The notes beneath the pieces were generated by a model. That model saw only the letters and a list, made by a program, of their open reading frames with translations. It had not been told where the DNA came from and did not search any database. A stretch of 64,000 nt of DNA from Deltaproteobacteria bacterium (lineage in GTDB: Bacteria; Myxococcota_A; UBA796; GCA-2862545), in contig REDI01000041.1 of assembly GCA_007693595.1 (NCBI GenBank), positions 124,001 to 188,000 on the forward strand, read 5' to 3'. A program made the translations under genes and the position numbers. Of the stretch, positions 1 through 64,000 are shown piece by piece; position 1 is the first letter of the stretch, and every line of letters starts with the position of its first letter.

Positions 1-1
1 T

Positions 2-49
2 CAGTCCCAAGAAGAAGAGTTCATCACGCCCACGGTCGAGGCGGACTAG
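2..49 (+). CDS. C-terminal end of an unidentified upstream gene (partial)
   Basis: The frame starting at base 2 is open from the window edge and ends at a TAG at 47-49. It encodes 15 residues ending FITPTVEAD. A plus-strand gene tail here would be convergent with the sigma factor gene that ends at 213. Nothing can be said about function from so short a piece, and an accidental open frame of this length is possible. About 160 bases without any obvious gene or terminator separate it from the sigma factor stop. Confidence 0.35.
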   Translation, partial: QSQEEEFITPTVEAD

Positions 50-212
50 CAGGGGTGACGGGGAGCGGAGCGCGCCGCGGTGCGGCGTGGTTCTGACGGC
101 TACGACCCTGCGAGGGTGCTGGACCTGTGACCGACGAGCCGACGCAGGCCAGGTGAGCGCCGGGAGATGCCCTTCGGTCCGCTCGCGGCGAGGCCTTGCA
201 GCCCGCAGGCGC

Positions 213-1163
213 TCAGCTCTGTTCGACGTTGAACTCGAAGTCGATCTCGTCGCCGAGCTCCGCCTCGAGGTAGGCGCGCAGGCGCTTCTTGATCCGAGCT
301 TCGACCTGACGGATCCGCTCTTTGCTCACCCCGAACACCTCGCCCAACTCCGAGAGGCTCTTGGGGTCGACCGCGACGAGGCGGTCGGTCCAGATCGTGC
401 GCTCCCGGTCATCGGCGAGGGTCTGAGCGAAGGTGTCGAGCTTGTCTTTGACCAGGGCCCCGAACTCGTTGCGGGCGGCGTCGGTCTCGGGGCTGATGCC
501 GTTCTTCTCGGGGACGACCTCGGCGAGGGAGCGGCCGTCGGGGTTGTCGCCTGCGGGCCCGTGGAGGGAGAGGGCGGGCGCGCGCATGTGCAGATCGACC
601 GCGTCGACTTCGGACTCCGCGACACCCAACCGTTCGGCGAGCACCTTGTGGGTTGGGTTGACGCCTTCCTGGATGAGGCGATCCCGCTCCTTTTGAAGCT
701 GGAAGAAGAGCTTGCGCCCGGCGCGGGTCGAGCCGAGGCGGACGAGGCGGAAGTTGTCGAGCAGGAAGCGAAGGATCATCGCACGGATCCAGTATTGTGC
801 GTAGCTCGAGAAGCGGATCTCGCGGTAGGGATCGTACCGGGAAAGGGCCTCGACCAGGCCGACGTTGCCTTCTTGGATGAGGTCGAGCACACTCGCCCAC
901 TGACGGTGGTATTGAAAGGCGATCTTGATGACCAGCCGAAGATTGGCCGTGACCAGGGCTTCGGCGGCCTCGCGATCGCCGGTCTCGAGGTAGCGGATGG
1001 CGTAGGCCTTCTCGTCCTCTGGGCTCAACAGGGGATAGCGCCGGACCTGGGCAAGGTAATAGCTGAGCAGATCACCCGTCTTGGTCATGCCCTTGGGGGC
1101 AGGCTTGATCGCGGGTAGCCCCTTAGGGGCGGGCCGGGCTGGCTTGTCATCGTTTTCGGCCAT
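213..1163 (-). CDS. rpoH: RNA polymerase sigma factor, RpoH (sigma-32)-like
   Basis: This is a sigma-70 family factor of 316 residues. Region 2 carries LIQEGNVGLVEAL (about 95-107) and an RFSSYAQYWIR stretch. The segment RKLFFQLQ (about 150-157) matches the RpoH box that sets sigma-32 proteins apart from RpoD. Region 4 ends with a helix-turn-helix, GVSKERIRQVEARIKKRLR. The start chosen is the ATG at 1161-1163, preceded by GGAG nine bases upstream; an in-frame extension upstream lacks family similarity. In Myxococcota, RpoH-type factors serve heat-shock or stationary/developmental programmes. It lies about 2.5 kb from tig and 4 kb from clpP-clpX-lon, which are classic heat-shock genes, so a shared stress role is plausible but inferred. 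The family is certain; the exact orthology (rpoH versus a SigB/SigC-type paralogue) is less so. Confidence 0.85.
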   Translation of the reverse strand: MAENDDKPARPAPKGLPAIKPAPKGMTKTGDLLSYYLAQVRRYPLLSPEDEKAYAIRYLETGDREAAEALVTANLRLVIKIAFQYHRQWASVLDLIQEGNVGLVEALSRYDPYREIRFSSYAQYWIRAMILRFLLDNFRLVRLGSTRAGRKLFFQLQKERDRLIQEGVNPTHKVLAERLGVAESEVDAVDLHMRAPALSLHGPAGDNPDGRSLAEVVPEKNGISPETDAARNEFGALVKDKLDTFAQTLADDRERTIWTDRLVAVDPKSLSELGEVFGVSKERIRQVEARIKKRLRAYLEAELGDEIDFEFNVEQS

Positions 1164-1463
1164 AAACTCAGGCTCCGCGTTAGTACGAGGGTGAAGCTGG
1201 ACGCCGGGAGCTCGCCTCGGGGCGAGCGGGTCCGCACCTGAGCGGGTAACCACCCGGGCGGTCGCTTCAAGCATGCCCACCTTATCTCGCCGCGCCGGTC
1301 GACTCTCGTCAGAGGGTCACGAGGCTGGTCTGGACGTGCTGGATGGAGGCGTGCGCGGAGGGGCCTCCCGCGTTCTACGGTGGAGTGTTCGTACCCTGTG
1401 CGATAATCCGCTAGGGTGGCGGTGGCGCGAGCAATGGTGGAGCTGGAACGGAGGGCGAGCCCC
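1164..1463. other. Intergenic region between divergent sigma factor and pseudokinase genes
   Basis: These 300 bases hold the divergent promoters of the two flanking genes. No RNA gene or repeat is visible. A GATAAT hexamer at 1402-1407 could be a -10 box for the plus-strand gene, but no convincing -35 box is correctly spaced, so no promoter is called. Confidence 0.4.
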
Positions 1464-3284
1464 GTGGTGGAGCTGACCGGGACGAGGCTGAGTTGGCGCG
1501 GGGCGGCGTATGACGGCACGCTCCGCGTTGATGGCGGCGATCCTGAGCCCGTACTAGCCTTGCTGGGGCCCGAAGGGGCGCCCGATGGCGCGCTCGCGAG
1601 GGCGCAGCGCGCATCCTCGATGGCCATGACGCTCCAGCATGCTGGCGTGCTCCGGCTGCTCTCGGTCGAGCGGTCCGAAGGGCGGGTCGCTTGGTGCTAC
1701 GAAGCCTTTCGCGGGCTAGGAATGGTACACCTCGTCGGTAGCGATGGTGCGGCGGAGCTCCCCGCTCGGGCGGCTGCTGAGCTGGTCGCCCAGGTCGCCG
1801 AGACCCTCTTGGCGCTGGGCTCGGCCGGCCTCCTACACCCCGGACCTGAGCCGGCTGATCTGCTCTTGGCCGGCTCGGGGACGGTCAAGATCGCGACGTT
1901 CAGCGGCCCGTACCCGGCCTCGCCCGCGATGCGCGCCCCCGAGGGACGCGACGGGGGAGAGGCCGCAGCGGTCTATCGACTCGGGGTCCTGCTCGCCCAC
2001 CTCACTAGCGGCTCGCCGATCCCAGCGAGCTCCGATGCCGAGGCGCACGAAGTCGCGGTGCGCCGTGCCTTGATCCGCGCCATGGCCCGACCGGGCCCCG
2101 TCCTGTCGGATCGCTATGGCCAGTGGCTTCGCGGGATGCTCGCCTGGGACCCCGGGGAACGCCCTCCACTTTCGGCAGTCCCCGCCGGTCTGCGCGGGGT
2201 GGCTTGGGCGACCGGCGGCGAGAGCCTGGCGGACTGGGCTGGGCGCCGCGTGCAAGAGCTGATCCTGCGGGTCGAAGAGCGCGGGGTGGCGACCGGAATC
2301 ACGCCCCCACCCGCCCCCGACTTCTCCGACCCAGCCCTGACCGAGGTCGACGGGCCTCGGCCCGCGCGGGATCCGAGCCTCCCGCCGCGGCGCCCGGTCC
2401 TCTTCGACGACGACACGAGCACCTCCGCTGAAGACGACGCGACCCAAGAGCTGCCTCCGGCGGGGGGCTCGCCCGTCCCGTCCTCGGGTCCTCGCTCCCG
2501 GTCGAGCGCCGGGATGCCGGTCGACATCGGCCCCCCTCCAGCAGCGCTGCGCAAGGCCTCCCTCCCGCCAGGCTTTCTGACTGAATCCTCTGCAGCGAGC
2601 GACAAGGAGCACACCGAGCCTGCCCCCGAGTCCTCGATGATGTCACCCGCCATGTTGGTGGGCGTCATCATCGGGCTGCTCATCGCGGTAGTGCTGCTTT
2701 CAGCCTACATCCTCTTCGGAGAGCGCATGCGGTCCCCCCCTGAGCCCACGGTTCCCGACGGGCCTGGCCTCATGGAGGCGGTCGTTCCTGAGCACGTTCC
2801 CGAGAGAACACACGATACCGGCGAGGAGTGGCCTGAAATTCCGCCCGAAACCTCCACCGCTGACGACCCTGACGCGGCCCCCCCCGAGCGGAGCTCGCCC
2901 CGATCCCTGCCGTCCCTCACGGTCGATCCCACGCCGACAGAGGGCTCGTCGGCCTCAACGACCGATCCTTCGGAGCGGTCGTCCACGGGCCGTGGCGCGA
3001 CGGACCCCGAAGGGCTTGTGCTTTTCGGGGGGAGCGGCAGCCACACGGTGCGGTTTCGCCTCGCACCCGACCTCGAAGGTGACATCGAGGTCCGTTGTGA
3101 CGGCATGCTCATCGCGGCACGAGCGCGAGGCGAGGTGCTGCTCAAGGGGCTCGAGACGGGGCAACGGTGCAAGGTCCAGGGATACCTGACGGAGGACGCT
3201 GCGGTGCGCTCCCATGAGCTCATCGTCGATGGGCCTGCGACCATCGACTGCTTTCACGACCGCGGCTCGACCTGTTTGGACTGA
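1464..3284 (+). CDS. Membrane-anchored Ser/Thr pseudokinase-like protein
   Basis: The 606-residue product has an N-terminal region laid out like a protein kinase domain but without its catalytic residues. Where HRDLKPxN is expected it reads HPGPEPADL (about 125-133). Where DFG is expected it reads KIATFSG (about 142-148), and no glycine-rich loop or VAxK lysine is seen. It then has a Pro/Ser/Asp-rich linker, one transmembrane helix (about 397-418), an acidic low-complexity stretch and a C-terminal domain of about 95 residues with two cysteines in the last 15. The topology suggests a cytoplasmic pseudokinase and an extracytoplasmic sensor. The GTG at 1464 is preferred because GGAGGG lies eight bases upstream; an ATG at 1434 and a GTG at 1416 are in frame but lack such a site. 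The degenerate-kinase reading is inference from motif position and is weaker than the membrane topology. Confidence 0.6.
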   Translation: MVELTGTRLSWRGAAYDGTLRVDGGDPEPVLALLGPEGAPDGALARAQRASSMAMTLQHAGVLRLLSVERSEGRVAWCYEAFRGLGMVHLVGSDGAAELPARAAAELVAQVAETLLALGSAGLLHPGPEPADLLLAGSGTVKIATFSGPYPASPAMRAPEGRDGGEAAAVYRLGVLLAHLTSGSPIPASSDAEAHEVAVRRALIRAMARPGPVLSDRYGQWLRGMLAWDPGERPPLSAVPAGLRGVAWATGGESLADWAGRRVQELILRVEERGVATGITPPPAPDFSDPALTEVDGPRPARDPSLPPRRPVLFDDDTSTSAEDDATQELPPAGGSPVPSSGPRSRSSAGMPVDIGPPPAALRKASLPPGFLTESSAASDKEHTEPAPESSMMSPAMLVGVIIGLLIAVVLLSAYILFGERMRSPPEPTVPDGPGLMEAVVPEHVPERTHDTGEEWPEIPPETSTADDPDAAPPERSSPRSLPSLTVDPTPTEGSSASTTDPSERSSTGRGATDPEGLVLFGGSGSHTVRFRLAPDLEGDIEVRCDGMLIAARARGEVLLKGLETGQRCKVQGYLTEDAAVRSHELIVDGPATIDCFHDRGSTCLD

Positions 3285-3346
3285 GGTCGCCTTCAGCAGC
3301 CAAACCGCTTTGAATGTGCCATTTTGTCGGAATCAGTGGCGTGGCC

Positions 3347-3374
3347 TTGCATCTGCCCGCAGACCGGCTAGTAG
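3347..3374 (+). promoter_or_regulatory. Promoter of the tRNA-His/tRNA-Lys unit
   Basis: A -35 box TTGCAT (3347-3352) is followed after 16 bases by a -10 box TAGTAG (3369-3374), 12 bases before the tRNA-His 5' end. The same TAGTAG -10 hexamer precedes the tRNA-Val/Asp unit, which supports both calls. The distance to the mature tRNA is short, so the leader would be only a few bases. Confidence 0.5.
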
Positions 3375-3386
3375 GCCGCCGTTCGC

Positions 3387-3464
3387 GGTGGGCGTAGCTC
3401 AGTCGGTTAGAGCGCCAGGTTGTGGCCCTGGAGGTCGTGGGTTCGATCCCCATCGCTCACCCCA
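3387..3464 (+). tRNA. tRNA-His (GTG)
   Basis: The cloverleaf is complete: acceptor stem GTGGGCG/CGCTCAC with a G at position -1 (3387) paired to the discriminator C (3461), as is characteristic of tRNA-His. The anticodon stem CCAGG/CCTGG encloses a loop with anticodon GTG (3422-3424). The T arm carries GTTCGATCC. The 3' CCA (3462-3464) is encoded. Confidence 0.97.
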
Positions 3465-3473
3465 TTCGCATAC

Positions 3474-3546
3474 GGGCCTATAGCTCAATTGGCAGAGCAT
3501 CGGACTCTTAATCCGCAGGTTCCAGGTTCGATTCCTGGTGGGCCCA
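3474..3546 (+). tRNA. tRNA-Lys (CTT)
   Basis: Acceptor stem GGGCCTA/TGGGCCC, D-arm TAGCTCAATTGGCAGAGC, anticodon loop CTCTTAA with anticodon CTT, and T arm CCAGG-TTCGATT-CCTGG. The discriminator is A3546 and no CCA is encoded, unlike the tRNA-His nine bases upstream. The two are probably cotranscribed, since a hairpin terminator follows immediately. Confidence 0.97.
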
Positions 3547-3552
3547 TCCCAA

Positions 3553-3590
3553 CGTCCCGGCCGGCAGCCGCCGGTCGGGACGCTTCCTTT
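3553..3590 (+). terminator. Rho-independent terminator after the tRNA-His/Lys unit
   Basis: A 12-bp GC-rich stem (3553-3564 with 3571-3582, one G-T pair) closes a 6-base loop and is followed by the pyrimidine/T-rich run CTTCCTTT. It sits seven bases after the tRNA-Lys 3' end. Confidence 0.75.
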
Positions 3591-3700
3591 CACCCCCAGC
3601 GATCGTCGGCTGGTTCCGCCGACCCGCTCCCGACCGTGGCTCACCGCATCGCAGCCCACCATGGCGATGTTGTCCAGCGGGCCACGCATCCGAGGTCACC

Positions 3701-5131
3701 ATGAACATCGAGGTCATCGCCGACGGCTCTTATCGGCGCACGCTCCAGGTTGTCGTCCCCGCTGCTACGGTCGAGCAGCAGCTCGATCGGGCCCTCCGTC
3801 AGGTCGGAGGCAAGGCCCGCCTCCGCGGCTTTCGTCCCGGCAAGGCTCCGCGCAAGGTCATCGAGGCGCGGTTCGGGCCCCAGGTGGCCGCCGACGTAGC
3901 CGCCGACCTCATCCAGGATGCCTACACCAAGGCCATCGCCGATCACGAGCTCGAGCCGGTCAGCCGCCCCGCCGTCGATCGCGAGGAGGACCCCCGCCGT
4001 GGCGTCGACTTCACCTTCTCGATCTCCGTCGAGGTCCGGCCCTCCATCACCCTCGAGACCTGGACCGGGGCCGACGTGGTCTACCCCAGCGCCGAGGTGG
4101 ACGACGCGGAGCTCGAAGCCAAGATCCAAGAGCGGCTTGTCGAGAACCAGCGCCTCGTTGAGGTCGTGGACCGCCCGGTGGGCGAAGACGACCAGGTAAT
4201 GGTAGAGCTGCACATCTTCGATGGCGACGAAGAGGTCGTCACTGAGCTCGGCACCATGGTCAAGACCGCGGGCGATGCCTGGTACACCGGCCTCGAGGCG
4301 CACCTGCAAGGAATGGGTGTCGACGAAGAAAAGACCTTCGAGGTCGCGTTCGATGCGGCGGCCCGGGTCGAGTCCGTCGCGGGCAAGACCTTGAAGGTCA
4401 CGGCCAAAGTGCTCTCCATCCAGACCTACCAAGTCCCGGAGCTGACCGATGAACTCGCCGAAGAGCTCGGCTACGAGGGCGGAGCCGAAGGCATGAAGCT
4501 CGCGATTCGGGCTGAGCTTCAGGGCGGCCGCGATGAGCTGGCCCGAAACCAGGCGCGAGCCAACTTGCTGCAGGTCCTCATCGACGCCAACGACTTCGAC
4601 GTGCCACCTGGCATGATCGATCAGCAGCTCGAGATCCTGCTCAACGAGCTTCGCCTGCAGCAGGCCTATCGGGGAGTCGATCCGCGACAGGTTCACTTCA
4701 GCGAGGCGCAGCTCGCCGATCTTCGCCTGCGCTCTGAGTTTGCGGTGAAGGGCGGGCTGATCCTCGACTTCGTCGGGAAGGTCGAGAACATCGAGGTGAC
4801 CGACGAAGATGTGGAGCGCAAACTGCAGGAGCTCGCCGACGAGCGCATGCAGGACGTCGAGGTCATCCGGGCCTACTTCGAGCAGCAGGACCAGGTCGAC
4901 GACCTCCGTGAGCGCCTCTTCGAAGAGAAGACCCTCGACTGGCTCCTCGAGCACGCCAACATCGTGGCGTCCACCGGCGAGGGCGAGGGCGAGGGCACCG
5001 CACCCGAGCCGCCTCTCGATGCCGCGCCCCCCGAGGGCACCGGGCTTCCCGAAGAGCCCTCCGTCGAAGACGACGAAGACGATCAGGGCGGCACGGCGGT
5101 GCCCGAAGACGACTCCGACGACGAGCGCTGA
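3701..5131 (+). CDS. tig: Trigger factor (ribosome-associated peptidyl-prolyl isomerase chaperone)
   Basis: The 476-residue product is the ribosome-bound chaperone that receives nascent chains at the exit tunnel. The N-terminal ribosome-docking signature GFRPGKAPR is at 43-51. A central FKBP-like PPIase domain (about 155-245) and the helical C-terminal substrate-cradle domain (about 260-425) follow. The last 45 residues are an acidic, Glu/Asp/Pro-rich tail that is longer than usual. It opens the tig-clpP-clpX-lon quality-control block, an order widely conserved in bacteria, though 278 bases separate it from clpP, so clpP may have its own promoter. No CIRCE element or clear sigma-32 promoter was found upstream. 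Confidence 0.97.
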   Translation: MNIEVIADGSYRRTLQVVVPAATVEQQLDRALRQVGGKARLRGFRPGKAPRKVIEARFGPQVAADVAADLIQDAYTKAIADHELEPVSRPAVDREEDPRRGVDFTFSISVEVRPSITLETWTGADVVYPSAEVDDAELEAKIQERLVENQRLVEVVDRPVGEDDQVMVELHIFDGDEEVVTELGTMVKTAGDAWYTGLEAHLQGMGVDEEKTFEVAFDAAARVESVAGKTLKVTAKVLSIQTYQVPELTDELAEELGYEGGAEGMKLAIRAELQGGRDELARNQARANLLQVLIDANDFDVPPGMIDQQLEILLNELRLQQAYRGVDPRQVHFSEAQLADLRLRSEFAVKGGLILDFVGKVENIEVTDEDVERKLQELADERMQDVEVIRAYFEQQDQVDDLRERLFEEKTLDWLLEHANIVASTGEGEGEGTAPEPPLDAAPPEGTGLPEEPSVEDDEDDQGGTAVPEDDSDDER

Positions 5132-5409
5132 CCCGTCGCGCGGCGGACGCGGTGCGCGGTCTGTACGGCCCCGCGCCCGCGAGGATCGGGGACCTTCTCT
5201 GTAGGGCAGTGCACGACATGGATTGGTGATGCACTCCTTCGAACCGGCTCTTTTTGGGGTGTCGGGGCGCGGCTCGCGCGAGAGGAGCCAAGGTCAGGGG
5301 TGGTCGTGACGTCCTGTGCGCGCAAGATGTAGGGGTAGGCGTCCCTCGTGCCGGGCTAGCTGGTCCACGTTACGCCGAAGCACCCAACATTCCTCCCCCG
5401 GAGAGCGCC
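5132..5409. other. Intergenic region between tig and clpP
   Basis: This 278-base gap holds no convincing ORF or RNA. The only visible symmetry is a 6-bp inverted repeat, AGTGCA at 5208-5213 and TGCACT at 5230-5235, which could be a weak operator half-site pair. No consensus heat-shock promoter is evident. An in-frame extension of clpP into this gap lacks ClpP similarity and is taken as untranslated leader. Confidence 0.4.
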
Positions 5410-6030
5410 ATGGATCCCTTCAAGATGACCTACTTCATCCCCGGAGTCACCGAGCAGCATCGCGGTGTTGAGCGCACGGTCGACATCTGGACCCGGCTGC
5501 TGCAAGACCGGATCATCTTTCTTGGCACTCAGGTCGACGACACGGTGGCCAACGCCATCGTCGCCCAGCTGCTCTTCCTCGACAGCCAGGACCCTGAGAA
5601 AGACATCTATATGTACATCAACAGCCCTGGCGGCTCGATCACGGCGGGGCTGGCGATCTACGACACCATGCAGTATACGCGCGCCCCAGTGAGCACCATC
5701 TGCATCGGTCAGGCGGCCTCTATGGGTGCGGTCCTGCTGGCGGCGGGTGAGCCTGGCAAGCGTCGGTCCTTGCCGCACTCGCGCGTTCTCATCCACCAGC
5801 CGCTCGGAGGGGCCCGCGGTCAAGCCTCCGACGTCGAGATCCAGGCCCGCGAGATGCTCCGCATGAAGTCCATGCTCAACGAGATCCTCGCCAAGCACAC
5901 GGGGCAGCCGGTCGATCGCATCAAGAACGATACGGATCGCGACAACATCATGACCCCGCTTCAGGCGGTCGATTACGGCCTCATCGACGAGGTCATCGGC
6001 GCCGACGACCTCGCCGAGGCGTCGAGCTAG
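5410..6030 (+). CDS. clpP: ATP-dependent Clp protease, proteolytic subunit ClpP
   Basis: The 206-residue product forms the tetradecameric serine-protease chamber that degrades proteins unfolded by ClpX. The catalytic triad is visible: Ser104 in GQAASMGA, His129 in SRVLIHQP and Asp174 in NDTDRD. The start is the ATG at 5410, six bases after GGAG; the length and the N-terminus [15 protein letters not shown] fit the family. clpX begins 65 bases downstream, so the two are very likely cotranscribed. Confidence 0.97.
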
Positions 6031-6095
6031 AACCCGCGTGGGAGCGCACAGGCCCCGTAGACTCACCGAGTCGCGGGGCAACCCGAGGAGGCCGC

Positions 6096-7346
6096 TTGCG
6101 GCGAAAGGCGAATGAAGGCAAGGACCTGTGTTGTTCCTTCTGTGGGAAGTCTCAGAAGGAAGTACGCAAGCTCATCGCAGGACCCTCGGTCTATATCTGC
6201 GATGAGTGCGTCGAGCTGTGCAACGACATCATCACCGATGAACACGAACGCGATGACTTCTACACCACCCGCGGTCTGGTTCCCAAACCCAAAGAGATCT
6301 ACGACTTCCTGGATCAGTATGTTGTAGGCCAGGACCGCGCGAAGAAGGTGCTCTCGGTGGCCGTGCACAACCACTACAAGCGCATCGACTCTCGGACCTC
6401 CTCCGAAGATGTTGAACTCCAGAAGTCCAACATTCTCATGATTGGGCCCTCGGGCTCCGGAAAGACCCTGCTCGCGCAGACCTTGGCGAAGTTCCTCGAT
6501 GTGCCCTTCACCATCGCCGATGCCACCAGCCTCACCGAGGCGGGGTATGTGGGCGAAGACGTCGAGAACATCGTGCTTTCGCTCTTCCAAGCTGCCGAGT
6601 ATAACGTGGAGCGGGCGTGCAAGGGCATCATCTACATCGACGAGGTGGACAAGGTCTCGCGCAAGTCCGAGAACCCCAGCATCACCCGCGACGTCTCTGG
6701 CGAAGGCGTGCAGCAAGCCTTGCTGAAGATCATCGAGGGTACGGTGGCGAACGTGCCTCCCAAGGGGGGGCGCAAGCACCCGCAGCAGGAGTTCTTGCAG
6801 ATCGACACCACCAACATCCTCTTCATCTGCGGAGGCGCCTTCGTCGGCCTCGATAAGGTGGTGGAGTCCCGGCTGGGCGAGCAAGCTCTGGGCTTTGGCC
6901 ATGGGGGAAAGAAGCGGATCGAGCGGAGCTCCAGCGAGTTGGTTGCGCTGACCGAGGCCGAAGACCTCATGCGCTTCGGCTTGATCCCTGAGTTCATTGG
7001 TCGGGTCCCGGTGCTGGCCACCCTCGATGAGCTCGATGAAGAGACCCTGATCGAGATCCTGACGAAGCCGCGCAATGCCTTGATCAAGCAATACCAAAAG
7101 CTCTTCGATATGGAGCGAGTCAAGCTCAAGTTCACCGAGGGGGCGCTTCAGCTCATCGCCCGCGAGGCGCTCCAGCGCAAGACCGGGGCGCGCGGGCTGC
7201 GTGCCATCCTCGAAGAGGTGATGCTCGACGTCATGTACGATCTCCCTTCGCGCGACAACGTCAAGGAGTGCATCATCAGCGAGGACGTTGTGGAGCGAAA
7301 GCAGGAGCCTATCCTTGTTTATGAGTCCGAAGAGGCGTGGGCCTGA
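6096..7346 (+). CDS. clpX: ATP-dependent Clp protease ATP-binding subunit ClpX
   Basis: ClpX is the AAA+ unfoldase that feeds substrates to ClpP. The N-terminal zinc-binding domain has CxxC pairs (Cys13/Cys16 and Cys35/Cys38). Walker A is GPSGSGKT (117-124) and Walker [10 protein letters not shown] (178-186), with RARGLRAI-type sensor-2 sequence near 365. The start is an unusual TTG at 6096, four bases after GAGGAGG; the nearby ATG at 6112 is out of frame, so TTG is required to include the zinc domain. The 416-residue length is normal. The next gene's start overlaps its stop. Confidence 0.97.
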
Positions 7347-8158
7347 GCGCTCCGCGCCTCAAGGTTCGGCGTAGCTGCGGTCGCTCCCGGCCTGGCCGCC
7401 TTCGGCAGCTGGATGCGTGGCTGGTGGCGCACGGCGCGTCGTGCTTCGAGCTTGGGCCGAGTCCGTTGGTAGTGGATGTAGGGATCGGAACGCCCCCTGA
7501 CGCGACGGTGGAGCTCCATCGCTCGCTGCGGGAGCGGTGGCCCGACGTCAGGACCCTCGGCGTCGATGTGGTTCGGCACTATGTGGACGATCTGCTCGCG
7601 CGGCAGATCGAGGGGGTCGAGGCTCGACTCGGTGGAGAGGTCCTTCCGCTGAGGCCCCAGGAACGACCCGTGGTGGTTCGGGCGATCAACCTGCTGCGAG
7701 GGGCGCGCGAGCGCGACGTGACCGAGGGCTTGCAGGCTCTGGCGGCTCCCTTGGCGCGAGGGGGGTGGCTGCTCGAAGGCAGCACCGACACCGAGGGGGA
7801 TGTAGGGGTATATCGGGTGCTTCGAGCCACCATGGGCCGTCTCGAAGAGGTGGCCTTGATCATGACGACGACCTTTCAGCGAGGCTTCGACCCGCGCCTC
7901 TTTACCGCGTGGCTTCCCAAGGGTCTCGGCCGGCATGCGCGACCGGGGCCGGCGGTGGAGGAGCGCTTCGAGCGTTGGGTCGACGCCACGAGGGCGGCGC
8001 GGGCCGCGGGCGTTCGGGAGCCGCTCGACACCTTTATGGCGGCGGCCTCGCGGCTGGCGGAGGTCGACGAAGCGGTCGTGAGGAGCTCGGAGGAGTGGCA
8101 AGGCGGTGTCTTGTGGTGGCGCGCGGGGTCCTCGTCCCCCCGTCGCGTTAGGCTGTAG
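7337..8158 (+). CDS. Class I SAM-dependent methyltransferase-like protein
   Basis: The 273-residue product has a glycine-rich motif [16 protein letters not shown] followed about 30 residues on by GVDVV, which resembles motif I and the acidic loop of a Rossmann-fold SAM methyltransferase. Similar proteins are known as class I SAM-dependent methyltransferases without assigned substrates. A later segment ([14 protein letters not shown] and [13 protein letters not shown]) fits motif IV and the following strand. The GTG start lies inside the clpX stop region (10-base overlap), implying translational coupling to clpX; the first dozen residues are basic and may not belong to the domain. lon follows 19 bases later. 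Its place inside a ClpXP-Lon block is unusual, and no substrate can be inferred. Confidence 0.65.
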
Positions 8159-8177
8159 ATGTGCACAGGTGAGCCCC

Positions 8178-10589
8178 ATGTTCTTTCGTGAAAAGCGAAG
8201 CCCCGACCCCCATTCGCTGCGGCTCCCCATGCTGCCGCTCAAAGAGGTGGTGGTCCTGCCGCACGCCAATCTGGCGCTGACCGTGGGTCGCCCCAAGTCT
8301 CTTGCGGCGGTGGAGCAGGCGAAGGGCCGGGATCGGCAGATCTTCCTCGTCACCCAGCGCCTCGCGGAGCGAGAAGAGCCTGGCCCTGACGATGTCTTTG
8401 CTGTGGGAACCATCGCGCACATCGAGAACACCCTGAACATGCCCGACGGCACCGTTCGGGTGATCCTCGCGGGGAGGCATCGGGCTCGCATCCTCGACTG
8501 GGTGCAGTCGGACCCCTATTTCGAGGTCGAGCTCGAGCGCATCGAGCCGGTCGAGGTCACTCGGGAGGTCCTCCACTTGGTCCGCACCGTCAAGACCACC
8601 TTCGAGACCTACCAAAAGCACAACCGCGACGTGCCCCCCGAGATGGTCTTGGCGATCAACGCCATGGAAGATCCCGAGCGTCTGGCCGACACCTTGATCC
8701 ACAACCTCTCAGGTCTCAAGGTGGCCGATCGTCAGCAGGCTCTCGAGGAGCGCGACGTCGAGAAGCGCCTCCAGCTCGTTTATCAGACCCTTCAGACCGA
8801 GATCGAGTTTCGCCAGGTCGAGCGAAAGCATCGCCAGCGAAGCCGTAAACAAGCGGAGCACTCGAAGCGAGAGTCGGTGCTGGAGCAGCAGATGCGCGAC
8901 ATTCAGCGCGAGCTGGGCGATCGCGAGAGCAAGGGTGATCTCGACGATCTCGCCCAAGCCCTCGCCGAACGTGACCTGCCTGAGCTCGTGCGCACCCGTG
9001 CGGAGCGGGAGCTGCGCAAGCTCTCGCAGATGAACGCGATGAGCGCCGAGGCGACCGTTTTGCGGACCTACCTCGAGACCCTCATCGATCTGCCGTGGTC
9101 CGAGCGCAGCGCGGAGCGTCCGGGCCTCGACGAAGCCGAGGCGATCCTCGATGAAGATCACTATGGGCTCGACAAGATCAAGGAGCGGATCATCGAGTAC
9201 CTGGCGGTCGAGACCTTGGTCGATCGGATGCGGGGCCCGATCCTCTGCCTCGTCGGGCCTCCGGGCGTTGGGAAGACCTCTTTGGCGCGCTCGATCGCCC
9301 GCGCGACAGGGCGCCCCTTCGTTCGAATCGCCTTGGGCGGAGTGCGAGATGAAGCCGAGATCCGAGGCCATCGACGCACCTACATCGGAGCCATGCCCGG
9401 CAAGCTCATCCAAGCCATGCGACGGGCGGGCACGGTCGATCCGGTGATGCTCCTCGACGAGGTCGACAAGATGTCGTCGGACTTCCGGGGCGACCCCGCC
9501 TCGGCCTTGCTCGAGGTGCTCGATCCCGAGCAGAACACCGCCTTCGGCGATCACTACCTCGATATTGACTACGATCTCTCCAGGGTGACCTTCATCTGCA
9601 CCGCCAACACCCTCGACGGGATCCCTATCCCGCTTCGGGATCGTCTCGAGATCATCCGGCTCACCGGGTACAGCGACCGCGAGAAGATCGAGATCGGTCG
9701 GCGGTACCTGATCCCCAAGCAGCTTAGGCAACACGGACTGTCCGATGAAGATCTCCGCGTGCCCGACGATGCCCTCCAAGGGATCATCCGGGGCTGGACC
9801 CGCGAGGCGGGGGTGCGGGACCTCGAGCGCAAGGTGGCGAAGCTCTGTCGTCGGGTCGCGCGCAAGGTGGTGGCGAGAGGCCGCGAAGAGCAGGTCACGG
9901 TCACGCCCGAGCTCCTCTCGGACATGCTCGGAGTCCAAGTGCACGAGCCGGACCGGAACGATCAGGTCGACCAGGTGGGCCTGGTCCGTGGCTTGGGTGT
10001 GTCCCAGGTCGGGGGTAGCGTGCTCGAGATCGAGGTCGCAGCCCTTCCGGGCAAGGGCAAGCTGACCCTGACCGGCCGTCCCGGCGAGGTCATGAAGGAG
10101 TCTTCCTCCGCTGTTTTTACTTATGTGCGCTCCCGCGCCGAGGCCCTGGGGCTCGATCCCGACTTCTACGAGACCAACGACTTTCACATCCACTATCCGG
10201 GCCTCGCCAGCGGGGTCGAGGGGCCCAGCGCGGGCATCGCGATGGCCACGGCGATGGTCAGCGCGCTCACGGGGGTGCCGGCGCGTCACGACACCGCCAT
10301 GACCGGCGAGCTCTCGCTGCGTGGCCGGGTGCTCAAGATCGGCGGCCTCAAAGAGAAGCTCCTCGCCGCGCATCGGGCGGGGATCCGCCGCGTGATCATC
10401 CCCGAACGCAATCGTCCCGACCTCGACGACGTACCTGGCTACGTGCTCGATGCCATCGAGATCCTCCCCGCAGAGCACATGGATCGGGTGCTGCTCGAGT
10501 CGCTCAGTAGCGAAGGGGCGGCGGCGCTGTTCCGCTCGGGGAGGGGGTCGCCCTCCACCATGGGGAGCCAGGCGGGGGGGGAGCGCTGA
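8178..10589 (+). CDS. lon: ATP-dependent serine protease Lon
   Basis: The 803-residue product matches full-length bacterial LonA. The N-terminal substrate-recognition domain opens with [13 protein letters not shown] and is followed by a coiled-coil region. The AAA+ module has Walker A GPPGVGKT (about 360-367) and Walker [10 protein letters not shown]. The C-terminal protease domain carries the catalytic Ser in GPSAGIAM (about 684) and Lys in [10 protein letters not shown] (about 726). The start is the ATG at 8178, preceded by AGGTGAG; earlier in-frame codons add a sequence foreign to Lon. It closes the tig-clpP-clpX-lon block. The tail after the protease domain is short and Gly/Ser-rich. Confidence 0.97.
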
Positions 10590-10608
10590 GCCCCGAAGGG
10601 GGGCTGTT
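10589..10608 (+). terminator. Weak hairpin after lon
   Basis: A 6-bp stem AGCCCC/GGGGCT (10589-10594 with 10600-10605) overlaps the lon stop codon and is followed by GTT. The T-tract is poor, so attenuated or factor-assisted termination is as likely as true intrinsic termination. Confidence 0.35.
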
Positions 10609-10668
10609 CGAGTTGGTAGCTTGTCGGCGGCAGCTTCGGCGAGATGCAGAAATCCTTGTGCCACTTGC

Positions 10669-10697
10669 TTGACGCTCTGGAGGGGTCAGAGTAGTAG
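10669..10697 (+). promoter_or_regulatory. Promoter of the tRNA-Val/tRNA-Asp unit
   Basis: A near-consensus -35 box TTGACG (10669-10674), a 17-base spacer and a -10 box TAGTAG (10692-10697) precede the tRNA-Val 5' end by 26 bases. The -10 hexamer is identical to that upstream of tRNA-His. Confidence 0.6.
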
Positions 10698-10723
10698 ACA
10701 GGGGCCCGGGCCAAGCGTGTTCC

Positions 10724-10795
10724 GGGCGGATAGCTCAATGGGAGAGCGCCGGCCTTACAAGCCGGTGGTTGCAGGTTCGAGTCCTGTTCCGCCCA
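10724..10795 (+). tRNA. tRNA-Val (TAC)
   Basis: Acceptor stem GGGCGGA/TCCGCCC, anticodon stem CCGGC/GCCGG with anticodon TAC at 10756-10758, and T arm GCAGG-TTCGAGT-CCTGT. Discriminator A10795; no CCA encoded. A tRNA-Asp follows 13 bases on. Confidence 0.97.
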
Positions 10796-10808
10796 TTGAC
10801 TCAGACGA

Positions 10809-10885
<77 letters not shown>

Positions 10886-10890
10886 TTCAC

Positions 10891-10930
10891 AGACGCCCAC
10901 CCGGCACGCTCGGGTGGGCGTCTCTTCTTT
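10891..10930 (+). terminator. Rho-independent terminator after tRNA-Val/Asp
   Basis: A perfect 13-bp stem (10891-10903 with 10911-10923) closes a 7-base loop and is followed by CTTCTTT. It is the strongest intrinsic terminator in the window and lies five bases after tRNA-Asp. Confidence 0.9.
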
Positions 10931-11032
10931 GGTGCCCTCTCACTTCATCCGTTCGACCTGTCTCTCGCTGACGGGCCTCGATCGGCGCACTGGCGGTTCG
11001 AGGGCTTCACCCAAGCACCCGGAGGACTGCGT

Positions 11033-11860
11033 ATGACGGTCGTGTCGACGGGCTTCTTCGGGGCATGGTTCCTGGGGCTGGTTCAGGGACTTACCGAGTT
11101 TCTGCCGGTCTCCAGCTCAGGCCACCTCGTCCTCTTTCAGCAGTTTTTTCCTATCGACGGAGACGATGTCTTCTTCGATCTGATCCTCCACGTCGGCACC
11201 CTGCTGCCCGTACTCTGGTTCTATCGGCGCGACGTCTCGATGCTGGCCTCCGATCCCCTGGTGGGCCGGGGACCCTTCCTTCGACGCGAGGGGGTCCGCC
11301 TCGCGGGCCTGCTGCTCCTGGCGACGATCCCGACCGGGATCATCGGCGTGGTCTTCAAGGATGTCTTCGAGCTCTGGTTCTCAACGCCCGCGGTGCTCAC
11401 CTTGACCTTCGCGGTCACGGGCACCCTGCTCTTTCTCTCGAGCCGGTTCAAGGGCGCGGGCTTCGGGCTCCACCAGATGGCCTGGTGGCACGCGATCGTG
11501 CTCGGGCTGGCGCAGGGCTTCGCCATCACGCCAGGCATCTCCCGCTCTGGAACGACGATCGTGGTGGCGCTGGCCTTGGGGCTGGCTCCGATGGCGGCGG
11601 CTCGCTTCTCCTTCCTGATGAGCGTTCCGGCGATCCTGGGCGCGGTGGTGCTCAAGCTCGATGATGCGGACCTCACCTCGATGGACCTCGGGGCCCTGAC
11701 CCTCGGGGGGCTCACGGCCACGGCGAGCGGGTATGCCGCCCTGGTCTTGCTCGTGCTGGTGGTGAAGCGCCGCCGGTTGGCTAGCTTTGCATGGTACTGC
11801 TGGGCGATGGCCGTCGTCTCGGGGCTGCTGGCGCTGTGGGCTCTGCTCGCGCCGGCTTGA
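11033..11860 (+). CDS. uppP: Undecaprenyl-diphosphatase (UppP/BacA)
   Basis: This integral membrane enzyme of 275 residues dephosphorylates undecaprenyl pyrophosphate, recycling the lipid carrier for peptidoglycan and other envelope polymers. Both family signatures are present: the Glu-containing GLTEFLPVSSSGH near the N-terminus (about 20-32) and PGISRSGTT in the middle. Multiple hydrophobic helices cover the whole length. A clear GGAGG lies upstream of the ATG. The gene is monocistronic between tRNA units, and its stop codon is embedded in the -35 box of the tRNA-Trp promoter. Confidence 0.97.
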   Translation: MTVVSTGFFGAWFLGLVQGLTEFLPVSSSGHLVLFQQFFPIDGDDVFFDLILHVGTLLPVLWFYRRDVSMLASDPLVGRGPFLRREGVRLAGLLLLATIPTGIIGVVFKDVFELWFSTPAVLTLTFAVTGTLLFLSSRFKGAGFGLHQMAWWHAIVLGLAQGFAITPGISRSGTTIVVALALGLAPMAAARFSFLMSVPAILGAVVLKLDDADLTSMDLGALTLGGLTATASGYAALVLLVLVVKRRRLASFAWYCWAMAVVSGLLALWALLAPA

Positions 11861-11885
11861 CCGCGACCCGCCGAGCCCATATGAA
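11857..11885 (+). promoter_or_regulatory. Promoter of tRNA-Trp, overlapping the uppP stop
   Basis: -35 TTGACC (11857-11862) contains the uppP stop codon TGA; after 17 bases comes -10 TATGAA (11880-11885). The predicted transcript would begin a few bases before the tRNA at 11897. Confidence 0.6.
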
Positions 11886-11896
11886 GCACCTGCTCT

Positions 11897-11969
11897 AGGG
11901 GTATAGCTCAGTTGGTAGAGCAGCGGATTCCAAATCCGCAGGTCGAGGGTTCGAGTCCTTCTGCCCCTG
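11897..11969 (+). tRNA. tRNA-Trp (CCA)
   Basis: Acceptor stem AGGGGTA/TGCCCCT, D arm TAGCTCAGTTGGTAGAGCA, anticodon arm GCGGA-TTCCAAA-TCCGC with anticodon CCA at 11930-11932, and T arm GAGGG-TTCGAGT-CCTTC. Discriminator G11969; no CCA encoded. Confidence 0.97.
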
Positions 11970-11985
11970 TGCGACTCCGTCGACG

Positions 11986-12027
11986 CGCCCCCCGATCCCG
12001 TCCGAGGCTCGGGGGGCGTGTTCGTTT
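11986..12027 (+). terminator. Terminator after tRNA-Trp, possibly bidirectional
   Basis: A 10-bp stem (11986-11995 with 12009-12018), extendable outward through a G-T pair, is followed on the plus strand by TTCGTTT. It separates tRNA-Trp from the convergent cvfB-like gene whose stop is at 12026. On the minus strand no T-tract follows, so bidirectional action is uncertain. Confidence 0.65.
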
Positions 12028-12856
12028 AGGGCTCCACGAGCTCGATCCCTCCTTCGACGAGGCGCAGCCGCCCTTCGCGGTAGAGTCCGCCGACAGCCCG
12101 CTTGAAGGACTTCTTGCTCATGTGCAGGGCACGCTCGATCTCGGCGGGCTTGGACTTGTCGTGCAGCGGCAGCCGCCCCCCCGCCTCGCGCAGGGCATCG
12201 AGGATCGTCGTCTGAGCGCTGCGCACGCCTTCTACGCCCAGGGGGCGCGTCCGTACTTCGAGCCGGCCGTCGGGTCGAAGCTCCTTGATCCAGCCCGGGA
12301 GCTCGTCCCCGACGCTCAGGCTGCGGTGGATCTCGCTGTCGTGCAGGAGGCCTCCGTAGCGCTTGTCGACGAGGACGAGGGCGCCGAAGTCGTTGAAGCC
12401 GTAGACCATCAACGAGACCTCGTCGTTGACCTTGTGGTGATCGATGGCCCGATCGAGGTGTCGGTTGAGCTTGGAGCTGGCGACGACCCGGCCGCGGGCG
12501 CCGAGCCCCGCGTGCACGACGACCCGCTGACCGGGATGAACGGGCGCGAACATCTCGCCGTAGGGCAAGAAGAGGTCCTTGTCGAGGCCCCAGTCGAGGA
12601 AGGCGCCGTGGGGCGTGACGTCGACGACCTGTAGGCAGGCGAACTGGCCGACCTCGATCAGGGGACGCTGCAGGGTGGCGCTGAGTCGGTCCTCGGTGTC
12701 GGTGTAGAGGAAGACGGTGAGCTCGTCGCCGACCGAGACGTGATCGGGGACCTCTCGTCGGGGGAGGAGGACCTCGCTCTCGCCCCGCGCGAGCACGAGG
12801 CCCACGCGGAGGTCTTGGGTGACACGCAAGGTGAGGGTCTGACCAGCGCTAAACAT
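12026..12856 (-). CDS. cvfB: CvfB-family S1-domain RNA-binding protein
   Basis: The 276-residue product is built like CvfB/YitL proteins: tandem S1-like beta-barrels (about 5-65, 68-130 and 140-205) and a C-terminal winged-helix segment (about 220-272). The hallmark S1 phrase GAFLDWGLDKDLFLP lies near 84-98 and a second, FGALVLVDKRYGGLLH, near 158-173. CvfB proteins bind RNA and influence virulence or stress-gene expression in firmicutes; their role in other phyla is largely unknown. It is divergent from the HhH gene at 12947 and convergent with tRNA-Trp. The ribosome site upstream of the ATG is weak. Confidence 0.85.
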   Translation of the reverse strand: MFSAGQTLTLRVTQDLRVGLVLARGESEVLLPRREVPDHVSVGDELTVFLYTDTEDRLSATLQRPLIEVGQFACLQVVDVTPHGAFLDWGLDKDLFLPYGEMFAPVHPGQRVVVHAGLGARGRVVASSKLNRHLDRAIDHHKVNDEVSLMVYGFNDFGALVLVDKRYGGLLHDSEIHRSLSVGDELPGWIKELRPDGRLEVRTRPLGVEGVRSAQTTILDALREAGGRLPLHDKSKPAEIERALHMSKKSFKRAVGGLYREGRLRLVEGGIELVEP

Positions 12857-12946
12857 GAACCATCCGGGAGTGAGGATGGTCTCGTATCACGATGGGGTTG
12901 CGGGGGGGCCTGCCCCTGTGCGGCGGGAGCCCGAGGGGCTTCTTGG

Positions 12947-13501
12947 ATGCGCTACACTGGGGATGTTCTTGGAGGATGTGTGGTTGTTCTACTCTGGCTC
13001 TACCTCTCGCTCTTCGCCCTGGCCGACGAGCCGCCCAAGGTCGATGCCAACCTCGCGACCGAGTACGAGCTCGCAGCGGTTCCGGGACTGGGACCGGCCA
13101 AGGCGAGGGCCATCGTCAAATATCGTCTGAAGCACGGACCGTTCCGACGGGTGAACCAGCTCGAAAGGGTCTCCGGGCTGAGCCTGAACACGGTGAAGAA
13201 GCTCGCCCCCTACCTCGAGGTCGGCGATTTCAAAGAAGCCAAAAAGGCCATCAAGCAGCAGCGCATCGACGCGCCGCCCTACTCGGGCCCGGTCATCGAC
13301 ATCAACACCGCCGATGTCCACCAGCTCGGCCAGCTCCCAGGGGTCGGTCCCACCAAGGCGCAAGCCATCTTCGACGACCGCGAGAAGCGGGGTCGATTTC
13401 GGAAGTGTCGATCGCTGGAGCGGGTGACGGGCATCGGACCAAGCACCGTGGAACAGTTGATGGAGGCCTGCGAAGCGGGCAGGCCTGAACGCGATCGTTG
13501 A
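12947..13501 (+). CDS. Exported ComEA-like protein with two helix-hairpin-helix modules
   Basis: The 184-residue product begins with a hydrophobic signal peptide (cleavage likely after FALA, about residue 27). Two helix-hairpin-helix DNA-binding modules follow, each with the LPGVGP-type hairpin: VPGLGPAKARAIVKYR (about 43-58) and LPGVGPTKAQAIFDDR (about 128-143). Each is followed by a second hairpin segment (VSGLSLNTVKKL and VTGIGPSTVEQL). ComEA-type proteins bind incoming DNA in the periplasm during natural transformation, but HhH exported proteins also occur without competence genes. The ATG at 12947 is chosen because it opens the signal peptide; upstream codons overlap the divergent cvfB. 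The next gene, 67 bases on, also has an HhH domain. Confidence 0.8.
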   Translation: MRYTGDVLGGCVVVLLWLYLSLFALADEPPKVDANLATEYELAAVPGLGPAKARAIVKYRLKHGPFRRVNQLERVSGLSLNTVKKLAPYLEVGDFKEAKKAIKQQRIDAPPYSGPVIDINTADVHQLGQLPGVGPTKAQAIFDDREKRGRFRKCRSLERVTGIGPSTVEQLMEACEAGRPERDR

Positions 13502-13568
13502 TGGATGACCTCCGCTTGGGGTAGGCTGCGGTCCGGTCGGTCGTGTGCATGCGCGGCGTGGAGGCGGA

Positions 13569-15803
13569 GTGAGTCAGAAGCTTCAGGTGGCCGCGCGTGG
13601 CTGGCTACTGGCAGCGGGGCTTTTCGTGGGGGCCAACCTGCCCGCGCACGCCGAGATCTACACCGTGCCGATCATCATCGACTCCGAGGACGATCTCTTC
13701 GATCTCTTCGAGAACGGGGACATCTCGGAGTCCGAGATGGATCTCCTGATGGAGCTCTACCAAAAAAAGGTGGACCTCAACCGCGCGACCCGCGATGAGC
13801 TCTACGAGCTGCCCGGTCTGACCTACCCCATGGTCGATGCCATCTTGCAGTTTCGTCGTGAGAAGGGCGACATCAAAGATGTACGCGAGCTCGAGAAGGC
13901 GGGGGCTGTCCCCTACATCGTCATGAAGCAGATGGAGGCCTTCGTCCTCTATGGGCGGCCCAAGCTACAGCTAGACGCCCCGGTGCACGGAAGCGTGCGG
14001 CTCAAGACCTTGTACCAGCCGATGTCCGCGGGTGGGGTCGGGGTCGACGCCGGTAGCTTCGACGAAGGAGGCGGAGGGGGCTTTGATGTCTCCAACATTC
14101 GTCGCTCGCCCTCCGTCGCGCTGCGCTCGCGGATCACCGCCATGGGCGGGCGCCTGGATGCGAGCTGGACGATCTCGGGTCGAGACCTTCCCGGTCGGCT
14201 CAACCTCGCTGGGACTCCAGATAATCCCTACTACATCGCGGATTCACCCCGGTTTCGTCTCGAGCCGCTCCGCAAGGCCTACGCGATGTATTCCGCCGAT
14301 CTGGGGGATCAGGGGCGCGGTCAAGTGGTCGTAGGAACTTACAACGCGGGCTTTGGTGAGCGGCTGACCTTCGACAGCACGAACCGGCGCCGCCCTTATG
14401 GTCTGTACGGTGACGACCTGATGTTCGATAACGTGGGGGGACTTGGTCGCTTCAACTCGGACTTTCGGGTTCACCGTGGCCTACAGGGCGTGGCGGGCTC
14501 GGTGCAGCAGCTCCCGGTGGCCGGGCGCATCACCCTCGACACCACCGGCTTCCTCTCGATGCGTGCTGTCGACGAGTACATGTACCGCTACCGGCCCAAT
14601 CGGACCTACTTCAACGAAGAGGCCGCCGCAGGGGGTGAGGCGCGCTGTACGGCCGAGGGCCGCTGCCACTCCTTCGAGACCTTCCGCGACGTCTACGTCC
14701 ATCAGGTTGGTGGCGGAAATATGCGCTTGAACCTGGGCTCGCGCTCCTATATCGGCTCTACGGCTTATGCGGCTCGAAACTACTTCACCGAGGGCGATGA
14801 GGTGGTGAACTTCGCCCCCGCGGCCCGGCAGCCCGTCCGCCGCAGCTTCGGCGCCTTTGGTATCGAGGGGGCCTACGGTACAGGCATCTTCGATCTCTTT
14901 GGCGAGTTCACGGTCACCGACCGTGGGGCACCCGCGGCCTTGATCCGGACCCTCTACGATCTGAAGCCCGTCGCGCTCGAGGTGACGGGTCGATACTACG
15001 ATAAGGGCTTCGACAACCCCTTCAGCCGCGGCGAAGCCTCCGCGGGTCAGTTCCTCGGTATGAGGGCCCGCGACGAGGCTGGGCTCAAGGTTCGGGCCGA
15101 AGGGCGTCCCGCCCGGTTCTGGCGCTTCATCGGGCATGTCGACAGCTGGATCCACCCCGCTCAGGAGCGCCATGACCTCGAGTTCTTCATGCGCCATGAG
15201 TTCGACCTCAGTCGAAAGGTGCGGCTGTCGGGGTGGGTCCGCTACTTCGACAAGGACATCTGGGTCGGGGGGCGCGATCAGGACTACATTCGCAGTCCCG
15301 TCGTCAACTACGACGACATCTACGACGAAGACGACCCCGACTTCGCCATGGAAGAGCTCCGCGCTTCTCGCACCGATCTGGCTCGGGGGCTCCGCAAGGA
15401 GTTCGGCAATCAGATGCGATGGCAACCTTCCAAACGCTTTCTGCTCACCGCTTATGGTCGGATGGTGTGGCGTGACGTCTCCGTCTACGACGAGTCCTTC
15501 GAGCGCAACGTCTCAACGTGGATCCGAGGCTCCTATAAGCCGGTACCTTGGCTCGATCTGTCCAGCCGTGTCCGGTTCTGGGACGACGACATCGACACCA
15601 TCGCCGAGGATCGCTCGGGCGACGGCGTGCTCGACTTTCGTAGAGGTAACGCCTTTCTCGAGGTGTATGGTCGGGTCGCCGTCTCGCTGCCCAAGCGTCT
15701 CCGGGGCAGCTTCCGGTATGACGTTCGCACCTTTACCGACGTGAAAGTTCGCGATCGCGATCCCGAGCACCTGCTGCGCTTGACCGTCGAGGCCTTCTTT
15801 TAG
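13569..15803 (+). CDS. Putative outer-membrane beta-barrel protein with N-terminal helix-hairpin-helix domain
   Basis: The 744-residue product has a signal peptide (cleavage after PAHA, about residue 28). A single HhH domain (about 60-125) contains VDLNRATRDELYELPGLTY, the ComEA-like arrangement. About 600 residues follow, rich in alternating aromatic/hydrophobic beta strands with frequent RY, RF and WxR motifs. The sequence ends in Phe-Phe, as expected for a barrel recognised by the Bam complex. The GTG at 13569 follows GGAGG closely (four bases); a GTG at 13545 is in frame but lacks a site. Large HhH plus barrel proteins are found, uncharacterised, in other Gram-negative phyla. Co-orientation with the exported double-HhH gene suggests they act together on DNA or on another envelope ligand. 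The barrel prediction is inference from strand pattern. Confidence 0.65.
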   Translation: MSQKLQVAARGWLLAAGLFVGANLPAHAEIYTVPIIIDSEDDLFDLFENGDISESEMDLLMELYQKKVDLNRATRDELYELPGLTYPMVDAILQFRREKGDIKDVRELEKAGAVPYIVMKQMEAFVLYGRPKLQLDAPVHGSVRLKTLYQPMSAGGVGVDAGSFDEGGGGGFDVSNIRRSPSVALRSRITAMGGRLDASWTISGRDLPGRLNLAGTPDNPYYIADSPRFRLEPLRKAYAMYSADLGDQGRGQVVVGTYNAGFGERLTFDSTNRRRPYGLYGDDLMFDNVGGLGRFNSDFRVHRGLQGVAGSVQQLPVAGRITLDTTGFLSMRAVDEYMYRYRPNRTYFNEEAAAGGEARCTAEGRCHSFETFRDVYVHQVGGGNMRLNLGSRSYIGSTAYAARNYFTEGDEVVNFAPAARQPVRRSFGAFGIEGAYGTGIFDLFGEFTVTDRGAPAALIRTLYDLKPVALEVTGRYYDKGFDNPFSRGEASAGQFLGMRARDEAGLKVRAEGRPARFWRFIGHVDSWIHPAQERHDLEFFMRHEFDLSRKVRLSGWVRYFDKDIWVGGRDQDYIRSPVVNYDDIYDEDDPDFAMEELRASRTDLARGLRKEFGNQMRWQPSKRFLLTAYGRMVWRDVSVYDESFERNVSTWIRGSYKPVPWLDLSSRVRFWDDDIDTIAEDRSGDGVLDFRRGNAFLEVYGRVAVSLPKRLRGSFRYDVRTFTDVKVRDRDPEHLLRLTVEAFF

Positions 15804-15895
15804 CAGCCAGCCAACAGGTCCCTCATCGGCCTTGGGCTCTCGGTCCTGTGAATCAGCGGGTGTTCTTGCTCGCTCCTCGTTCAGAAGCCGCCCTG

Positions 15896-16456
15896 CTAGG
15901 CCCCGCTGGACGCGATCGGCGTGAAGGTGTAGCTGTCGAGCAGCTCGAGGTCCTTCGGGGGCTTCCAGTTCTGATCAAGCACCTCGGTGGCGACCCACAT
16001 GAGCAGGAAGACCTTGCCGGACTGGGTGTCGTCGAGGGGTTCTTCGTCTTCGCTCTCGGTGTCGCGCTCGAAGAGGCTGTAGAGCGCTTCGTCGAGGAGG
16101 TGGGGCTGGGCGCGCCACTCGACCTTGCGGACCCGCTCCGCGAAGCCGTCGTCGAAGGGGAGGAGGTCGCCCGCAACGGCTCCGATCCGGCGCTCGGCGT
16201 CGCGGACCTGCTCCCAAGTGGCGCTCTTGAGGCGTCCGCCCGCGAGATCAAAGATCCGCGCCAGCACGCCGACGAGGTACTGGGTGACCCCGACGGTCGG
16301 ACCATCGAGGTGCTCAGCGTTCTCGATGACCCATCGGATGAGCCGGCGCTGGCTCTTGAGGAGCCGCGAGAGGCTGGCTTGATGGAGCTCGGTGTGGTTG
16401 CCGATCTCGTCGGACCACTCGTGGACGAGAGGGCGTGGAAGGTAGGCGTTGGGCAT
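15896..16456 (-). CDS. Hypothetical protein
   Basis: I do not recognise this 186-residue protein. It has no signal peptide or membrane segment. The first two thirds look helical, with WEQVRDAERRIGAVAGDLLPFDDGF in the middle split by a loop, and an acidic stretch (ERDTESEDEE) follows. The start is supported by GGAGG five bases upstream of the ATG. It is convergent with the beta-barrel gene and runs in the same direction as the aspartic protease gene upstream (67 bases apart), so the two may form an operon. Confidence 0.6.
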   Translation of the reverse strand: MPNAYLPRPLVHEWSDEIGNHTELHQASLSRLLKSQRRLIRWVIENAEHLDGPTVGVTQYLVGVLARIFDLAGGRLKSATWEQVRDAERRIGAVAGDLLPFDDGFAERVRKVEWRAQPHLLDEALYSLFERDTESEDEEPLDDTQSGKVFLLMWVATEVLDQNWKPPKDLELLDSYTFTPIASSGA

Positions 16457-16522
16457 GGATCCTCCGTGGCGCGCAGCCTATCTCCACCGCGGGAGGCGGG
16501 CCACCGCCCAACGCGTACCGCC

Positions 16523-17587
16523 TCACCAGCTCGCGCTGCGCAGGGTGACCTGGTAGCGATCGCAGGGCTCGTGGCTGGGTAGTCGGCGGTCGGCGGTGCC
16601 GCGCTCGCCTGGCGGGATCGACCCGATCTCGATCACCCACGCCTCGTCCTCACAGCGGAGGGCGATCTCGGCGTCGCGGAGGGTTCGCGGGGAGAGGTTG
16701 TCGAGCCAGGGTTCGGCGCTCACACGCCCTCCCATGGTACGGATGTTGGCTCCGATCTCGACGAAGGGCTTGATGTCGAGATGGCGGCTGTAGTCGGCGC
16801 GCCGGGTGAAGATGACCTCTTGGTGATCGGCGTCGATCGACAGATTGTACCCTCCGGTGACGTTCAGTCCGAGCAGTCCGGCGATCTCCGAGGAGGCGCA
16901 GGCGTCACACGTGGCGATGGCGATGCCTTCCATGACCAGATCGCCGAGCCAGAGCCGGTCTAAGAGCAGGAGGGAGGCTTGACGCTCTCCGTTGGCGGTC
17001 TGGAGGGTGATCCGCGGGTGCTCCGGGCCCGCGCGCAGGCCGAGCCGCGCGAGCTGCTCGGTGGAGAGGGTGGTGAAGGTCGCTCCGGTGTCGAGCAGCA
17101 TCTGGAGCTCCTCGACCACGCCGTCGTGCTCCACCGTGATATCGACGGTCATGCGCCGGCCTTCGCCCTCGTAGTGCAGCGCGATCTGGTTGGGTTCGAC
17201 GGCGGGAGCATCGGTCGCGGTGGTCGGGGCTGGGAGCGGCCGAGCGGGAGGGGGCTCGGGACGCGCCAGCGGCTCGGCGAGCTCCCTGGGCGCGTTCACG
17301 AGGAGTCCGGCGATCTCTTCGCGGATGGAGAGAGCAGGGAGCAAGAGGGGGATGAGCAGCGCGACCAGGCCCCCCCACAGGGTGCTCGCCGCCCCGAAGG
17401 TCGCGAGGGGTTCGGGGCCTCGTAAGGCGATCGCGACGGGGGGACCGAAGAGGAGCACGATGGCGGCCGAGATCGCGATCCAAAGCGTTGCCCCCCGGTC
17501 GATCGCGAAGAACACCACCGCGCCCACCACCAGCCCGGCCACCAGGACGCCGATCACGACGCTTATTCCGGTGACGAGGCCTTTCAT
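16523..17587 (-). CDS. Membrane-anchored retropepsin-like aspartic protease
   Basis: Three hydrophobic segments (about 3-29, 34-55 and 65-88) are followed by a Pro/Ala-rich linker and a single aspartic-protease domain with the catalytic signature LLDTGATFTTLS (Asp166). The flap and hydrophobic-hydrophobic-Gly element is seen as IAGLLGLNVTGG near 235-246. A single DTG per chain means the enzyme would act as a dimer, like other clan AA retropepsin-like bacterial proteases. With three membrane helices the catalytic domain's side of the membrane cannot be fixed. The C-terminal 80 residues have paired cysteines (ALRCEDE and EPCDRY), which favours a periplasmic site. It is divergent from purF. Confidence 0.75.
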   Translation of the reverse strand: MKGLVTGISVVIGVLVAGLVVGAVVFFAIDRGATLWIAISAAIVLLFGPPVAIALRGPEPLATFGAASTLWGGLVALLIPLLLPALSIREEIAGLLVNAPRELAEPLARPEPPPARPLPAPTTATDAPAVEPNQIALHYEGEGRRMTVDITVEHDGVVEELQMLLDTGATFTTLSTEQLARLGLRAGPEHPRITLQTANGERQASLLLLDRLWLGDLVMEGIAIATCDACASSEIAGLLGLNVTGGYNLSIDADHQEVIFTRRADYSRHLDIKPFVEIGANIRTMGGRVSAEPWLDNLSPRTLRDAEIALRCEDEAWVIEIGSIPPGERGTADRRLPSHEPCDRYQVTLRSASW

Positions 17588-17710
17588 CGGGGGTTCCGAT
17601 GCCTGGAGGCTGAGAGAGTCGACACGCTGTCTCCGGGGGTTGGTAGGACGGGGGAGAGCATGCTAGGGGAGCGCCCGGTGAGGGGGGTCCTCTCCGGGAG
17701 GTGTATCGGG

Positions 17711-17732
17711 TTGACGACACGGGGTCCCGTGT
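17711..17732 (+). promoter_or_regulatory. Inverted repeat with a -35-like box upstream of purF
   Basis: A perfect 7-bp inverted repeat ACACGGG-GT-CCCGTGT (17717-17732) directly follows a TTGACG hexamer (17711-17716), 45 bases before the purF start. It could be an operator or a leader hairpin. No clear -10 box is seen at the right spacing, so promoter status is tentative. Confidence 0.35.
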
Positions 17733-17777
17733 TCGTCCCTCGACGTGGGATCACGCGCCCACGGATCGGAGGCCATC

Positions 17778-19205
17778 GTGTGCGGCTTCGTTGGTGTAAC
17801 CGGGGTCGAGCAAGCGGCGGCGGTGGTGTGGTTGGGTCTACAGGCTCTTCAGCACCGCGGCCAAGACGCGGCGGGGATCGGCACCGTCGATGGACCCCGC
17901 TTCCACGTGCACAAGGATCTCGGCCTCGTCGTGCATGCGATCCCTTCGTCCAAGCTGGCGGATCTGCCGGGTCAGAGCGGGGTTGGGCACGTTCGGTATC
18001 CGACGAGCGGCGTCAACACGCGCGAAGATGCGCAGCCTTTCGTCACCCGTCGGCCTGGGATCGTGATGGCCCACAACGGCAACATCACCAATGTAGACGA
18101 GGTCACAGCCCAGCTCCAGCGGCGAGGCATACACATCCTGTCGAGCTGCGATGTCGAGGTCGTGCTCATGGTCCTCGCCGATGAGCTGACCCGGATCGCG
18201 CCGTCCGACCACACGGCGCAGGACCTCGTCGAGGCGGTTGGGCGCCTCTTTGGTCGGGTACGGGGTGCTTACACCGTGACCTGCCTGCTCACTGTCGACG
18301 GCGAAGAGACGCTGGTCGCCTTTCGCGATCCTCACGGGCTACGGCCAGGGGTCCTCGGACGTCGAGACGACGGCGCGTGGCTCGTCGCGAGCGAGTCGGT
18401 CGCCCTCGATGCGACCGGCTTTCGTCGCCACAGCTTCCTGCCGCCAGGAGCCGTCTTGCTCCTCCGCAAGGGGCGGGAGCCCATCTCGCTTCAGGTGTCG
18501 ACGCGAACGCACCGGCCCTGCATCTTTGAGCACATCTACTTCGCGCGTCCCGACTCGGTCATGGAGCACGGGCGTGTCAACCAGATGCGCCACCAGCTCG
18601 GGGAGCGGCTCGCCGAGGAGTGGGAAGCCCGCGGGCTCGGAGCCGATGTCGTCATTCCTATCCCCGACACCTCCCGCCCGGCGGCCCTGTCTATGGCCGA
18701 GCACCTCGGGCTGCCCTACCGCGAAGGGTTCATCAAGAACCGCTACAGCGGCCGAACCTTTATTATGCCTAACCAGCAGACCCGCGACGCCGCCTTGCGG
18801 CTCAAGCTCAACCCCATCGAAGACGTCTTTCGCGACAAGCGGGTGATCCTGGTCGACGACAGCATCGTTCGCGGCTCGACCATGCGCCGGATCATCAAGA
18901 CGATCGCAGATCTCGGGGCCAAGGCCATCCACCTGGCCATCTTCAGCCCTCCGGTGCGCCATCCCTGCTTCTATGGGATCGACATGCCCACGCGCGCCGA
19001 GCTCGTAGCGGCCGATCTCGACGATGACGCCCTCGAGGCCACGCTCGTTACCCGCTTCGGCTGCGATAGTGTGACCTACCTCTCTCGGCGAGGGCTCGCT
19101 CGTACCACCGAGCTCCCCCTGTGCGCGGCGTGCTTCGACGGGGACTACGTCGTGCCGGTGAGCCAGGATGAACGCCGGGCTATCGAGTGTGACCGAAGAC
19201 CGTAA
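17778..19205 (+). CDS. purF: Amidophosphoribosyltransferase
   Basis: This enzyme makes 5-phosphoribosylamine from PRPP and glutamine, the first committed step of purine synthesis. Starting at the GTG at 17778 (five bases after GGAGG) gives Met-Cys-Gly-Phe, so that Cys becomes the N-terminal glutaminase nucleophile after Met removal; longer starts would bury it. The Ntn glutaminase domain (about 1-230) has LQHRGQDAAGI and PTSGVNTREDAQPF. The phosphoribosyltransferase domain carries VILVDDSIVRGSTM (about 356-369). At 475 residues it is typical. The C-terminal CAACFDGDY is the usual purF ending. It stands alone rather than in a pur operon. Confidence 0.96.
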   Translation: MCGFVGVTGVEQAAAVVWLGLQALQHRGQDAAGIGTVDGPRFHVHKDLGLVVHAIPSSKLADLPGQSGVGHVRYPTSGVNTREDAQPFVTRRPGIVMAHNGNITNVDEVTAQLQRRGIHILSSCDVEVVLMVLADELTRIAPSDHTAQDLVEAVGRLFGRVRGAYTVTCLLTVDGEETLVAFRDPHGLRPGVLGRRDDGAWLVASESVALDATGFRRHSFLPPGAVLLLRKGREPISLQVSTRTHRPCIFEHIYFARPDSVMEHGRVNQMRHQLGERLAEEWEARGLGADVVIPIPDTSRPAALSMAEHLGLPYREGFIKNRYSGRTFIMPNQQTRDAALRLKLNPIEDVFRDKRVILVDDSIVRGSTMRRIIKTIADLGAKAIHLAIFSPPVRHPCFYGIDMPTRAELVAADLDDDALEATLVTRFGCDSVTYLSRRGLARTTELPLCAACFDGDYVVPVSQDERRAIECDRRP

Positions 19206-19252
19206 GCCAGGCGAGTGGTACGCGAACTCTGCAGTTGATATATCCTAGAGTC

Positions 19253-20146
19253 ATGCCTGAGCTGACCCAAAAGATCAGCGCCGCGCATTACCTGCACGCG
19301 CGCTCTGGGCTTGAGCCGGTCCTTCGACCCCCGGTCGAGAGCCCTACCTGCTTGGCGTGGCGGCCTCGCTCCCAGCGCCTACTCGTGGGCAACCGTGGCG
19401 GGGAGCTCTTCGAGGTCGAGCCGGTCGATGGCACCATCCGGCGTGCTCATGACCTGGGCTGGATCACGGCCCTAGCCGTCCACCCCGACAACACCCGCTT
19501 CGTCACCCTCGGCGCCGAAGGCACCTTTACCATCGGCGAGATCAGCGGGGCATCGACCGACTACATCAAGGGGCAGCACGGCTTCGCCCGGCGCATGAGC
19601 GCCATGTGGTTCCAAGACTACGCTGTGCTCACGGGCGATACGGCCACGGGGCGCGAGGTCGTGCTCGTGCGAGACGGAAAGGTCAAGCTCCGCATCCCGG
19701 TGCCGCATCGGGCTATCCCCAGGGGCAGTAGCACAGGCAAGCTCGAGCTCGTGCGGTCGACCCAGGCTGGACTGATGGTCCGCACGCTGAGCCGCAAGCC
19801 CGCGCCGGTCGACATCGAGTCGACGAATCATGTGCTGCGGTGCTTCGGCGATGTCGTGCTCGGCTTCACGGTCATCGGCCTGGTGGTCTGGCATGGCGAC
19901 ACGGCCATCTCGCTCCGGTTCACCGATCTCGGGGTCGCGTGTATCTCGCCGGATCACGAGTACGTGGGCATGGGGACCCGCTCCGGATCAGTGGCGATCG
20001 CCAAGCTGGACACCGCCGAGAACCGCGCCCACCCCGACGTGGTCCGCGCGGGCGAGGGGCCGGTCATGGCGGTCTCGTTCGCGGAGCGCGGCCAGTGGCT
20101 CGCTTCGGCCGGCGACTCCCTCATCGTCTGGTCGTGGGAAGACTGA
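19253..20146 (+). CDS. WD40-like beta-propeller protein
   Basis: The 297-residue product contains repeated blades of the WD40 type, e.g. LAWRPRSQRLLVGNRGGELFEVE, ITALAVHPDNTRF and VMAVSFAERGQWLASAGDSLIVWSW, ending with the last blade. No signal peptide, kinase domain or catalytic motif is present, so it is likely a cytoplasmic scaffold. The ATG at 19253 is preferred over a TTG 18 bases upstream; neither has a strong ribosome site. An AT-rich TTGATATATCC just upstream might contain a promoter close to the start. It follows purF by 47 bases but has no obvious functional link to it. Confidence 0.7.
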   Translation: MPELTQKISAAHYLHARSGLEPVLRPPVESPTCLAWRPRSQRLLVGNRGGELFEVEPVDGTIRRAHDLGWITALAVHPDNTRFVTLGAEGTFTIGEISGASTDYIKGQHGFARRMSAMWFQDYAVLTGDTATGREVVLVRDGKVKLRIPVPHRAIPRGSSTGKLELVRSTQAGLMVRTLSRKPAPVDIESTNHVLRCFGDVVLGFTVIGLVVWHGDTAISLRFTDLGVACISPDHEYVGMGTRSGSVAIAKLDTAENRAHPDVVRAGEGPVMAVSFAERGQWLASAGDSLIVWSWED

Positions 20147-20164
20147 GGCGCGGAGCTCGTCGAC

Positions 20165-20947
20165 CTACCGGAGCTCGACCGGAAACGCGAGCCGCAGGGC
20201 CGGCGCGATCCTCTGGAAGGACTCGTCGTCGGCGGGATCGAGGAGCCGATTGGTGGTCAGGGCATAGATGTGCTGGCGCTCCAGGGGCCCTGTGGTCTGG
20301 AGCAGGTAGTCGTTCCGAGACTTCAACCGCGAGATCTCGATGGGGGTCCGCTCATCGGAGACGTACAGGTCGAGCTTGACATCGGTGGAGGTGATGCTGG
20401 TGAGGTCGGCGCGCTCGACGTACTTGAGGCGATGAAGACTGACATCGAGCGCCATGAGCTGATCGTAGCGAAGGTCGCCGTGGTAGAGGAAGCGCAGGGG
20501 TTCGCCGTCGACGCTGATCCTTCCGGGTTCACGGATGCCGTAGAGCGACTCGATGTTGCTCCCCACCGCGCGGATCAGCTTGGGCTGGAGCTTGATATAG
20601 CTACTGGGTCCGACGACATGGAAGCCTTTTTCGGATGGGATCGGGTAGAGCTTGACCACGATGTCGCCGTCGTCGTGAGTTCGGGCGCCTTCATCGGTGA
20701 ACTGGACTTGTAGCTCGCCCTGAATGTAGCCCTCGCGACCGGCGTGGAGCGTGGCAGAACCCTCGCCAGCAGGCATCGCGAAGCGTCCGTGGGCGTCGGT
20801 GATCGGTCGCTCGGCGGAGCCGTCGAGCTTGACCATCGCCCCTTCGATGGGCGATCCCCAGATATCCACGACCCTCCCGTTGAGGGTGGGGGTGGGCGTA
20901 CAACCGGCGAAGAGGATCGCCAGGCTCAGCGTGCGTAGATGAATCAT
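20165..20947 (-). CDS. Lipoprotein with carboxypeptidase regulatory-like domain
   Basis: The 260-residue product begins MIHLRTLSLAILFAGC, a classic lipoprotein signal with lipobox FAGC, so it should be acylated at Cys16. An Ig-like carboxypeptidase-regulatory fold follows: LNGRVVDIWGSPIEGAMVKLDG, then DAHGRFAMPAGEG and HAGREGY. The remaining 170 residues are not recognised. The ATG at 20947 is used because the 22 residues before it do not resemble a signal and lie in the divergent promoter region. It is divergent from the MYXO-CTERM protease gene at 21188 (240 bases) and convergent with the propeller gene. Confidence 0.75.
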   Translation of the reverse strand: MIHLRTLSLAILFAGCTPTPTLNGRVVDIWGSPIEGAMVKLDGSAERPITDAHGRFAMPAGEGSATLHAGREGYIQGELQVQFTDEGARTHDDGDIVVKLYPIPSEKGFHVVGPSSYIKLQPKLIRAVGSNIESLYGIREPGRISVDGEPLRFLYHGDLRYDQLMALDVSLHRLKYVERADLTSITSTDVKLDLYVSDERTPIEISRLKSRNDYLLQTTGPLERQHIYALTTNRLLDPADDESFQRIAPALRLAFPVELR

Positions 20948-21187
20948 TCGGGCCTCTTCCACTCTGGCGCACCATAGCGCAGGTGGGGCCGATGCGCAGC
21001 CCATCGGGTGCAACTGGCGACGTGGGGGTTCTTCTCGACTTCGTCCGTGCCCTCACCGACGTCGAGGGCGTCTGGCTTCCGTAGAGGACGGTACAGCCTC
21101 GTAAGGAATGTGTCTGCCGCGTGCGGACGGGGCTGGGATGGGGCAAACTCTTACTGTCGCGCCGCTCTGGAACACCTTGGAGTCTCC

Positions 21188-22324
21188 ATGTCGCTCTCAG
21201 CCCTTCTCCTCTCGCTGTCGGGCCTGGCGTTCGCTGAACCGCTGACCCTGCAGGACGATATCCTCGATGATGCCCATGACATGGGTGCCTCGGATGTCTT
21301 GCTCGAGACCTTGGACCGGGCCCAGTGGGTCGACATCCCCATCTCTTCGGATCGCGCGCAGATCGTCAACGGCTCGGCGACCACCGACTTTCGCGAGGTC
21401 GTTGCCCTGGCGGGCATCGCCCGGAATGGTCAGGCGGCGCTCTTCTGCTCGGGGACCTGGGTGCATGAGCGTTGGGTCGTCACGGCGGCGCACTGCATCG
21501 ATGCCCTTCGCCAATACGAGCGTCAAGGCCTGACTCCCCATGTGGTCTTTGGCGGCAACATCTGGGCGGGGGACTATTTCCACGTCGCCGAGGTCACGGA
21601 GTCCATCAACCACCCTAACTGGACCGGCAACGTCAATAATGGAGCCGATATCGGAGTCCTGCAGATCACGGGTGGCCCGGGTGCGGGCCTGCGCCCCATG
21701 CCGATCATGGTCGACTCGGCGACCTCGTTCTCGCGCGGCGAGAAGCTCGACTATGTCGGCTTCGGCGTCACGCGCGATGGCGCCAGCGACTCTGGAGTCA
21801 AGCGAACGGCCGACATCGGGTTCTGGGAGCTCCGAGGCGACTACATCATTGCCTATGACGAAGTGAAGAACCTCTGCCAAGGGGACTCGGGTGGGGCTGG
21901 CCTGCGGCGGGTCTCCGGCGGGTGGCAGCTCGCGGGCGTGAACTCCTTCGTCTACGATGTCACGGGAGATGGTCAGTCGTGCGTGAACGGCGCGAGCGGA
22001 GCGGTGCGGCTCGATCGGTTCCACCCTTGGATCGAAGAGAATACGGAGTGGTCCCGCGCCACGAACGGCGATGGCGGCGGAAACGGTGGAAACGGTGGAA
22101 ACGGGGGAGATGGAGGTAGCGATGGGGGCGGCGATAACGGCGGCGGAGACAGCGGCGGCGGCGACGATGAGCCGCGGGATGTCGACTATGGCGACTGGAG
22201 CGAGCCCGACCGGCCGCCTGAGGATTCGGTGGTGCTCGGCTGTAGCGCCGTCGCGGGGCAAGGTCTGGGCGGGTTGGGCCTCCTCGGCCTGCTAGGGTTG
22301 CTCCTCGCGCGCCGCCGACGGTGA
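21188..22324 (+). CDS. Secreted trypsin-like serine protease with MYXO-CTERM-type sorting tail
   Basis: The 378-residue product has a signal peptide (cleavage near AFA, about residue 16), a propeptide ending at IVNG (59-62), and an S1 chymotrypsin-fold domain with His102 (TAAHC), Asp154 (GADIGVL) and Ser234 (QGDSGGAG). After the catalytic domain comes a Gly/Asn/Asp-rich linker (about 297-330). The C-terminus has the tripartite form GCSAV - hydrophobic helix - RRRR, matching MYXO-CTERM tails that are processed at Cys and retained or exported by myxosortase-type machinery. The ATG lies five bases after GGAG. This is the best taxonomic marker in the window, pointing to Myxococcota. Substrate unknown; likely a surface or secreted predation/nutrition enzyme. 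Confidence 0.9.
   Translation: MSLSALLLSLSGLAFAEPLTLQDDILDDAHDMGASDVLLETLDRAQWVDIPISSDRAQIVNGSATTDFREVVALAGIARNGQAALFCSGTWVHERWVVTAAHCIDALRQYERQGLTPHVVFGGNIWAGDYFHVAEVTESINHPNWTGNVNNGADIGVLQITGGPGAGLRPMPIMVDSATSFSRGEKLDYVGFGVTRDGASDSGVKRTADIGFWELRGDYIIAYDEVKNLCQGDSGGAGLRRVSGGWQLAGVNSFVYDVTGDGQSCVNGASGAVRLDRFHPWIEENTEWSRATNGDGGGNGGNGGNGGDGGSDGGGDNGGGDSGGGDDEPRDVDYGDWSEPDRPPEDSVVLGCSAVAGQGLGGLGLLGLLGLLLARRRR
22076..22102 (+). repeat. Tandem 9-bp repeats in the Gly/Asn linker
   Basis: Three near-perfect copies of GGYGGAAAC encode Gly-Gly-Asn units in the linker before the MYXO-CTERM tail. Such runs can vary in copy number by slippage, changing linker length without affecting the catalytic domain. 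Confidence 0.7.
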
Positions 22325-22421
22325 GGGTGGCGCTCTCGCGGGGCACCATGCTCCCGAGAGCTCGGCATGGGCAGTCCTACGGCCGTCGCGGGCCTCGGCG
22401 GTGGCCCTCTCGCAGGGTCTA

Positions 22422-22447
22422 GCGTTCCTGTTCCAGACAGAGAACGC
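22422..22447. terminator. Hairpin between convergent protease and kinase genes
   Basis: GCGTTCCTGT (22422-22431) pairs with ACAG-A-GAACGC (22437-22447), with one bulged A and a 5-base loop. There is no strong T-tract on either strand. It lies just beyond the stop of the kinase at 22450 and may serve as a factor-assisted or bidirectional terminator. Confidence 0.4.
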
Positions 22448-22449
22448 CG

Positions 22450-25400
22450 CTAGAGGCTCTCGAACTCGATGTCTTCGTCAAGGGCGGCGTCGATGCCCAG
22501 GTGGCGCATCCAGGGTCGAGCTCGGAAGCTCCGTTCCAGCTCTTCGGACAGGCTACTGGTGAACTCGCTGACCAGCTCCTTACCGACCGCTCGATGGGTC
22601 TGGGCCTCGTCTTCGTCGCAGAGATCGGCGAGCAAGGCGCGAGCCTCGAGCGAGATGAGCCGAAGCCCCCGGCTGCCCGCGGTCTGGAGGACGCTCCGAG
22701 CCAGGCGTTGGGCTGTGGAGCGGTCCCCCGCAGCCTGATAGGCACGAGCCAAGGCGAGCTCTACCTGAGTTCGGCGGGGCACGGGGAGCTCCTTCAGGCT
22801 GGCCTCGGCGGTGGCCCGTTGCTCCTCGTGGGCGGCTCGGTCGCTGCTCGCGAGGGCGTGGGCTAGGATCGCCCGAGCTAGCGGCTGAAAACGCTCGGGA
22901 TCGGCCCGATCATCGGCGTTGAGGGCCTCACGGGCACACCGTGCGGCGTGGGCGGGCTCGTCGGTCTCGAGGAAGAGCTGTGCGAGGAGGGTCTCGCAGG
23001 CGAGGACCTCGTCGTCGAGCCCGATCTGACGGGCCAGTAAGAGCGCTTCGACCAGACACTCGCGGGCGTCGCTGTGTCGTCCAAGGTCGAGCGCTGCCAT
23101 CCCCATCGCCCGCTGGGCTGCGACACGACCCAGCTTGTAGTCGAGATCGGTCGCCACCTGGGCGGCGATGTGGGCTCGCTGACGCGCCTGCATGGGTTGC
23201 CCCTGCCAGGTGAGGAGCTCAGCCAGGTTGGACAGAGCCAAGACTCGGTTCCGCTTTCGGCGAAGCTCGCGGAAGATGCTCTCGGCTTCGGTCAGGCCAG
23301 CGGTGGCTGAGGCGAGCTGCCCGCGGGTCGCTTGCGCGGCAGTGAGCGCGAGGAGCAGCTCGGCCCGCTGGGAGGCGAGCTCGCTGCCACGGGCGACCAA
23401 GAGGCCCTCGTTCGACAGCCGCTCCACGTCGTCGAGCCGGCCTTCGAGCCAGGCCTGACCCGCCATACCGAGTAGGGCCTCCGCCACCCCCTCCCGATCG
23501 TGCAGACGCCGCGACTCGTCCAACGCCTTCTGGGCGAGCTCGGCGGACTCTTCAAAGATCTTCCGTCGGCGGAGCACCCGCGAGAGGTCCAGGCGTGCGC
23601 GGTTGGCGGCGCGGGCGTCGGAGCCGTCCTCGGCCAGCTTGAGCACGGCCCGATAGCAGGCCTCTGCCTCGCTCCAGTCGGCTCGATTGGCCAGGACCTC
23701 GCCGCGTACATCGAGCAGGTCGCGCCGAAAGCTCAGGAACTCGCTCTGCTCGAGATCGGCGAGGGCGGACTCTTCGATGGCGGCGGCCTTGTCGGTGAGG
23801 GACCAGGCCTCTTGGAGCAGGGAGCGGTCTCGAAGCCGACGGGCGGCCGCCACCAAGTAGCGGTAGGCTCGACCGGCGTCGCCAGCGCGCCGGTAGTGCT
23901 CCCCGACGATCTCGAGCGCTGCGGGGTTCTGCGCGTAGTGCAGCTCAAGGGCAGCCGCCATGCGGCGGTGCAGGTGGGCGCGACTGTCGGGGCTGAGATC
24001 GCGGTAGACGACATCGGCGAACTTGCGGTGACTCACGACGTAGAGGACCAGCTCTCCGGCTCGTCGCTCGCGGACGATTCCGGCCGTCAGCAAGCGCTCG
24101 ATGCTGTCGAGGACCCGGTCTTCGGACTCGTCGATGACGTCGAGCAGCACGTCGAGGTCGACCTCGCGTCCCGCCACGGCGAGGACCTCGAGCGCCTCGC
24201 GGTCGTCGGGCTCGATCCCCTCGAGACGGCTGCGCATCATCTGCCGGATCCCCAGGGGGATCTCGAGGTGACCCGAGGCGATCTCGTCGGGCTGGAGGAG
24301 GAGGCTCCCCCGACCGTCGGGACCCAGGCGCAGGATCCCTCGCGCCATGAGGGAGCGCAGGAACTCTACGACGAAGAAGGCGTTTCCTTCTGTCTCTTGG
24401 TGGAGCCGCTGCGCGAGGAGGCGGGCGAGGAGGTCCTCGTCGATGAGGCCGGAGATCATGCGGGTGAGGTCTCGGCGTGAGAGGGGTCCGACCGCCATGC
24501 GCTGCGGTTCGAGGCCGAGCTCGTCGCCCTCGGCGAAGACGTCGGCCGCGGGGCTCGCCTTATGGCGAAGCGTGGAGATCACGAGCAGGGCGTGCTGCTG
24601 GTTCACCAGGAGCGTTCGGACCAGGTAGGTGAGAAGCTCGACGAACCGAGGATGGGCGGAGTGCAGGTCGTCGATCAGGATGATCTGCGGCTGCTCGTCG
24701 AGCAAGGCGAGTAGGGCGTCTCGGGCGCCGTCGTACAGCGCGTATCGAGCGTGGGTCGGGCTTGCACCACTCTCTTCGAAGCTCTGGATCGCTTGGAGGA
24801 GGGGCGCTGGAGCCTCGCCGTCGAAGGCGTTGGCGAAGGACTGTGCCAAGGCGACGACGCCACCCGATGCGGTCTCGCCGCTCATGAACTCGAGGCTGTG
24901 GGTGCGGATGCCCAGGCTGCGTGCCCGATCCATGGCGACTGCCAGCAGCCGGGACTTTCCGCTCCCATCGTCGCCTTCGAGGACCAAAACCCCGCCTCGC
25001 CGCGCGGTGAGTCCGCTGATCGCGTCGGTGATGGACTCGACCTCGAGCTGTCGGCCGGTGAGCGGAGGCTCCCAGCCCCCTTCGACCGCCGGGACGACCT
25101 CGCGCTCTTCGGCTTCGAGGCGGTAGAGGATCTCTTGGGCGGACTGGTAGCGGTCTCGCTCGGATTTCTGGAGCAGCCGGCGACAGATCTCGTCGAGGTG
25201 CTCGGGGATCTGTCGGTTGATCTCGCGGGGGGCGGGGGCGGCGCGGTCGCGGTGCAAGGTGACGTAGCCGGCCATGTCCTTGGCGACGAAGGGACGCTTG
25301 CCCGTGAGCATGGCGAAGAGGATCACGCCGAGGCTGTAGAGATCGGAGCGGTGATCGATAGGCGCACCCGTGATCTGCTCGGGGGAGGCGTAGGCCCAGG

Positions 25401-26013
25401 TGCCGACCAGGGTGGTGGACATCATGAAGTCATCGGTGGGATCAAGATACTTCACGATTCCGAAGTCGGTCAGCTTCGCGACCCCTTCCGAGCTGATCAG
25501 CACGTTGCTCGGTTTGAGATCCCGGTGCACCAGACCTGATCGGTGAACGACTGAGAGGGCGCGGCAGAGGTCGATCAGGATATCCTCGACACGTCGCCAG
25601 CGGTCTTCAGGATCCCAGTTCCGGAACTGTCGTATCAAGGCGTGGAGATCGGGTCCGTCGACGTACTCCATGGCGATGTAGGGGTGTCCGAAGATGTCAC
25701 CGGAGCTCTCGACGCGCACGACGTTGACGTGATGAATGCGCATGAGGGCTCGGTACTCGCGGTTGAATCGCTTCAGGCCTGTCTTGAAGCGGGACCGTCG
25801 AAGGACCTTGAGGGCGACGAGCTGCTCGTTGGGATCCTTGGCGAGCAGGACCCGAGCCATGCCACCACTGCCGATCTCGCGCAGGAAGATGTAGTTGTCG
25901 ATCCTCGAGCCTGGGTGGATGATCACCCCCCCCATCTCGAGGGGCTCCTCGGTCTTGGGTCCGTTCGGCTGGCCGATCCGGGTACTACCGCCGTTGCGAT
26001 CGCTCGGGGACAT
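22450..26013 (-). CDS. Giant Ser/Thr protein kinase - AAA/STAND ATPase - TPR protein (paralogue 1)
   Basis: The 1187-residue product has a complete kinase domain (about 40-300): GSGGMA loop, Lys69 in VALKV, HRDLKPSN with catalytic Asp165, and DFG (183-185). An AAA-type ATPase follows with Walker A GDDGSGKS (347-354) and Walker B IILIDDLH (443-451). The rest (about 600-1187) is tetratricopeptide-like helical repeats. This PknK-like layout couples phosphorylation to an NTP-driven switch. The start is the ATG at 26013 with GGAG five bases upstream. It is the last of three tandem paralogues, 96 bases after paralogue 2. No membrane segment is present, so signalling is cytoplasmic. Partner substrates are unknown. 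Confidence 0.9.
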   Translation of the reverse strand: MSPSDRNGGSTRIGQPNGPKTEEPLEMGGVIIHPGSRIDNYIFLREIGSGGMARVLLAKDPNEQLVALKVLRRSRFKTGLKRFNREYRALMRIHHVNVVRVESSGDIFGHPYIAMEYVDGPDLHALIRQFRNWDPEDRWRRVEDILIDLCRALSVVHRSGLVHRDLKPSNVLISSEGVAKLTDFGIVKYLDPTDDFMMSTTLVGTWAYASPEQITGAPIDHRSDLYSLGVILFAMLTGKRPFVAKDMAGYVTLHRDRAAPAPREINRQIPEHLDEICRRLLQKSERDRYQSAQEILYRLEAEEREVVPAVEGGWEPPLTGRQLEVESITDAISGLTARRGGVLVLEGDDGSGKSRLLAVAMDRARSLGIRTHSLEFMSGETASGGVVALAQSFANAFDGEAPAPLLQAIQSFEESGASPTHARYALYDGARDALLALLDEQPQIILIDDLHSAHPRFVELLTYLVRTLLVNQQHALLVISTLRHKASPAADVFAEGDELGLEPQRMAVGPLSRRDLTRMISGLIDEDLLARLLAQRLHQETEGNAFFVVEFLRSLMARGILRLGPDGRGSLLLQPDEIASGHLEIPLGIRQMMRSRLEGIEPDDREALEVLAVAGREVDLDVLLDVIDESEDRVLDSIERLLTAGIVRERRAGELVLYVVSHRKFADVVYRDLSPDSRAHLHRRMAAALELHYAQNPAALEIVGEHYRRAGDAGRAYRYLVAAARRLRDRSLLQEAWSLTDKAAAIEESALADLEQSEFLSFRRDLLDVRGEVLANRADWSEAEACYRAVLKLAEDGSDARAANRARLDLSRVLRRRKIFEESAELAQKALDESRRLHDREGVAEALLGMAGQAWLEGRLDDVERLSNEGLLVARGSELASQRAELLLALTAAQATRGQLASATAGLTEAESIFRELRRKRNRVLALSNLAELLTWQGQPMQARQRAHIAAQVATDLDYKLGRVAAQRAMGMAALDLGRHSDARECLVEALLLARQIGLDDEVLACETLLAQLFLETDEPAHAARCAREALNADDRADPERFQPLARAILAHALASSDRAAHEEQRATAEASLKELPVPRRTQVELALARAYQAAGDRSTAQRLARSVLQTAGSRGLRLISLEARALLADLCDEDEAQTHRAVGKELVSEFTSSLSEELERSFRARPWMRHLGIDAALDEDIEFESL

Positions 26014-26109
26014 ACGCGCTCCGTGGGAGGGGGGAGCTTACCTCAGCCGGGGACCGCTGGACAGCCCGCGGCGGATCTGGTGGTATGGCAGGGATTTCGC
26101 GCGAGGTGC

Positions 26110-29100
26110 TCAGGCTGCCGGATCGCCGAGGCGGCGCGCGAGGAAGGCACCGATCTCGGCCGGTTGCTCGGTTCGGACACGGTCGAGGACCCGATCGAGG
26201 GTGTCGCGGATCCGAGGATCGGGATCAACGCGGGCGAAGAGCGCCAGCAGCTCCACCCGCAAGCCGTCGTAGCCCTCGCCCTCCATAGCGGACAGGCCAC
26301 GTTTAGCGGCGGTTCGCGCCGAGCCGGTGTCACCGGCCAGCCGGAGGGCTTCGCCAGCGTCGAGGCAGATTAAGACATGGCGGAGGATCACCCGTGGCGG
26401 GGTTCGGCGCAGGCACCAGTGCGCCAGCTCGACGGCGCGCTCGGGCTGACGTCGTGCGGTGGCGAGGGCGCGAAGCGCGCCGTGTTGTCCGCCGGGATCT
26501 TCGACGGGATCGGGGGTGAGCGCCAAGGGATCGGGAAGCACTGCGAGAACTTGATCGGGCTGGTCGAGCACCGCCAGGCACCGGGCCAGCCGCAGGCGCA
26601 AGGCCCCTGCGTTCGGGGGGTTGAGCCGGAGCCAGGTCGTCGCCTTGTCGAGCGCTTTGGCGCACTGAGCGGGCGGAGCCGTGCGCACCGAGACCTCGAG
26701 GAGGGTGAGCCAAGCCTCGGCCAGCCGGTGGTCGATCTCGGCGCGCTCGACCAGAGCGACGAGGGCCTGCGCCCTCCGCTTGGCTGTGGCGTAGCGTCCG
26801 GCCGCCAAGTCGAGCTCGACCGATCGCGAGAGCACCGCGGCGCGGACGCGGCTGTCGCCGCCGGAGTGGAGGAGGTTCTCGGCTCGCTCCAGATGAACCG
26901 TGGCGTCGTGGAGCCTCCCCTGCAAGATGCGCAGGTTCGAGATCCCGCGATGAGCGCGCGCCTTGGCGTCGCCGTTGCGCGCCCGCTGGAGCGCCTCGGC
27001 CCACAGCGACTCCGCCGCGTCGAGATCGTGGCTGCGGAGGTGAAGGTCGGCCAGCGCCCGAACCGATGCTGCCCGCTCGATCGAGGACTCAGGGAGGAGG
27101 GAGAGGGCCTCTTCGAGGAAGGGTCGCGCCGCATCGAAGGCCCCGAGCCGGTGGTGCGCGCGCCCGAGACCTGCCACGCTCCGGCCGATGGCGTCGGAGT
27201 CTTGCGAGAGGCGGGCTGCGGTGACGGCCTGGTGCAGCGAGGTGGTGGCGTCTTTCCAGCGCCCCTCGCTGAGCATGGCCTCACCGTGGAGGAGGTGGAG
27301 CTTGCATCGGAGCTCGACCGCGATGGTAGGGTCGAGGCTGCGCTCGGCGGCGGGGGCCAGTCGGAGCGCCCGATCCAGGTGCCGCAGGACGAGGTTCGTC
27401 TGTTGCTCGCGGGCGGCGTGGCGCGCGGCCTTGAGGAGGAGGGGATAGGCGGCGGCGGGCTGCCCGGAGGCCTCGTAATGGCGCGCCTGCTCTGCGTGGA
27501 GGCGAGAGCTGCGCCGTCCCCCGATCGCTTCAGCGATCGTGGCGTGCATGCCCATGCGACGCTTTGGGGGGATCCGCTCGAAGAGGGTGGTGTCGAGCCA
27601 GGGAACGGCGAAGGTGAGCCTGGGCTTGTCCGATTCGGAGCTGATCTGGCACAGCCCGGCTTCGACGAGTCGTTCGGCGGTGGAGGGGGCGGCGCCCGCA
27701 CATTGGCAGGCTAGATCGACCGAGGCGGGACGACCGATCACCGCGAGAAACTCCGCCAACCCCAGGGCCTCGGGGTCGAGCTGATCCAGACGCTCTTCGA
27801 GACGCTCTCGGACCATCGCGGGCACGGGCAGCGCACGCCGAGCGAGCTCCTTGAGCGGCAGGGTCGAGACCAGGCGCCCGTCCTCGCGCCGCAGCCATCC
27901 CGACCGCAGGAGCGCTCCGATCTGCTGATCGACCGCACCTGGAAGTCCACCGAGCTCCCGCAGAAAGCGCCGGGCCAACGCGGAGCCGGTGGTGCCGCGT
28001 AGGCCGCGATCGCGCAGCATGAGCTGGAGTGCCTCGCGGTCGAGCCCCTCGAGGGGGAGCCGCTCGGCGGGCAGTCCAGTGCTCTCTCCTTCGAGAAAGG
28101 GCTCGACCCCAGCGCCCCCCGTACGAGCCGTACACAAGACGAGCAGAGGCTCCACGTCGAGCACGACCAGCTTGTTCACAAGCCTGCCGATGGCTTCGAG
28201 CATGCGTGCGCTCAGCCGATCGACATCATCGATGCACAAGATCGTCGGCCGCCCCCGGACGGCCTGAGCCAGCCCGCGCAGGTGTTGCTTGGGGGGCTGC
28301 TCGGCCGCCTTGGGATCGAGCTCTCGGAGCAAGGCGGTGATGGGGTTCTTGGAGCTGGCATCGACCAGGGCGACCCGGATCTCGGCTTGTCGGGCAAGCT
28401 TCGCCAGCATCTTGAGCGTGAAGGAGCGGCCCATGCCGTCGGCGCCCGTGAGGGCGACCACCCCGCCGACCCCCTCCTGCAGGGCGCTGAGTCGCTCGCG
28501 AATGGTGGCGAGCAGGTCGTCGCGACCGCGCAGCGGAGGGACATCGGGATCGTCCTCGTCGTCGAGGGCGGCGAGCACGGCGCGGGCGCTGGGGAAGCGT
28601 TGGCTCTTCTCTTTGTAGAGGAGTCGCTGGCACACCGACTCGAGACGGCGGGGCACGTCGGGACGAAGCGCGCTGGGTGCAGGGGGGGTGTGGCTGAGGT
28701 GCCGGGCGAGGAAGCCTGTGATCGAGTCCGCTTCGATGGGCTTTCTTCCGGTGATCATGAGGTAGAGCACGGCGCCCAGGCTGTAGAGGTCGGTACGCGC
28801 GTCGACCGGCTCGTCGGTGATCTGCTCGGGAGCCATGAAGGCGATCGTGCCCACCAAGTTGCCGTGCATGGTCAGCGCGGTCGCGTTGGAGCGGTGGTCC
28901 TTGACGACCCCGAAGTCTGAGAGGTGAGGATTGCCCACCTGATCGATGAGCACGTTGGCGGGCTTGATGTCGCGATGGATCAATCCCCGGTCGTGGATGT
29001 GGGCCAGTGCTCCGCATAAGCCACGTAGGATCCGCTCGGCTCGCTCCCACTGGTCCTTGGGCGGCACCTCGCGCCAGGCCGCGAGCTCTTCGTCGAGGTC

Positions 29101-29397
29101 GCGGCCGTCGATGAGCTCCATGGCGATCCACGGGTAGCCATCTTCGATGCCGGTCTCGTAGACCCGCACGATGCAGGGGTGGTCGAGGCGCGCGAGCGCG
29201 CGGTACTCTCTTGTGAATCGTCGAACTTCATCGGTGCCGACGCTCGCGGGATGGAGGACCTTCACCGCGACGGGACGGCCTTCGTCGTCGGTCGCGCGAA
29301 AGACGGTCGCGTTGCCCCCGCGGCCCAGAGGCTCCCCGAGGCGGTAGCGGCCCACCCGCCCCCCCTGGCGCGGCCCCGTCGGCTGATCGTCGCTCAT
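26110..29397 (-). CDS. Giant Ser/Thr protein kinase - degenerate ATPase - TPR protein (paralogue 2)
   Basis: The 1095-residue product has an apparently active kinase domain: GRGGNA loop, Lys46, HRDIKPAN with Asp143, and DFG. Its ATPase domain differs from the two siblings: Walker A reads GADGMGRS (about 318-325), with Arg324 replacing the invariant Lys, while the Walker B-like TILCIDDVD is kept. ATP hydrolysis may therefore be lost while binding is retained. A long TPR-like region follows. The ATG at 29395-29397 overlaps the stop of paralogue 3 in an ATGA (29394-29397), indicating translational coupling. The ATG at 29409 is in frame but less likely. Confidence 0.88.
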   Translation of the reverse strand: MSDDQPTGPRQGGRVGRYRLGEPLGRGGNATVFRATDDEGRPVAVKVLHPASVGTDEVRRFTREYRALARLDHPCIVRVYETGIEDGYPWIAMELIDGRDLDEELAAWREVPPKDQWERAERILRGLCGALAHIHDRGLIHRDIKPANVLIDQVGNPHLSDFGVVKDHRSNATALTMHGNLVGTIAFMAPEQITDEPVDARTDLYSLGAVLYLMITGRKPIEADSITGFLARHLSHTPPAPSALRPDVPRRLESVCQRLLYKEKSQRFPSARAVLAALDDEDDPDVPPLRGRDDLLATIRERLSALQEGVGGVVALTGADGMGRSFTLKMLAKLARQAEIRVALVDASSKNPITALLRELDPKAAEQPPKQHLRGLAQAVRGRPTILCIDDVDRLSARMLEAIGRLVNKLVVLDVEPLLVLCTARTGGAGVEPFLEGESTGLPAERLPLEGLDREALQLMLRDRGLRGTTGSALARRFLRELGGLPGAVDQQIGALLRSGWLRREDGRLVSTLPLKELARRALPVPAMVRERLEERLDQLDPEALGLAEFLAVIGRPASVDLACQCAGAAPSTAERLVEAGLCQISSESDKPRLTFAVPWLDTTLFERIPPKRRMGMHATIAEAIGGRRSSRLHAEQARHYEASGQPAAAYPLLLKAARHAAREQQTNLVLRHLDRALRLAPAAERSLDPTIAVELRCKLHLLHGEAMLSEGRWKDATTSLHQAVTAARLSQDSDAIGRSVAGLGRAHHRLGAFDAARPFLEEALSLLPESSIERAASVRALADLHLRSHDLDAAESLWAEALQRARNGDAKARAHRGISNLRILQGRLHDATVHLERAENLLHSGGDSRVRAAVLSRSVELDLAAGRYATAKRRAQALVALVERAEIDHRLAEAWLTLLEVSVRTAPPAQCAKALDKATTWLRLNPPNAGALRLRLARCLAVLDQPDQVLAVLPDPLALTPDPVEDPGGQHGALRALATARRQPERAVELAHWCLRRTPPRVILRHVLICLDAGEALRLAGDTGSARTAAKRGLSAMEGEGYDGLRVELLALFARVDPDPRIRDTLDRVLDRVRTEQPAEIGAFLARRLGDPAA

Positions 29398-32300
29398 GGA
29401 CTCCCCCATCCGATCGAGAGGAAGGTCTCGCCCTCGTCGCGGGGAAGGCTAGCCGCCAGGGAGCGCGCCAGGGCAGACGCGACCCGGCGGTGGCGCGCTT
29501 TGGCACCGGGCTCCTCGACCGCTCGGGCCAGGGCGTGATGGGCGAGTAACTGGTAAAAGCGGTAGCCCGAGGTCTCGGCGGTCGAGAGCGCGCGGCGCAG
29601 GACCTCGAGGCTACGCTCAGGCGCCCCCAAGGCGATCCAGGCCTCCCCAGTGGCCAGATCGGTTCGGACCCGAACCAACGGCCAGGGCTCACGGTCGCTG
29701 GGCACGCGCTCCAGCTCTGCGCGAGCCCGCTCTTGGTGCTTGAGGCGGGCCAGCGCGAGGGCTCGCAGGGCTCGGACCATGGGGGCAACCCCCTCGGAGT
29801 CGAACTCGACCAGGAGCGGGAACAGCTGGTCGAGCACCTCGAGGGACGTGGAGAGGTCGCCCGTCTCGATCGAGATCCGGGCGAGGGTGACCAGGGCGGG
29901 GATCTCGTCCTCGCGGGCCTCGAGCTCGCTCGTGAGTCGGGCGGCCTCACGGGCGTCGCGCAGGGCCTCGTCGAGCCGGCCCAGATCGGCGAGGGCGCGA
30001 GCCCGGTGTGTCAGTCCGAGGGCGGTGCCGAGGGGGTGGTGGACCTCCCGCGCCTGGGCGAGGGTGATCTCGGCGAGGGTGAGCGCCTTCTTGAGCAGCC
30101 CCGTGGCGTGGTAGAGTTCGCAAAGGTTGACTCGGACGACCGCGAGCGGCGCAAGCATCCCTAGCCGCTCGAAGACTTCGGCGGAGCGCTCGAGCTGGCG
30201 GCGAGCCTCCATGGTCTGTCCGGTACAGATCGCGAGGATCCCCAGGCCGTTGTAGCCGAAGCCGACCGCGCGCTGGTCGTCGGCTGCCTCGGCCATCTGG
30301 AGGGATTGACGCCACTTGGCCTCGGCACCCTCGAGATCGCCCCGGGTCCAGTCTACCGCGCCGAGCTGGTAGAGGGGAGCGGTGCGAAGCGCGGGATCGT
30401 GGGCGGCGATCGCACGGTCCAGGGCCTTCTCGAGCCAGGGGCGGGCGGCCTCGCACTGACCGCGGTTGCGGAGCTGGTGACCGATCTCGGCCAAGGTCCG
30501 ACTTTCGAGGTTGGGATCCTCGATCAGCTCGGCGAGCTGGGTGGCGAGGCGGGCGGCCCGAAGCGCCTTCTCGGGCTGGCCGACCGCCACGAGGCACTGG
30601 CTACGAACCAGATGCAGCTCAGCCAAGGCGCGCTCTGCATCCTCGAGCACCAGATAGCGTCGCGCGCTCGGCTCCATGTGAAGGGCGCGGTCCAGATAGC
30701 CCAGCGCCTCTTCCCACAGGCTCGCCTGCACCCGCCGATGCGCGGTTCGGATCAGGTAGGCACAGGCCTTTGGAGCGATCCCTGCCTGCTCGAAGTGATG
30801 AGCGAGATCTTCGACGTGATCGTGGATGTCGCGGCGATGAAACCGTTCGATCGCTTCACCGAGTCGTTGATGCAGCGCCCGGAGCTCGTTGGGGGAGAGG
30901 GACTCGAGCAGGACGCCACGGAAGCGCTGGTGAGCCAGCTCGAACTGCTCGTCGCCTTCGCCTTGGGTCTCGTCGGCGATCCCCGCCTCGACCAGCTCGT
31001 CGACGGCTTCGAGGGTGGGCTCGTCGGCGAGGTCCACCAGCTCCGAGAGCAGCTCCAGCGCCACGTGACGACGGGACAGGGCGAGGACGACCGCGACCTG
31101 ACGGGCGCGTGGGCTCAGGGGCTCCAGCCGCTCGGTCAGGGCGTGTCGCAGCGAGGCGGGCATCGGCAGGCTGGAGCGCGTGATGTCGGCGGGATCGAGG
31201 GTGACGCGCCACGCCGGGCCGTCGCGGACCAGCAGGCCCTCGTCGGTGAGGGTGCGGAGCATGTCCGCGAGGTAGGCTGGGGAGCCATCGCTCTCGGCGT
31301 GCAGTCGTGCGGCCAGCGGGAGGGCGGTCTCGTCGTCGCGCACCAAGGTGAGGAGCAGCTCTTCGACCTCGTTGCGCTGCAGGGGCCCGAGGGTGTGAAT
31401 GTGTAGAGCCTCGACCTGCTCGAGTCGCTGCTCAAGGGCGGAAGTGACGCCCTCGTTGACCTCTTGGCTCAAGATGAAGGCGATCGACTCTTCGCTGAGC
31501 TCCACCGTGTTGCGGACCAGGTACTCGAGCATGTCGAGGGAGGCCCCATCGAGTTCGTGCAGGTCGTCGAGGATCACGACGAGGGGCGCTCTGGCGGTGA
31601 GTAAGGGCTTGAACGCGGCCAGCACGGGGTACCGCTCGCGGCTCGCTCCGACGGAGCCGGTGAAGGTTTCTCGGATGACCTCAGGGACCTCGTCGGGGGC
31701 TAGGGCGGTGAGTACGCGACTGAAGAGGCCGAAGGGGGGGTCATCGTGGCTCGCCTTGGCCCGGAGGACCGTGAGGCCATGACGCCGGGCCCGCGCCTCG
31801 GCCAGGTCCAGAACTCGGGTCTTGCCCACGCCGCCTTGACCCTGGACGAGGAGGGCCGCGCCTGGGCCCCCCTGCTCCAGCGAGGAGAGGGTCTCGCGGA
31901 GGCGGGCGCGGACCTGGGTTCGACCCACCATGCGCGGGGGCCAGTGCTCGGCTTGCTCGGTCGGCTCAAGGTCGCCGAGGAGGTGAAGGAGGTGTGCGGC
32001 CGACGCGAAACGGTCCGCGGGATCTTTCTTGAGCAGCCGCATGCAGACGTCGCTGAGCTGGCCAGGGATCCGAGGATCGAGCTCGCGCGGCGGCCTGGGG
32101 GTCTCGTGGAGGTGCTTCTCGAGCCAGCCCTGTAGCGAGCGCGCCTGGAAGGGGCGCTGGCCGGTGAGCATGGTGTAGAGGATCGCGCCGAGGCTGTAGA
32201 GGTCGGCGCGGGCGTCGACGGCGCCTCCCTCGATCTGCTCTGGGGCGATCCAGGCCGCGGTACCCATGATCTCGTGGACGCCAGTGAGCTCGGAGCCGAG

Positions 32301-32807
32301 CTCCTTGACCACGCCAAAGTCCATGAGCTTGACGGCCCCATCGGGTCGGACCATGACATTGCCCGGGGTGAGGTCGCGGTGAACGAGGCCCCGCTCGTGC
32401 AGGTAGTCGAGGGCGCGGAGGATCTGCACCAGCACGCCCTGGGTGCGGGTGAAGCGCTCGGCGTGCTCCATCCCGCGCCAGGACTCGATCTCAGCCTTGA
32501 GATCCCGGCCGGGCACGAGCTCCATGCTGTACCAGGGGCGCTCGCCCAGCAGCCCCCACTCGAAGACCCGCAGCACGTTGGGATGGTGCAGCTTGGAGAG
32601 CGAACGGAACTCTCGGCGGAAGCGGCTCCGGCTCTCGGCGCCAGGACCAAGCGGCCGCAAGACCTTGACGGCCACCTTGGAGTCGTCGCGGACGTCGCGT
32701 GCGGCGTAGACCGAGGCCATGCCCCCCTTGGCGATGAAGCGCACCACCTCGTAGGGCCCGAGACGGTCTCCGGCTCGGACATCTCCGGAACCGTCACCCT
32801 CGGTCAT
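29394..32807 (-). CDS. Giant Ser/Thr protein kinase - AAA/STAND ATPase - TPR protein (paralogue 3, first in the cluster)
   Basis: The 1137-residue product has a kinase domain with AKGGMA loop, Lys48, HRDLTPGN (Asp145; the usual Lys of HRDLKP is Thr) and DFG. An ATPase with intact Walker A GQGGVGKT (323-330) and Walker B VVILDDLHE follows, then about 600 residues of TPR-like repeats. It leads a unit of three tandem paralogues and is divergent from a PP2C phosphatase at 32927. The ATG at 32807 is chosen by analogy with the kinase N-termini of its siblings; ATGs at 32843 (with AAGGAG farther upstream) and 32870 are in frame, so up to 21 extra residues are possible. Substrates unknown. Confidence 0.88.
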   Translation of the reverse strand: MTEGDGSGDVRAGDRLGPYEVVRFIAKGGMASVYAARDVRDDSKVAVKVLRPLGPGAESRSRFRREFRSLSKLHHPNVLRVFEWGLLGERPWYSMELVPGRDLKAEIESWRGMEHAERFTRTQGVLVQILRALDYLHERGLVHRDLTPGNVMVRPDGAVKLMDFGVVKELGSELTGVHEIMGTAAWIAPEQIEGGAVDARADLYSLGAILYTMLTGQRPFQARSLQGWLEKHLHETPRPPRELDPRIPGQLSDVCMRLLKKDPADRFASAAHLLHLLGDLEPTEQAEHWPPRMVGRTQVRARLRETLSSLEQGGPGAALLVQGQGGVGKTRVLDLAEARARRHGLTVLRAKASHDDPPFGLFSRVLTALAPDEVPEVIRETFTGSVGASRERYPVLAAFKPLLTARAPLVVILDDLHELDGASLDMLEYLVRNTVELSEESIAFILSQEVNEGVTSALEQRLEQVEALHIHTLGPLQRNEVEELLLTLVRDDETALPLAARLHAESDGSPAYLADMLRTLTDEGLLVRDGPAWRVTLDPADITRSSLPMPASLRHALTERLEPLSPRARQVAVVLALSRRHVALELLSELVDLADEPTLEAVDELVEAGIADETQGEGDEQFELAHQRFRGVLLESLSPNELRALHQRLGEAIERFHRRDIHDHVEDLAHHFEQAGIAPKACAYLIRTAHRRVQASLWEEALGYLDRALHMEPSARRYLVLEDAERALAELHLVRSQCLVAVGQPEKALRAARLATQLAELIEDPNLESRTLAEIGHQLRNRGQCEAARPWLEKALDRAIAAHDPALRTAPLYQLGAVDWTRGDLEGAEAKWRQSLQMAEAADDQRAVGFGYNGLGILAICTGQTMEARRQLERSAEVFERLGMLAPLAVVRVNLCELYHATGLLKKALTLAEITLAQAREVHHPLGTALGLTHRARALADLGRLDEALRDAREAARLTSELEAREDEIPALVTLARISIETGDLSTSLEVLDQLFPLLVEFDSEGVAPMVRALRALALARLKHQERARAELERVPSDREPWPLVRVRTDLATGEAWIALGAPERSLEVLRRALSTAETSGYRFYQLLAHHALARAVEEPGAKARHRRVASALARSLAASLPRDEGETFLSIGWGSP

Positions 32808-32926
32808 TAGGCTTGCGCCGTGGTCATGGTGATGGGGGCCCATGGGGCGTGCGCTCTCCTTCCGCGGCACCGCGTCCTTACACTATAGTGCCTCACACCC
32901 GAGGTGCATGCGGGAGTGGAGGCGCT

Positions 32927-33694
32927 GTGGAGCTTGAGGCGTATGCGCGGACGGATCCAGGGCCGGTTCGCGAGAATAACGAAGACAACATGTTGCTCGA
33001 TCTGCACAGGGGCATCTTTATGGTCGCCGATGGCATGGGCGCGCACGCCTTCGGCGAGGTCGCGGCCGAGATCGCAGTCGACGTCGTGCACCGGATCCTG
33101 TGTCAGGAGCACGAAGATCCCGACGAGACACGCCTCATGCGAGAGGTCGAGGTCGAGGAGGACGCCGATAAGCTTCGCGAGCGGCTGCGTTACGCCATGA
33201 ACCAGGCCTCGATCGCGATCCGGCGTAAGGCGGTCGAGATGTCGGGGGCTGACGACATGGGTACGACGCTGGTGGTCCTCATCGTCGACGAAGAGCAAGC
33301 CCACCTCGCTCATGTGGGCGACTCGCGGGCCTACCTCTACCGCGATGCCCGCCTGATCCGGCTCACCCGAGACCATACGGTCGTCCAGCAGGAGATCGAC
33401 GCGGGCAGGCTCACCCCCGAGCTCGCGCGCCTCGTGCCACAGAAGAACATCCTGACGCAGTCGGTCGGCTTTCACGGGGTGGTCGAGCCCGACACCTCGA
33501 CCCGCTTCGTCCACCCCGGAGATCTCTTCATCTTGTGTAGCGACGGGCTGACAGACACCCTCACCGACGCCGAGATCGGAGAGATCGCCAAGGCGCACCC
33601 TGCCGATATGCTGGCGGATGCCCTGGTCGAGACCGCGCTGAGTCGAGGCGCTCAAGACAACGTGACCGCACTCTCGGTGCTCCTCGGCCCCTAA
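32927..33694 (+). CDS. PP2C-type Ser/Thr protein phosphatase
   Basis: The 255-residue product matches bacterial Stp/PstP phosphatases that dephosphorylate Ser/Thr kinases and their targets. Metal-binding motifs are visible: DPGPVRENNEDN near the N-terminus, MVADGMGAHAFGE, AHVGDSRAYLYR, and LCSDGLTDTL near the end. No membrane segment. The GTG at 32927 gives the family's usual N-terminus (GGAGG four bases upstream). A TATAGT at 32885-32890 might be its -10 box. Divergence from three giant Ser/Thr kinases strongly suggests they form a kinase/phosphatase module. Confidence 0.92.
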   Translation: MELEAYARTDPGPVRENNEDNMLLDLHRGIFMVADGMGAHAFGEVAAEIAVDVVHRILCQEHEDPDETRLMREVEVEEDADKLRERLRYAMNQASIAIRRKAVEMSGADDMGTTLVVLIVDEEQAHLAHVGDSRAYLYRDARLIRLTRDHTVVQQEIDAGRLTPELARLVPQKNILTQSVGFHGVVEPDTSTRFVHPGDLFILCSDGLTDTLTDAEIGEIAKAHPADMLADALVETALSRGAQDNVTALSVLLGP

Positions 33695-33715
33695 GCGGAG
33701 GCGACGTGCCGAGGG

Positions 33716-34816
33716 CTACTCTTCGTCCTCGCTCTCGAGCTCCGATGTGCCGGCCAGGATCTCGGGCAAGTCGGCTACGAGCCCGTCGGCCTGCGACAGG
33801 GGCAGGCTCACCAGACCCCGCGTGAAGGGCCCCTCCGCGTAGTATCCGCGCTGGCTGTCGTCCTCGCTCCCGTCGTTGGTTGGCCCCGAGAGCAGGGTCA
33901 CGGTCCACACGGGGCCTTCTCGGCTCTTGAGCTCCATCTCAAGGACGGGCTGCAGTCCTTCGGGGCGCTCCGCGACGTAGTCCAGGGCGCTCAGGCGGGA
34001 TGCGGAGACAAGCCAGTTGCCGGCCGCTTGATCGGCCGTGTCACGGTCCGCGGGGTCGGCCCAGAAGGATCGGGCCCTATCGTCGGGGTTGCGCTGGACC
34101 CAGGTGCGCTCCTGGCCGTCGTGCCGCAGGGTGACCCGCTCGACCTCGCCTGCGCTCAGGGGGTGAAGGCGCCGCTCGGCGAAGGTGCGGGCGCTGCTCT
34201 CGAGGCGCGAGAGCGCGCGGCGCTCGACGAGGAAGACGCGATCGTCGCGCTGCAGGTAACGCGAGCGCTCGCCGTAGGTCGCGTTGCCGACAAGCAGGGT
34301 AATCGGCCCGGCCTTGCGGTCGATGGTCAGCGTCGCGTGCGGGGTGTCGAAGCCGAAGTCTACATCGACGCCTCGGACGGTGAGCTCGCGGGTGGCCCGG
34401 AAGGGCGCGAAGGACTCCCAGACCTTGTCGGCCTGCTCGTTGCCCAAGAAGGACACCGTGGTCTCGACGATCTCGGGCTCGGGAGGCGGTGGCGGCGGCG
34501 GCGGCTCGGCCTCGGGGTCGTCTGGGTCGATGTCGATCTCGGGTGGCGGGGGCGCGGGCGGGCTGACCTCGGTGCGGGTGGTGGAGGTGATCCACAGGTA
34601 CTCCCCGCGGTCATCGCGCTTGCGCTCGATGGTGACATCGGCCGCCTCGCTCTTGAGCGAGACTTGTCGCAGGTCGGAGGGGCTCGCGAGATAGACGGGC
34701 ACGCCCTCGTCGGGGGTGGAGGCCCCCGAGCTGCTGTCGTGGTGGACCAGGTAGGTGGCTGCCAGGCTGATGGCGAGGGCACCGCCGAGAACTCCGACTT
34801 CGATGATCTGCTTCAT
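33716..34816 (-). CDS. DUF4340 domain-containing protein
   Basis: The 366-residue product starts at the ATG 34814-34816 with a signal-anchor helix (MKQIIEVGVLGGALAISLAA), preceded by GGAGG. It then has an acidic Pro/Asp/Glu-rich stretch (about 95-120) and a DUF4340 region with repeated beta structure. Proteins of this family follow GldG-type ABC subunits in many bacteria; their function is not established. The start overlaps the stop of the GldG gene in an ATGA (34813-34816). It is the last gene of the four-gene ABC operon. Confidence 0.8.
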   Translation of the reverse strand: MKQIIEVGVLGGALAISLAATYLVHHDSSSGASTPDEGVPVYLASPSDLRQVSLKSEAADVTIERKRDDRGEYLWITSTTRTEVSPPAPPPPEIDIDPDDPEAEPPPPPPPPEPEIVETTVSFLGNEQADKVWESFAPFRATRELTVRGVDVDFGFDTPHATLTIDRKAGPITLLVGNATYGERSRYLQRDDRVFLVERRALSRLESSARTFAERRLHPLSAGEVERVTLRHDGQERTWVQRNPDDRARSFWADPADRDTADQAAGNWLVSASRLSALDYVAERPEGLQPVLEMELKSREGPVWTVTLLSGPTNDGSEDDSQRGYYAEGPFTRGLVSLPLSQADGLVADLPEILAGTSELESEDEE

Positions 34817-36588
34817 CGCAACCTCCGGCGTCCGAAGACCCAGGTAATCCCGCCGCCGAGCACGACGAGGGGGACGGCGAAGATCGTGCCCCAGAACCAC
34901 CACCGCTGACCGGAGGGGCTGTGGTCGATCCGCACGTCTTCTTCGCTCGCAGTCTCGCCGCTGACGTCTTCATCGCCCGCGAGCCAGCGGACCGACTCGA
35001 CCACGAGATGGGGCCCGGTGAGCCAACCGTTCGAGACCGCCGCGTCACTGGTGAACCCGAGGTTGCCGATGACGACCGCCCGCCAGGGGTCCTCGGACTT
35101 GTCGCTCTCGACCGCCATGGCGATGGTGTGGACCTTGGAGGGCTCGTCGGGATCTTGTTGAGCGTTGGCGTTCTTGTCGGCGAAGGCGGTGCTCTGGGTA
35201 CGGAGCAGGGGGGTGCGCCGGGTCTGGACCTCGGGGATCTCGGAGAGCCCGACAGGGCCCGGCAAGACGACCGGCTGCCCCGCCTTGTTCAGGGTGCCGA
35301 CGATCGAGTGGGTGCCGTAGCGGTCGGTGACGATCAGGTAGGGGGACTGCCCCGGGAAGCGATTCTTTGGATCGGCGATGGGCCCCTCGTTTCGCGTGAG
35401 ACCGAGGTGGTTCATGAGGGGAGGCATCGGGTCGGCACGGCTGTCGGTGAAGAGCATCAGCTGCCCCCCAGCGTCGAGCCAGGTCAGGATGCTCTGCACC
35501 TCTTCGGGGAGCAGCGGGTCGGTCGGTGCCGCCACGATCAGGAGGTCGGCGTCGGCGGGGACCTGCTCGGCGAGCCCTTGCACCAAGCCGAGGTCCTCGA
35601 CGCGGTAGCTCTGATTCTGCAGGAGCCGTCGAAGTTGCGAGAGCTTGCGCCAGTCTCCGCCCTCTCCAGAACGGTGCGATGCCTCGCCGTGGCCGACGAG
35701 CATGTAGGCGGTGCGCTGACCGCGGGTCGCCTTGAGCAGGTTCTTCTGAACTAGGCTGTCGAACTGCCGAAGGTCGCGCTTGGCGCGGTTGCGCTCGAGC
35801 CGCATCTTGAACTTGACGGGCTCGCCCTCTTCGACGAAGACCACCCAGCCGTTGTCTTGAAGCTTGAGCTCCTCGGCGAGGGCGACATCGATCGCTTGAT
35901 CGCGGACCGAGACCCGGATCATGCCGCCCGAGGCGTCTTCGAGCTCTCTAAAGTAAGGCCGGACCTCTTCGAGGACGTCGTTGCCAGCGGGGAAGAAGAG
36001 GTAGACCTCGACCGGCTGGGCCAGACCTGTCACCAGGCGCTTGGTGGCCTCGCCGGCGCGAGCGGTTCGGAAGTGCGCGGTGTCCCACTCGACGCTGTAG
36101 TGGTTGGCGAGGTAGTTCAGGGGGAAGACGAGCGAGATAGCGAGCCCTGCGGACAACCCAGCCATCGCGGCGCGCTTGGCGCTGTCGCGCGGGAGCACGA
36201 CTGGGTTCGCGTAGAGCACGAGATCGAGCGAGAGCATGGGCAGCGCACCGATGATGAGCACGATCGGGGTCAGGGAGCTCCACACCCCCTGCCAGCGGGC
36301 TGCCGACTCGTCGAGGAGACCGAAGGTTGACGTGGCCTCGGCCGTCGACAGGGCGTAGGTGACCAGCGAGAGGGTCGCGACACCTGCGGTGGTCATGCCC
36401 AGGATCGCGCCCTGTTGCACCGAGGGGTCGGATCCCGAGAGCTTGCGAGCGCGAAGGGCGAAGGAGGCCACAACGACGAGGACGCCCAGACCTCCTACGA
36501 TCCAGCGGGCCACGCCCGTACCGACGATCTGCTCGCCGACGAAGACGAGGCCCATGCCGAGCAGCCATAGAGTGCCTGCGAGGGTCAT
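34813..36588 (-). CDS. GldG-family ABC transporter auxiliary/permease protein
   Basis: The 591-residue product has several N-terminal transmembrane helices, a large extracytoplasmic GldG-like domain (about 170-540; e.g. LVGHGEASHRSGE, and LLIVAAPTDPLLPEEV), and a C-terminal membrane helix at the end. GldG was named in gliding Bacteroidetes, where with GldA/GldF it forms an ABC complex; in other phyla the same trio is of unknown substrate. Its start overlaps the permease stop by an ATGA. The name reflects family similarity and does not show a role in motility. Confidence 0.85.
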   Translation of the reverse strand: MTLAGTLWLLGMGLVFVGEQIVGTGVARWIVGGLGVLVVVASFALRARKLSGSDPSVQQGAILGMTTAGVATLSLVTYALSTAEATSTFGLLDESAARWQGVWSSLTPIVLIIGALPMLSLDLVLYANPVVLPRDSAKRAAMAGLSAGLAISLVFPLNYLANHYSVEWDTAHFRTARAGEATKRLVTGLAQPVEVYLFFPAGNDVLEEVRPYFRELEDASGGMIRVSVRDQAIDVALAEELKLQDNGWVVFVEEGEPVKFKMRLERNRAKRDLRQFDSLVQKNLLKATRGQRTAYMLVGHGEASHRSGEGGDWRKLSQLRRLLQNQSYRVEDLGLVQGLAEQVPADADLLIVAAPTDPLLPEEVQSILTWLDAGGQLMLFTDSRADPMPPLMNHLGLTRNEGPIADPKNRFPGQSPYLIVTDRYGTHSIVGTLNKAGQPVVLPGPVGLSEIPEVQTRRTPLLRTQSTAFADKNANAQQDPDEPSKVHTIAMAVESDKSEDPWRAVVIGNLGFTSDAAVSNGWLTGPHLVVESVRWLAGDEDVSGETASEEDVRIDHSPSGQRWWFWGTIFAVPLVVLGGGITWVFGRRRLR

Positions 36589-37307
36589 TGCCAGCTCCTC
36601 CGCTCATGGGACCGGGTCGCGAGCAGCAAGAAGAGCCCGGTCACCGAGACGTAGTAGAAGATGTGGTTCACACCCAACAGACCCTTCTGGAAGGGCTGGA
36701 AGTGCTTGTCCCAGATGGCGGCGTAGCTTGCGATGTCGGCGAAGCCGCCGTCGGCGATCTGCGCGACCAGCCACAGGAGCACCATGAAGACGACCAGGGC
36801 CCCGCTGATCACCGCGGCGAGCACCTGGCTGCGCACCAGGGAGCTCGCGAAGACCCCGATGGCTGCGACCGTGCCGCCATAAAGCCACAGGCCGAGGTAG
36901 CCGACCGCGACCTGCGCCACGCTGACCTTGCCGTGGATGAAGATCATCAAGGGCATGTGCAGGGTGCACACGATGAAGAGGCTCACCATGCCCATGACGG
37001 CGAGCCACTTACCCACGACGACCTCCCAAGCCGCGATCGGAGAGGTGAGCAGGACCAGCTCGGTGCGGGTCTGCTTCTCTTCGGCGAGGGAGCGCATGGA
37101 CATGAGCCAGGCGGCGAAGCCTGTGGCGATGCCGGCGCCCATGAAGAAGTCGCGCAGGACGTCGGCGCTGTAGCGGGCACCGCCCCCGAGCGCGAAGACG
37201 TTGTAGGCGGCTCCGGCCAGGAAGACGAGCAGGGCGATGATGAGGTAGCCCTGGATGCTGCTGAGGTAGGCCGCGAGGTCGCGGCGAGCGACGAGTAGGA
37301 ACTTCAT
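36585..37307 (-). CDS. ABC transporter permease (GldF/ABC-2 type)
   Basis: The 240-residue protein has about six hydrophobic helices with the ABC-2 permease pattern: N-terminal RRDLAAYLSS amphipathic segment, MRSLAEEKQTRTELVLLTSP coupling region, and terminal helix LFLLLATRSHERR. The ATG overlaps the ATPase stop (37304-37307, ATGA), so it is translationally coupled. It forms the membrane channel with the ATPase upstream and the GldG subunit downstream. Confidence 0.9.
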   Translation of the reverse strand: MKFLLVARRDLAAYLSSIQGYLIIALLVFLAGAAYNVFALGGGARYSADVLRDFFMGAGIATGFAAWLMSMRSLAEEKQTRTELVLLTSPIAAWEVVVGKWLAVMGMVSLFIVCTLHMPLMIFIHGKVSVAQVAVGYLGLWLYGGTVAAIGVFASSLVRSQVLAAVISGALVVFMVLLWLVAQIADGGFADIASYAAIWDKHFQPFQKGLLGVNHIFYYVSVTGLFLLLATRSHERRSWQ

Positions 37308-38230
37308 TCCTTACCTCCGGTGAGGCCGAGGAAGACCTCTTCGAGGTCGTAGTCGGGCTCTTCGACCAGGCGAAGCCCAAAGCCCGCGGCGGCGATGGCG
37401 GGCAGGAAGGACTCACGTACGTCGCCGGAGAGCGAGACGTCGAAGCGAGCCAGACCCTCGGGTGCGTCGCGCTGGGTAAAGTTCGAGACCTCGCCCTGCT
37501 CGTCGAGCCAGTCGACGAAGGCCTCGGCCTGACCTCGGATGGTCACGACCAGTCGCTCTTGGTCGATGCGCGCCATCAGCTCCTCTTGGCCCCCGCTGGC
37601 GACGACCTTTCCTTCGTGGAGCACGACGAGTCGGTCGCAGGTCTTGCTGATCTCCGAGAGGATGTGGCTGCTCACGATGACCGCGCGCCCGTCGGCGAGG
37701 CGGCGGATGACTTTGCGCATATCCTTGATCTGGCGCGGGTCGAGACCGCTAATCGGCTCATCGAGCAAAACGAGCCGGGGGTTATGGATCACGGCCATAC
37801 TGATGCCCACCCGCTTCTTGAAGCCGTGAGACAAGGTTCCGATGAGCTGGTTGGCGCGATCCTGCAGGCCGGTGATGCGCAGCACCTCGGGCAGTCGCCC
37901 CTTCGCCTCGGATGCGCTCATCCCCTTGAGTTGCGCGCAGTGCACGAGGAAGCTCGAGACGGTCATGTCGCGGTAGAGGGGTGGTTCTTCGGGCAGGAAC
38001 CCGATGCGCGACTTGAGGTCGTCGGCGTTGTCGGTGACATCGACGCCGTCGAAGGTGACCTGACCGGCGGATGGAGAGAGCACGCCGGCGAGCATCTGTA
38101 GGGTCGTGCTCTTACCGGCCCCGTTCAGTCCCAGCAGGCCGACGATCTGGCCTTCTTGGACCTCGAAGCTGACGTCGCGGAGAGCTGGGAAGTCTCCGTA
38201 GTATCTCGTCAGGTTGGTGACCTGGATCAT
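37304..38230 (-). CDS. ABC transporter ATP-binding protein (GldA-like)
   Basis: The 308-residue ATPase has Walker A GLNGAGKST, signature LSHGFKKR, Walker B RLVLLDEPISGLDP and a switch His (VSSHILSE). A C-terminal extension of about 90 residues follows. It is the first gene of the operon; the ATG at 38230 is preceded by GGAGG, and earlier codons add unrelated sequence. A divergent promoter region (about 100 bases) separates it from the XPB helicase. Confidence 0.92.
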   Translation of the reverse strand: MIQVTNLTRYYGDFPALRDVSFEVQEGQIVGLLGLNGAGKSTTLQMLAGVLSPSAGQVTFDGVDVTDNADDLKSRIGFLPEEPPLYRDMTVSSFLVHCAQLKGMSASEAKGRLPEVLRITGLQDRANQLIGTLSHGFKKRVGISMAVIHNPRLVLLDEPISGLDPRQIKDMRKVIRRLADGRAVIVSSHILSEISKTCDRLVVLHEGKVVASGGQEELMARIDQERLVVTIRGQAEAFVDWLDEQGEVSNFTQRDAPEGLARFDVSLSGDVRESFLPAIAAAGFGLRLVEEPDYDLEEVFLGLTGGKE

Positions 38231-38333
38231 GGAAGGCACCTCCGCGTGCGAGGGCAGGGTACGCACGACCGATCAGCCGTCAAGGCTACAGAAATCGGCG
38301 CGCGGGCGTTAACGCATACTCAGGAGGTAGCCG

Positions 38334-39698
38334 GTGCGGGTGGTGCGCTTTCATCGCGGAACGCTGGTGGTCGAGGGCTCCCCGGCGGACGAGCTCCCCC
38401 AGGGCTTTACCCACGACCCGCGCATCGGCGCCCCTCGAGGCTACGCCAGCGCATACCGGCAGGTCCTGCTCGACCTGCATCGCCGAAAGATCCCCTACCG
38501 TGACGAGGCTCGTGCCTATGCTCCGCTCGAACGGGCGCACCGGAGCAGCCGCTCGCCGCGGGACTACCAGCGTGAAGCAGTCCAGGCGTGGCGCGACGCG
38601 GGACGGTGCGGCACGGTCCTTCTCCCCACTGGAGCGGGCAAGTCCTTCGTTGCCGAGCTGTGCATCGCAGAGGCGGACCGCTCGGTCCTGGTGGTGGCAC
38701 CAACTTTGGACCTGGTCGGGCAGTGGTACGATGGGCTGCGCGCGGCCTTTGGGGATCCGGTCGGCGTGCTGGGCGGGGGGGTGCATCAGGTCGAGGCGAT
38801 CACGGTCGCGACCTACGACTCGGCGTGGATGCACATGGACCGCTACGGGGATCGGTTCGGCCTGCTGATCTTCGACGAGGTCCACCACCTGCCCGGCCCG
38901 AGCTACGCGCAAGCCGCCCTGTTGAGCCTCGCCCCCTTTCGCCTGGGTCTGACGGCGACCTTGGAGCGTCCCGATGGGGGCCATGAGCGGGTCTTCGAGC
39001 TGGTGGGCCCCGTGGTGTATCGTCGTGAGATCACCGAGCTCGCGGGCGACTTTCTCGCTGAGTACCACACCGAGGTCGTGCTCGTTCATCTCTCGGCCGA
39101 GGAGCGTCGGGCTTACGACGAGGCCTATGGGCTGTACCGACGCTTCATCGAAGAGAACAACATTCGTCTGGGAGGACCCGGGGGCTGGGCGAACTTCCTT
39201 CGGGTCAGCGCCGCCTCCTCCGAAGGGCGGCGGGCTTTCAAGGCGTGGAGCCTCAGTCGGCGCCTGATGCATGGTGCGGAGGCCAAGCTGCGGGTCACCT
39301 CCGATCTGCTTCGGCGTCACGCCGATCGGCGGATTTTGATCTTTACCAACGACAATGCCACGGCCTACGAGATCTCCCGTCGCTTGCTCGTCCCGGTGAT
39401 CACCCACCAGACCGATCTCAAGGAGCGGCAGGCCTTGCTCGAGGGCTTCGGCACCGGCGCGCTCCCGGTACTAGCGACCTCCAGGGTGCTCAATGAGGGC
39501 GTCGATCTGCCCTCGGCCGATGTGGCGATCGTGCTTTCGGGCACGCAGACCGTGCGCGAGCATGTGCAGCGCCTCGGGAGGATCCTCCGAAAGCAAGAAG
39601 GCAAGCAGGCGATCCTCTACGAGCTCGTCGTGGCAGACACGACCGAGCAGCGCCAGAGCGCCCGCCGTCGCGATCATGTCGCGTACCGCGATCCATGA
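38334..39698 (+). CDS. XPB/RAD25-like DNA repair helicase
   Basis: The 454-residue superfamily-2 helicase has an N-terminal damage-recognition-like region (about 1-75), Walker A LLPTGAGKS (97-104), DEVHH Walker B (about 182-186), a T-A-T motif III (GLTATLERPDGG) and QRLGRILR motif VI. This is the short XPB-type found in archaea and some bacteria, thought to unwind or remodel DNA in nucleotide-excision repair or recombination. The GTG is preceded by AGGAGG six bases away. It is convergent with, and ends 11 bases from, its expected nuclease partner Bax1 (39710-40948). Confidence 0.9.
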   Translation: MRVVRFHRGTLVVEGSPADELPQGFTHDPRIGAPRGYASAYRQVLLDLHRRKIPYRDEARAYAPLERAHRSSRSPRDYQREAVQAWRDAGRCGTVLLPTGAGKSFVAELCIAEADRSVLVVAPTLDLVGQWYDGLRAAFGDPVGVLGGGVHQVEAITVATYDSAWMHMDRYGDRFGLLIFDEVHHLPGPSYAQAALLSLAPFRLGLTATLERPDGGHERVFELVGPVVYRREITELAGDFLAEYHTEVVLVHLSAEERRAYDEAYGLYRRFIEENNIRLGGPGGWANFLRVSAASSEGRRAFKAWSLSRRLMHGAEAKLRVTSDLLRRHADRRILIFTNDNATAYEISRRLLVPVITHQTDLKERQALLEGFGTGALPVLATSRVLNEGVDLPSADVAIVLSGTQTVREHVQRLGRILRKQEGKQAILYELVVADTTEQRQSARRRDHVAYRDP

Positions 39699-39709
39699 GA
39701 ACCGTGGGC

Positions 39710-40948
39710 TCAGGTGGGACCGGACTGCGCCACCTGCTCCGCCGCCTCGATCACGCGCGTCGTGGGGACGATCTCGGCGAAGGGGATCAAGGGGCCCGAG
39801 AAGGCCGGGAGATCGCTACCCTTGCTGCCACGGCGGCGCTTGCTGACCGCGACGATCACGTTCCCTGGCCCGTACCGCTGGATTCGCTCGAGCTTGCGCG
39901 AGAGGGTCTCGGGGCGCCAGAAGCCGATGATCTCGAGCCAGGCCTCGCGACCATCGGGGTGAGCCAGGCGGAAGTCTGGCACGAGCACCGCGCGATCTCC
40001 GAGGGGCAGCGGCCTGTCCCCTTCGTGCAGGCGCCAGGGGGTCTGTCTGGCGTAGAACCGCTCCGAGAAGGCCTCTTGCTCTCGGGTGCGATAGGCGCCG
40101 GTGTCGACACGGTGGCTCTTGAGGTTGAAGCCGTTGTCGAGCACGAGGCTCTTGGGGTGGCGCGCCTTGGTCCAGAGCACGGTGGCGTGGAGCTCCCAGG
40201 GGCACTCTTGTAGTAAGATCGCCGGAAAAAAGCTCGCGAGCTCCATGCCGTAGCGCGTGGATTGTCGAAGCAGGGAGGCTGGGCCGTCGAAGGTGATCGA
40301 GAGGTGGTCGGGGTGGTGTTCCGCCTCGATCATGAGCTGGTGGAACTTGGCGATCCGGACGAGCTGCTGCAGTCGTGGCTGGGAGGGCTTCGAGAGCCGG
40401 AGCCGTAGGTCGGTGGCGTGAAGCAAGAGGGACTGTACGAGGGCGACGTTGTAGCGGTCGAGCAGCCACGCGGCGTCTTGGCCGCGAAAGCCTACGAGAC
40501 GTTCCTGGTCCCGCAGGTCGGCGTAGAGCGCCTCGCGCACGTCCTCGGCGTCGCAGGCGAGCTCTTCGGCGACCCGGCGGAGCACGTCCTCAGCGGTGGT
40601 CCTTCCCAAAGGGCCTGGCTCCAGCGCGAGGGGGCCGACTTCGCGGGCGGTGCGGAAGACCTTCGCCCGAAGCTCCTTGGGTGGCAGGGGGCTGCGCATC
40701 TCGAAGTCGGAGTGATCGAATAGGATCTTTGCGAGGCCCTTGAGGATCTTGTGGTCCCTGCGGGTGCCGATCCAGGCCTTGACCTCGTCTGCGATCTCGC
40801 CCCGTCGCTGTCGATCCTGAAGCGCGTTGGCCCAGATCTCGATCAGGTCTTGGGCGGCCTGATGCAGAGAGGCGCGCTCGGGATCGATGAAGGACGGATG
40901 GATCGAAGCGCCCCGTACCGACGCGCGGAGGAGGTCGCGGGTCAGCAT
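39710..40948 (-). CDS. Bax1-like nuclease (DUF790 family), XPB partner
   Basis: The 412-residue product belongs to the DUF790 family, known in archaea as Bax1, a nuclease that binds the XPB helicase and cuts near unwound damage. The C-terminal half carries a PD-(D/E)xK-like core: LVPDFRLAHPDG and, about a dozen residues later, LEIIGFW (about 322-345), with K-rich KLERI after it. The N-terminal half is helical and matches the family's accessory domain. Bax1 runs just after a large unknown gene (40962-43250; 13-base gap) and faces XPB tail to tail, so expression of the two need not be coupled. Confidence 0.85.
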   Translation of the reverse strand: MLTRDLLRASVRGASIHPSFIDPERASLHQAAQDLIEIWANALQDRQRRGEIADEVKAWIGTRRDHKILKGLAKILFDHSDFEMRSPLPPKELRAKVFRTAREVGPLALEPGPLGRTTAEDVLRRVAEELACDAEDVREALYADLRDQERLVGFRGQDAAWLLDRYNVALVQSLLLHATDLRLRLSKPSQPRLQQLVRIAKFHQLMIEAEHHPDHLSITFDGPASLLRQSTRYGMELASFFPAILLQECPWELHATVLWTKARHPKSLVLDNGFNLKSHRVDTGAYRTREQEAFSERFYARQTPWRLHEGDRPLPLGDRAVLVPDFRLAHPDGREAWLEIIGFWRPETLSRKLERIQRYGPGNVIVAVSKRRRGSKGSDLPAFSGPLIPFAEIVPTTRVIEAAEQVAQSGPT

Positions 40949-40961
40949 GGCTCAAGCGGAG

Positions 40962-43250
40962 TCATGTGGGCGAGCCAAGACTCTTGACCACCCGCTGCCA
41001 CGTGGCGAGGGTCGCCTTGTGCCACTTGGATGGGTTCACTTCTTTGATGTAGTCTTTTGGGACTCCTCGGGTGTAGACGACGGGGAGGATCCGACGAAGG
41101 AAGGTCTCGGTGGCGGGGTGCCCTTCGGGCAGGGTGCAGAGCTCATCGGTGACATGGGCGAGACGCTGGGCTCCGCCGGCGCCCTTGGCCACCCCCCGGG
41201 CCAGTGCGGTGCTGAGATCGAGGATGAAGGACCCATCCTCGGGGTCTGAAGTCAGCGAGAAGCGGACGAGTAAGGCGGCATGCGACGCGGCAGACCACCC
41301 CTCGGCCGAACCCATGCACTCGGTCATGACCCACAACGACCGCCGCTCTTTGTGTTGAGCGGGGGGAAAGGCACACAGTCGGGTCAGACGGGTCGCGAGG
41401 TTGGTCCGACCATTGCGCTCTGGGGGGCGCGCGCAGATCTCGAGCCATGACCAGATAGGGGAGGCGCCGTCGGCGAGGGCGAGACGCGCAGCACCGTCCG
41501 CGATGTCCACGTCGGGGAAGCGCCAGAACTGCACCTCGGCCACCCGCTCTCGCAGCTCCCGTTCCGCACGCTGGATCTGGGCCTCGGGCATCCCGAGCTG
41601 GTCGGCGATCTGGACCTCAGCGGGGCAAACTTGGGCACGAACGTCGATGCAGTGCTCCCAGAGCGGATCGTGGGGCCCGCTCGTGACGGGGCTGACGAGC
41701 GAGCTCAGCCGCCGGGAGGTGGTGTGGCGCGCCACATGCCCTACCCATCGCATAGCCTGCGGGCTCTGGGCGAGGACGCTCAGCAGGGGGTCGAGCTCGA
41801 CGTCGGGGTTGCGGTCGATGGTGCTGGCGATCCGACGTAGCAGCATATCGGCGCGACCGTCGTGCTCGTCGACCATGAGCGCCTGCCAGAGCTGCGCAAG
41901 GGCGTCGGGCCCGTTGGGGGAGGCCAGGAGCTCGTCGACCAAGGACAGGAGAGCGCCCTCAGGGCGTCGGCTGCTCGGCAGGTGAACCCAGGCGTCCGCG
42001 ACCACCTGTCCGGCCCCTTCGGCGATGAGGGTGTGTGCCGCGGGGCTCTCGCAGGCCGCGAGGGCGTCGGAGAAGCGCGCGTGGTGGAGCAGGAGCATGA
42101 CGTACTCGGTCCAGAGCGACGAGAGTACGGCAGGAGGCATGGGCAGGGGCTCCCTCTCGAGGGTGACGCCAAGCTCAAGGGTCGCGGCCATGGCGCTTGG
42201 GCCTTCGTCGGCCCAGCGGAGCAGCGCGCGTGCCCAGGCGTCGCTGTGGCTGTTTCGAGGCCGTACGCGCGTGATCGCACCGAGCACGTCTTCGGATGGG
42301 GCCTCCGGCGCGCCGTCGAGCCAAGCCTTGACCTCGCGAGCGCGGTGCGCTTCGGGTTGGCCGACCAGCGAGAGCCAAGCCTCGGGGCTGCGCTGACGCA
42401 GTCGGCCCGTGCCGAGGGATGGGGCGCCGGGCTCCGCGAGGGTCGGGCGGCTCTGGTTCCATCGAGGCGCGATGCCTTCCGCCCAGGGGTCGTCGGCATC
42501 GGGCTCGTACCAGCCTGAGGCCTCCTCGGCCTGCTCGAGAGCGTCGGCTTGGAGCCTGTCGAAGAGGAAGGTGGCCGGAAGGTCATCAGCGAGCGCTGGG
42601 TCTTCGCCAATGCGCAGGATGAAGAAGCCTTCGGGGGGCTCACTCGTGAGGATGACGTCCCAGTCGCTGGGATCTGGGCGATGTTCGTAGCCCGAGAGTC
42701 GCAAGACCTCTCGGATGGGTCGCGGGAGCAAGGTGAGCAGCGACAGCAGGAACCAACGGCTGGCATGGACGGCGTCTTCGGGGTCGTGCTCGCCCAAGAG
42801 GATGGCGACGGGGAGCTCCTGGGTCCGCAGCGCCGCCACCACGCCCGCGATCAGGCAGGCGCAGGGGCGGCTGCCCCCGGCGAGGCGACGCGCCGCCTCG
42901 ATGGAGGTGCGCAGTGGAAGCGGGCCGGGGATCGGGCCAGTCGGTGGGGCGGTGTGGTCGAACCATCGCGAGGAGCGCCAGAGCCAGGCTGGATGCCGCA
43001 GCTTCAGGGCGACCTCGGAGGGTACGATCCTCCAGGTGAACCCGGAAGGACTGCCGCGCCCGATCGCCCAGCGCCCGCCTTCGAGGGGATAGGCACGATC
43101 CCCTGGAGGGTGGACCGAGGAGCTCTCGCGGTCCAGATCGAGGAGACGCTCGAGCTCCGATCGGGAGATCCCGAGCTCGGGGTGTGAAGAGTCGACGCGA
43201 GGACCGTCGGCTTCGAGCCGTACATGGACGTGGGGCAGTGCGAGGGTCAT
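40962..43250 (-). CDS. Large hypothetical protein upstream of the Bax1 gene
   Basis: I do not recognise this 762-residue protein. It has no signal peptide, membrane segment or catalytic motif. It is Leu/Ala/Pro/Trp-rich with many predicted helices. The segment around 170-210 (LTLLPRPIREVLRLSGYEH, with following PSDWDVI) is loosely reminiscent of the middle region of GTPase-associated adaptor proteins, but the similarity is slight and I do not assign it. GGAGG lies a few bases before the ATG. It sits 13 bases upstream of the Bax1 gene on the same strand, so the two are probably cotranscribed, suggesting a DNA-related role. Confidence 0.65.
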   Translation of the reverse strand: MTLALPHVHVRLEADGPRVDSSHPELGISRSELERLLDLDRESSSVHPPGDRAYPLEGGRWAIGRGSPSGFTWRIVPSEVALKLRHPAWLWRSSRWFDHTAPPTGPIPGPLPLRTSIEAARRLAGGSRPCACLIAGVVAALRTQELPVAILLGEHDPEDAVHASRWFLLSLLTLLPRPIREVLRLSGYEHRPDPSDWDVILTSEPPEGFFILRIGEDPALADDLPATFLFDRLQADALEQAEEASGWYEPDADDPWAEGIAPRWNQSRPTLAEPGAPSLGTGRLRQRSPEAWLSLVGQPEAHRAREVKAWLDGAPEAPSEDVLGAITRVRPRNSHSDAWARALLRWADEGPSAMAATLELGVTLEREPLPMPPAVLSSLWTEYVMLLLHHARFSDALAACESPAAHTLIAEGAGQVVADAWVHLPSSRRPEGALLSLVDELLASPNGPDALAQLWQALMVDEHDGRADMLLRRIASTIDRNPDVELDPLLSVLAQSPQAMRWVGHVARHTTSRRLSSLVSPVTSGPHDPLWEHCIDVRAQVCPAEVQIADQLGMPEAQIQRAERELRERVAEVQFWRFPDVDIADGAARLALADGASPIWSWLEICARPPERNGRTNLATRLTRLCAFPPAQHKERRSLWVMTECMGSAEGWSAASHAALLVRFSLTSDPEDGSFILDLSTALARGVAKGAGGAQRLAHVTDELCTLPEGHPATETFLRRILPVVYTRGVPKDYIKEVNPSKWHKATLATWQRVVKSLGSPT

Positions 43251-43291
43251 CCGACCTCCAACAAGGAAGGACCCATAACGGGTTGGCGGGC

Positions 43292-43921
43292 TCAGTCCGT
43301 CATCGTAGGGATGAGATAAAGGACGACCCTTCGGTTGACCCGACGACCCGCGTCGGTGTCGTTCGAGGTCAGGGGATCGCTGCTCCCACGACCGAGGACG
43401 CTGATCCGGTGTGGCTCGATGCCCTCGGCCATCAAGCGATCGGCCAGGGCATGGGCCCGGGCAGCCGTGAAGAGCAAGGGGCTCTGGAAGTTCTTCCGCT
43501 GCTCGACCGGCACGCCAACATCGTCGGTGTGTCCCTCGATGTCGACTCGGTAGCCCGTGTGGTTGCGCAGCGCGGTCGCCACCATGTCGAGGGTCATCTG
43601 GGCTTCCTGCCGCAACGAGAGCTGGTCGATGCCGAAGAGATGAGCCGCTGGGAAGGTGACCTTGGTTATTCGGCCCTGGCGCTCGATGTTCAGCTCGGTT
43701 CCTTTGAGGATCTGATGGAGCTCCTGGTAGATCGCGCCGGGTTCGGTACGCCCATCGCGGCAGGTCGCGGCCTCATACTCGAGGGCGTTGACCGTCTGGC
43801 GCAGCGCTGCGACCTCGCGGTTGAGCTGACCGACCAACCCGCCGCCATCGGGATAGACGTGCTTTGGGCCGCAAGCTGTCGCTGCGAGCCAGATCGCGAA
43901 GGGCCAGGAGGACCGGGTCAC
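43292..43921 (-). CDS. OmpA-family lipoprotein
   Basis: The 209-residue product has a signal with a lipobox-like LAATAC (Cys about 17), a helical/coiled-coil region (about 25-75), and an OmpA/MotB peptidoglycan-binding domain with EGHTDDVG (about 128-135) and VNRRVVLYL (near the end). It should link the outer membrane to peptidoglycan. The start is a GTG that overlaps the exonuclease stop (GTGA, 43918-43921). The lipobox fits less strictly than usual, so a plain signal peptide cannot be excluded. Confidence 0.85.
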   Translation of the reverse strand: MTRSSWPFAIWLAATACGPKHVYPDGGGLVGQLNREVAALRQTVNALEYEAATCRDGRTEPGAIYQELHQILKGTELNIERQGRITKVTFPAAHLFGIDQLSLRQEAQMTLDMVATALRNHTGYRVDIEGHTDDVGVPVEQRKNFQSPLLFTAARAHALADRLMAEGIEPHRISVLGRGSSDPLTSNDTDAGRRVNRRVVLYLIPTMTD

Positions 43922-44802
43922 GCGGTGGTCCCCCGCGGATCGGAGATGCAGGGGTCGAGCATCCAGTCATCGGCCCGAAAGGTCTTGGGGGAGGGACGAT
44001 GGCGACCTGCCCCCCGCACGCTCAGCCAGCGCTGGATCCAGGCGCGGATGCTCTCGGGCCAGACGTAGTGCCAGCCATCGAGGCGCTTCTCGCGTGCCAG
44101 CGCGAGCCCGGCGAGGTGGAGCGGGTGGTCGCGGACCGGCTCGCTTTGGTGCTCGCCTTGGGTAAACACGAGCTGCCCGGAGTCGTCGATGGCGAAGGGG
44201 CCGCCTTCGGGGGGGCGTCCGACGGCCCGAGCCCAGTCGAGCATCGCCTGAAGATCATCGGTGATGTCGGCGTTCTGCGCCATCTGTAAGAAAGCGCGCC
44301 CGCACGCGCCGGCGTCATCGGTCGCGCGGTGGGCGTCGACCAAGGGCACATCCAGCCGCTTGCACAGGTCGCCGAGCTTGTGGCTGCGGGCGTCGGGGAA
44401 GACCGCCATGGAGACATCGACGGTATCGACCTCGGCGAGGGGCTCGGGCCAAGGGAGCCCGACCCGAGAAAACTCGGCGGTGAGGAAGGCCATGTCGAAG
44501 GGAAAGTTGTGGGCGACGGCCACGCAGTCGCGCAGCAGAGCGTGGATCTCGGGGGCGACTTGAGAGAAGGTTGGTTTTCCGGCGACGTCGGCATCTTGGA
44601 TGCCCGTGATCTCGGTGACCTTCTTGGGGATGGGGATCTTGGGGTCGATGAGCCAGGAGTGAGGGGCTGCCTCGGCGATCTCGCCGGCTTCGTCGAGGGT
44701 GAAGACGATCGCGCCGAACTCGATCACCCGATCGCCCAGGAAGGGACGCAATCCTGTTGTTTCGGTATCGAAGGCGACGATGGGCAGGTGCTTCCAGCGC
44801 AT
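43918..44802 (-). CDS. DnaQ-fold 3'-5' exonuclease with C-terminal extension
   Basis: The 294-residue product has a DEDDh exonuclease core: DTETTG (12-17), VAHNFPFDMAFL in the middle, and HRATDDAGACG near 158-168, which completes the metal-binding set. The last 100 residues, with charged and Trp-rich segments (WHYVWPESIRAWIQRWL), are not part of the usual fold. The ATG at 44802 lacks a strong ribosome site. It may serve in repair rather than as the replicative proofreading subunit, since no polymerase gene is near. Overlap with the OmpA gene shows translational coupling. Confidence 0.85.
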   Translation of the reverse strand: MRWKHLPIVAFDTETTGLRPFLGDRVIEFGAIVFTLDEAGEIAEAAPHSWLIDPKIPIPKKVTEITGIQDADVAGKPTFSQVAPEIHALLRDCVAVAHNFPFDMAFLTAEFSRVGLPWPEPLAEVDTVDVSMAVFPDARSHKLGDLCKRLDVPLVDAHRATDDAGACGRAFLQMAQNADITDDLQAMLDWARAVGRPPEGGPFAIDDSGQLVFTQGEHQSEPVRDHPLHLAGLALAREKRLDGWHYVWPESIRAWIQRWLSVRGAGRHRPSPKTFRADDWMLDPCISDPRGTTA

Positions 44803-44881
44803 GTTCTCAGGGTATCAAGGGGACGATGTTGCGGGGAGGGCACATCAGACTTCTGGGCTGCGTACCGAAAGAGCGTGTGGC

Positions 44882-45436
44882 TCAGCCTTGAACCAAGGGC
44901 AGGACGGCTTCTCGCGCGGCCCGCTGGGCGGACTCGCGGTGGCTGAGCCACTCGGTGTGGGCGTTTGGACCGACGAGGTTGGACACTCCGAGGACCGCGG
45001 CGAACGGCACGCCGGCCTCGCGACAGGCGAGGGCGACGCCGAAGGACTCGAGGTGCTCGCACTGCCAGCCGTCGGAGAGGCGGCCCACCAAGACCTCGTC
45101 GGTGGTCACCGCGCCACAGGAGAGCACGGCGACCCGCGGGCCATGGATCGCGCTGGTGAGGTCGGCCGCACAGGGGATGGGCGAAGGGGGGCGAGGGACG
45201 TAGCCGAGGCCCATGGCGGCGACGCCGAAGGCGAGCCCGACCCGCTCCGCGACGACGACGGAGCCGATGGGGGGGCCTCCCGGATAAGCGCCACAGGTGC
45301 CCAAGAGGAGCACGGCGGTGGGGCGGCGCGCTGCGAGGGCTGCGGCCGCTCCGGCGGCGCTCGCAACGGGCCCGATTCCGACCGGGACCCCTTCGAGATC
45401 ACCCAGCTCTTCGGCTACGGCCGCCATCAGTAGCAT
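44882..45436 (-). CDS. Nucleoside phosphorylase-like protein
   Basis: The 184-residue product has hallmarks of the purine nucleoside phosphorylase/MTAN fold: LLLGTCGAYPGG, a CEHLESFGVALAC segment that takes the place of the usual VEMEAA-type substrate-binding helix, and VLGVSNLVGPNAH. It could be a futalosine hydrolase (menaquinone pathway) or another nucleosidase; neither can be chosen from sequence alone. The ATG at 45436 follows GGAGG by six bases; an upstream ATG would add 11 residues with no similarity. The exonuclease gene starts 79 bases downstream of its stop and may share its transcript. Confidence 0.7.
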   Translation of the reverse strand: MLLMAAVAEELGDLEGVPVGIGPVASAAGAAAALAARRPTAVLLLGTCGAYPGGPPIGSVVVAERVGLAFGVAAMGLGYVPRPPSPIPCAADLTSAIHGPRVAVLSCGAVTTDEVLVGRLSDGWQCEHLESFGVALACREAGVPFAAVLGVSNLVGPNAHTEWLSHRESAQRAAREAVLPLVQG

Positions 45437-45604
45437 CGCGCGCCTCCTATGCTGGTCTAGTCCATCCATGGCGTCTACGTCAACAGAGGTCTGGGTCCGT
45501 TGTCACGCGGGTCGACTCACCGGCCTTCCACGAGAGACTGCAGGCGGAGCCAAGGTGGCGCCACGCCAGTGGTCGTACAGAAAATGAAATGCTTGGAACC
45601 GCTC

Positions 45605-45633
45605 CTCTAGAGATATGGTCTATGTAACTAGAG
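45605..45633. promoter_or_regulatory. Inverted-repeat candidate operator upstream of the TetR gene
   Basis: CTCTAG (45605-45610) and CTAGAG (45628-45633) are perfect reverse complements separated by 17 bases, within an A/T-rich stretch about 175 bases before the TetR gene. TetR regulators often bind palindromes next to their own gene, but the spacing and distance are larger than usual, so this is weak evidence. Confidence 0.3.
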
Positions 45634-45669
45634 CATCGGCTGGGCGAGTCTGTCCCGTCCCTTCAGGTC

Positions 45670-45699
45670 TTGTGCACGACGGCTCAGGGGTGTGATATA
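45670..45699 (+). promoter_or_regulatory. Candidate promoter of the TetR gene
   Basis: -35 TTGTGC (45670-45675), 18-base spacer, and -10 GATATA (45694-45699) preceded by TG (extended -10). About 108 bases of leader would precede the ATG at 45808. Confidence 0.4.
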
Positions 45700-45807
45700 C
45701 CCGGTTCGTGGTTGGACGAACTCTCCCAAGGCGATCTCAGATACGGCCCCTCCTACCTTGAGAGTGTATTGTTCGGTCATTCCCCCCCGCACATTGAGAG
45801 GAGCCTC

Positions 45808-46386
45808 ATGGCCAAATCCCGCCGTCGAATCTCTCGCGAGGAGATCTTAGAGGGCGCTGCGACCATTCTTGAGTCGGGCGTCTTTGCTGATCTCACCGTC
45901 GACTCCCTTGCTCGTGAACTTCATATGAGCAAGTCGACACTCTACAAACACTTCGCGAGCAAGGACGACCTGATCGTCGCGCTGGTAGACAGACGCTGTC
46001 AAGATACGGAGCGAGAGCTCGAAGAAGCCAACTTCTTGACCGACTCCCTCGATGCGCTCAAGCTCATTTTCAAGATTTACGCGAGTCACGCCGCGCGGCT
46101 CCCTGCTGCGGTGATCCTCCAGTCCCACAAGCTTCCCAGGGGTAGCCAAGAGCGGGTCGAGCGCACCTCGTCGACCCTGGGGCGCTCGTTCCGGAGCGTG
46201 CTCAAGCGCGGAGTCGAGGAAGGAACCTTCACCGATGTGGGGTCCGAGCTCGCCGCGACCTGTTTCATCGCGTGCGCGGAAGGCGCGATGGTGGCCGCCG
46301 CTCGCGGGTCCGTCCAGTTGCCGCGCTCCGAGGCGGTCGAGTCCGTCCACAAGTTGCTACTTCCGGGGCTCGGCGTCTCCGTCTAG
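45808..46386 (+). CDS. TetR/AcrR-family transcriptional regulator
   Basis: The 192-residue product has an N-terminal helix-turn-helix: GVFADLTVDSLARELHMS then KSTLYKHFASKDDL, the family's signature YxHFxxKxxL. The C-terminal ligand domain is not specific. The ATG follows GAGAGGAG. The gene and its upstream region are less GC-rich than their surroundings, a possible sign of more recent acquisition. It is convergent with bcp. Target genes are not evident; the divergent nucleoside phosphorylase-like gene is the nearest candidate. Confidence 0.92.
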   Translation: MAKSRRRISREEILEGAATILESGVFADLTVDSLARELHMSKSTLYKHFASKDDLIVALVDRRCQDTERELEEANFLTDSLDALKLIFKIYASHAARLPAAVILQSHKLPRGSQERVERTSSTLGRSFRSVLKRGVEEGTFTDVGSELAATCFIACAEGAMVAAARGSVQLPRSEAVESVHKLLLPGLGVSV

Positions 46387-46403
46387 TGCCGCAGGGCTCG
46401 CCA

Positions 46404-46432
46404 CGACGTCCTTTCGGGGGGAAGGGACGTCG
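46404..46432. terminator. Bidirectional hairpin between TetR and bcp genes
   Basis: A 12-bp stem (46404-46415 with 46421-46432, one G-T pair) closes a GGGGG loop, between the convergent stops at 46386 and 46474. No long T-tract follows, but position and symmetry suit a shared terminator. Confidence 0.6.
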
Positions 46433-46473
46433 GGACCATCACGGATGCGGTCGCCCCATGGGTGTCCGGACGC

Positions 46474-46947
46474 TCACGCCGGTCCGAAGAGGTCATCGAC
46501 GCGGCGGAGCACGTCGTCGGCGTGCCCTTTGACCTTGACCTTGGGCCAGACGTGGCGGAGCACTCCGTGCTGGTCGAAGAGGAAGGTGCTTCGGATGATC
46601 CCTTCGTAGACCTTGCCGTAGAGCTTCTTCTCGCCCCAGACGCCCCAGGGCTTCAGGATGACGTGGTCGGGATCCGAGAGCAGGGGCATGGTCAGGTCGT
46701 ACTTGGAGGCGAAGTTCTGCTGCCTCTTCAGAGAGTCGGCCGAGACGCCGTAGATCTTCACTCCTCTGGACGCGAACTCACCGTCGAGGTCCCGAAAGGC
46801 GCAGGCCTCTTTGGTGCAGCCTGGCGTGTTGGCCTTGGGATAGAAGAAGAAGACGACGGGGTGACCGCGCAGGTCTTTCCACTGGACCTTGGTTTCATCG
46901 TGAGCGGTGAGGGTGAAGGGGTCGACGGGATCTCCGACGTTGAGCAT
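46474..46947 (-). CDS. bcp: Thioredoxin-dependent thiol peroxidase (Bcp-type peroxiredoxin)
   Basis: The 157-residue product reduces hydroperoxides using thioredoxin. The peroxidatic Cys44 in TPGCTKEACAF and the putative resolving Cys49 five residues later are typical of atypical two-Cys Bcp enzymes. The YPKANTPGCT stretch and TFLFDQHGVLRHVW near the C-terminus match the family. GGAG lies six bases before the ATG. The gene faces away from recQ, whose start is 112 bases upstream of its ATG. Confidence 0.95.
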   Translation of the reverse strand: MLNVGDPVDPFTLTAHDETKVQWKDLRGHPVVFFFYPKANTPGCTKEACAFRDLDGEFASRGVKIYGVSADSLKRQQNFASKYDLTMPLLSDPDHVILKPWGVWGEKKLYGKVYEGIIRSTFLFDQHGVLRHVWPKVKVKGHADDVLRRVDDLFGPA

Positions 46948-47059
46948 GACATCTCCGGGTCGTGGGTGGCGGGGTCCCTAACGCGAGCCCGCGGGAGCCG
47001 TGGGCTCGGGTCTCGGCCAGCGGTCGAACGCGCTACGGTCTGGCGCACAGGGAGGTGTG

Positions 47060-48871
47060 GTGCAGTCGCCCCTAGATGTCTTGCGTGGGATCTTCGGCTA
47101 CCCCTCCTTCCGCCCAGGCCAGCGCGAGGCGGTCGACGCGTTCCTCTCCGGGCGCGACGTGCAGGTCTTGCTGCCGACCGGGGGCGGCAAGTCGCTCTGC
47201 TATCAGGTGCCCGCGATCCTCCGAGCTGCCCAAGGCGCGACCTTGGTGATCAGTCCGCTCATCGCTCTGATGGACGACCAGGTCAGCGCGCTGCGGGACC
47301 GCGGGATCCGGGCGGTCGCGCTGCACTCGGCGATGCGCTGGCCCGAGGTGCGGGCCAGCCGCGAGGAGGCGCGCGAGGCCGTGCTGATCTACGCCTCGCC
47401 CGAGCGGCTCCGTACGGCGCGCTTTCGGCGCTGGCTGCGCGAGGTGGGGGTGGTGGCTGCGGTGGTGGACGAGGCTCACTGCGTGAGCCAGTGGGGTCAC
47501 GACTTTCGCCCTGACTACCGCCACCTCGACGCCCTCAAGACGGAGCTCGCGGTCCCGGTGATGGCGCTCACCGCCACCGCGACCCCCGAGGTCATGTCCG
47601 ACATCGCCGCGACCTTGTCGCTCACCGAGCCGGTGGTGGTTCGCGGGGACCTCTCGCGCCCGAACCTCACCTGGAGCGTCGAGCATGTGCGTGGCGATGC
47701 GGCGCGAGCCGAGCGGGCCGCCGAGATCGTGGCCGAAGCGGTGGCCAAGGGGGGGCGCGCGCTCCTGTATGCGGCGACCCGTAAGCGGGTTCGATCGACC
47801 CACGAGGTGTTGCGGCGGGCGGGGCTTCGCGCCGAGTGGTATCACGCGGGTCGGACCCCGGAGGTCCGTCAGCGGGTGCAAGACGCCTTCGCTTCAGGCG
47901 AGGTGCGGGTGCTCGTCGCGACCAACGCCTTCGGCATGGGGGTCGATCTTCCAGACGTTCGGGCCGTGGTGCACGTCCAGGCCCCCGGCAGCGTCGAGGC
48001 CTGGATGCAGGAGGCGGGCCGGGCGGGGCGGGACGGTCTGCCGGCCCGGTGCGTGCTCCTCTACAGCCCGCAAGACGCGCTCACCCATCAGCGGCTCCGT
48101 GGGAAGGGCGCGCGACGAGGGGCGGAGCAGAGCTGGGACCGCATGCAGGGCCTGATCTATAGCGCGGAGTGCCGCGAAGTGGCCATGGTCCGGACGTTCA
48201 CCGGCCATTCGGGTCCAGCGTGTGGGCGCTGCGATGCCTGTCGGCGTCCCAGGGAGGTGGCGGCGCAGGTCGCGCAGACCCGCGAGCAGCTCTCCTCGGC
48301 GCGAAGCGCACGGCGCATCAAGGCGCGCGAAGAGGCCTCGGTGCGCCTGGACGCCGAACAGCTCGACTTGGTGGTGGGCTTTGTCGAGGGGCTGCGCAAG
48401 CCCCTCGGGCGCCGCTTGATCGCCAAGGGGCTGCGCGGATCCGCGGCGAAGGACGTCAAACGCAAGAGGCTCTCCGAGAACCCTCACTACGGCGCCCTTC
48501 GCGGCACGCCCGAGGTCGCGATCTTCCGCGCCCTTGACGACCTGTTGGAGCAGGGTCGACTCGCCCCAAAGGGTCGCAAGTATCCAACGCTCTGGATCCC
48601 GGACAAGCCGGTTCGCAAGCGATCCTCGAACGGCACGCGCCAGCGCGGCGAGCCGCCTCTGCCCGCCGCGCTTCGCGCCTGGCGTCGCCGCGAAGCTCGT
48701 CGTCGCAGGATCAAAGCGTATCAGGTCTTTCAGGACAAGACCCTGCACGCCATCGTCGCACAGCAGCCCCAGACCGTCGCGGAGCTGGCGTCTGTCCCTG
48801 GTATGGGTCCGGTTCGGCTCAAGAAGTACGGTCAAGCCATTCTCGAGATCCTACGGGAGCATGGCGGCTAG
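47060..48871 (+). CDS. recQ: ATP-dependent DNA helicase RecQ
   Basis: The 603-residue 3'-5' helicase has Walker A LPTGGGKS (Lys44), DEAH (137-140) in [20 protein letters not shown] (split here at about 20 residues), a zinc-binding CREVAM...CGRCDAC cluster (about 370-395), and a C-terminal HRDC-like domain ending in [13 protein letters not shown]. The GTG at 47060 follows GGAGG by four bases. It probably acts in recombinational repair. It ends 12 bases from the convergent DsbD-like gene. Together with XPB, Bax1 and the exonuclease it makes this part of the window rich in repair functions. Confidence 0.95.
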
Positions 48872-48883
48872 CGCTCGGCGGAC

Positions 48884-51319
48884 TCACGATCCTGTGGCGC
48901 GCTCGATCGCATCGCGGATCATGCCAGGAGTCAAAGCTTCGCCGAGGGGAATCGCAGGCTTGTTGGGATCGGCAGGTAGAACGACGTAGAAGGGAACGCC
49001 TGCGCGCTGGTAGCAGCCGAGCCACGAGGTGATGTTTGGATCGTTGTTCGTCCAGTCGCCCTTGAGCGGCACGACGTCGTGATCTTCAAAGACCTTGGCG
49101 ACCGCGTCGGTCTCGATGACGGTCTTCTCATTGACCTTGCAGGTCAGGCACCACTCGGCGGTGAAGTCGAAGAAGAGCGGCCTACCCTCGTAGAGATGGT
49201 CGGTCTGCTCCTCGCGGTAGCGCGCGAGCACCGAGGCCATACGCTCCTCGGTGAGGAGGTGCCAGGGGATCAGGCCCTTGCCGTCCTGCTCGATCAGACG
49301 GCGCTCCTTGGGCTCGAACTCCACGAAGAAATAGCCGCCGATGACCAGGGCGATGAGGGCGGCGGCCAAGGCGAGGAGCTGCCGGCTCCAGCCGGCGGCG
49401 ACGCCCCCGAAGTGCCCGTAGATCCAACTCGCGAAGCCCAGCACCCCCAGGAAGAGCACGAAGCCGATGGTCGACTCCGGGGTGATCTGTTCGGCGAGGA
49501 CCGTGACGAGCCACAGCGCGGTCGCGACGAGGGTGAAGCCCATCACCTGCTTGAAGGTCTCCATCCATGGGCCGGGCTGGGGAAGCAGGCGGTAGAGGGC
49601 GGGCACCAGCGCGATGAGCAGGAAGGGGGCGGCCAGTCCGAGCCCCGCAGTGAGGAAGAAGAGCACGATGAAGGGCGGGGACTGGCTGAACGCGAAGCCC
49701 ATGGCGGAGCCGAGGAAGGGGGCGGAGCAGGGTGTGGCGAGCAGGGTCGCGAAGATGCCGGTGAGGAAGTACCCGGCGGGGCCTTCCTTGTGGCTGGCCT
49801 GGGCGGCTTGGTTGGCCCCCAAGGCAGGGATCTCGAAGACTCCGAAGAGGGAGAGCCCAAAGGCGAAGACGATGGCTGAGAGCGAGGCGACGTAGAGAGG
49901 GGAGTGGAACTGCACGCCCCACCCTACGCTCTGGCCGAAGCTCACCTTGGCGATGACCACCGCCAGCGCTAGCGCGAGGAAGGAGGCTAGGATCCCGGCG
50001 GTGTACGAGAGACCTTCGGTCACGCGCTCCGACGTGGAGTCTGTGCGCTGCTCGACCAGGCCGTAGAGCTTGAGGGTGATGACCGGCAACACGCAAGGCA
50101 TGATGTTGAGGATGAGCCCGCCGACGAAGGCGCCGAGCAGCATCAGGAGCAGGGTCATCCAGCCGTCGTCGCGGATGGAGGAGGTCGACTCGACGGAGGC
50201 CAGCCCGACGGTCATGGCGTGGCAGGTGGCGTCGTCGACCGCGGGCGAGGCTCCCTCAGCGAGCGGGACGGCCGGGGTGGCGGCGGATTCGGCGCTCCCA
50301 TCGCTCACCGTAGGGTCCCAAGGCACCTCGATACCAAACTCGGTGAAGACGCGCTCCCCGTCGATCACGAGCTGCCAGAGCCCCCCGATGTAGATGGGAC
50401 GGCTAGAAGGCACCTCGTAGGCCTCGCCCTCGAGCTGAACCACGAGGCTCCCGTCGTCTTGCGGCTCGAACCGGGTGGCATCGACCCAGAGCGCGTCTTT
50501 GTCATTGTGATGGATGAGGGTGGGCCAGGGATCTTCGCCGAGGGGCTCGTGGGGGCCCAGCGTGCGACCCTCGGCCGGCTGGATCGAGAAGGTCACCCTC
50601 CAGGTTTTGTCTGGGCGCAGGCCGTCGGTGGGGGTGAAGCTGGCCTCGAAAGAGACGCGATCGCCGAGGTCGGCCGTCGGCGAGGGGTGCTGCGCAGCGA
50701 AGTGATCGAAGATCGGAGCCAAAGCGCCGTCTTCGGGCGCTGGAGCGTCGGCGGGCAGCACCTCGAGGGTGGTGCGGACCTCGCCCTCGCCCGGGATGCA
50801 GTTGACCTCGCAGGTGAGCCATGTCGCGGCGGCGCCGAGGGGGATGGGGCCGGGGGGATGATCGCTCGGCAGGGTCAGCTCGGTGAAGAAGAAGGCCTGA
50901 TGATCGTAGCCATAGCTGATGATCCCCTCGAGCTCGAAACGCTGGGGGACCGGGTAGGCGTAGGGGGAGAGCTGCACGCCTTCGGGTGTGGTCCAGGTGA
51001 TGTCGGTAGGCATTCCGACATCGGGGTTGAACTTCCAGTAGGTGTGCCACCCCTCGTCTTGCTCGAGCCAGAGCCCCAGACGCACGGTGTCGCCGGGGCG
51101 GGCTTGGGGCTTGTCGGTGAACAGCCGAAGCTCCACCTGGTGCGGGGAGTCGTCGCGGTTGGTCGGTCGGAAGACGGCGCTTTCAGGCAGCCCCCCCATG
51201 TCGACCTCGGGTGGGGGAGGTGGCCCGGGGGTGGCGGTGCCCGCTGCGAGCGCAGGGGCGACGATCCAGAGGATCGCGGCGAGGGCGAGGTGAATGAGGA
51301 AGTGCATGGCGAGCCCCAT
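48884..51319 (-). CDS. DsbD-like protein-disulfide reductase
   Basis: The 811-residue product has a signal peptide, an N-terminal periplasmic domain with paired Cys (WLTCEVNCIPG, about 169-173), about eight transmembrane helices containing a membrane Cys in each half (MPCVLP and TPCSAP), and a C-terminal thioredoxin-like domain with CLTC (about 728). This pattern transfers electrons from cytoplasmic thioredoxin to periplasmic proteins. The long N-terminal domain is of the DsbD_C/DsbC-binding type found in many Gram-negatives. An alternative start at 51307 (four residues shorter) is as good. Convergent with recQ. Confidence 0.9.
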   Translation of the reverse strand: MGLAMHFLIHLALAAILWIVAPALAAGTATPGPPPPPEVDMGGLPESAVFRPTNRDDSPHQVELRLFTDKPQARPGDTVRLGLWLEQDEGWHTYWKFNPDVGMPTDITWTTPEGVQLSPYAYPVPQRFELEGIISYGYDHQAFFFTELTLPSDHPPGPIPLGAAATWLTCEVNCIPGEGEVRTTLEVLPADAPAPEDGALAPIFDHFAAQHPSPTADLGDRVSFEASFTPTDGLRPDKTWRVTFSIQPAEGRTLGPHEPLGEDPWPTLIHHNDKDALWVDATRFEPQDDGSLVVQLEGEAYEVPSSRPIYIGGLWQLVIDGERVFTEFGIEVPWDPTVSDGSAESAATPAVPLAEGASPAVDDATCHAMTVGLASVESTSSIRDDGWMTLLLMLLGAFVGGLILNIMPCVLPVITLKLYGLVEQRTDSTSERVTEGLSYTAGILASFLALALAVVIAKVSFGQSVGWGVQFHSPLYVASLSAIVFAFGLSLFGVFEIPALGANQAAQASHKEGPAGYFLTGIFATLLATPCSAPFLGSAMGFAFSQSPPFIVLFFLTAGLGLAAPFLLIALVPALYRLLPQPGPWMETFKQVMGFTLVATALWLVTVLAEQITPESTIGFVLFLGVLGFASWIYGHFGGVAAGWSRQLLALAAALIALVIGGYFFVEFEPKERRLIEQDGKGLIPWHLLTEERMASVLARYREEQTDHLYEGRPLFFDFTAEWCLTCKVNEKTVIETDAVAKVFEDHDVVPLKGDWTNNDPNITSWLGCYQRAGVPFYVVLPADPNKPAIPLGEALTPGMIRDAIERATGS

Positions 51320-51387
51320 GGTCGATGTCGGGCCGCCTAACCTATCGGCTCGCCGCAGGAGAGGGGGTCATACTTGGCCGCAACAGG

Positions 51388-51774
51388 TCACGCTCCGTCG
51401 CCGCCGTAGCTCTTTTCTTCGAGCAAGGGGGAGCCTAGGCGCTCGTTGAGCTGGCGCTTGAGCTGGGCGCGGCGGTCGTTGAGCTGGTAGACCGACCGCG
51501 CCAGGGCGATGAAGCGCTCGCCGAAGTCCTCTGCTGCCTCGTGCTGTCGAAGCGCGTCTTCCACTTGCCACAGCGCTTCGTTGACCTGGGCGAGCTCCTG
51601 GGCCTCGGGGAGCCCTCTCCAGGCAGGCAGGTCGTGATCCCTCCAGGCGGCGTCGAGGGCGTCGAGCTCGCGCCTGGCGTTCGCGCGCGCTCGGGCGCTC
51701 GGTAGGCGGGTGATCTTGAGCTGGAGGATCGTGATCTTGTCGATCACCTCGGCGTGGGGGACCTCAACCTTCAC
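51388..51774 (-). CDS. DUF6165 family protein
   Basis: The 128-residue product starts with KVEVPHAEVIDKITILQLK and continues as a helical, charged sequence (RANARRELDALD, VYQLNDRRAQLKRQLNE), matching the DUF6165 family, whose members are often near polysaccharide genes but have no proven role. It starts with GTG inside the end of the symporter gene (11-base overlap), so translation is probably coupled. No membrane or catalytic features. Confidence 0.75.
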   Translation of the reverse strand: MKVEVPHAEVIDKITILQLKITRLPSARARANARRELDALDAAWRDHDLPAWRGLPEAQELAQVNEALWQVEDALRQHEAAEDFGERFIALARSVYQLNDRRAQLKRQLNERLGSPLLEEKSYGGDGA

Positions 51775-53593
51775 GGAGGACCTCGGCGGTGTGTTGTCGA
51801 AGCAGGATCCCCGTCAGGGGGGCGCAGCCTAACGCGAGGGCAAGGGCCGGCAGACCCCACCACAGCTCCCCTAGCAGGACCCAGCCCGTCCCGAGCAGGG
51901 CGCCGTAGATGCAGACCACGGCGCTCGAGATCGCAGCGAGGAGCCGGAGCACAGGCAAGGAGGGACCGCGGAGGTGGGCGGGCCAGCCGGGCCCGCCCGG
52001 ACGGACCCGCGCGGCGAAGGTCGCGAGCGTCGCGGGATCGACGGGCGGGGTGAGCAAGGTGACGATCAGCGCGAGCGGGACACTGAAGAGCACGGTCAGA
52101 CCTGCGCTGAAGGGGAAGGAGAGCCAGCCGGCGGGGACGGCGTCCAGCCAAGGCCAGGCACCGCCCTCGACCAGATCAGGGTGTCGGGCCGCCAGCACGC
52201 TGAACACCAGGGTCAGCACTGCCGCTGAGGCCATCGTGCTGATCTCGCTCCACGCGTTGATCCGCCACCAAAGCCACCGCGCCATGTAGACCGCCCCGAT
52301 GCCGGCCGTGACCGAGAGGGCGAGCTTCCAGGCCGTGCCGATGTCGGCGATCGCGAAGCTCGCCACGGCGCCCACGCCCGCGAGCAAGACGACGGAGATC
52401 CGGCTCGCACGTACCTCGTGTGCGGGCCACTCCCAGCGTCGCGCCAGAGGATGCCAGACGTCGTTGACGATCAAGCTCGCCCCCCAGTTGAGGTGGGTGT
52501 CGACGGTGCTCATGAAGGCCGCGAGGAAGCTCGCCACCATCAGCCCGAGCGCTCCTGCGGGGAGCAGGGCGATCATCATACGCGGGTAGTAGGTCTCGGC
52601 GTCTTCCACCGGCCCCAGCATCGCCATCCCGGCGAGCCCGACCAGGATCCAGGGCCAGGGGCGTAGCACCAGATGGGCGATGGTGAACCAGAGGTAAGCC
52701 CAGACCGCATGGCGCTCGTCCTTGGCCGCGAAGAGGCGTTGCGCGAGGTAGCCGCTGCCGTCACTGTTCGTCCCCGACCACCACAGCAGGCCGAGCAACA
52801 CCGCCAGTCCTGCCGCGGCGCCATCGAAGCCACCTTCGGTGGGGATCAGGGCGACCGTCGAGGACCAGTCGAAGCCGTGCTCCGAGAAGCCCTCTTGCAG
52901 GCCCGGAAGACCGCCCACCGCCTGCCAGGCGACGAGGGCGAGCACCACGCTCGTGCCGATGGCGAGCACGAACTGCATGAGGTCGGTCACGACCACTCCC
53001 CACAGACCCGATGCGGCGGTGTAGATCACCGTGAACACGAACATGGCGCCGACCAGGATCGTCGCGAGAGAGAGGTCCCCCAATACAGCCAGGGCCGGCC
53101 AAAGCTCTCGGGCGGGGGTCTCGGCGTTCACCCCCAGGAGCGTCGCGCCGATCTTCACCATGGCCTTGATGACCCAGGCGAGGACGACGCCGTTGTAAAA
53201 CACCCCGAACCAGATGGCCTTGAAGCTCCGGAGCCATCGTCCGGTGCCCGGTCCGTAGCGCAGCTCGACCAGCTCCGCGTCGGTGAGCACGCCCGAACGA
53301 CGCCAGAGCGGCGCGAAGAGGAAGACCGACACCATCCCGGTCAGCCCGAAGGTCCACCAGACCCAGTTCTCGGCGATCCCATGGGTTGCCACCCATCCGC
53401 TCACCGCGAGCGGGGTGTCGGCGGCGAAGGTGGTCGCGACCATCGAGGTCCCGACCACCCACCACGGCAGGCTTCGACCGGCAGCGAAGAAGTCTTCCGC
53501 CGAGCCCGAGGCGCGCCGCGCGAACCACAGCCCCGCCGCGACCGAGAGGCCGAGCCAGGCCAAGATCACCGCGATGTCCAGGGGGGCGAGCAC
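51764..53593 (-). CDS. Sodium:solute symporter family protein
   Basis: The 609-residue product has about 13-14 transmembrane helices and the SSS-family motifs: SAEDFFAAGRSLPWWVVGTSMVATTFAADTP (in part near residues 30-60) and a central GLMVASFLAAFMSTVDTHLNWG. It would import a solute with Na+. The exact solute cannot be told. The GTG at 53593 is chosen because it opens the first helix; upstream sequence is non-hydrophobic and overlaps the divergent protease gene's control region. No good ribosome site is seen. Confidence 0.88.
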   Translation of the reverse strand: MLAPLDIAVILAWLGLSVAAGLWFARRASGSAEDFFAAGRSLPWWVVGTSMVATTFAADTPLAVSGWVATHGIAENWVWWTFGLTGMVSVFLFAPLWRRSGVLTDAELVELRYGPGTGRWLRSFKAIWFGVFYNGVVLAWVIKAMVKIGATLLGVNAETPARELWPALAVLGDLSLATILVGAMFVFTVIYTAASGLWGVVVTDLMQFVLAIGTSVVLALVAWQAVGGLPGLQEGFSEHGFDWSSTVALIPTEGGFDGAAAGLAVLLGLLWWSGTNSDGSGYLAQRLFAAKDERHAVWAYLWFTIAHLVLRPWPWILVGLAGMAMLGPVEDAETYYPRMMIALLPAGALGLMVASFLAAFMSTVDTHLNWGASLIVNDVWHPLARRWEWPAHEVRASRISVVLLAGVGAVASFAIADIGTAWKLALSVTAGIGAVYMARWLWWRINAWSEISTMASAAVLTLVFSVLAARHPDLVEGGAWPWLDAVPAGWLSFPFSAGLTVLFSVPLALIVTLLTPPVDPATLATFAARVRPGGPGWPAHLRGPSLPVLRLLAAISSAVVCIYGALLGTGWVLLGELWWGLPALALALGCAPLTGILLRQHTAEVLREG

Positions 53594-53684
53594 GGCGTCG
53601 AGCGTACAGCAGGTCGAGCCTCGTGGCGACTGGACGCGCGAACTCTCTTCCGTTGCGATAAGGTGTGGCCCTGCGGAGGTGCCC

Positions 53685-54809
53685 TTGTTCCGTTCCCTCG
53701 TCCCGCTGTGTGCCCTCGCGGCTTCTGCGGTCTCGCTATGCTCCTGCAACCCCTGGGATGGCGAAGAACAGCTCGGTCTACGCCATCAGTTTCGCACCAT
53801 CACCACCGGGGGCGACGGATACGCGACCGCGCGTTTGCCTCGCGAAGAGTTCTCCTTCACGAAGTTCCTGCTGGCGGCGCGCGCGACCGACGGAGAGCAC
53901 ACGGTCTACGTCGACCGGGTCCTCGACGAAGAGGGTACCCCGCTGCGCAGGTTTCTCTCGGACCTCGAGGTGAACGAGTGGCGAACCGGGGCGGTCGCCG
54001 ATCAGGCGCTCAATCACCTGAACTGGCCGATCAGCGACGCGGAGCCCGAGATCCGAGGCGAAGAGATCCGGGTCATGCTGGGAGCGGTCGATGCGAGCCG
54101 CAACCTCGCGCCTAGCGTGCAGCTTCGCCTCGACGTCCTGCAGTCCGACGACTCGAACTTCACGTCGGGCACCTTGGGCGTCAACTTGATCTTCGCCGGT
54201 GACATCGCCGACGACGACGAGATGGTCGACGCCTTCGAAGAGGCCGGGGAGCGCCTCCGGGCGATCTTCGATCCCATCGAGCTCGAGATCGAGCTGTCGA
54301 CGTCGACCTGGCCCGAAGGCACGCTCCCTCGGCCGGGGTTCGGCGCGCCCCAGACCTGGACCGACCTCACGGAGTCGACCGACAACCTCGCCATCGACGT
54401 GGTCGTCGTCTACGAGATCGCCGGCGCGAGCTCCGATATTCTCGGCGCTGCGGGGAGCATCCCGGGGGGGCTCCTCTCGAGCGAAAAGTCTGGGATCATC
54501 CTCTCGGCTACGGCGAACGCGGGGCCTGATCTGCGCTTCTCGGATCCCGAGATCGACCTGCTCGCCGCCACCCTGGGGCACGAGCTCGGCCACATGGTCG
54601 GCTTGTTCCACCCTGTTGAGCTCAGCTATGACCGCTGGGACGCCCTCGAAGACACCCCTCGGTGCACGAGCGCCTCGACCTGTCAGAACCTCCTGGGCTC
54701 CAACCTGATGTACCCAGCGGCGCTGTGCTCGGTGAACGGGTGCCTCACCCAGCATGACATCACACCGAACCAAGCCAGCCTGATCCATCGCTACACCGGG
54801 GTTTACTAA
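53685..54809 (+). CDS. Secreted metzincin-like zinc metalloprotease
   Basis: The 374-residue product begins with a signal sequence (hydrophobic stretch to VSLCSC), possibly a lipoprotein lipobox of irregular form. Near residue 298 it has the extended zinc motif HELGHMVGLFH (HExxHxxGxxH), followed after about 35 residues by NLMYP, a Met-turn, placing it among metzincins. The rest is not assignable. The start is a TTG at 53685 with GGAGG five bases upstream; the GTG at 53679 overlaps that site and is disfavoured. The following gene overlaps its stop by one base (TAATG), so both are probably made together. Confidence 0.8.
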   Translation: MFRSLVPLCALAASAVSLCSCNPWDGEEQLGLRHQFRTITTGGDGYATARLPREEFSFTKFLLAARATDGEHTVYVDRVLDEEGTPLRRFLSDLEVNEWRTGAVADQALNHLNWPISDAEPEIRGEEIRVMLGAVDASRNLAPSVQLRLDVLQSDDSNFTSGTLGVNLIFAGDIADDDEMVDAFEEAGERLRAIFDPIELEIELSTSTWPEGTLPRPGFGAPQTWTDLTESTDNLAIDVVVVYEIAGASSDILGAAGSIPGGLLSSEKSGIILSATANAGPDLRFSDPEIDLLAATLGHELGHMVGLFHPVELSYDRWDALEDTPRCTSASTCQNLLGSNLMYPAALCSVNGCLTQHDITPNQASLIHRYTGVY

Positions 54810-55333
54810 TGCGCACCGTCCTCCGTAGCTCCCCCCTCGCTAAGGGCCTCCTCGCCCTCCTCGCCCTGGCGGCCTCCTCGGTGGCGTTCGCCCAGGGGCC
54901 CTCGATGCAGGAGCGGGTCGACGGCGTGCTCTCTGAGCGTGAAGATCCAGGGTGCGACAAGCTCTTCGCCCTGGGTGCTCGGGGGCTGGTCCGCGACGCC
55001 CTGATCGCCGCCGTACAGACCGAGCTGCCGCCTTGGGCTCCCCTGCGCGCCGCGAGCTGCCTGACCGAGCTCGCGGTCCACGACGAGCAGGCCTGGGAAA
55101 CGGTCCAAGATCTGCTTCAGCGACCCGACCAGCCCGGTTTCGTGCTCGCCATTCTCGACCGCGCACACGCCTTGCCCGTCGAGCGGGCGGAGCTCGTCGC
55201 ACAGCACTCTCTCGAGCGCGCTCAGCAGGTGCGTGCACTCCAGCGGACCGTGCCTACTCGGCTCAAGGCTAGCCCGTACCCCAGCGTCCGCGCCCTCGCT
55301 CCCGACGGGAAGGCGGTCGGGAACGGGGACTGA
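54809..55333 (+). CDS. Small secreted protein, translationally coupled to the metalloprotease
   Basis: The 174-residue product has a clear signal peptide (cleavage after AFA, about residue 28). The mature part is mostly helical with HEAT-like repetitive composition (LRAASCLTELAVHDEQAWETVQDLL), but I do not recognise the family. The ATG shares one base with the protease stop (TAATG at 54807-54811), so the two proteins are probably produced together. It may be a chaperone, inhibitor or cofactor of the protease. This is inference from coupling only. Confidence 0.7.
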   Translation: MRTVLRSSPLAKGLLALLALAASSVAFAQGPSMQERVDGVLSEREDPGCDKLFALGARGLVRDALIAAVQTELPPWAPLRAASCLTELAVHDEQAWETVQDLLQRPDQPGFVLAILDRAHALPVERAELVAQHSLERAQQVRALQRTVPTRLKASPYPSVRALAPDGKAVGNGD

Positions 55334-55363
55334 GCACGGCGCCGAAGCACGGGGTTGACCGGG

Positions 55364-56995
55364 CTAGGACACCCTCTCGCTCAGGGTCGCGACCCGCTCC
55401 GCCATCCCAGCATCGGCGAGGGGGTCCCAGCCGCGTGCGTGGATCGCCGAGAGGTGTGCCGCAGCGACCTGGGCGAGCGCGTGATCGGGGGTCGTGGCCC
55501 GGAGGAGGTGATCTTGGACCTGAGGGCGGAGCTCGTCGACCACATCGCGGATGTGAGCGTCGGCGTCGGGGCGCGACAGCAAGGCGCCGAAGCGCTCGCG
55601 CGAGCGCTTGAGCCCATCGCTGAGGGGACCGTGACGCTCCAGCCACTCGAAGAGGGCCTCGTGGAGTGAGAAGCGCTGGGCATCGCGCAGGACCTGGGCA
55701 CAGAGCACGTTGTGGCCTCCCTCCCAGGCTTCGACCACGATGCCGTCGCGAAGCAGCCGCGGCAAGACGCTGAACTCCTCGATGGCGCCGTTCCCGCCGA
55801 AGATCTCGATGGCGTCCCGCGCGCTCAGGGTGGCCTGGGTGGCGGTCCAGTACTTGTTCAGGTTGACCAGCGCCCGCCATGCCGCTTGATCGAGCGCATC
55901 GGCTCGGCCTAGGGCGGCTCGGTCCGCGAGCTGGGCGAGTCGGAAGGTCACGGCGCGGGCCCCGTGAGCCTCGGCGTTCAGGCGGGCGACGATCCGTGCC
56001 ACCGAGGGGAAGCGCAGGATCGGCTGACCGAAGGCCATGCGGTTCTTCGCGTAGGAGCGGGCTTCGACGAAGGCGCGCTGGATCAGGCCGCAGCAGGCCA
56101 CGGCGTTGTAGAGGCGGCTGGTGTTGAGCACGATCTGCACGACGTCGCGGAAGTCGCCGACCCGGTAGGCTCTCACCCCGTGGAAGTCGATCTCGGCGGA
56201 GGCCATGGAGCGTGTACCGAGCTTGTCTTTGAGGCGGCGGAGCGCGAAGTGATTGACCGATCCGTCCTCGAGGTGTCGGGGGACGACGAAGGCCTGCACC
56301 CCTCGCGTGCCCTCTCGCTCGCCCTCGGGCCGGGCGGTGACCAGAAAGAGCTGCGCATCGGCGACCGAACAGAACCACTTCTCGCCGTGCAGGGTCCACC
56401 AGCCTTCGTCTTGGGTCGGACGCGCCACGACTGCGTTGGCGCCGACGTCGGAGCCTCCCTGCACTTCGGTGAGGAACTGGCTCCCGTGAAAGTGGGTGTC
56501 GTAGTTGGGATCGAGCAAGCGCTCCAGCCAGCGCTCGGGCGGGTCCTCGGCTGCTTGGAGGATCTTGATCAGGCCCGCGGTGCAGGCGATGGGGCAGGTG
56601 TGTCCTGCCTCGCCGTTCTGTGCCACGAGGTAGGTCAGCGCGAGCGTCACCCACTCTTGGCCCGGCTCCGCGTAGCGGCTCATGATCCCGGTGCGATAGA
56701 TGCGGCGGCCCATCTCGTGGTAGTCAGGGTGAAACACGACCTCTTCGGTGCGATTGCCTTGCCCGTCATAGCGGCGGAGGCGGGGGAGATGCTCGAGGCG
56801 GTTGGTCTCGGTGGCGAGGCGATCGAGCTCGTGGGTCGCTTCGTGAGCGAAGGCGCGGAGCGGTTCGAGGGCGCTTTCGTGGCCCGCAGCCCGCGCGAGC
56901 TCGATCAGGTGGGACTCTCGGTCGAAGGGTGCCGCTCGTACCTCGCGCCGCCAGTCGGCGAAGGAGGTGCGGGCAGCGTGCACGACATCAGACAT
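55364..56995 (-). CDS. AidB-like acyl-CoA dehydrogenase
   Basis: The 543-residue product has the N-terminal helical domain and the FAD-binding core of acyl-CoA dehydrogenases, with LTEVQGGSDVGAN (about 186-198), GEKWFCSV and RMAFGQPI. Its length and the AGHTCPIACT and YAEPGQEW segments fit the AidB branch, linked to alkylation stress, more than beta-oxidation enzymes. The ATG at 56995 follows AGGAGG by four bases. It comes 70 bases after the M14 peptidase gene on the same strand. An enzymatic substrate is not evident. Confidence 0.85.
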   Translation of the reverse strand: MSDVVHAARTSFADWRREVRAAPFDRESHLIELARAAGHESALEPLRAFAHEATHELDRLATETNRLEHLPRLRRYDGQGNRTEEVVFHPDYHEMGRRIYRTGIMSRYAEPGQEWVTLALTYLVAQNGEAGHTCPIACTAGLIKILQAAEDPPERWLERLLDPNYDTHFHGSQFLTEVQGGSDVGANAVVARPTQDEGWWTLHGEKWFCSVADAQLFLVTARPEGEREGTRGVQAFVVPRHLEDGSVNHFALRRLKDKLGTRSMASAEIDFHGVRAYRVGDFRDVVQIVLNTSRLYNAVACCGLIQRAFVEARSYAKNRMAFGQPILRFPSVARIVARLNAEAHGARAVTFRLAQLADRAALGRADALDQAAWRALVNLNKYWTATQATLSARDAIEIFGGNGAIEEFSVLPRLLRDGIVVEAWEGGHNVLCAQVLRDAQRFSLHEALFEWLERHGPLSDGLKRSRERFGALLSRPDADAHIRDVVDELRPQVQDHLLRATTPDHALAQVAAAHLSAIHARGWDPLADAGMAERVATLSERVS

Positions 56996-57065
56996 GAGAC
57001 CTCCTGTCAAAGGAGGGTTCCCTAACGCGGGGGCGGCGGCCGTGACGGGGGCCAGATGGGTGGAC

Positions 57066-58241
57066 TCAGCGCCTCCGCGAGGCGCGGTTCTCGGGGACCT
57101 CGTCGCCGTCGAGGGGCGGGGGGAGGCCGTCGAGGCCGTCGAGGCGGGCGCGACGCTCGACGGGTTGCTCCTCGTGCTCGATGAGGGCGCGCAGGGCGCG
57201 CACGGTGCGATCGCGGTGCTTGAGGTAGCGGCGCGTTCGCTCCGGGTTGTAGCTGCGGAAGCCCCACTTCCAAGTACGGGGCTTAAAGGGCTGGATCCCG
57301 CTTCGGGTGACCTCGATCAAGAAGGCTCGAGTGCCGTAGCGACCGTAGAGGTGGTCGATCTCGGTGCCGTGGGCGCGAAAGAAGAAGGCCCACCTGCCGA
57401 GCTGGCGCGTGCGGTAGGCTCGCGTATCCCAAGCGCCCTCCATCGCGCGGCCCAGGGCCCAGAACTCTTGCCGATCGGCCTTCGGCAAACGGTGGAACCG
57501 CCCCGCCCAGGGGACGTAGAAGAAGCCGCCGAAGCTGTGGAGGCTGGCGGCCCGGTGGAAGCGCGCGCGATCGGCCAGGGCGTCGAGGGCCTGGGTCTCG
57601 GGTTGGCTGAGGGGTGTGCGGCTGGTCTGGTAGTAGCCAGGCAGGATCTTGCGCCAGAAGGCGCGCGCTTCGCGGTTGACGGCGAAGTCTCGATTCAGGT
57701 CCACGTTTGCCCCATTACCACGGCGGTAGTGCTCTTCTCCCGCGAGGAGATCGCGCTCGACCCGCGCGCGGCCGTCAGGGTTGAGCAGGGGGATGATCGT
57801 CACTTCGACCCCTTCGGAGATCCCGTGGTCCATCAGGTCCAACAAGAGCTCGAGCGCGACCTCGGTGGCGATCCACTCCATGGCGTGTATGCCGCCGAAG
57901 ACCAGCACGCGCCGGTCGGATGGGGTGCTGTCGCTCAGGTGGAAGGCCCACAGCGGGCGGTGTTGTACCGAAGATCCGATGCGCTCCACCTCGATCCGAT
58001 CGGGATGGGCTCGGATCCGTTCGGCGATCGCCGCGTAGATCTCAGCTTCGAAGCGATAACCGGGCACGGCGGCGGCGCGGGCCTCGGGCGAGTCTGGGGC
58101 CTGGCTCAGGGGACGGGTGCGCGAGGGGATGGAGGGGGGGGGCGAGGTGGAGGCAGGCACCGCCCCATCGACCCAGGACAGGAAGTCTTCCGTGGGGTTG
58201 GCGGCGGACAGGCCGAGAACCAGCAGCGAGGCGATGAGCAT
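57066..58241 (-). CDS. Secreted M14 family zinc carboxypeptidase
   Basis: The 391-residue product has a short signal peptide (MLIASLLVLGLSAA) and a carboxypeptidase core with zinc ligands His119 and Glu122 in GGIHAMEW, a third His in ASLHSFGG (about 233), and the catalytic Glu in FLIEVTRSG (about 309). The stretch GANVDLNRDF is the family's substrate-binding loop. The last 60 residues are charged. Divergent from a DUF2817 peptidase at 58297; the 55 bases between them must carry both promoters. Confidence 0.88.
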   Translation of the reverse strand: MLIASLLVLGLSAANPTEDFLSWVDGAVPASTSPPPSIPSRTRPLSQAPDSPEARAAAVPGYRFEAEIYAAIAERIRAHPDRIEVERIGSSVQHRPLWAFHLSDSTPSDRRVLVFGGIHAMEWIATEVALELLLDLMDHGISEGVEVTIIPLLNPDGRARVERDLLAGEEHYRRGNGANVDLNRDFAVNREARAFWRKILPGYYQTSRTPLSQPETQALDALADRARFHRAASLHSFGGFFYVPWAGRFHRLPKADRQEFWALGRAMEGAWDTRAYRTRQLGRWAFFFRAHGTEIDHLYGRYGTRAFLIEVTRSGIQPFKPRTWKWGFRSYNPERTRRYLKHRDRTVRALRALIEHEEQPVERRARLDGLDGLPPPLDGDEVPENRASRRR

Positions 58242-58296
58242 GGGTCTTCATACCGCGGTCGTGCTAGACTGCGCATCCCCCCTCACCCCCGCCGTC

Positions 58297-59397
58297 ATGC
58301 CCGACGCCTCCTCCTTCTCTCCTGACTATGTCTCGGCGCGCGCGCGGTTCCGTGCAGCGGCCTTGGCTGCTGGCGCCGACCTCGCTGCCTGCTCGCTGGG
58401 CCTCAACGGCCCCACCGGCGAGGACCTCACCATCGACTTTGCGCGTCTGGGATCGCTCCAGGCGGATCGCGTCGTGCTCTTCTCGAGCGGCCTGCACGGC
58501 ATCGAGGGCTTCGTCGGGGCCGCCATTCAGTGCGCTCTGCTCGAGGAGGGGCTGGGAAGCTGGTCCCCTCCTTCCGATCAGGCGGTACTCTTTCTGCATG
58601 GACTCAACCCCTGGGGCATGGCCCACGGCCGCCGAGTCAACGAAGACAACATCGATCTCAACCGAAACTTCTTGGGACCTGAGGAGCCCTGGCGCGGCCT
58701 GCCCGAGGGCTTCAACGAGGTCGAGCGCCTGCTGCATCCACGCGGTCCACGCCCGCGGCCCGATCTCTTCACCCTTCGCGCCTTGCTGCTCTCGCTGCGC
58801 CATGGGCGGGCCGCCATCCACGCGCCAGCGGTCGGGCAGTATGACCGGCCTCGCGGCCTCTTCTTTGGGGGGAACGGACCCAGTCGAGCGAACCTGCGTC
58901 TGCGCGAGGTCCTGGCGCGGTGGATCGGACAGCCCGCGGAGCTCCTGCACCTCGACCTTCACTCCGGAGTCGGGCCTTGGGCCGACGCGGTCCTGCTCGC
59001 GGAGGCGAGCGCCTCGACGCCGGAGTTCCTGCGCCTCGAGCGGGGCTTCGACGCCGTGCGCGTACTGGCCGCCCCTTCCGAAGGTAGCGTCCGAGGTGCC
59101 TTTTTACCTTGGATGAAGAGCCAGCTCAGCGGGGTCCGGTACACCGGGCTCACCGCGGAGTTTGGCACGGTCAGTCCGCTCCGTCTTCTCAAGGCCCTCC
59201 GCGACGAGAACCGCGCATGGCACCACGAGCCCCACGGCAGCCCCGCCTTCGTCAACGCTCGTGAAGCGCTCGCCCAGGTGCTCGTGCCCCCCTCTCGTCG
59301 CTGGCGAGAGCGGGTCGCGCCCCTCGGGGTTCGGATCGCGCAGCGCACCCTGCAGCTTGGACTCGGCGCGCCCGTGAACGACGCCCCAGTGCCCTGA
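58297..59397 (+). CDS. DUF2817 family M14-like peptidase
   Basis: The 366-residue product matches DUF2817, a branch of the M14 peptidase superfamily. Zinc-site motifs SGLHGIEGF (about 68-76) and HLDLHSGVG (about 225-233) and the NIDLNRNFL loop are present. No signal peptide, so it may be cytoplasmic, in contrast to the divergent secreted M14 enzyme. The ATG at 58297 is preferred on conserved N-terminal sequence (SFSPDYVSARARF); ATGs at 58234 and 58240 overlap the divergent start codon. There is no strong ribosome site. Confidence 0.85.
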   Translation: MPDASSFSPDYVSARARFRAAALAAGADLAACSLGLNGPTGEDLTIDFARLGSLQADRVVLFSSGLHGIEGFVGAAIQCALLEEGLGSWSPPSDQAVLFLHGLNPWGMAHGRRVNEDNIDLNRNFLGPEEPWRGLPEGFNEVERLLHPRGPRPRPDLFTLRALLLSLRHGRAAIHAPAVGQYDRPRGLFFGGNGPSRANLRLREVLARWIGQPAELLHLDLHSGVGPWADAVLLAEASASTPEFLRLERGFDAVRVLAAPSEGSVRGAFLPWMKSQLSGVRYTGLTAEFGTVSPLRLLKALRDENRAWHHEPHGSPAFVNAREALAQVLVPPSRRWRERVAPLGVRIAQRTLQLGLGAPVNDAPVP

Positions 59398-59625
59398 GAT
59401 CGGGCCCGCGCTGGTGGAGGCCGGGCCTTGGCGCGGAGGGGTCGAGCAGATCGCGACCTTCGCGGAGGGGGAGCGCTCGGAGAGCGTTTCAGGCGACCCG
59501 CTCTCACAGCCCCCGCCTTCCCCCAGAAGTGACAAACTCCGCGCTCGAACGCGGTGCCGCGCGTGAAGTGCTGGCGGGTACACTGGGATCGATGATACGA
59601 TAGGACGTCTTTTTTTGAGGACGTT
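59398..59625. other. Intergenic region upstream of the giant repeat protein
   Basis: This 228-base gap is GC-rich at first and becomes distinctly A/T-rich from 59580 onwards, with a run of seven T at 59610-59616. A TACGAT hexamer (59596-59601) preceded by TG (59593-59594) fits an extended -10 box for the repeat-protein gene. No terminator hairpin is evident for the peptidase gene upstream. Confidence 0.4.
59593..59601 (+). promoter_or_regulatory. Extended -10 candidate for the giant repeat-protein gene
   Basis: TGATACGAT (TG at 59593-59594 then TACGAT at 59596-59601) lies 25 bases before the ATG. No -35 consensus is apparent, which is common for extended -10 promoters. The transcript leader would be about 20 bases and contain the T-run. 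Confidence 0.35.
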
Positions 59626-62600
59626 ATGAAAGACTATCGATCCCGTTCTACTCAGGGCGATGATTTAAGCTCCAATGTAGATCAGAGCGCTCCGCAAGGC
59701 GAGGGCGCAGAGCGCGAGACCTCCAACGGCGAGGTCATGATGACCATGGCCGAGCAGGGAGTGGCACAAGGGGGGAGCCCTGCCGACGCGACGCCGGTCC
59801 TCGACGCCGCCGCGACCGATATCGACGAAGACCAGACCGGGAGCTGGTTTTCTCGGTGGCTCGGCTGGGATCAGACCCAGGCGCAGGGCACGACCGAGCT
59901 GACCGAGCAGGGGGCTTCCGCTTCGGGCGGGCTGACTCACGAAGCGGTCGACGGAACCAAGTCGGCGATGTCTGGTCAAGGCTCCATCGACGCCGACGGC
60001 ACCCTGTCCGCGAGCGGGCAGGCGAGTCGAGGCTTTACTGCGCGCACCGAAGAGGCCCCCGATAGCTGGGAGCAGCGCTCCAGTCAGACCGAGGCTCAGG
60101 CGGCGTGGAGCAACGAAGGCGGCGCCACGGGATCGGTCGTGCAGTCGAGCGAACGCATCTCCCACTACCAGGGCCACGAGGTCACCACCCAGAGCGCCCG
60201 GGGCCTGTCCCACGACGGGGAGCGCCTGACGGCCTCGGCGAGCTCCTCGACCAAGATCGACGATGATGGCGTAGTCCGCGAGACCGGAGGCTCGGGCGAG
60301 GTCTCCTTCGATGAGGAGCATGGCTTCGCGACCTCCGGCCAATACGCCCAGGTGGTCTCGGACGGCGAAGACTATCGAACCTCCCGAGCGATCCAGGGCT
60401 CGGTCGACCACGAGCAAGCTCGGGGGGCGATGAGCACCTCGGCTCGCTACGAAGACCTCGAGGGTCGAATGGTCGAGCAGTCCAGTGAGGTCTCGGCGGG
60501 CTGGAACTATGAAGAAGGCCTCATGTTCGGCATGTCCCGGGAATCGAGCTGGGAGCTCGACGGCAGCGAAGGACAGCGTACCGCGGCCATGAGTTACGAA
60601 AACGGTCAGCTAGGCGCTCAGCGCACCGTCCAGGAATCCCTGAAGGGCGAAGACGGGTCGGCCAATACGCGATCCTCATCGTACCATGCCTCGGCTGGGG
60701 CTCAAGGCATGAGTGTCGCGGGCTCTGGCGCGCAGGGGTACTCCAACGATGGGATCGAGGGCTACTCCGAGTTGGACGGTCAAGTCGCCTGGACTCCCGA
60801 GGACGGGCTGGATGTCTCGGCCACCACGCGGCGGGGCCTCGAAGATGGCGAGGAATACCATGACCGCCTCCAGGCCGGCGTGAGCTATTCCGAGGGCGTG
60901 CTCGCGGGCTCGGCCGCCACCGAGGTGCGGTACACCGACGCCCAGGGCGTGGTGCACGACGTGAGCCGCGGCGGGACGGCCTCTTACGGACCCGATGGTG
61001 TCGCCGTCGGCGTGCAAGAGAGCCAGATGAGCATCGATGACGGGGTCGGCTCGGGTACGAGCTCGAGAGGACAGCTCGAGCTGGGGCCGGATGGCCCAAC
61101 CGTCACGGCGGGCCGTGGCCGCGTCACGAGCTTGGGCGAAGACTATCGTGACGAGCGTGAAATGAGCATGTCGGTAGGCCCCGATGGCTTCGGGGTCGGG
61201 ATGAGCGACACGACCACCTCAAAGGACGTAGACGGCCGGACCCACCGCGAGTCTTCGTCGGGCGGCGTTCAACTCAGCGGCGACGCGGTCACCGCTCAAG
61301 GTGCCCGTTCGACCTCGGTGGAGAACGCCGATGGATCGAGCGACAGCTCGTCGGTGCAGGGCTCGATCAGCTCCGATGGCACGATGGCGGGGGGCTACGC
61401 CACCCAGCGCAAGGACTCCGATGGGAACGTCACCGGGGGAACCGCGGTCAACGGCCAGGTCCGCGTCTCCGAGAACGAGATCGGGGCGGGCTTTGGGGTC
61501 ACCCAGCAGTTCAAAGAAGGCCGCAGCGTCTCGGGCGGGGGGAACTTCGTCTACCAGCTCGCCGAGCCCGCCGAGAAGGGGGGCGTGTGGGTGGTCGAGT
61601 ACCGTCAGGCGATCAGCGCGAACGTCGGCGGCGGCGTGTCCGGTGAGTTCGGCGAGGCCGGCCTGACCCCCCAAGATCGTCGCCAAGGTCAAGCCAGCGC
61701 GAGTGCCAGCTTGGCGGGACAGGTCGTCTCGGGCGGGAGCCGAACCTTCGGCTCCGAGGACGAGGCTCGCGCCTGGTACGAGCGGCCCGACATCGGCCTC
61801 ATGGAAGGACCGACCACCGATATCGAAGAGATCCTGTCCATGCAGGCGGGCTCCTCGCAGATGACCATGATGAGCGGCGAGCTCGGCGTGAACGGCTCGG
61901 TGAGCCACGGCTTCCTCTCGCTCGACGCCGGTGGAAAGATCGGCGCGAGCCACGGTCTCACGGTCACGCGCGGCAACGACCAGATGGTCTATGTGCGGGT
62001 CGACGATGCGACGTCGCTCGCGGGCAGCCTCGGGATCTCCACGGTCGGCCTCGGCCTGAGCGCATCTTCGGCCATCGAAGACTTCCAAGGTACGACCTTC
62101 AGCTTTGACCTCTCCCAGGAATCTGCCCAGACGGCTTATGTAGACTTCGTCGGGAGCGGGACCGTCCCCGCCGAGAACACCGCGGGTGTCGTCAAGAAGA
62201 GCGAGACCACGGGCACGACGCGGACCGACACGATGGGCGTGACCATGGGCGGCATGTCCATGAGCGACGTCTCGAGCCTCACCGAGTCAACCACCACCGA
62301 CGACCAAGGCAACGTCGTCGAGCGCGCGCGGGGAGCCCGAGGCTTCTCGGCCATCTGGGAACGCTTTGGCCTGACCGCGGCCGAGGATCATGCCCTCGAG
62401 GTCACCGACGTCAACCGGGCGGAGCGCTACCTCCACCACACCTCCGACGTCAACCACTCCTCGGCCAACGGGGCGCACGCGGGGCTCGCACGGGCGGCGG
62501 GAGTTCTGGGAGCGTCCAACACCGCGCAGGGCGAGTCTTCGGGTCGCTGGACGGTCGAGACGGCCTTCCCGCCCCAGGCCATGGACGACTTCATCGCCGC

Positions 62601-63546
62601 CGTCCACAGCGGCGAGGTCAACCCCCACGATGGCCTGATCATCGGCAACTCTGGTCGACGCATGATCGAAGACGTGCGAGCCGCGCGGGGCGATATCGAC
62701 GAGGAGCGCCGTATCGTCGCGACCTTCGTTCGGAACGAGGGGCATCGCGCCATTGAGTCGATCCGGCAGAACGTCGGGGGGGATGAGACCTATCTCAAGC
62801 TCGAAGACAACGAGACCTTCCGCGGGGTCGAGTGGTACGCGGAGTTCGAGCATCGGTACCGCGCTCTCGAAGCCTTGTCGGAGTCCGACGACTACGACGC
62901 TGAGGCTGCTTTCCGCGAGGTCGAGGAGCTGAGCCGCACCGAGCACGCGAGGCTCCGCGATCTGCAAGACTTCTCGAAGTATCCGGACCTCCCCAACTCG
63001 CTCCGTAGGGTCGAGCTGCGCCGGGTCGAAGAGAACATCCGCCGCCTCCACGCGCTCGAGGCGATCATCGGCATGGCGGTCGTCGATGCAGGGGGCGGAC
63101 AGGCGATCCTCGCGCCGGGCACGATCGAGTCGGATCTGGGCAACTTCGCCGAAGCCTACGACGCAGCCCGCGACGCCAACCGGAGCATGGAGACCACCTA
63201 CTCGCGCGCCCGCGACCGGCGCGTCGTACACGAGAACCAGGGCGGCAGGAAGAACCTCGGCAGCTCTGGCATCGCGGGCTTCTTCGCCGCAGAGGAGTAC
63301 GAGTCCTACACTCGGATCGACACGACTTGGTCGACCGCGGAGCTCCACCGGGTCGAGGGCACAAAGAACGAAGACACCGCGCGCTCCTTCTCCAGGACCT
63401 CGGTCTCCGACGCCGAGGCCTCCATCGAGTTCTGGCTCCACGCGGCAGACAACTATGTGGCTGCGGAGCGCTCCTTTACCTCCATCCTCGGCGCCTATCG
63501 CGACATCGAGTCTCGGCATCGTGACAAGCCCGGTTACTGGAGGTGA
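59626..63546 (+). CDS. Giant cysteine-free repeat protein of unknown function
   Basis: I do not recognise this 1306-residue protein. It has no signal peptide or membrane segment and not one cysteine. After a polar N-terminal 90 residues, about 15-17 beta-rich repeats of roughly 30-40 residues run from about 95 to 645, each with the rhythm hydrophobic strand - Ser/Thr/Gly-rich turn - DG - strand (e.g. VSYSEGVLAGSAATEV, VSMSVGPDGFGVGM-like units). A second beta-rich zone (about 660-880) precedes a helical, charged C-terminus (about 900-1306) with segments such as EELSRTEHARLRDLQ. It may be a structural or adhesive repeat protein, a toxin/effector, or the scaffold of an extracellular complex. 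AGGA six bases before the ATG. A Sel1-repeat lipoprotein starts 26 bases after its stop and is probably cotranscribed. Confidence 0.65.
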   Translation: MKDYRSRSTQGDDLSSNVDQSAPQGEGAERETSNGEVMMTMAEQGVAQGGSPADATPVLDAAATDIDEDQTGSWFSRWLGWDQTQAQGTTELTEQGASASGGLTHEAVDGTKSAMSGQGSIDADGTLSASGQASRGFTARTEEAPDSWEQRSSQTEAQAAWSNEGGATGSVVQSSERISHYQGHEVTTQSARGLSHDGERLTASASSSTKIDDDGVVRETGGSGEVSFDEEHGFATSGQYAQVVSDGEDYRTSRAIQGSVDHEQARGAMSTSARYEDLEGRMVEQSSEVSAGWNYEEGLMFGMSRESSWELDGSEGQRTAAMSYENGQLGAQRTVQESLKGEDGSANTRSSSYHASAGAQGMSVAGSGAQGYSNDGIEGYSELDGQVAWTPEDGLDVSATTRRGLEDGEEYHDRLQAGVSYSEGVLAGSAATEVRYTDAQGVVHDVSRGGTASYGPDGVAVGVQESQMSIDDGVGSGTSSRGQLELGPDGPTVTAGRGRVTSLGEDYRDEREMSMSVGPDGFGVGMSDTTTSKDVDGRTHRESSSGGVQLSGDAVTAQGARSTSVENADGSSDSSSVQGSISSDGTMAGGYATQRKDSDGNVTGGTAVNGQVRVSENEIGAGFGVTQQFKEGRSVSGGGNFVYQLAEPAEKGGVWVVEYRQAISANVGGGVSGEFGEAGLTPQDRRQGQASASASLAGQVVSGGSRTFGSEDEARAWYERPDIGLMEGPTTDIEEILSMQAGSSQMTMMSGELGVNGSVSHGFLSLDAGGKIGASHGLTVTRGNDQMVYVRVDDATSLAGSLGISTVGLGLSASSAIEDFQGTTFSFDLSQESAQTAYVDFVGSGTVPAENTAGVVKKSETTGTTRTDTMGVTMGGMSMSDVSSLTESTTTDDQGNVVERARGARGFSAIWERFGLTAAEDHALEVTDVNRAERYLHHTSDVNHSSANGAHAGLARAAGVLGASNTAQGESSGRWTVETAFPPQAMDDFIAAVHSGEVNPHDGLIIGNSGRRMIEDVRAARGDIDEERRIVATFVRNEGHRAIESIRQNVGGDETYLKLEDNETFRGVEWYAEFEHRYRALEALSESDDYDAEAAFREVEELSRTEHARLRDLQDFSKYPDLPNSLRRVELRRVEENIRRLHALEAIIGMAVVDAGGGQAILAPGTIESDLGNFAEAYDAARDANRSMETTYSRARDRRVVHENQGGRKNLGSSGIAGFFAAEEYESYTRIDTTWSTAELHRVEGTKNEDTARSFSRTSVSDAEASIEFWLHAADNYVAAERSFTSILGAYRDIESRHRDKPGYWR
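59908..61560 (+). repeat. Protein-level tandem beta repeats in the giant gene
   Basis: About 15-17 degenerate repeats of 30-40 codons can be aligned by eye on their DG turns and hydrophobic beta-strand pairs. DNA identity is low, so they are old duplications that diverged, not recent slippage. Confidence 0.6.
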
Positions 63547-63572
63547 GACGTCTGCGTTGAGGAGGAGTTTGA

Positions 63573-64000
63573 ATGGTTTTGAGGTGTGTGGTGGTGGCCT
63601 TGGTCGCGATGGGCTGCCCTTCGTCGGGGTCGGATCACGAGGCCCAGTGCAAGGCGGGGTCCGGCCTGTCCTGCTTCGAGGCAGGGCTGGCTTTGGCGAA
63701 GGCTGGGGGGCCTGGGGACCGCATCGAGCAGCTCTACCAGCGGGGCTGCGAGCTCGACGACGGGCGCTCGTGCTTCAACCTTGCGACCCTGCTTCGGGAG
63801 GGTCAGCAGGTGCCGCAAGATCTCTCCCGCGCGCGCTCGCTCCTCGAGCGTGGGTGCCAGAAGCTCGACGGCCCCGAGAGCTGCGCTCAGCTCGGGACCA
63901 TGCAGGTCCGGGGGCAGGGAGGGGCCCAAGATGTCTCCGCGGGCGAGGCCAACCTCAAGAAGGGCTGTGAGGGCGGCACCGTCCAGGCCTGTGTCAACCT
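63573..64000 (+). CDS. Sel1-repeat lipoprotein (partial, runs past the window end)
   Basis: The open frame starts at the ATG at 63573, preceded by GGAGGAG, and is still open at 64000 (142 codons seen). It begins with a hydrophobic signal and a lipobox-like VAMGC, so Cys15 is probably acylated. The mature part shows at least three cysteine-containing Sel1-like/TPR-like repeats, e.g. YQRGCELDDGRSCFNLATLL and LERGCQKLDGPESCAQLG, as in HcpA-type proteins. It lies 26 bases after the giant repeat protein and is likely its operon partner. It may act as an envelope adaptor for that protein. Confidence 0.75.
   Translation, partial: MVLRCVVVALVAMGCPSSGSDHEAQCKAGSGLSCFEAGLALAKAGGPGDRIEQLYQRGCELDDGRSCFNLATLLREGQQVPQDLSRARSLLERGCQKLDGPESCAQLGTMQVRGQGGAQDVSAGEANLKKGCEGGTVQACVN

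Follow-up and report, generated by a model that had tools for sequence, protein, structure and literature searches.

Do two adjacent genes for exported proteins with ComEA-like HhH modules, one of them continuing into a predicted outer-membrane barrel, form an unusual route of DNA uptake or DNA binding in the cell envelope? An initial annotation of the window, the whole 64-kb stretch of DNA analysed here, had proposed this on the basis of sequence features. We thus asked what the two genes encode, in which company their relatives are found, and which role best fits both.

Two exported proteins with HhH modules

Open reading frames, export signals and HHH_3 matches bear out that two consecutive genes encode exported proteins, each with a ComEA-like HhH module:

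12947..13501, + strand: gene 1, exported double-HhH, ComEA-like protein, 184 aa from ATG (sequence, Pfam, NCBIfam, family relatives)
13037..13216 (contig C95 137037-137216), + strand: first HHH_3 unit of gene 1, 66.8 bits
13292..13459 (contig C95 137292-137459), + strand: second HHH_3 unit of gene 1, 64.8 bits
13569..15803, + strand: gene 2, HhH-like domain and outer-membrane beta-barrel, 744 aa, GTG start
13569..13652, + strand: predicted signal peptide of gene 2, 28 aa, cleavage between AHA and E (read from sequence)
13761..13943, + strand: degenerate ComEA-like HhH of gene 2, hairpin PGLTY, no G-x-G (38.9 bits and hairpin survey)
13977..15800, + strand: beta-barrel region of gene 2, ~24 strands, final Phe (models; start approximate)

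The gene 1 protein, which carries a hydrophobic export signal, is matched by PF12836 (HHH_3) in two units with 128 bits (cut-off 27) and passes TIGR00426, the ComEA HhH repeat, with 102.6 bits (cut-off 53.1), but misses the cut-off of TIGR01259, the comEA protein (115.8 versus 152.35 bits). It thus shares with ComEA the exported HhH units and canonical hairpins, yet consists of two such units without the remainder of ComEA. Both of its hairpins, PGLGP and PGVGP, read as canonical G-x-G, and the second Gly is present in 27 of 29 hairpins of gene 1 and its relatives. These relatives align at 37-48% identity across most of the protein and are present in about 11 of 20 further genomes from the family; most are acidic, while the gene 1 protein is basic, with a net charge of about +7.

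Gene 2 follows on the same strand after a gap of 67 nt, with a GGAGG ribosome-binding site 5' of its GTG. The only domain that Pfam, searched to E 1, and NCBIfam recognize in it is an HHH_3 unit (residues 65-114; 34 bits, cut-off 27), and the protein fails the cut-offs of both TIGR01259 (26.1 bits) and TIGR00426 (17.6 bits). In the barrel family the first hairpin follows the pattern P-[NGD]-[VILM]-[TDSN], the second hairpin Gly is kept in none of the 52 members where the hairpin could be located, and the mean net charge of the HhH segment is about -2.4, a few segments in this mean being misplaced. Since G-x-G is missing throughout these 52 and the segment is acidic on average, DNA binding by the barrel's HhH is doubtful as judged from its sequence. 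The original reading of both HhH modules as DNA-binding keeps its footing for gene 1, but is weakened for gene 2. Some exported HhH folds, such as PsbU and GspK, serve other roles, and both are found among the weaker matches.

A predicted large outer-membrane barrel

An AlphaFold2 model of the window's gene 2 protein with eight homologues, of low confidence (pLDDT 56.6, pTM 0.58), shows helices at residues 40-123, followed by ~24 strands up to the C-terminus, while the homologue L083 as query yields a better model (pLDDT 71.5, pTM 0.74) with 24 strands of at least 10 residues. The top structure matches of these models are membrane beta-barrels only (Foldseek, VIA-align): for the window model, Foldseek lists first MtrB of the Mtr complex and then TonB-dependent receptors, and for L083 the best solved matches are the usher pores FimD and PapC (VIA-align Z up to 17.0, 382 residues, rmsd 3.8). 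Because other barrels also score Z 13-14 against L083, we take this as evidence of an usher-sized barrel, not of kinship with ushers. Indeed, likeness to FimD and PapC is confined to the fold, a large outer-membrane barrel of 24 strands; gene 2 has no usher match in Pfam, and chaperone or pilin genes are lacking. The protein ends in VEAFF, and a final Phe is found in 47 of 56 barrel-family members. Altogether, gene 2 is predicted to combine the features of an outer-membrane barrel, namely a signal peptide, many amphipathic strands and a C-terminal aromatic residue, which upholds the proposal of a barrel that follows the HhH and ends in Phe.

Distribution and neighbours of the barrel family

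With the single sequence as query, gene 2 is matched in 10 of 58 related genomes, a count that includes the genome of the window, at 26-30% pairwise identity in the alignment, and ~50 columns are invariant across a close set of homologues. Profile searches of 377 genomes of the phylum return many more long matches, within a tally of 342 genomes that also counts matches restricted to the HhH part. Scanning genome contigs with the single protein gave no match, whereas an alignment-based scan gave eight loci, all from Myxococcota-type records; the named sources of homologues are Myxococcota, 'Deltaproteobacteria' and uncultured proteobacterium MAGs, and plasmids yielded no match. The barrel is without a model in Pfam or NCBIfam, and the part of the literature covered by our search does not describe the family. 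Other long HhH frames of the window's family, first taken for barrels, proved to be Tex-like or an HhH lipoprotein. A lipoprotein-like family of ~740 aa with an HhH match is present in several family genomes including the window's (L030:9254-11470, L164:5537-7765, L166:4892-7132, L171:6775-9000).

The link of the barrel family to DNA comes from the neighbours of its homologues. We examined 55 Myxococcota loci with a barrel of >500 aa, the window excluded, that were chosen by profile score and include close relatives, which are not independent. Genes around the long matches were called with a codon-usage gene caller written for this analysis, on draft contigs that cut several loci. Within three genes and on the same strand, an LTD gene is found at 45 of these loci, a nuclease-type gene (SNase, PLD or MBL) at 48 and both at 44, as scored with LTD, SNase, PLD and MBL profiles built from these same loci; Pfam checks, made on representatives, confirmed PLDc_2, SNase, LTD and Lactamase_B. 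Barrel and LTD are thus the constant members of a cassette whose nuclease slot is held by unrelated families (SNase, PLD, ComEC-like MBL). In many loci the LTD gene directly adjoins the barrel gene. Gene order varies: PLD, barrel, LTD in the window's taxonomic order; LTD, small SNase, barrel, in part preceded by a large SNase, in several families; and furthermore LTD, barrel, SNase as well as barrel, LTD, MBL. Two genomes (G031, G201) possess a PLD-type cassette in addition to an SNase-type one.

Among neighbour clusters within six genes, those recurring across distant families are LTD, small SNase, large SNase, PLD and MBL, and most others are limited to close relatives or belong to broad families, kinases among them. 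In 20 other HhH-match regions of the window's family, which served as a rough control, there was no LTD, PLD or SNase match. Six barrel loci are partnerless: L099, L108 and L127, which are cut by contig ends, and L096, L110 and L131, the last two of which contain long uncalled gaps. Fusions of SNase with LTD (L047, L111) and of PLD with LTD (L046) argue for a functional link between LTD and nuclease. The exported SNase-LTD fusions, one each, lie at L047:8954-9754 in the window's genome and at L111:3014-3832 near a barrel cassette.

The window copy and its genome

Against this background the window copy stands out, as its homologous HhH-barrel has no nuclease or LTD gene adjoining; LTD and PLD genes are located elsewhere on the contig, and the genome has three LTD matches in total. 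In a tree of 56 rows, PLD- and MBL-type barrels form one supported group and SNase types the other. The window protein sits with the SNase types, where it pairs with L096 (95/88) on a long branch of 1.09, and is not grouped with the PLD-type barrel of the family-mate G005. Since the tree pairs it with the partnerless L096 and not with G005, we regard the window copy as a solo offshoot, for which the sequences would allow transfer and old duplication as possible origins.

The idea that the pair is conserved together did not hold: no other barrel locus that we read has a double-HhH neighbour, and double-HhH relatives occur in other contexts. Because gene 1 relatives and barrel loci have separate surroundings, the window joins two HhH modules that are apart elsewhere. 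In several loci the relatives of gene 1 are preceded by the gene of an exported ComEC-like MBL (L154:865-2570, L155:6021-7855, L156:5339-7118, L159:5116-6773), in three of the four with a small DUF3006-type gene in between (confirmed as DUF3006 in L156, similar-looking in L154 and L155). The L156 MBL matches the ComEC/Rec2 model. A free-standing MBL of this type is absent from the window's genome, where the matches are ComEC itself and one weak one.

The statement that no ComEC or pilus gene lies nearby is correct for the neighbourhood, though not for the genome. The assembly measures 4.9 Mb and carries the pair on contig C95, ComEC on C32, DprA on C11 and secretins on C23 and C76, none of them near the pair; ComEC and secretin, considered as neighbours, are therefore ruled out. 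Contig C22 (L029) encodes a membrane-anchored protein, separate from gene 1, with two HhH units, which looks like an ordinary ComEA.

Discussion

What do these neighbours imply for the barrel? ExeM is an extracellular nuclease with LTD, OB-like and EEP domains (PMC6085458), an LTD-nuclease protein is part of proposed DNA-degradation loci (PMC8289736), and transformation of Riemerella anatipestifer requires the HhH protein RA0C_RS02645 and the predicted outer-membrane barrel RA0C_RS04915 (PMC8459023). As LTD is tied to extracellular nucleases, and HhH plus barrel to Riemerella transformation, the barrel family probably constitutes the outer-membrane part of the capture, degradation or uptake of extracellular DNA, where we infer both substrate and direction of transport. 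The known systems are parallels in part. ExeM/Xds-type LTD nucleases (PMC6085458) resemble the cassette in being exported, in combining LTD and nuclease and in targeting extracellular DNA, yet they are a single fused EEP nuclease without a barrel, whereas the cassette has mostly separate LTD and nuclease genes beside the barrel, and the window locus itself has neither. Likewise, the two Riemerella proteins are an HhH protein and an outer-membrane barrel, both essential for transformation there, but they are separate proteins encoded apart, likened to the window genes by description and not by homology.

We propose, tentatively and somewhat short of calling it probable, that gene 2 is a solo barrel of an unnamed Myxococcota family that originates from a DNA-handling nuclease/LTD cassette, and that it works here with the ComEA-like gene 1. 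In the cassette, LTD protein and exported nuclease would bind extracellular DNA on the cell surface and cleave it, and the barrel would let DNA or oligonucleotides into the periplasm, or hold the nuclease complex. In the window's genome, the basic ComEA-like protein encoded just 5' may hold incoming DNA in the periplasm, from where it could proceed to breakdown or to the ComEC encoded elsewhere; the basis for such cooperation of the two genes is their common strand and 67-nt spacing. DNA import, oligonucleotide import and display of a nuclease complex cannot be told apart from sequence. As such, the suggested uptake or binding route gains a link to DNA handling through the nuclease and LTD genes beside barrel homologues, but not through the window, whose 64 kb hold no transformation-specific neighbour of the pair. 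Two findings speak against our proposal: the window copy lacks a nuclease or LTD neighbour, and the HhH of the family is without G-x-G in all members scored. A bolder reading, which we consider unlikely, sees the family as an outer-membrane DNA conduit that needs neither pilus nor secretin, composed of an usher-sized 24-strand pore, LTD and interchangeable nucleases, with the double-HhH protein replacing these partners in the window.

A barrel beside nucleases could as well serve their export or display. The barrel would then bring the LTD protein and nuclease out to the surface, no DNA would be imported, and the HhH-like domain, which lacks the DNA-binding hairpin, would be a periplasmic docking site. 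The ushers among the best fold matches are secretion pores, and LTD genes are often the direct neighbours of the barrel gene. However, fold likeness proves no function, with other barrels at Z 13-14, the nuclease candidates come from different families and start with an ordinary export signal or in a lipoprotein-like manner, unlike a dedicated substrate, and no cargo of this kind adjoins the solo copy of the window, so that we consider this explanation rather unlikely. It is quite improbable that the family imports or displays while the window's copy has drifted to a non-DNA function next to gene 1 by chance. This would agree with the solo locus, the branch of 1.09 shared with L096, another solo member, the degenerate HhH and the occurrence of gene 1 relatives elsewhere, but the 744-codon frame is open and ends in Phe, ~50 columns are invariant in the close set, gene 2 follows on the same strand at 67 nt with a ribosome-binding site, and gene 1 itself is ComEA-like.

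Least of all do we expect ordinary natural transformation, in which a pilus-secretin-ComEC pathway would simply use gene 1 as its periplasmic ComEA, the barrel being an unrelated porin. ComEC, DprA and secretins are encoded in the genome and gene 1 passes TIGR00426, yet a further ComEA-like protein, which is membrane-anchored, is encoded in the genome (L029), the neighbours of gene 1 relatives are MBL genes and not pilus genes, and the barrel has its own ComEA-like domain and belongs to a family that tracks with nucleases.

Returning to the solo barrel of cassette origin, a cassette that keeps one barrel family while swapping its nuclease type is a testable candidate for two questions, namely how DNA gets across the outer membrane when no pilus secretin is involved, and what use Myxococcota make of extracellular DNA, which is apparently little described.

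Other features of the locus and its contig

A same-strand gene run at L046:8766-15877 (- strand; contig C95 ~42.8-49.9 kb, ~87-94 kb before the pair) encodes the PLD-LTD fusion, a PLD-like protein, an LTD-like lipoprotein, a barrel-like protein of 555 aa without Pfam match and two OB-like lipoproteins, and may be an LTD/nuclease system of this genome that uses another barrel. A sigma-70 promoter scan gave no hit and was uninformative. The G+C content of the pair, about 63%, is slightly under that of its surroundings (65-69%). Genes for tRNA-Val, tRNA-Asp and tRNA-Trp lie at window positions 10724-11970, 1-2 kb before the pair, and positions 22450-32807 (- strand) encode three long adjacent Ser/Thr kinase-like proteins of 1187, 1099 and 1137 aa.
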